The translations under genes and the position numbers were made by a program. From an uncultured bacterium (GTDB lineage: Bacteria; Bacteroidota; Bacteroidia; Bacteroidales; Paludibacteraceae): DNA of 10,827 nucleotides. Each line of letters begins with the position of its first letter. The first letter of the stretch is position 1. Shown one piece after another: positions 1 to 10,827 of this stretch. Under the pieces are notes generated by a model. That model made no database searches, was not told the origin of the DNA, and saw only the letters and a program-made list of their open reading frames with translations. The stretch covers positions 1-10,827 of the forward strand of contig CAMTOX010000031.1 in assembly GCA_947074225.1 (NCBI GenBank). The letters run 5' to 3'.

Positions 1-42
1 AATTTAAATTCAGGAGAGATTATGAGTTATAAAACTAACTAA
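1..42 (+). CDS. possible C-terminal tail of an upstream gene (partial)
   Basis: Frame 1 is open from the window edge to a TAA at 40-42, giving 13 codons (NLNSGEIMSYKTN). A hairpin that could be its terminator follows 11 bases later, which is the arrangement expected for the end of a plus-strand gene. Another frame is also open from the edge to a TAA at 30-32 (tail FKFRRDYEL), so the reading frame is not certain. The fragment is too short to assign a family or function, and it may not be coding at all. Confidence 0.25.
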   Translation, partial: NLNSGEIMSYKTN

Positions 43-53
43 TCTTCGTCTGC

Positions 54-106
54 ATAGATAAAAAGAGAGTTGTTTATAAAGAATAAACAGCTCTCTTTCT
101 ATCTAT
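54..106. terminator. long AT-rich hairpin, probable (possibly bidirectional) terminator
   Basis: Bases 54-77 pair with 83-106 around a 5-base loop (78-82). The 24-position stem has one A-C mismatch (61/99) and one G-T wobble (70/90). The core is AGAGAG against CTCTCT, flanked by A/T pairs. On the plus strand the 3' arm runs into TTTCTATCTATACTAG. On the minus strand the inner stem is followed by TTTTTATCTATG. Both sides are therefore T-rich after the GC-containing core. The position just after a possible gene end at 42 fits a plus-strand terminator; the T5 run on the other side also permits termination from the right. Confidence 0.5.
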
Positions 107-240
107 ACTAGTTTAGTAGAAGAAAATAACTAACCAAATATATAGGCATAACTTTTGAATTAATAATTCTCCATATTCACCTTGTCCGAATGGGAATGAA
201 TCGGCAGTGAAAGGGAGGAATCAACATAAAGAGATGAGTT
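107..240 (+). other. AT-rich leader of the exported repeat-protein gene
   Basis: This 134-base stretch separates the hairpin at 54-106 from the ATG at 241. The sequence TAACTTTTG at 149-157 is one base off the Bacteroidota -7 box (TAnnTTTG), but I see no TTTG at the right distance upstream, so this is only a weak promoter candidate. A purine-rich AAAGGGAGG at 210-218 resembles a Shine-Dalgarno sequence but lies more than 20 bases before the start, too far to set it. No further gene, repeat or strong hairpin was seen here. Confidence 0.25.
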
Positions 241-1056
241 ATGAAACAGTGGTTACTTTTATGCAGCATAATTCTATGGGGCGTTACACTACTCGCACAA
301 CCTCTCAAAGAGCTTGACAATGTTGGAGTGTACGATAAACCCTACCTCATTGTTACTACCATGAATAGTGAGGATGAGTTTGCAGAAATGCGAGAGAAGT
401 TCAATAAACAAGGAAAAATTGTTGAACGTAAATATTATGGCGATGGATTTCAACTTATTAAAGGAGTACGATACCATTACAACAAAAACGGTGAGCTAGA
501 GAGCGAATCGCTACTAAATGGATTTGGCGAGGTGTACGATAGCATTGTGTACCGTTACAATCAAAAAGGAGAGTGCATGGCCACAGAGGTGGTGAACCGA
601 AAATGGACACGACCAACATGGAATGTGCAGCGCGAATTCGACAACCTTGGACGGGTAAACCAGCAGTGGCTCATTCATGGAGAAACAGGACGACGACAAC
701 TCATGAAACAAGTTACCTACAAACAAGACCATCAAGGGAATGTGGAAGAGGAGTTATACCGATATGCCGACGGAAGCGAGAGTGCCATTATTATTGATTA
801 CAACAGAGAGAAAAAACCGAAAAGGAAAATATTTGAACGTATTGATGGCACCACACGTATTCTTGAAGAGATTAACTATAACAAGAATGGGTATATAAAT
901 AATATTACCCTTTACAATAACCGAGAGAAACCAATGACTAAATATGTCTATGGCAAACGCGACAGGGAGGGTAACTGGCTCACCATGAAGGAGACTAACT
1001 ACTACGACAGCGAGAAGGTGGTGAAGAGTTACAAACGCAAAATCACCTACTATTAA
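241..1056 (+). CDS. exported tandem-repeat (YD/YwqK-like) protein of unknown function
   Basis: This 271-residue protein is not recognised as a named family. Residues 1-20 form a signal peptide: Lys2, a hydrophobic core at about 4-18, and a probable cleavage at LLA|Q. Cys8 lies inside the core without a lipobox, so it is probably not a lipoprotein. The rest is a regular repeat with an aromatic residue, then usually N-x-x-G, then a hydrophobic residue. Copies start near residues 54, 80, 106, 133, 160, 187, 213 and 237, a period of 26-27. The sixth copy lacks the Gly, and the fifth and eighth carry short insertions. The pattern of short alternating polar and aromatic strands around Gly turns resembles the YD or YwqK/MORN-variant repeats common in Bacteroidota surface and periplasmic proteins, suggesting a beta-hairpin solenoid. 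It converges on the pur operon and shows no functional link to it. Start: first ATG of the frame, directly giving the signal peptide; no Shine-Dalgarno sequence is properly spaced. Confidence 0.85.
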   Translation: MKQWLLLCSIILWGVTLLAQPLKELDNVGVYDKPYLIVTTMNSEDEFAEMREKFNKQGKIVERKYYGDGFQLIKGVRYHYNKNGELESESLLNGFGEVYDSIVYRYNQKGECMATEVVNRKWTRPTWNVQREFDNLGRVNQQWLIHGETGRRQLMKQVTYKQDHQGNVEEELYRYADGSESAIIIDYNREKKPKRKIFERIDGTTRILEEINYNKNGYINNITLYNNREKPMTKYVYGKRDREGNWLTMKETNYYDSEKVVKSYKRKITYY

Positions 1057-1084
1057 CACGAAGAATGCTATGAGGGTATGAAAT

Positions 1085-1124
1085 AAAAAAAACTTCGCCC
1101 AATGGAGGTATCCATTGGGCGAAG
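1085..1124 (-). terminator. intrinsic terminator of the pur operon
   Basis: A perfect 14-bp stem (1093-1106 with 1111-1124) closes on a 4-base loop (1107-1110). Read on the minus strand, it is followed directly by eight T residues (complement of 1085-1092), then A and TTT. It begins 27 bases after the purH stop codon. On the plus strand the hairpin is followed by CTATATAG with no T run, so it should terminate the pur operon and not serve efficiently for the convergent gene ending at 1056. Confidence 0.95.
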
Positions 1125-1151
1125 CTATATAGATATTAGCTCTTAAGAGGC

Positions 1152-2681
1152 TTAATGTTTAAAATGACGTTTACCGGTAAATGCCATGGTAATACCCAAT
1201 TCATTACAAGCAGTAATAGAATCTTCATCGCGCATGCTACCACCCGGTTGCACAATAGCGGTTACACCATATTGAGCAGCCAAAGTTACGGTATCGTTAA
1301 ATGGGAAGAAGGCATCGGATGCCAACACAAGGTCGGCAGTGGCGCCGTTGTTCTTGGCTTGCTTTAAAGCAATCTCTGCCGAACCAACGCGGTTCATCTG
1401 TCCGGCACCAACGCCTAAAGTCACACCATCTTTCACCACTACAATGGCATTAGATTTCACATGCTTCACAATACGCATACCAAAGTTCATATCTACAATT
1501 TGCTGTACGGTAGGTGTCTTTTCTGTTACACACATGGTAGGAACAACCATTTCCGAATGTAAATCAATGTCTTGTTCCAACAAACCACCATTCACACTCA
1601 CATATTGCTTAGGCTGCTCATTGCTTGGTTCCATCTTCACCTCAAGTAAGCGAAGGTTCTTCTTGGTGCAAAGAATCTCCAAAGCCTGTGCAGTGAAGCT
1701 TGGTGCTATGATAATCTCTAAGAAGATAGGCTTCATTAACTCGGCAACTTGAGCAGTTACCTCGCAGTTGGTAGCCACAATGCCACCAAAAATACTTACC
1801 GTATCGGCATTGTAACATTTATTCCATGCATCGACAACATCTGTTCCAATAGCAGCTCCACACGGATTCATATGTTTCAGGCCGCAACAGAAAGGCTCTT
1901 GAAACTCGCGTGTTAAAGCCAATGCTGCATTAGCATCTTGAATATTGTTGTAGCTCATCTCTTTGCCATTAAGCTGTTTTGCAAATGCCAAAGAGTATGA
2001 AACCGGCTCTAACTGACGGTAGAATTTCGCTGCTTGATGCGGATTCTCGCCATAACGCAATGATTGTACAAGGTCGTATTCCAAGAATAGTTTCTCATTT
2101 AAACCGGCTTGACGGCGCATATAGGTTGCAATACACATATCGTACTCGGCAGTGTGCGTGTAAGCCTCTGCACTTAATTGTAAACGGGTATTGAGTGTAG
2201 TATTGCCATTCTCCTTAATTTCATTAATAATGGTGGCATAATGTTCAGGGTTGCAAACTACTGTAACATCGCGGTAGTTCTTTGCTGCACTGCGCAACAT
2301 AGAAGGTCCACCAATATCGATATTCTCAATAGCATCTTCCATCTCAACATCTTCACGAGAGATAGTCTGTTTGAAAGGGTATAGATTTACACATACCATA
2401 TCGATAAATTCAATTTCATTATCGGCCAATGCTTGCAAGTGCGAAGCATCGTCACGGCGTGCTAAAAGCCCTCCGTGCACTTTAGGGTGCAATGTCTTGA
2501 CCCTTCCGTCGCAAATTTCGGGAAAACCTGTTACCTCACTGATATTAATAACCGAGATATTGCTATCTTCCAAAAGCTTCATAGTACCCCCGGTAGCAAT
2601 GATATCCCAGCCCAACTCTTTAAGCTGTTTAGCAAACTCCACAAGACCTGTTTTGTCGCTTACACTGATGAGTGCTCTCAT
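1152..2681 (-). CDS. purH: bifunctional AICAR transformylase / IMP cyclohydrolase PurH
   Basis: PurH carries out the last two steps to IMP: formyl transfer from 10-formyl-tetrahydrofolate to AICAR, then ring closure of FAICAR. The 509-residue length fits the family. The N-terminal cyclohydrolase (MGS-like) domain, about residues 1-150, has IATGGT (28-33) and GRVKTLHPKVHGG (59-71). The transformylase domain has SLRYGENPHQ (207-216), the catalytic Lys269-His270 pair in LKHMNPCG, VKSNAIVVVKD (408-418), GAGQMNRVGS (425-434) and the C-terminal GKRHFKH. All key residues are present, so both activities are expected. The sequence resembles the Bacillus subtilis protein much more than the shortened, divergent PurH I recall from Bacteroides. 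It is the last gene of the operon, 54 bases after purN and just before the terminator. The ATG has an A/T-rich leader and no Shine-Dalgarno sequence. Confidence 0.97.
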   Translation of the reverse strand: MRALISVSDKTGLVEFAKQLKELGWDIIATGGTMKLLEDSNISVINISEVTGFPEICDGRVKTLHPKVHGGLLARRDDASHLQALADNEIEFIDMVCVNLYPFKQTISREDVEMEDAIENIDIGGPSMLRSAAKNYRDVTVVCNPEHYATIINEIKENGNTTLNTRLQLSAEAYTHTAEYDMCIATYMRRQAGLNEKLFLEYDLVQSLRYGENPHQAAKFYRQLEPVSYSLAFAKQLNGKEMSYNNIQDANAALALTREFQEPFCCGLKHMNPCGAAIGTDVVDAWNKCYNADTVSIFGGIVATNCEVTAQVAELMKPIFLEIIIAPSFTAQALEILCTKKNLRLLEVKMEPSNEQPKQYVSVNGGLLEQDIDLHSEMVVPTMCVTEKTPTVQQIVDMNFGMRIVKHVKSNAIVVVKDGVTLGVGAGQMNRVGSAEIALKQAKNNGATADLVLASDAFFPFNDTVTLAAQYGVTAIVQPGGSMRDEDSITACNELGITMAFTGKRHFKH

Positions 2682-2735
2682 AATAGTAGGATTATTTTTG
2701 TGTTGATTTAGATAAATATAATAACGAAAGTTGAG

Positions 2736-3299
2736 CTACTGTTCCAAGAAGCGGTTTATAGCTTCGGGGAAGAGTTGGTGCTCAATCTTATGAATCTCTG
2801 CTTCGACCTCATCGCGCGAGGTGCCATAATACTCAAAGGCACGTTGCATTAAAATCACACCCCCATCTATGGTGTCGTCAATGAGATGCACAGTAACGCC
2901 AAAGACCTTAACACCAAAGTTAAAAGCATCGTCAATAGCATGTGCTCCCTTAAAAGAGGGCAAAAGAGAGGGGTGAATATTGAGCATACGTCCTTGATAG
3001 GCTTTCAAAAGGGTTGGCCCAACAATACGCATGTAACCGGCTAAACAGACCACATCTACTTGAGCTTCTTGTAACCGATTCACAATCTCGGTTTCAAACA
3101 ACTCTTTTGAGGCATACTGTTTTGGGTTAAAGGTAAAGGTAGGAATGTGAAACTCTTTAGCACGTTCAATGACAAAAGCATTGGCATTGTCGCATACTAA
3201 TAGAGCAATTTCTGCCTGGATAGTACCCTTTTGACACGCTTCGGCTATGGCTTGAAAATTTGAGCCGCTACCCGAAGCAAAGAGAGCAAGTTTTTTCAT
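2736..3299 (-). CDS. purN: phosphoribosylglycinamide formyltransferase PurN (folate-dependent)
   Basis: PurN transfers the formyl group of 10-formyl-tetrahydrofolate to GAR, step 3 of the pathway. I place the start at the ATG at 3297-3299, giving 187 residues beginning MKKLALFASGSGSN, the normal family N terminus with the phosphate-binding loop GSGSN at 10-14. A start 15 codons upstream (3344) would put a hairpin stem inside the coding sequence and add a non-conserved extension. The catalytic residues Asn107, His109 and Asp145 are present (LNIHPSLLP at 106-114, IDGG at 144-147), matching Asn106/His108/Asp144 of E. coli PurN. It resembles B. subtilis PurN (LLVCD, LAGYMR, IHKLEH-like IHKIEH) more than the Bacteroides form. 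The stop is TAG; the other intact genes here end in TAA. It sits between purM and purH. Confidence 0.96.
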   Translation of the reverse strand: MKKLALFASGSGSNFQAIAEACQKGTIQAEIALLVCDNANAFVIERAKEFHIPTFTFNPKQYASKELFETEIVNRLQEAQVDVVCLAGYMRIVGPTLLKAYQGRMLNIHPSLLPSFKGAHAIDDAFNFGVKVFGVTVHLIDDTIDGGVILMQRAFEYYGTSRDEVEAEIHKIEHQLFPEAINRFLEQ

Positions 3300-3313
3300 A
3301 GTGAAAATAGTGT

Positions 3314-3342
3314 GCGACCAAAAGCATTGTGCTTTAGGTCGC
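3314..3342 (-). other. purM-purN intergenic hairpin
   Basis: Bases 3314-3319 (GCGACC) pair with 3337-3342 (GGTCGC), and 3321-3326 pair with 3330-3335, with one opposed mismatch (3320/3336) and a 3-base loop. The 12 paired positions begin 10 bases after the purM stop codon and end 14 bases before the purN ATG. On the minus strand it is followed by ACACTATTTTCACT, with no terminator-grade T run. It may be an mRNA processing, stability or coupling element. The structure is visible; the role is inferred. Confidence 0.6.
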
Positions 3343-3352
3343 ATCTATGGTG

Positions 3353-4384
3353 TTATACAATTTCTACTTTACCGGCTTGGTCTGTTACCTGACCAATGAT
3401 AGAGGCACGTTCGCCATGTTTTGACAATATATCAAGGGCTTTTGGGGCCTCTTGTGCATCCATTGCGATGACCATGCCGATACCCATATTGAAGATATTG
3501 AACATCTCGCGGTGTTTAATATTGCCATATTTCTCTAAGAAACGGAACACAGGAAGAATTTCCCAAGAGCCTTCGTTAATTAAGATTCCTTGTTCGGCAG
3601 TTAAGATACGTGGAATATTCTCGTCGAAACCACCACCGGTGATATGACTAATGCCATGTACATTGCAGTTGTTCACCACGTCCAATACGGGGCGTATATA
3701 TATTTTTGTTGGTGTTAACAACACCTCGCCAAGAGGTGTTGTAGCATCTAACTCTGGGAATACCTCGTGAAGGTTGAAGTTATTATCGGCAACAACTTTA
3801 CGTACTAAGCTAAATCCGTTTGAGTGTACACCGCTTGAAGCAATACCTATCAATAGATCGCCTGCCTTAACTTTGGTACCATCAATTAACTTTGCTTTCT
3901 CTACAGCACCACAAGTGAAGCCTGCAATATCATATTCTCCATCTTGGTACATGCCCGGCATCTCTGCTGTTTCTCCACCAATAAGAGCGCAATTTGCTTG
4001 ACGACACCCTTCGGCAACGCCAGCAACAATTTGTTCAATCTTTTCTGGTTCGTTCTTTCCCACGGCAACATAGTCTAAGAAGTATAGGGGTTCTGCCCCT
4101 TGAGCCAAGACATCGTTCACACACATTGCCACAGCATCAATACCTATGGTATCATGTTTATCCATGGTGAAAGCAAGTTTCAACTTGGTTCCTACACCAT
4201 CGGTACCACTTACTAATACCGGTTCTTTAAGATTCAATGCCGAGAGGTCGAACATTCCTCCAAAGGCACCAATATTTCCCATCACTCCAAGTCGAGAAGT
4301 AGATGCTACATGTTTCTTAATACGACGTACTACTTCGTAGCCTGCTTCCAGGTTTACACCTGCTTTTTCATAACTTTCAGCCAT
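3353..4384 (-). CDS. purM: phosphoribosylformylglycinamidine cyclo-ligase (AIR synthetase) PurM
   Basis: PurM closes the imidazole ring: FGAM + ATP gives AIR, step 5, acting on the product of PurL. The 343-residue length fits the common bacterial family (about 345). Motifs in order are [14 protein letters not shown] (59-72), [18 protein letters not shown] (83-100), [10 protein letters not shown] (135-144), [14 protein letters not shown] (183-196), [13 protein letters not shown] (247-259) and [10 protein letters not shown] (294-303). These are the ATP-grasping and dimer-core segments of the PurM/PurL superfamily. It is strikingly like B. subtilis PurM, for example in [17 protein letters not shown] and [17 protein letters not shown], and unlike the longer (about 390-residue) divergent PurM I recall from Bacteroides. 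It lies 38 bases after purF, with an A-rich leader and no Shine-Dalgarno sequence. A 10-bp hairpin lies inside the gene at 3718-3742. Confidence 0.97.
3718..3742 (-). other. inverted repeat inside purM
   Basis: Bases 3718-3727 (ACAACACCTC) are the exact complement of 3733-3742, with a 5-base loop. The neighbouring bases allow a competing 6-bp stem (GGTGTT with AACACC, 3-base loop, plus-strand 3711-3725) that shares part of the same sequence. It encodes the segment around [11 protein letters not shown] of PurM. This may be a by-product of the codons used for repeated Thr and Leu. Confidence 0.35.
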
Positions 4385-4422
4385 ATATTCTGTTGTTTTT
4401 TATTTTTTCAGTATTATAGATA

Positions 4423-5832
4423 TTAGAATTTGCCATCTTTATTGGCATCGTGTAAACTGCTATATAGTGCAGTTGGATATTTGCCCGAGAAACAAGCAGT
4501 ACATAACTCTTTACGTTTTCCGGCTTTATAGAGTGCCTCTTCCGAGAGGAAAGAGAGCGAGTCGGCGCCAATAGTATTACACAACTGCTCAACATTTTGT
4601 TGCGAACTAATAAGCTCTTCGTATGTGGCAGTATCTACACCGTAGAAACATGGGTGTGCAAACGGAGGGCTTGCAATACGTACATGCACCTCTGTAGCTC
4701 CTGCTTCGCGAAGTAAAGAGACTATGCGTCGTGAAGTGGTGCCACGCACTATAGAGTCGTCAATCATCACCACACGTTTACCTTTTACAATAGAACGCAC
4801 TGCCGATAGTTTCATACGTACCCCTTTTTCACGCAGCTCTTGGCTTGGTTGAATAAAGGTACGACCAACATATTTATTTTTTGTCAAGCCCAATTCATAA
4901 GGAATACCACTTGCCTCGCTATACCCCATAGCAGCACTTAAGCTGGAATCGGGTACCCCAATGACGATATCGGCATCGGCTGGCGACTCTTGATACAATA
5001 TTCTTCCCGACTCTTTGCGGTAGGCATGTACGTTAGTATTCTCAATATCGCTATCGGGACGTGCAAAATAGACATACTCCATGGCACACATATAGTGGTG
5101 CTTAAATTTAGAATAGTCGACACTTTTAAGCCCCTCGCGATCGATCACCACAATCTCTCCTGGTTCTACGTCGCGAATAAACTCTGCGCCAACCACATCT
5201 AAAGCACAAGTCTCACTACTTACCACATAACCTCCGTTAAGTTTTCCTATTGAGAGTGGGCGTAAACCATACTTATCTCGGCAAGCATAAATTTTACTTG
5301 CTGTCATAATTAAGAAGGCAAAAGCTCCTTCAATCATATTTAAAGCATCTATGATAGGATATATTCTATCGCGGTCGTCGCGCTCTTTCTTAATGAGGTG
5401 CGCAAGCAATTCACTGTCGGAAGTAGATTGGAATAGGCTTCCACGGTCTTCAAGATACTTAGCCAGCTCTTTAGAGTTCACTAAGTTACCATTGTGTGCT
5501 AAGGCAAAGTTACCGGTATTGTGTCTAAACAAGAAAGGTTGTACGTTCTCAATACCCCCACCTCCTGCGGTAGCATACCTCACATGTCCTATTGACATAT
5601 CGCCTTGCATACCCACAAGATTCTTTTCATTAAACACTTCTGTGACTAAGCCCTCTCCTTTAATGCGCTTAAATTCACGATTATCTACCCGCACAATACC
5701 ACACCCCTCCTGTCCGCGATGCTGAAGTGCATGCAAACCGTAGTAGGCAAGGTTAGCAGCATCTTTCACGCCATAAACGCCAAAGACACCACACTCCTCA
5801 TGTAATTCTGAATTATCTATATTGGGAATCAT
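4423..5832 (-). CDS. purF: amidophosphoribosyltransferase PurF, Fe-S type with propeptide
   Basis: PurF commits PRPP to purine synthesis by transferring glutamine amide nitrogen to give phosphoribosylamine. From the ATG at 5830-5832 it has 469 residues and a 13-residue propeptide ending in Glu-Glu before the nucleophile Cys14 (ECGVFGV), close to the 11-residue propeptide of B. subtilis PurF. The glutaminase domain shows HRGQEG (38-43), GHVRYATAGGGG and LAHNGNLVN. The phosphoribosyltransferase domain has the PRPP loop VVMIDDSIVRGTTS (354-367). The four Fe-S ligand cysteines of the Bacillus enzyme are present: Cys249 (MCAMEY), Cys395 (HPCFYG) and the Cys444-x-x-Cys447 pair. After propeptide removal the first two become 236 and 382, the Bacillus numbers. 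This predicts an oxygen-sensitive [4Fe-4S] enzyme inhibited by purine nucleotides. An ATG at 5877 is possible but lies within a hairpin and would give a 28-residue propeptide. Confidence 0.95.
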   Translation of the reverse strand: MIPNIDNSELHEECGVFGVYGVKDAANLAYYGLHALQHRGQEGCGIVRVDNREFKRIKGEGLVTEVFNEKNLVGMQGDMSIGHVRYATAGGGGIENVQPFLFRHNTGNFALAHNGNLVNSKELAKYLEDRGSLFQSTSDSELLAHLIKKERDDRDRIYPIIDALNMIEGAFAFLIMTASKIYACRDKYGLRPLSIGKLNGGYVVSSETCALDVVGAEFIRDVEPGEIVVIDREGLKSVDYSKFKHHYMCAMEYVYFARPDSDIENTNVHAYRKESGRILYQESPADADIVIGVPDSSLSAAMGYSEASGIPYELGLTKNKYVGRTFIQPSQELREKGVRMKLSAVRSIVKGKRVVMIDDSIVRGTTSRRIVSLLREAGATEVHVRIASPPFAHPCFYGVDTATYEELISSQQNVEQLCNTIGADSLSFLSEEALYKAGKRKELCTACFSGKYPTALYSSLHDANKDGKF

Positions 5833-5847
5833 AAAGATTGAATTGTT

Positions 5848-5878
5848 GATGAATGGGTGAGCAAGCTCACCCTTCATC
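5848..5878 (-). other. purC-purF intergenic hairpin with CUUG loop
   Basis: GGGTGAGC at 5855-5862 is the exact complement of 5865-5872. The stem continues as GATGAA (5848-5853) with TTCATC (5873-5878), past a single bulged base (5854). In RNA the tip can close as a 7-bp stem on a CUUG tetraloop, a stable loop class. It begins 13 bases after the stop codon of the long purC and ends 15 bases before the preferred purF ATG. No T run follows (AACAATTCAATCTTT), so it is not a standard terminator. The alternative purF ATG at 5877 is buried in this stem, which argues against its use. Confidence 0.65.
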
Positions 5879-5891
5879 GCACAAAGATATA

Positions 5892-6839
5892 TTAACGATT
5901 GATTAAATAATTGGTGACATGTTCAGAGATACGCTCTGTGATGTTACTCTCGTCGGCTTTAATGAACTTTTCGCCGGTGATATTCTCATAAAGTTCTATG
6001 TAACGTTCAGAGATACTCTCTACAATTTCCGGTGTCATTTCAGGAACTTGTTGTCCTGCTTTACCTTGGAAACCATTCTCCATTAGCCACTCGCGTACAA
6101 ACTCCTTTGAGAGTTGTTTTTGAGCTTGGCCCTTATCAAAGCGTGTTTGATACTCATCGGCATAGAAGTAACGGCTAGAGTCGGGAGTATGAATTTCGTC
6201 CATTAAATAGATGGTGCCATTATTTGATCCGAATTCATATTTAGTATCTACCAAAATAAGTCCGCGTTCTGCTGCCATCTCTGTGCCACGAGCGAAGAGT
6301 TCTAAAGTATATTTCTCCAATACAGCATACTCTTGTGCCGACACTAACCCCTGTTTAAGAATCTCCTCTTTAGAGATATCCTCATCGTGCTCTCCTTGTT
6401 CTGCTTTAGTAGTCGGAGTGATGATAGGTGTAGGGAACTTTTCGTTCTCGCGCATACCATCGGGCAATGTCACGCCACATATTTGACGTACTCCCGATTT
6501 ATATGCACGCCATGCACTACCACAAAGATATCCGCGTACAATCATCTCTACCGGATATCCTTGACAAGCAACTCCCACAGTGACCATAGGGTCTGGAGTA
6601 GCAAGTTTCCAGTTAGGGCAGATATCTTCTGTAGCGTCTAGAAACTTCGCTGCAATTTGATTTAACATCTGTCCTTTATAAGGAATACCTTTAGGCAAAA
6701 CAACATCGAATGCCGAGATACGGTCGGTAACGACCATTACAAGTAAATCATTGCCGATGGTATACACATCGCGCACTTTCCCATGATACACTTTGGTTTG
6801 GTTAGGAAAATTGAAATTAGTTGCAGTTAATGCGTTCAT
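5892..6839 (-). CDS. purC: SAICAR synthetase PurC, long (Bacteroidota-type) form
   Basis: This enzyme joins CAIR and aspartate with ATP to give SAICAR, step 8. The 315 residues carry the family signatures: GKVRDVY (20-26), DRISAFD (39-45), [13 protein letters not shown] (96-108, signature 1), LVDTKYEFG (196-204, signature 2) and [10 protein letters not shown] (214-223). The insert with [17 protein letters not shown] (131-147) and the C-terminal extension with [12 protein letters not shown] (241-252) are typical of the roughly 300-residue class and absent from the 240-residue class. It matches what I recall of Bacteroides PurC very closely. It stands directly downstream of a second, short purC, with a 63-base gap free of hairpins. 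All active-site motifs are intact, so it is probably functional and redundant with its neighbour. No Shine-Dalgarno sequence precedes the ATG. Confidence 0.96.
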
Positions 6840-6902
6840 ATGAATTCGTTTTATAAGAAGTTTTGAAAATTGTTTTTGATAAATTTAGAGCTTGTAGAAT
6901 GG

Positions 6903-7637
6903 TTATGAGAGTCTCTTTAGAATCTCTTCGTAGGCCTCGCCTACTCTTCCTAAGTCGCGACGGAATCGGTCTTTATCCAACCTTTCCAATGTTTCGCTAT
7001 CCCAAAGACGGCAGGTGTCTGGGCTCAACTCATCGGCAAGTATTAACGAGCCATCGTCAAGACGTCCAAATTCTACTTTAAAGTCGACTAAAGTAATGCC
7101 CAAATTGGCGAACAAATTTATCAATATTTCATTGATAAGACGTAACATCTCCATAGCTTCTGTGAGTTCCAGAAAGGTGCTTAAACCTAAAGCTACAGCG
7201 TGCGACTCATTGATAACAGGGTCGCCCAAGCGGTCGTTCTTGTAACAAATCTCGTAAATAGGCACTGAAAGGACATGTCCCTCATCTAATCCTAAACGAC
7301 GTGCCATTGATCCGGCAGCAATGTTACGAGCTATAAACTCTAATGGGATTACATTTTTGCGACGGCATAACTGCTCCCTATCGTTCAACTGCTGAACAAA
7401 ATGTGTCTTAACACCTGCCTGTTCTAACTTTTGATAGACAATAGAAGATATTTTATTGTTTAATATTCCTTTGTTCTCAATCTGTGCTCTTTTAATTCCA
7501 TTATAGGCCGTAGCATCGTCTTTGTAACGAATAATTACTAAGTCGGGATCGTTAGTGGTATAGATTTGCTTGGCTTTACCCTCGTAAATCTTCTCTGCCA
7601 CCTGCCACTGACCTGCTTCTGTATTATTTAATTCCAT
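6903..7637 (-). CDS. purC: SAICAR synthetase PurC, short (Bacillota-type) form
   Basis: This gene encodes a second, non-identical enzyme for the same step (CAIR + Asp + ATP to SAICAR). At 244 residues it is the compact class. Motifs are YEGKAKQIY (18-26), RYKDDATAYNG (37-47), IENKGILNNKIS (53-64), VIPLEFIARNIAAGS (96-110, signature 1), LVDFKVEFG (183-191, signature 2) and DELSPDTCR (202-210). Nothing essential looks lost, so it is not an obvious pseudogene. Wording such as AQIENKG.LNNKIS and HFVQQLNDREQ is that of the Bacillus/Clostridium enzyme. The N terminus is some 8 residues longer than usual; no later Met could serve as a start. It differs strongly in length and sequence from the long purC just downstream, so the pair is not a recent tandem duplication. 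It lies 68 bases after purL. Confidence 0.95.
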   Translation of the reverse strand: MELNNTEAGQWQVAEKIYEGKAKQIYTTNDPDLVIIRYKDDATAYNGIKRAQIENKGILNNKISSIVYQKLEQAGVKTHFVQQLNDREQLCRRKNVIPLEFIARNIAAGSMARRLGLDEGHVLSVPIYEICYKNDRLGDPVINESHAVALGLSTFLELTEAMEMLRLINEILINLFANLGITLVDFKVEFGRLDDGSLILADELSPDTCRLWDSETLERLDKDRFRRDLGRVGEAYEEILKRLS

Positions 7638-7669
7638 GTTTTGATTTAAATATATATCCTCTAAAAAGT

Positions 7670-7698
7670 CATAGGAGATATGTGTTATACCTCCTATG
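7670..7698 (-). other. purL-purC intergenic hairpin
   Basis: CATAGGAG at 7670-7677 is the exact complement of CTCCTATG at 7691-7698. Inside it, after one mismatch, three more pairs and a G-T wobble can form around a 3-base loop. It starts 7 bases after the purL stop codon. On the minus strand it is followed by ACTTTTTAG, a short T run, so this one could act as a weak terminator or attenuator as well as a processing or stability element. The purC ATG is 32 bases further on. Confidence 0.55.
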
Positions 7699-7705
7699 AA
7701 ACTTA

Positions 7706-10700
7706 TTATGCTTTTCTAAAATAGTTCACTGCATTATCAAATAGCGACTGCTGTTTCTCGCCATAGATATTTTTGAAAAGATCTTTGCCATAACGTTCAG
7801 TATGTCCCATCTTACCCAATATTTGTCCGTTGGCACTTACAATACCTTCAATAGCATAGCATGAGCCATTAGGGTTGAAAGGAGCAGAAGTGGTAATCTC
7901 GCCATTTTGGTCTACATATTGGAATGCTACTTGACCATTTTGGAACAACTCTTTTGCCATCTCTTGCGACACCACGAACTTACCTTCACCATGACTCACT
8001 GCAATAACGTGCTTATCGCCCACCTTGAAGCTAGACAACCATGGAGAGTTTGTGGTAGAGATGCAAGTGGTTACCATTTGCGAGATGTGACGGTTAATGT
8101 CGTTACGGAACAAAGTTGGCGACTCTTTAGTAACACTTCCTAATTTACCATAAGGTAGCAAACCTGATTTTACCAATGCTTGGAAGCCATTACAGATACC
8201 TAAAATTAATCCGCCACGGTCTATTAACTTATGAACCTGTTCGGCCACAGCTTTATTGTTCAATACACTGGCAATGAATTTACCGCTACCATCTGGCTCA
8301 TCTCCTGCCGAGAATCCACCGCTCAACACCAAGATTTGACACTCGGCAATGCGATTGCACATCTCTTTAATAGAGTCAAAAATAGCTTCACTGGTAATGT
8401 TACGGAACACACTAGTTGTTACTTGAGCACCTGCCTTGCGGAATGCTTTAGCAGTGTCGTAGTCGCAATTGGTGCCAGGGAACACAGGTAAGTAGGCAAT
8501 TGGTTGCTCAATAGGTGCCCCCGGATATTCAAACTTACGCTGTTCTGCAACAATAGGCTTCAAAGTTTCACCGGCATTACCCTTATCAGGATATACTGTT
8601 GCAAAACGCTCTGTATTTGCTTTATAAAGTTCCTCAATGCTCATATGTGCATCGTCAATGACAATATGTGCCTCTTCAGAAGTATGACCTAAAAGAATTG
8701 CATATTTACAATCTAGTGGTTGCGTAGACTCTACTACTATAGAACCGTAGTTGTAGTTAAACAACTCATCGCGCTCCACCTTTACTTTTGCTCCGATACG
8801 GTTACCAAAAGACATCTTACTAATTGCCTCGCCAATACCACCAAAGCCAACGGCATATCCAGAAACAATGTTCTTAGCTTCAATACTATCGCTAACGAAG
8901 TTAAAAATATCTACCAATTGCTCACAATCGGGCATATAGTTAGCTAAAGGGGTATGCTTAAGTAAATAGATATAGTTTCCAGCTTTCTTAAAGTCGGTAC
9001 TGATTACATTAGCAGCATTTACGGTAGTGATACCAAAAGCCATAAGCATTGGAGGCACATCAATATCGTGGAAAGTACCACTCATAGAGTCTTTACCACC
9101 TATTGATGGAAGCTTTAAAGCCTCTTGTATCTTCAATGCGCCAAGCAATGCGCTGAAAGGTTTTCCCCAAGAATGGGCATCGGTCATACGTTCAAAATAC
9201 TCTTGGTATGAGAAACGCATATGTTCAAAGCGTCCACCTGCTGCCACAACTTTAGAGCACGCCTCAATAATTGCATAGGCCGCTCCATGATAAGGGCTCC
9301 AAGTGGTGATGAATGGGTTATAACCATAGGCCATCATTGAAGCGGTATTTGTATCGGCATTCAATACAGGTAACTTCTGTACACTTACTTGTGTTTCACT
9401 ATCTTGATTTAACCCACCGAAAGGCATCAACACTGTCGATGCACCAATGGTAGCGTCAAACATCTCTATTAATCCTTTTTGAGAGACAACATTATCGTCC
9501 TCAAGGTTATGTTTCATGCGTTCTGCTATGTCGGCTCCCTTCACTTCACGTTTCATCGGGTTAACATTGCTTACCGCTTGTACATCTACATCGGCATAGT
9601 GAGGTGCGCCGGCACTATCAATAAAGTCACGAGTAAGGTCTACTACCATCTCATCTTTATAGAACATACGCATACGGCGTTTATCTGTTACGTCGGCCAC
9701 ATGTACCACTTCAATATTCTCTTGAGCACAATAGTTCATAAAGGCTTCTTTGTCTTTTGCCTCTACTACTACCGACATGCGCTCTTGCGACTCACTAATT
9801 GCTAGTTCTGTGGCGTTTAATCCACTATATTTTGTTAGTACACGGTCCAAATAGATATCTAATCCATCGGTCAATTCACCAATAGCCACACTTACTCCTC
9901 CAGCACCAAAGTCGTTCGATTTCTTCACCAGGCGTGTCACTTCCGGACGACGGAACAAGCGCTCAAGTTTACGTTCTTCAGGCGCATTACCTTTCTGAAC
10001 TTCACTTCCGCAAGTCTCTAACGACTCTGTAGTATGTTCTTTTGAAGAGCCTGTAGCCCCACCAACACCATCACGACCGGTACGTCCGCCAAACATAAGC
10101 ACAACATCGCCAGGTATTGGCGACTCACGACGAACATCTTCAGCCTTTACAGCACCTACTACAGCACCTACTTCTAAACGTTTTGCAACATAATTAGGGT
10201 GATATAATTCGCGAACATGAGTTGTTGCTAAACCTATTTGGTTACCATAGCTTGAGTAGCCATGTGCAGCTTTAGTAGAGATAACACGTTGTGGTAACTT
10301 TCCAGGCATAGTTTCCGACACAGGAAGGTAAATATTTCCAGCACCTGTTACACGCATAGCTTGATATACGTAACTACGACCAGATAATGGGTCGCGAATA
10401 GCACCGCCTAAACACGTTGAAGCACCACCAAAAGGTTCTATCTCTGTTGGGTGGTTATGAGTTTCGTTCTTAAACTGTAACAACCAACGCTCTGTTTCAC
10501 CATCTACGTCTACATCTACATAGATACTGCAGGCGTTATTCTCTTCACTCACCTCCATATCATTTAAGAAGCCCTCTTTCTTCAAATAGCGAGCTCCAAT
10601 AGTAGCCATATCCATTAAGCAGATATCTTTATCTTCACGTCCTAATGCTTGGCGCATGTGGTAATAAAGATCCAAACTCTCTTGCATTTCGCTCTTCATA

Positions 10701-10827
10701 AATGACTCATCAATAGTGATATTCTTAATGACAGAGGTAAAAGTGGTGTGACGGCAGTGGTCACTCCAATAGGTATCTAAAATACGCAACTCTGTTTCAC
10801 GAGGGTCACGTCCTTCATTCTTAAAAT
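7706..10827 (-). CDS. purL: phosphoribosylformylglycinamidine synthase PurL, large single-chain form (5' end missing)
   Basis: PurL converts FGAR, glutamine and ATP to FGAM, step 4. The frame is open to the right edge; 1039 residues are visible (numbered from the codon at 10823-10825) of an expected 1200-1250, so the N-terminal PurS-like part is outside. The TTG at 10787-10789 is an internal Leu, not a start: upstream codons read FKNEGRDPRETE, continuing the conserved block to DTYWSDHCRHTTF. Visible are KNETHNHPTEIEPFGGAS (about 119-136), GGRTGRDG (246-253), NDFGAGGVSVAIGELTDG and GGKDSMSG, the synthetase motifs. From about residue 795 comes a fused glutaminase domain: FPGTNCDYDT, LSGGFSAGDEPDGSGKF, the nucleophile Cys878 in GICNGFQ, and His1008/Glu1010 in GHTERYG. 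WSDHCRHTTF marks the Clostridium-type large PurL, whereas E. coli and Bacteroides have NSEHCRHK. As glutaminase and synthetase are one chain, separate purQ and purS are not needed. Confidence 0.97.
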   Translation of the reverse strand, partial: FKNEGRDPRETELRILDTYWSDHCRHTTFTSVIKNITIDESFMKSEMQESLDLYYHMRQALGREDKDICLMDMATIGARYLKKEGFLNDMEVSEENNACSIYVDVDVDGETERWLLQFKNETHNHPTEIEPFGGASTCLGGAIRDPLSGRSYVYQAMRVTGAGNIYLPVSETMPGKLPQRVISTKAAHGYSSYGNQIGLATTHVRELYHPNYVAKRLEVGAVVGAVKAEDVRRESPIPGDVVLMFGGRTGRDGVGGATGSSKEHTTESLETCGSEVQKGNAPEERKLERLFRRPEVTRLVKKSNDFGAGGVSVAIGELTDGLDIYLDRVLTKYSGLNATELAISESQERMSVVVEAKDKEAFMNYCAQENIEVVHVADVTDKRRMRMFYKDEMVVDLTRDFIDSAGAPHYADVDVQAVSNVNPMKREVKGADIAERMKHNLEDDNVVSQKGLIEMFDATIGASTVLMPFGGLNQDSETQVSVQKLPVLNADTNTASMMAYGYNPFITTWSPYHGAAYAIIEACSKVVAAGGRFEHMRFSYQEYFERMTDAHSWGKPFSALLGALKIQEALKLPSIGGKDSMSGTFHDIDVPPMLMAFGITTVNAANVISTDFKKAGNYIYLLKHTPLANYMPDCEQLVDIFNFVSDSIEAKNIVSGYAVGFGGIGEAISKMSFGNRIGAKVKVERDELFNYNYGSIVVESTQPLDCKYAILLGHTSEEAHIVIDDAHMSIEELYKANTERFATVYPDKGNAGETLKPIVAEQRKFEYPGAPIEQPIAYLPVFPGTNCDYDTAKAFRKAGAQVTTSVFRNITSEAIFDSIKEMCNRIAECQILVLSGGFSAGDEPDGSGKFIASVLNNKAVAEQVHKLIDRGGLILGICNGFQALVKSGLLPYGKLGSVTKESPTLFRNDINRHISQMVTTCISTTNSPWLSSFKVGDKHVIAVSHGEGKFVVSQEMAKELFQNGQVAFQYVDQNGEITTSAPFNPNGSCYAIEGIVSANGQILGKMGHTERYGKDLFKNIYGEKQQSLFDNAVNYFRKA

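Follow-up and report, generated by a model that had tools for sequence, protein, structure and literature searches.

The window, by which is meant the whole stretch of DNA analysed (10,827 bases, corresponding to the entire contig C31 of genome G000, which is 67.5% complete), contains two purC genes side by side in a purine operon. These were best explained as a xenologous pair that arose when the purine pathway was almost entirely replaced but the native purC was retained, a reading to which we assign a probability of about 0.7. The genes run purL-purC-purC-purF-purM-purN-purH on the minus strand, as follows:

1152..2681, minus strand: purH, assigned by homology; 67–78% identity in paired genomes and 41–44% in one-purC relatives (full-length matches)
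2736..3344, minus strand: purN (TIGR00639); the true start is possibly 15 codons inside
3353..4384, minus strand: purM, of the canonical TIGR00878 type
4423..5877, minus strand: purF, of the canonical TIGR01134 type; the true start is possibly some codons inside
5892..6839, minus strand: long purC (315 aa), of the native Bacteroidales type; active-site letters match those of one-copy relatives
6903..7637, minus strand: short purC (244 aa), of the imported type; K11, K13, R94, S100, D175, E179, D191, R199 and R215 present (E. coli numbering)
7706..10825, minus strand: purL, its start lost at the contig end; median identity 69% in paired genomes and 24% in one-purC relatives

From these coordinates, the spacers measured 68 nt between purL and the short purC, 63 nt between the two purC genes and 14 nt between the long purC and purF. 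Both purC reading frames were open, and their GC and GC3 were unremarkable beside their neighbours (0.414 and 0.421; 0.412 and 0.377). No family was matched in an Rfam scan of the window. A frame of 271 aa on the plus strand (241–1056) had a signal-like start and a repeated YDN-type pattern, and found no match in Pfam or NCBIfam.

Both purC products matched PF01259 over nearly the whole of the profile (239.9 and 276.9 bits; cut-off 20) and were the only matches to it in the genome, which bears out the original prediction that two intact purC genes, of 244 and 315 residues, lie in succession here. The long PurC scored 504.4 bits against NF009251/PRK12607 (cut-off 371), where the short PurC obtained only 57.4; the short PurC scored 237.6 bits against TIGR00081 (cut-off 189.9), where the long PurC obtained 172.6, and neither therefore reached the cut-off for the other's model. 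The long PurC also exceeded the cut-off of NF010568 (274 bits vs 251). By sequence, the nearest solved structure to the short copy was 3nua, while the long copy was nearest to 1obg/1a48 and to chains of 3r9r/6yvq; the source organisms are presumably Clostridium, yeast and mycobacteria respectively. Identity between the two proteins was 24% over 236 residues. Being adjacent and belonging to one Pfam family, the copies could be imagined as the tandem duplicates of a single purC that later diverged, but each has much closer relatives elsewhere (identities of up to 71% and 82% to other homologs). A recent tandem duplication was rejected on this account and, given also the separate NCBIfam models, duplication is extremely improbable as an origin of the pair. 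Judged by these comparisons, the genes are xenologs and not duplicates; the two copies did not turn out to be sisters, and the separate lineages initially proposed for them were borne out.

The pair was not peculiar to one genome. A PF01259 search of 150 genomes of the family (Paludibacteraceae), with the window's own counted in, returned two matches in 16 genomes, one match in 104 and none in 30. Thus, when the same pair was sought in related genomes, it was found in 15 of the 149 other family members. It was present in all listed members of genera g1 (one genome), g15 (eight), g17 (two) and g20 (five), these counts referring to listed genomes, outside which fall 10 genomes with no match and no genus given. 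In the class sample (296 Bacteroidia genomes, i.e., 295 plus the window's own), two complete purC genes were seen in none of the 295 others, in keeping with the expectation that a single purC per genome is the norm. Four of the 295 had more than one match, and a true second purC was rejected for each, the extra matches all being contig-edge or interrupted pieces; for one of these, G434, two incomplete copies are strictly possible. Five further genomes with more than one match came from the order sample of 198 genomes (G206, G217, G187, G300 and G325). A true second purC was rejected for G206, where the match was a contig-edge piece, and for G217, where the gene was interrupted. G300 (L164) and G187 (L165:1483–2316), from two other families, each possessed a second, distant PurC-like protein of approximately 280–300 aa, with about 105 bits to PF01259 and 25–27% identity to the window's short copy; the gene upstream of that in L165 resembled a mechanosensitive channel, as judged by eye. 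G325 (family f74) possessed a short purC that carried an in-frame TAG and adjoined a canonical purF, together with a native-type PurH and two long-purC pieces that ran into contig ends (C40:9052–9729, C68:40094–40564 and C13:22674–22934; loci L158, L163 and L168). An assembly chimera unique to the window's MAG was also rejected, given that 13 other family genomes had both genes on the same contig and 2 had them on separate contigs, and that the database cluster containing the window's short protein was found on 6 contigs. A literature search, with most subscription journals outside its reach, found no paper on the pair or on purine-operon replacement in Paludibacteraceae.

The origins of the individual genes were evaluated by comparing the window's proteins with loci from paired genomes (those with both purC genes) and one-purC genomes, where at least 60% of the query was covered. 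The median identity of long PurC was 76% across 15 paired genomes and 78% (range 71–82) across 24 one-purC family genomes; because it is 71–82% identical in one-purC relatives, the long copy was considered the family's own. The other proteins separated the two groups: median identities in paired and one-purC genomes were, respectively, 69% (n = 9) vs 24% (n = 13) for PurL, 76.5% (n = 14) vs 25% (n = 10) for PurF, 79.5% (n = 14) vs 24% (n = 6) for PurM and 74% (n = 12) vs 42.5% (n = 10) for PurH. No PurN turned up among the one-purC loci so compared. Whole-genome searches gave the same division, with canonical PurF (E <= 1e-60) and canonical PurM (E <= 1e-40) each detected in 9 of 10 paired genomes and in none of 20 one-purC genomes. 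A divergent PurF of approximately 600–630 aa, for which the query came from G164 and scored 135 bits against TIGR01134 (cut-off 350), was present in 13 of 14 one-purC genomes and absent from all 16 paired genomes; in 15 of the latter the query made weak matches, all of them within canonical purF, and in G045 none. At E <= 1e-20, the PurH search was positive for 13 of 16 paired genomes, with full-length matches of 67–78% identity (in G099 as one frame in two pieces), and for 12 of 14 one-purC genomes, where 10 matches were full-length at 41–44% and two partial. At this threshold, none of the 16 paired genomes had a second PurH of native type. Two frames of approximately 200 codons (G018:C4:97346–97912 and G004:C4:102319–102879) matched PurH over its N-terminal 190 residues alone, and these are possibly separate IMP cyclohydrolase genes. 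On the evidence of these identities, the window's operon comes from outside the family, its long purC excepted. With foreign PurL, PurF, PurM and PurH beside a native long PurC, the native operon would have given way to an imported one and the resident purC would have survived; this agrees with the earlier proposal that a resident gene came to lie within an incoming operon, with purC on one side and purF on the other.

The purC genes were direct neighbours in 11 of the 16 paired genomes; in three, a single gene separated them (a PF09587 member in both G016 and G045, a gene for an S1-domain protein in G068), and in two they occurred on different contigs (G048 and G085). Where paired loci were scanned upstream, purE (PF00731) preceded purL in all three; the corresponding spot in the window is past the contig end. 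Where a short purC occurred with no long copy in the locus, purF came straight after it in 10 of 14 cases. Two of the loci compared, L049 (an uncultured bacterium) and L042 (a Traorella MAG), had purL-purC-purF-purM in the window's order, with purN-purH also in L049, but differed from the window in having no long purC between purC and purF. The window's long copy belongs to the same type as the single long PurC of Bacteroidales (NF009251/PRK12607); unlike the window's, the long purC of one-purC family members was located outside this operon, with phoH beside it or one gene off in 5 of 12 loci scanned. Two paired genomes of unusual structure were observed. In G019, PurL and the short PurC formed one open frame of 1477 codons (L143:1303–5736), a PurL-PurC fusion seen in a single MAG; when its PurC part was searched among proteins of suitable length there was one match, which was not a PurL fusion. 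In G048, a 278-aa frame resembling the C-terminal end of PurL stood alone before the short purC (L146:8309–9145), with the remaining PurL domains on another contig, which possibly represents a split PurL.

Phylogenetic analysis of the short PurC (100 rows, quick method, omitting rows of <35% identity and the duplicates L041, L085 and L095, which are the same contigs as G043, G096 and G107) placed the 16 paired rows on one side of a branch (SH-aLRT 93). Their neighbours were Bacteroidales loci (L043, L050, L052, L091 and L089), and the wider surroundings comprised Bacillota, Mycoplasmatota, Spirochaetota and Rikenellaceae. The short copy had been described as 'Bacillota-like'; this holds for the wider, mixed group that includes Bacillota, and not for its nearest kin, which are short-purC Bacteroidales. 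Paired rows likewise occupied one side of a branch in the trees for PurF (15 rows, SH-aLRT 79) and PurH (13 rows, SH-aLRT 79), and required two changes in those for PurM (15 rows) and PurL (10 rows); sequences from one-purC relatives with <35% identity were excluded from the PurF, PurM and PurL trees. When 47 long copies were placed in a careful tree, the paired rows did not group together, requiring four changes, and the window's long PurC grouped with the one-purC genome G017 (support 96/82). Forcing the long copies of paired genomes together was not rejected (p-AU = 0.268). Given four changes for long PurC and two for PurM and PurL, the acquisition may not have been a single event, and repeated transfer or loss is possible.

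Active-site positions were taken from PMC3261824, which gives K11, K13, R94, S100, D175, R199 and R215 of E. coli PurC as CAIR contacts and E179 as an ADP contact. With respect to these, the window's short copy had K11, K13, R94, S100, D175, E179, R199 and R215, with Q69 replaced by H, as in 98% of references. The long copy had K11, R94, S100, D175, E179 and R199. It carried R in place of K13, W in place of Q69 and Q in place of R215, as did every one of the 45 long rows in the comparison, and at the E. coli contact sites it equalled the consensus of one-copy long PurCs. Both of the window's copies look catalytically intact from these residues. In the alignments, which omitted the fragmentary or broken genes of G325, G217 and G206, the long copy of all 16 paired genomes kept the consensus at K11, R13, R94, S100, K123, D129, D175, K177, E179, D191 and R199, position 95 deviating in G016, G045 and G019; the short copy was unchanged at K11, K123, D129, D175, K177, E179, D191, R199 and R215. 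CAIR contacts of the short copy were altered in five of 16, through R94H (G043 and G131) or K13R with S100D (G014, G096 and G107), and all five g20 genomes carried F176A/V. Among 83 reference short PurCs, R94 and F176 were present in all, K13 in 82 and S100 in 80. At 44 near-invariant columns, the references departed on average 0.29 times per row (maximum 6) and the 16 paired rows 30 times in total.

These alterations raise the possibility that functions have been divided, the long copy acting as SAICAR synthetase and the short copy having taken, or now taking, another role, with a different acceptor in place of CAIR, as a regulator, or as a protein working together with PurL or the long PurC; in that event the window would be only at the beginning. 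Such a split is conceivable but on balance improbable. Pointing towards it, R94H (2/16) and K13R with S100D (3/16) affect CAIR contacts (as defined in PMC3261824) that are near-invariant in the 83 references, and the latter changes coincide elsewhere. Two protein searches (the best 120 of 4326 and the best 120 of 7997 hits) provided 218 distinct proteins for alignment, including the window's. K13R occurred in 18 of the 218 listed proteins, and exactly these carried Asp (17) or Glu (1) at position 100; the other 200 had K13, with Ser (190), Thr (8) or Ala (2) at 100. R94H was seen in five of the 218, and F176 was replaced in 25. When these columns were masked for tree building, K13R and the acidic residue at 100 required one change each, and R94H up to four. 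With G014, G096 and G107 added, the 21 K13R rows were 61–100% identical to one another and had in common nine class-specific invariant positions, K13R included; all 21 retained the ADP contact E179, as well as K11, D129, D175, K177, D191 and R199, and were canonical at every examined active-site position but 13 and 100. Furthermore, the short copies of the carriers were strongly constrained: dN/dS (Nei-Gojobori, own script) was 0.040 for G043 and G131 (both R94H; dS = 0.38) and 0.029 for G096 and G014 (both K13R/S100D; dS = 1.8, near saturation). Because altered CAIR contacts were thus kept under purifying selection, a changed role for the short copy in the sister genera may be considered a live option; for the window itself, the outcomes first suggested (dosage, differing kinetics or another substrate) are each possible. 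Several observations argue against the split. The window's short copy is canonical at 13, 94 and 100, and thereby outside the K13R/S100D-E group; R94H, having arisen up to four times, may simply be tolerated, and R94 is retained in P0021, which shares 95% identity with the R94H query; and in g20 it is the long copy that strays most from its norm (G048 at 6, G019 at 4 and G085 at 4 of 131 near-invariant columns), none of these deviations being at the active-site positions examined. A narrower version, which we regard as rather unlikely, is that in one branch the imported copy gave rise to a distinct PurC-like group, with another acceptor or serving as a partner protein in the purine operon. This group would be marked by K13R, Asp/Glu100 and seven or eight further fixed changes, its CAIR phosphate pocket being altered; by residue, it would still be competent for ATP, metal and aspartate, purifying selection would maintain it, and the window would represent the state before the change.

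It is also conceivable, though quite unlikely, that the pair is plain redundancy in passing, with either the native or the imported copy in the course of being lost. Six sampled genomes of other families had the short purC only, and the combination in G325 of an in-frame TAG in the short purC with contig-edge pieces of long purC could be viewed as such a loss. Against this, both frames were open in all 16 paired genomes, belonging to four genera (the short copy of G019 being fused to PurL), and dN/dS was far below 1 for both copies. The long copies gave 0.042 (G043–G131) and 0.027 (G096–G014) for the same pairs as above, and across all computable pairs the values for both copies were between 0.03 and 0.14 (largest 0.141), a zero-difference pair aside; many pairs with saturated dS yielded no ratio. 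These ratios show both purC copies to be under purifying selection.

Replacement of the pathway with retention of the native purC, the explanation preferred here, would have begun when a Paludibacteraceae ancestor gained an operon resembling those of certain Bacillota and uncultured bacteria and carrying purL, the short purC, purF, purM and purH, and very likely purE and purN as well. PurF and PurH of the native types are now missing from the paired genomes, while the native long purC was kept, coming to adjoin the imported purC in most of them, between it and the imported purF. To judge from their residues, the window's two proteins most probably both convert CAIR, aspartate and ATP to SAICAR. 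Alongside a second copy, the imported one would have been free to diverge, the presence of the long copy being the presumed enabling cause; in the sequences of some sister lineages, its CAIR contacts have indeed changed under continued purifying selection. A precedent exists in Thermococcus kodakaraensis and T. gammatolerans, for which PMC3261824 describes two purC genes in separate clusters, one of them truncated, and one purC with signs of horizontal transfer beside other purine genes. The likeness is in having two purC-like genes per genome, one apparently transferred; the window's case differs in that the copies are adjacent, that each is of full length, that their size classes differ and that four genera share them.

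The paired genomes amount to a natural experiment in pathway replacement, in which several enzymes were exchanged and one native enzyme was kept beside its replacement across four genera. The pair makes it testable why one step of a pathway resists replacement, and the altered short copies may serve as a well-delimited example of how an essential enzyme moves towards another function when its task is already performed by a second copy.
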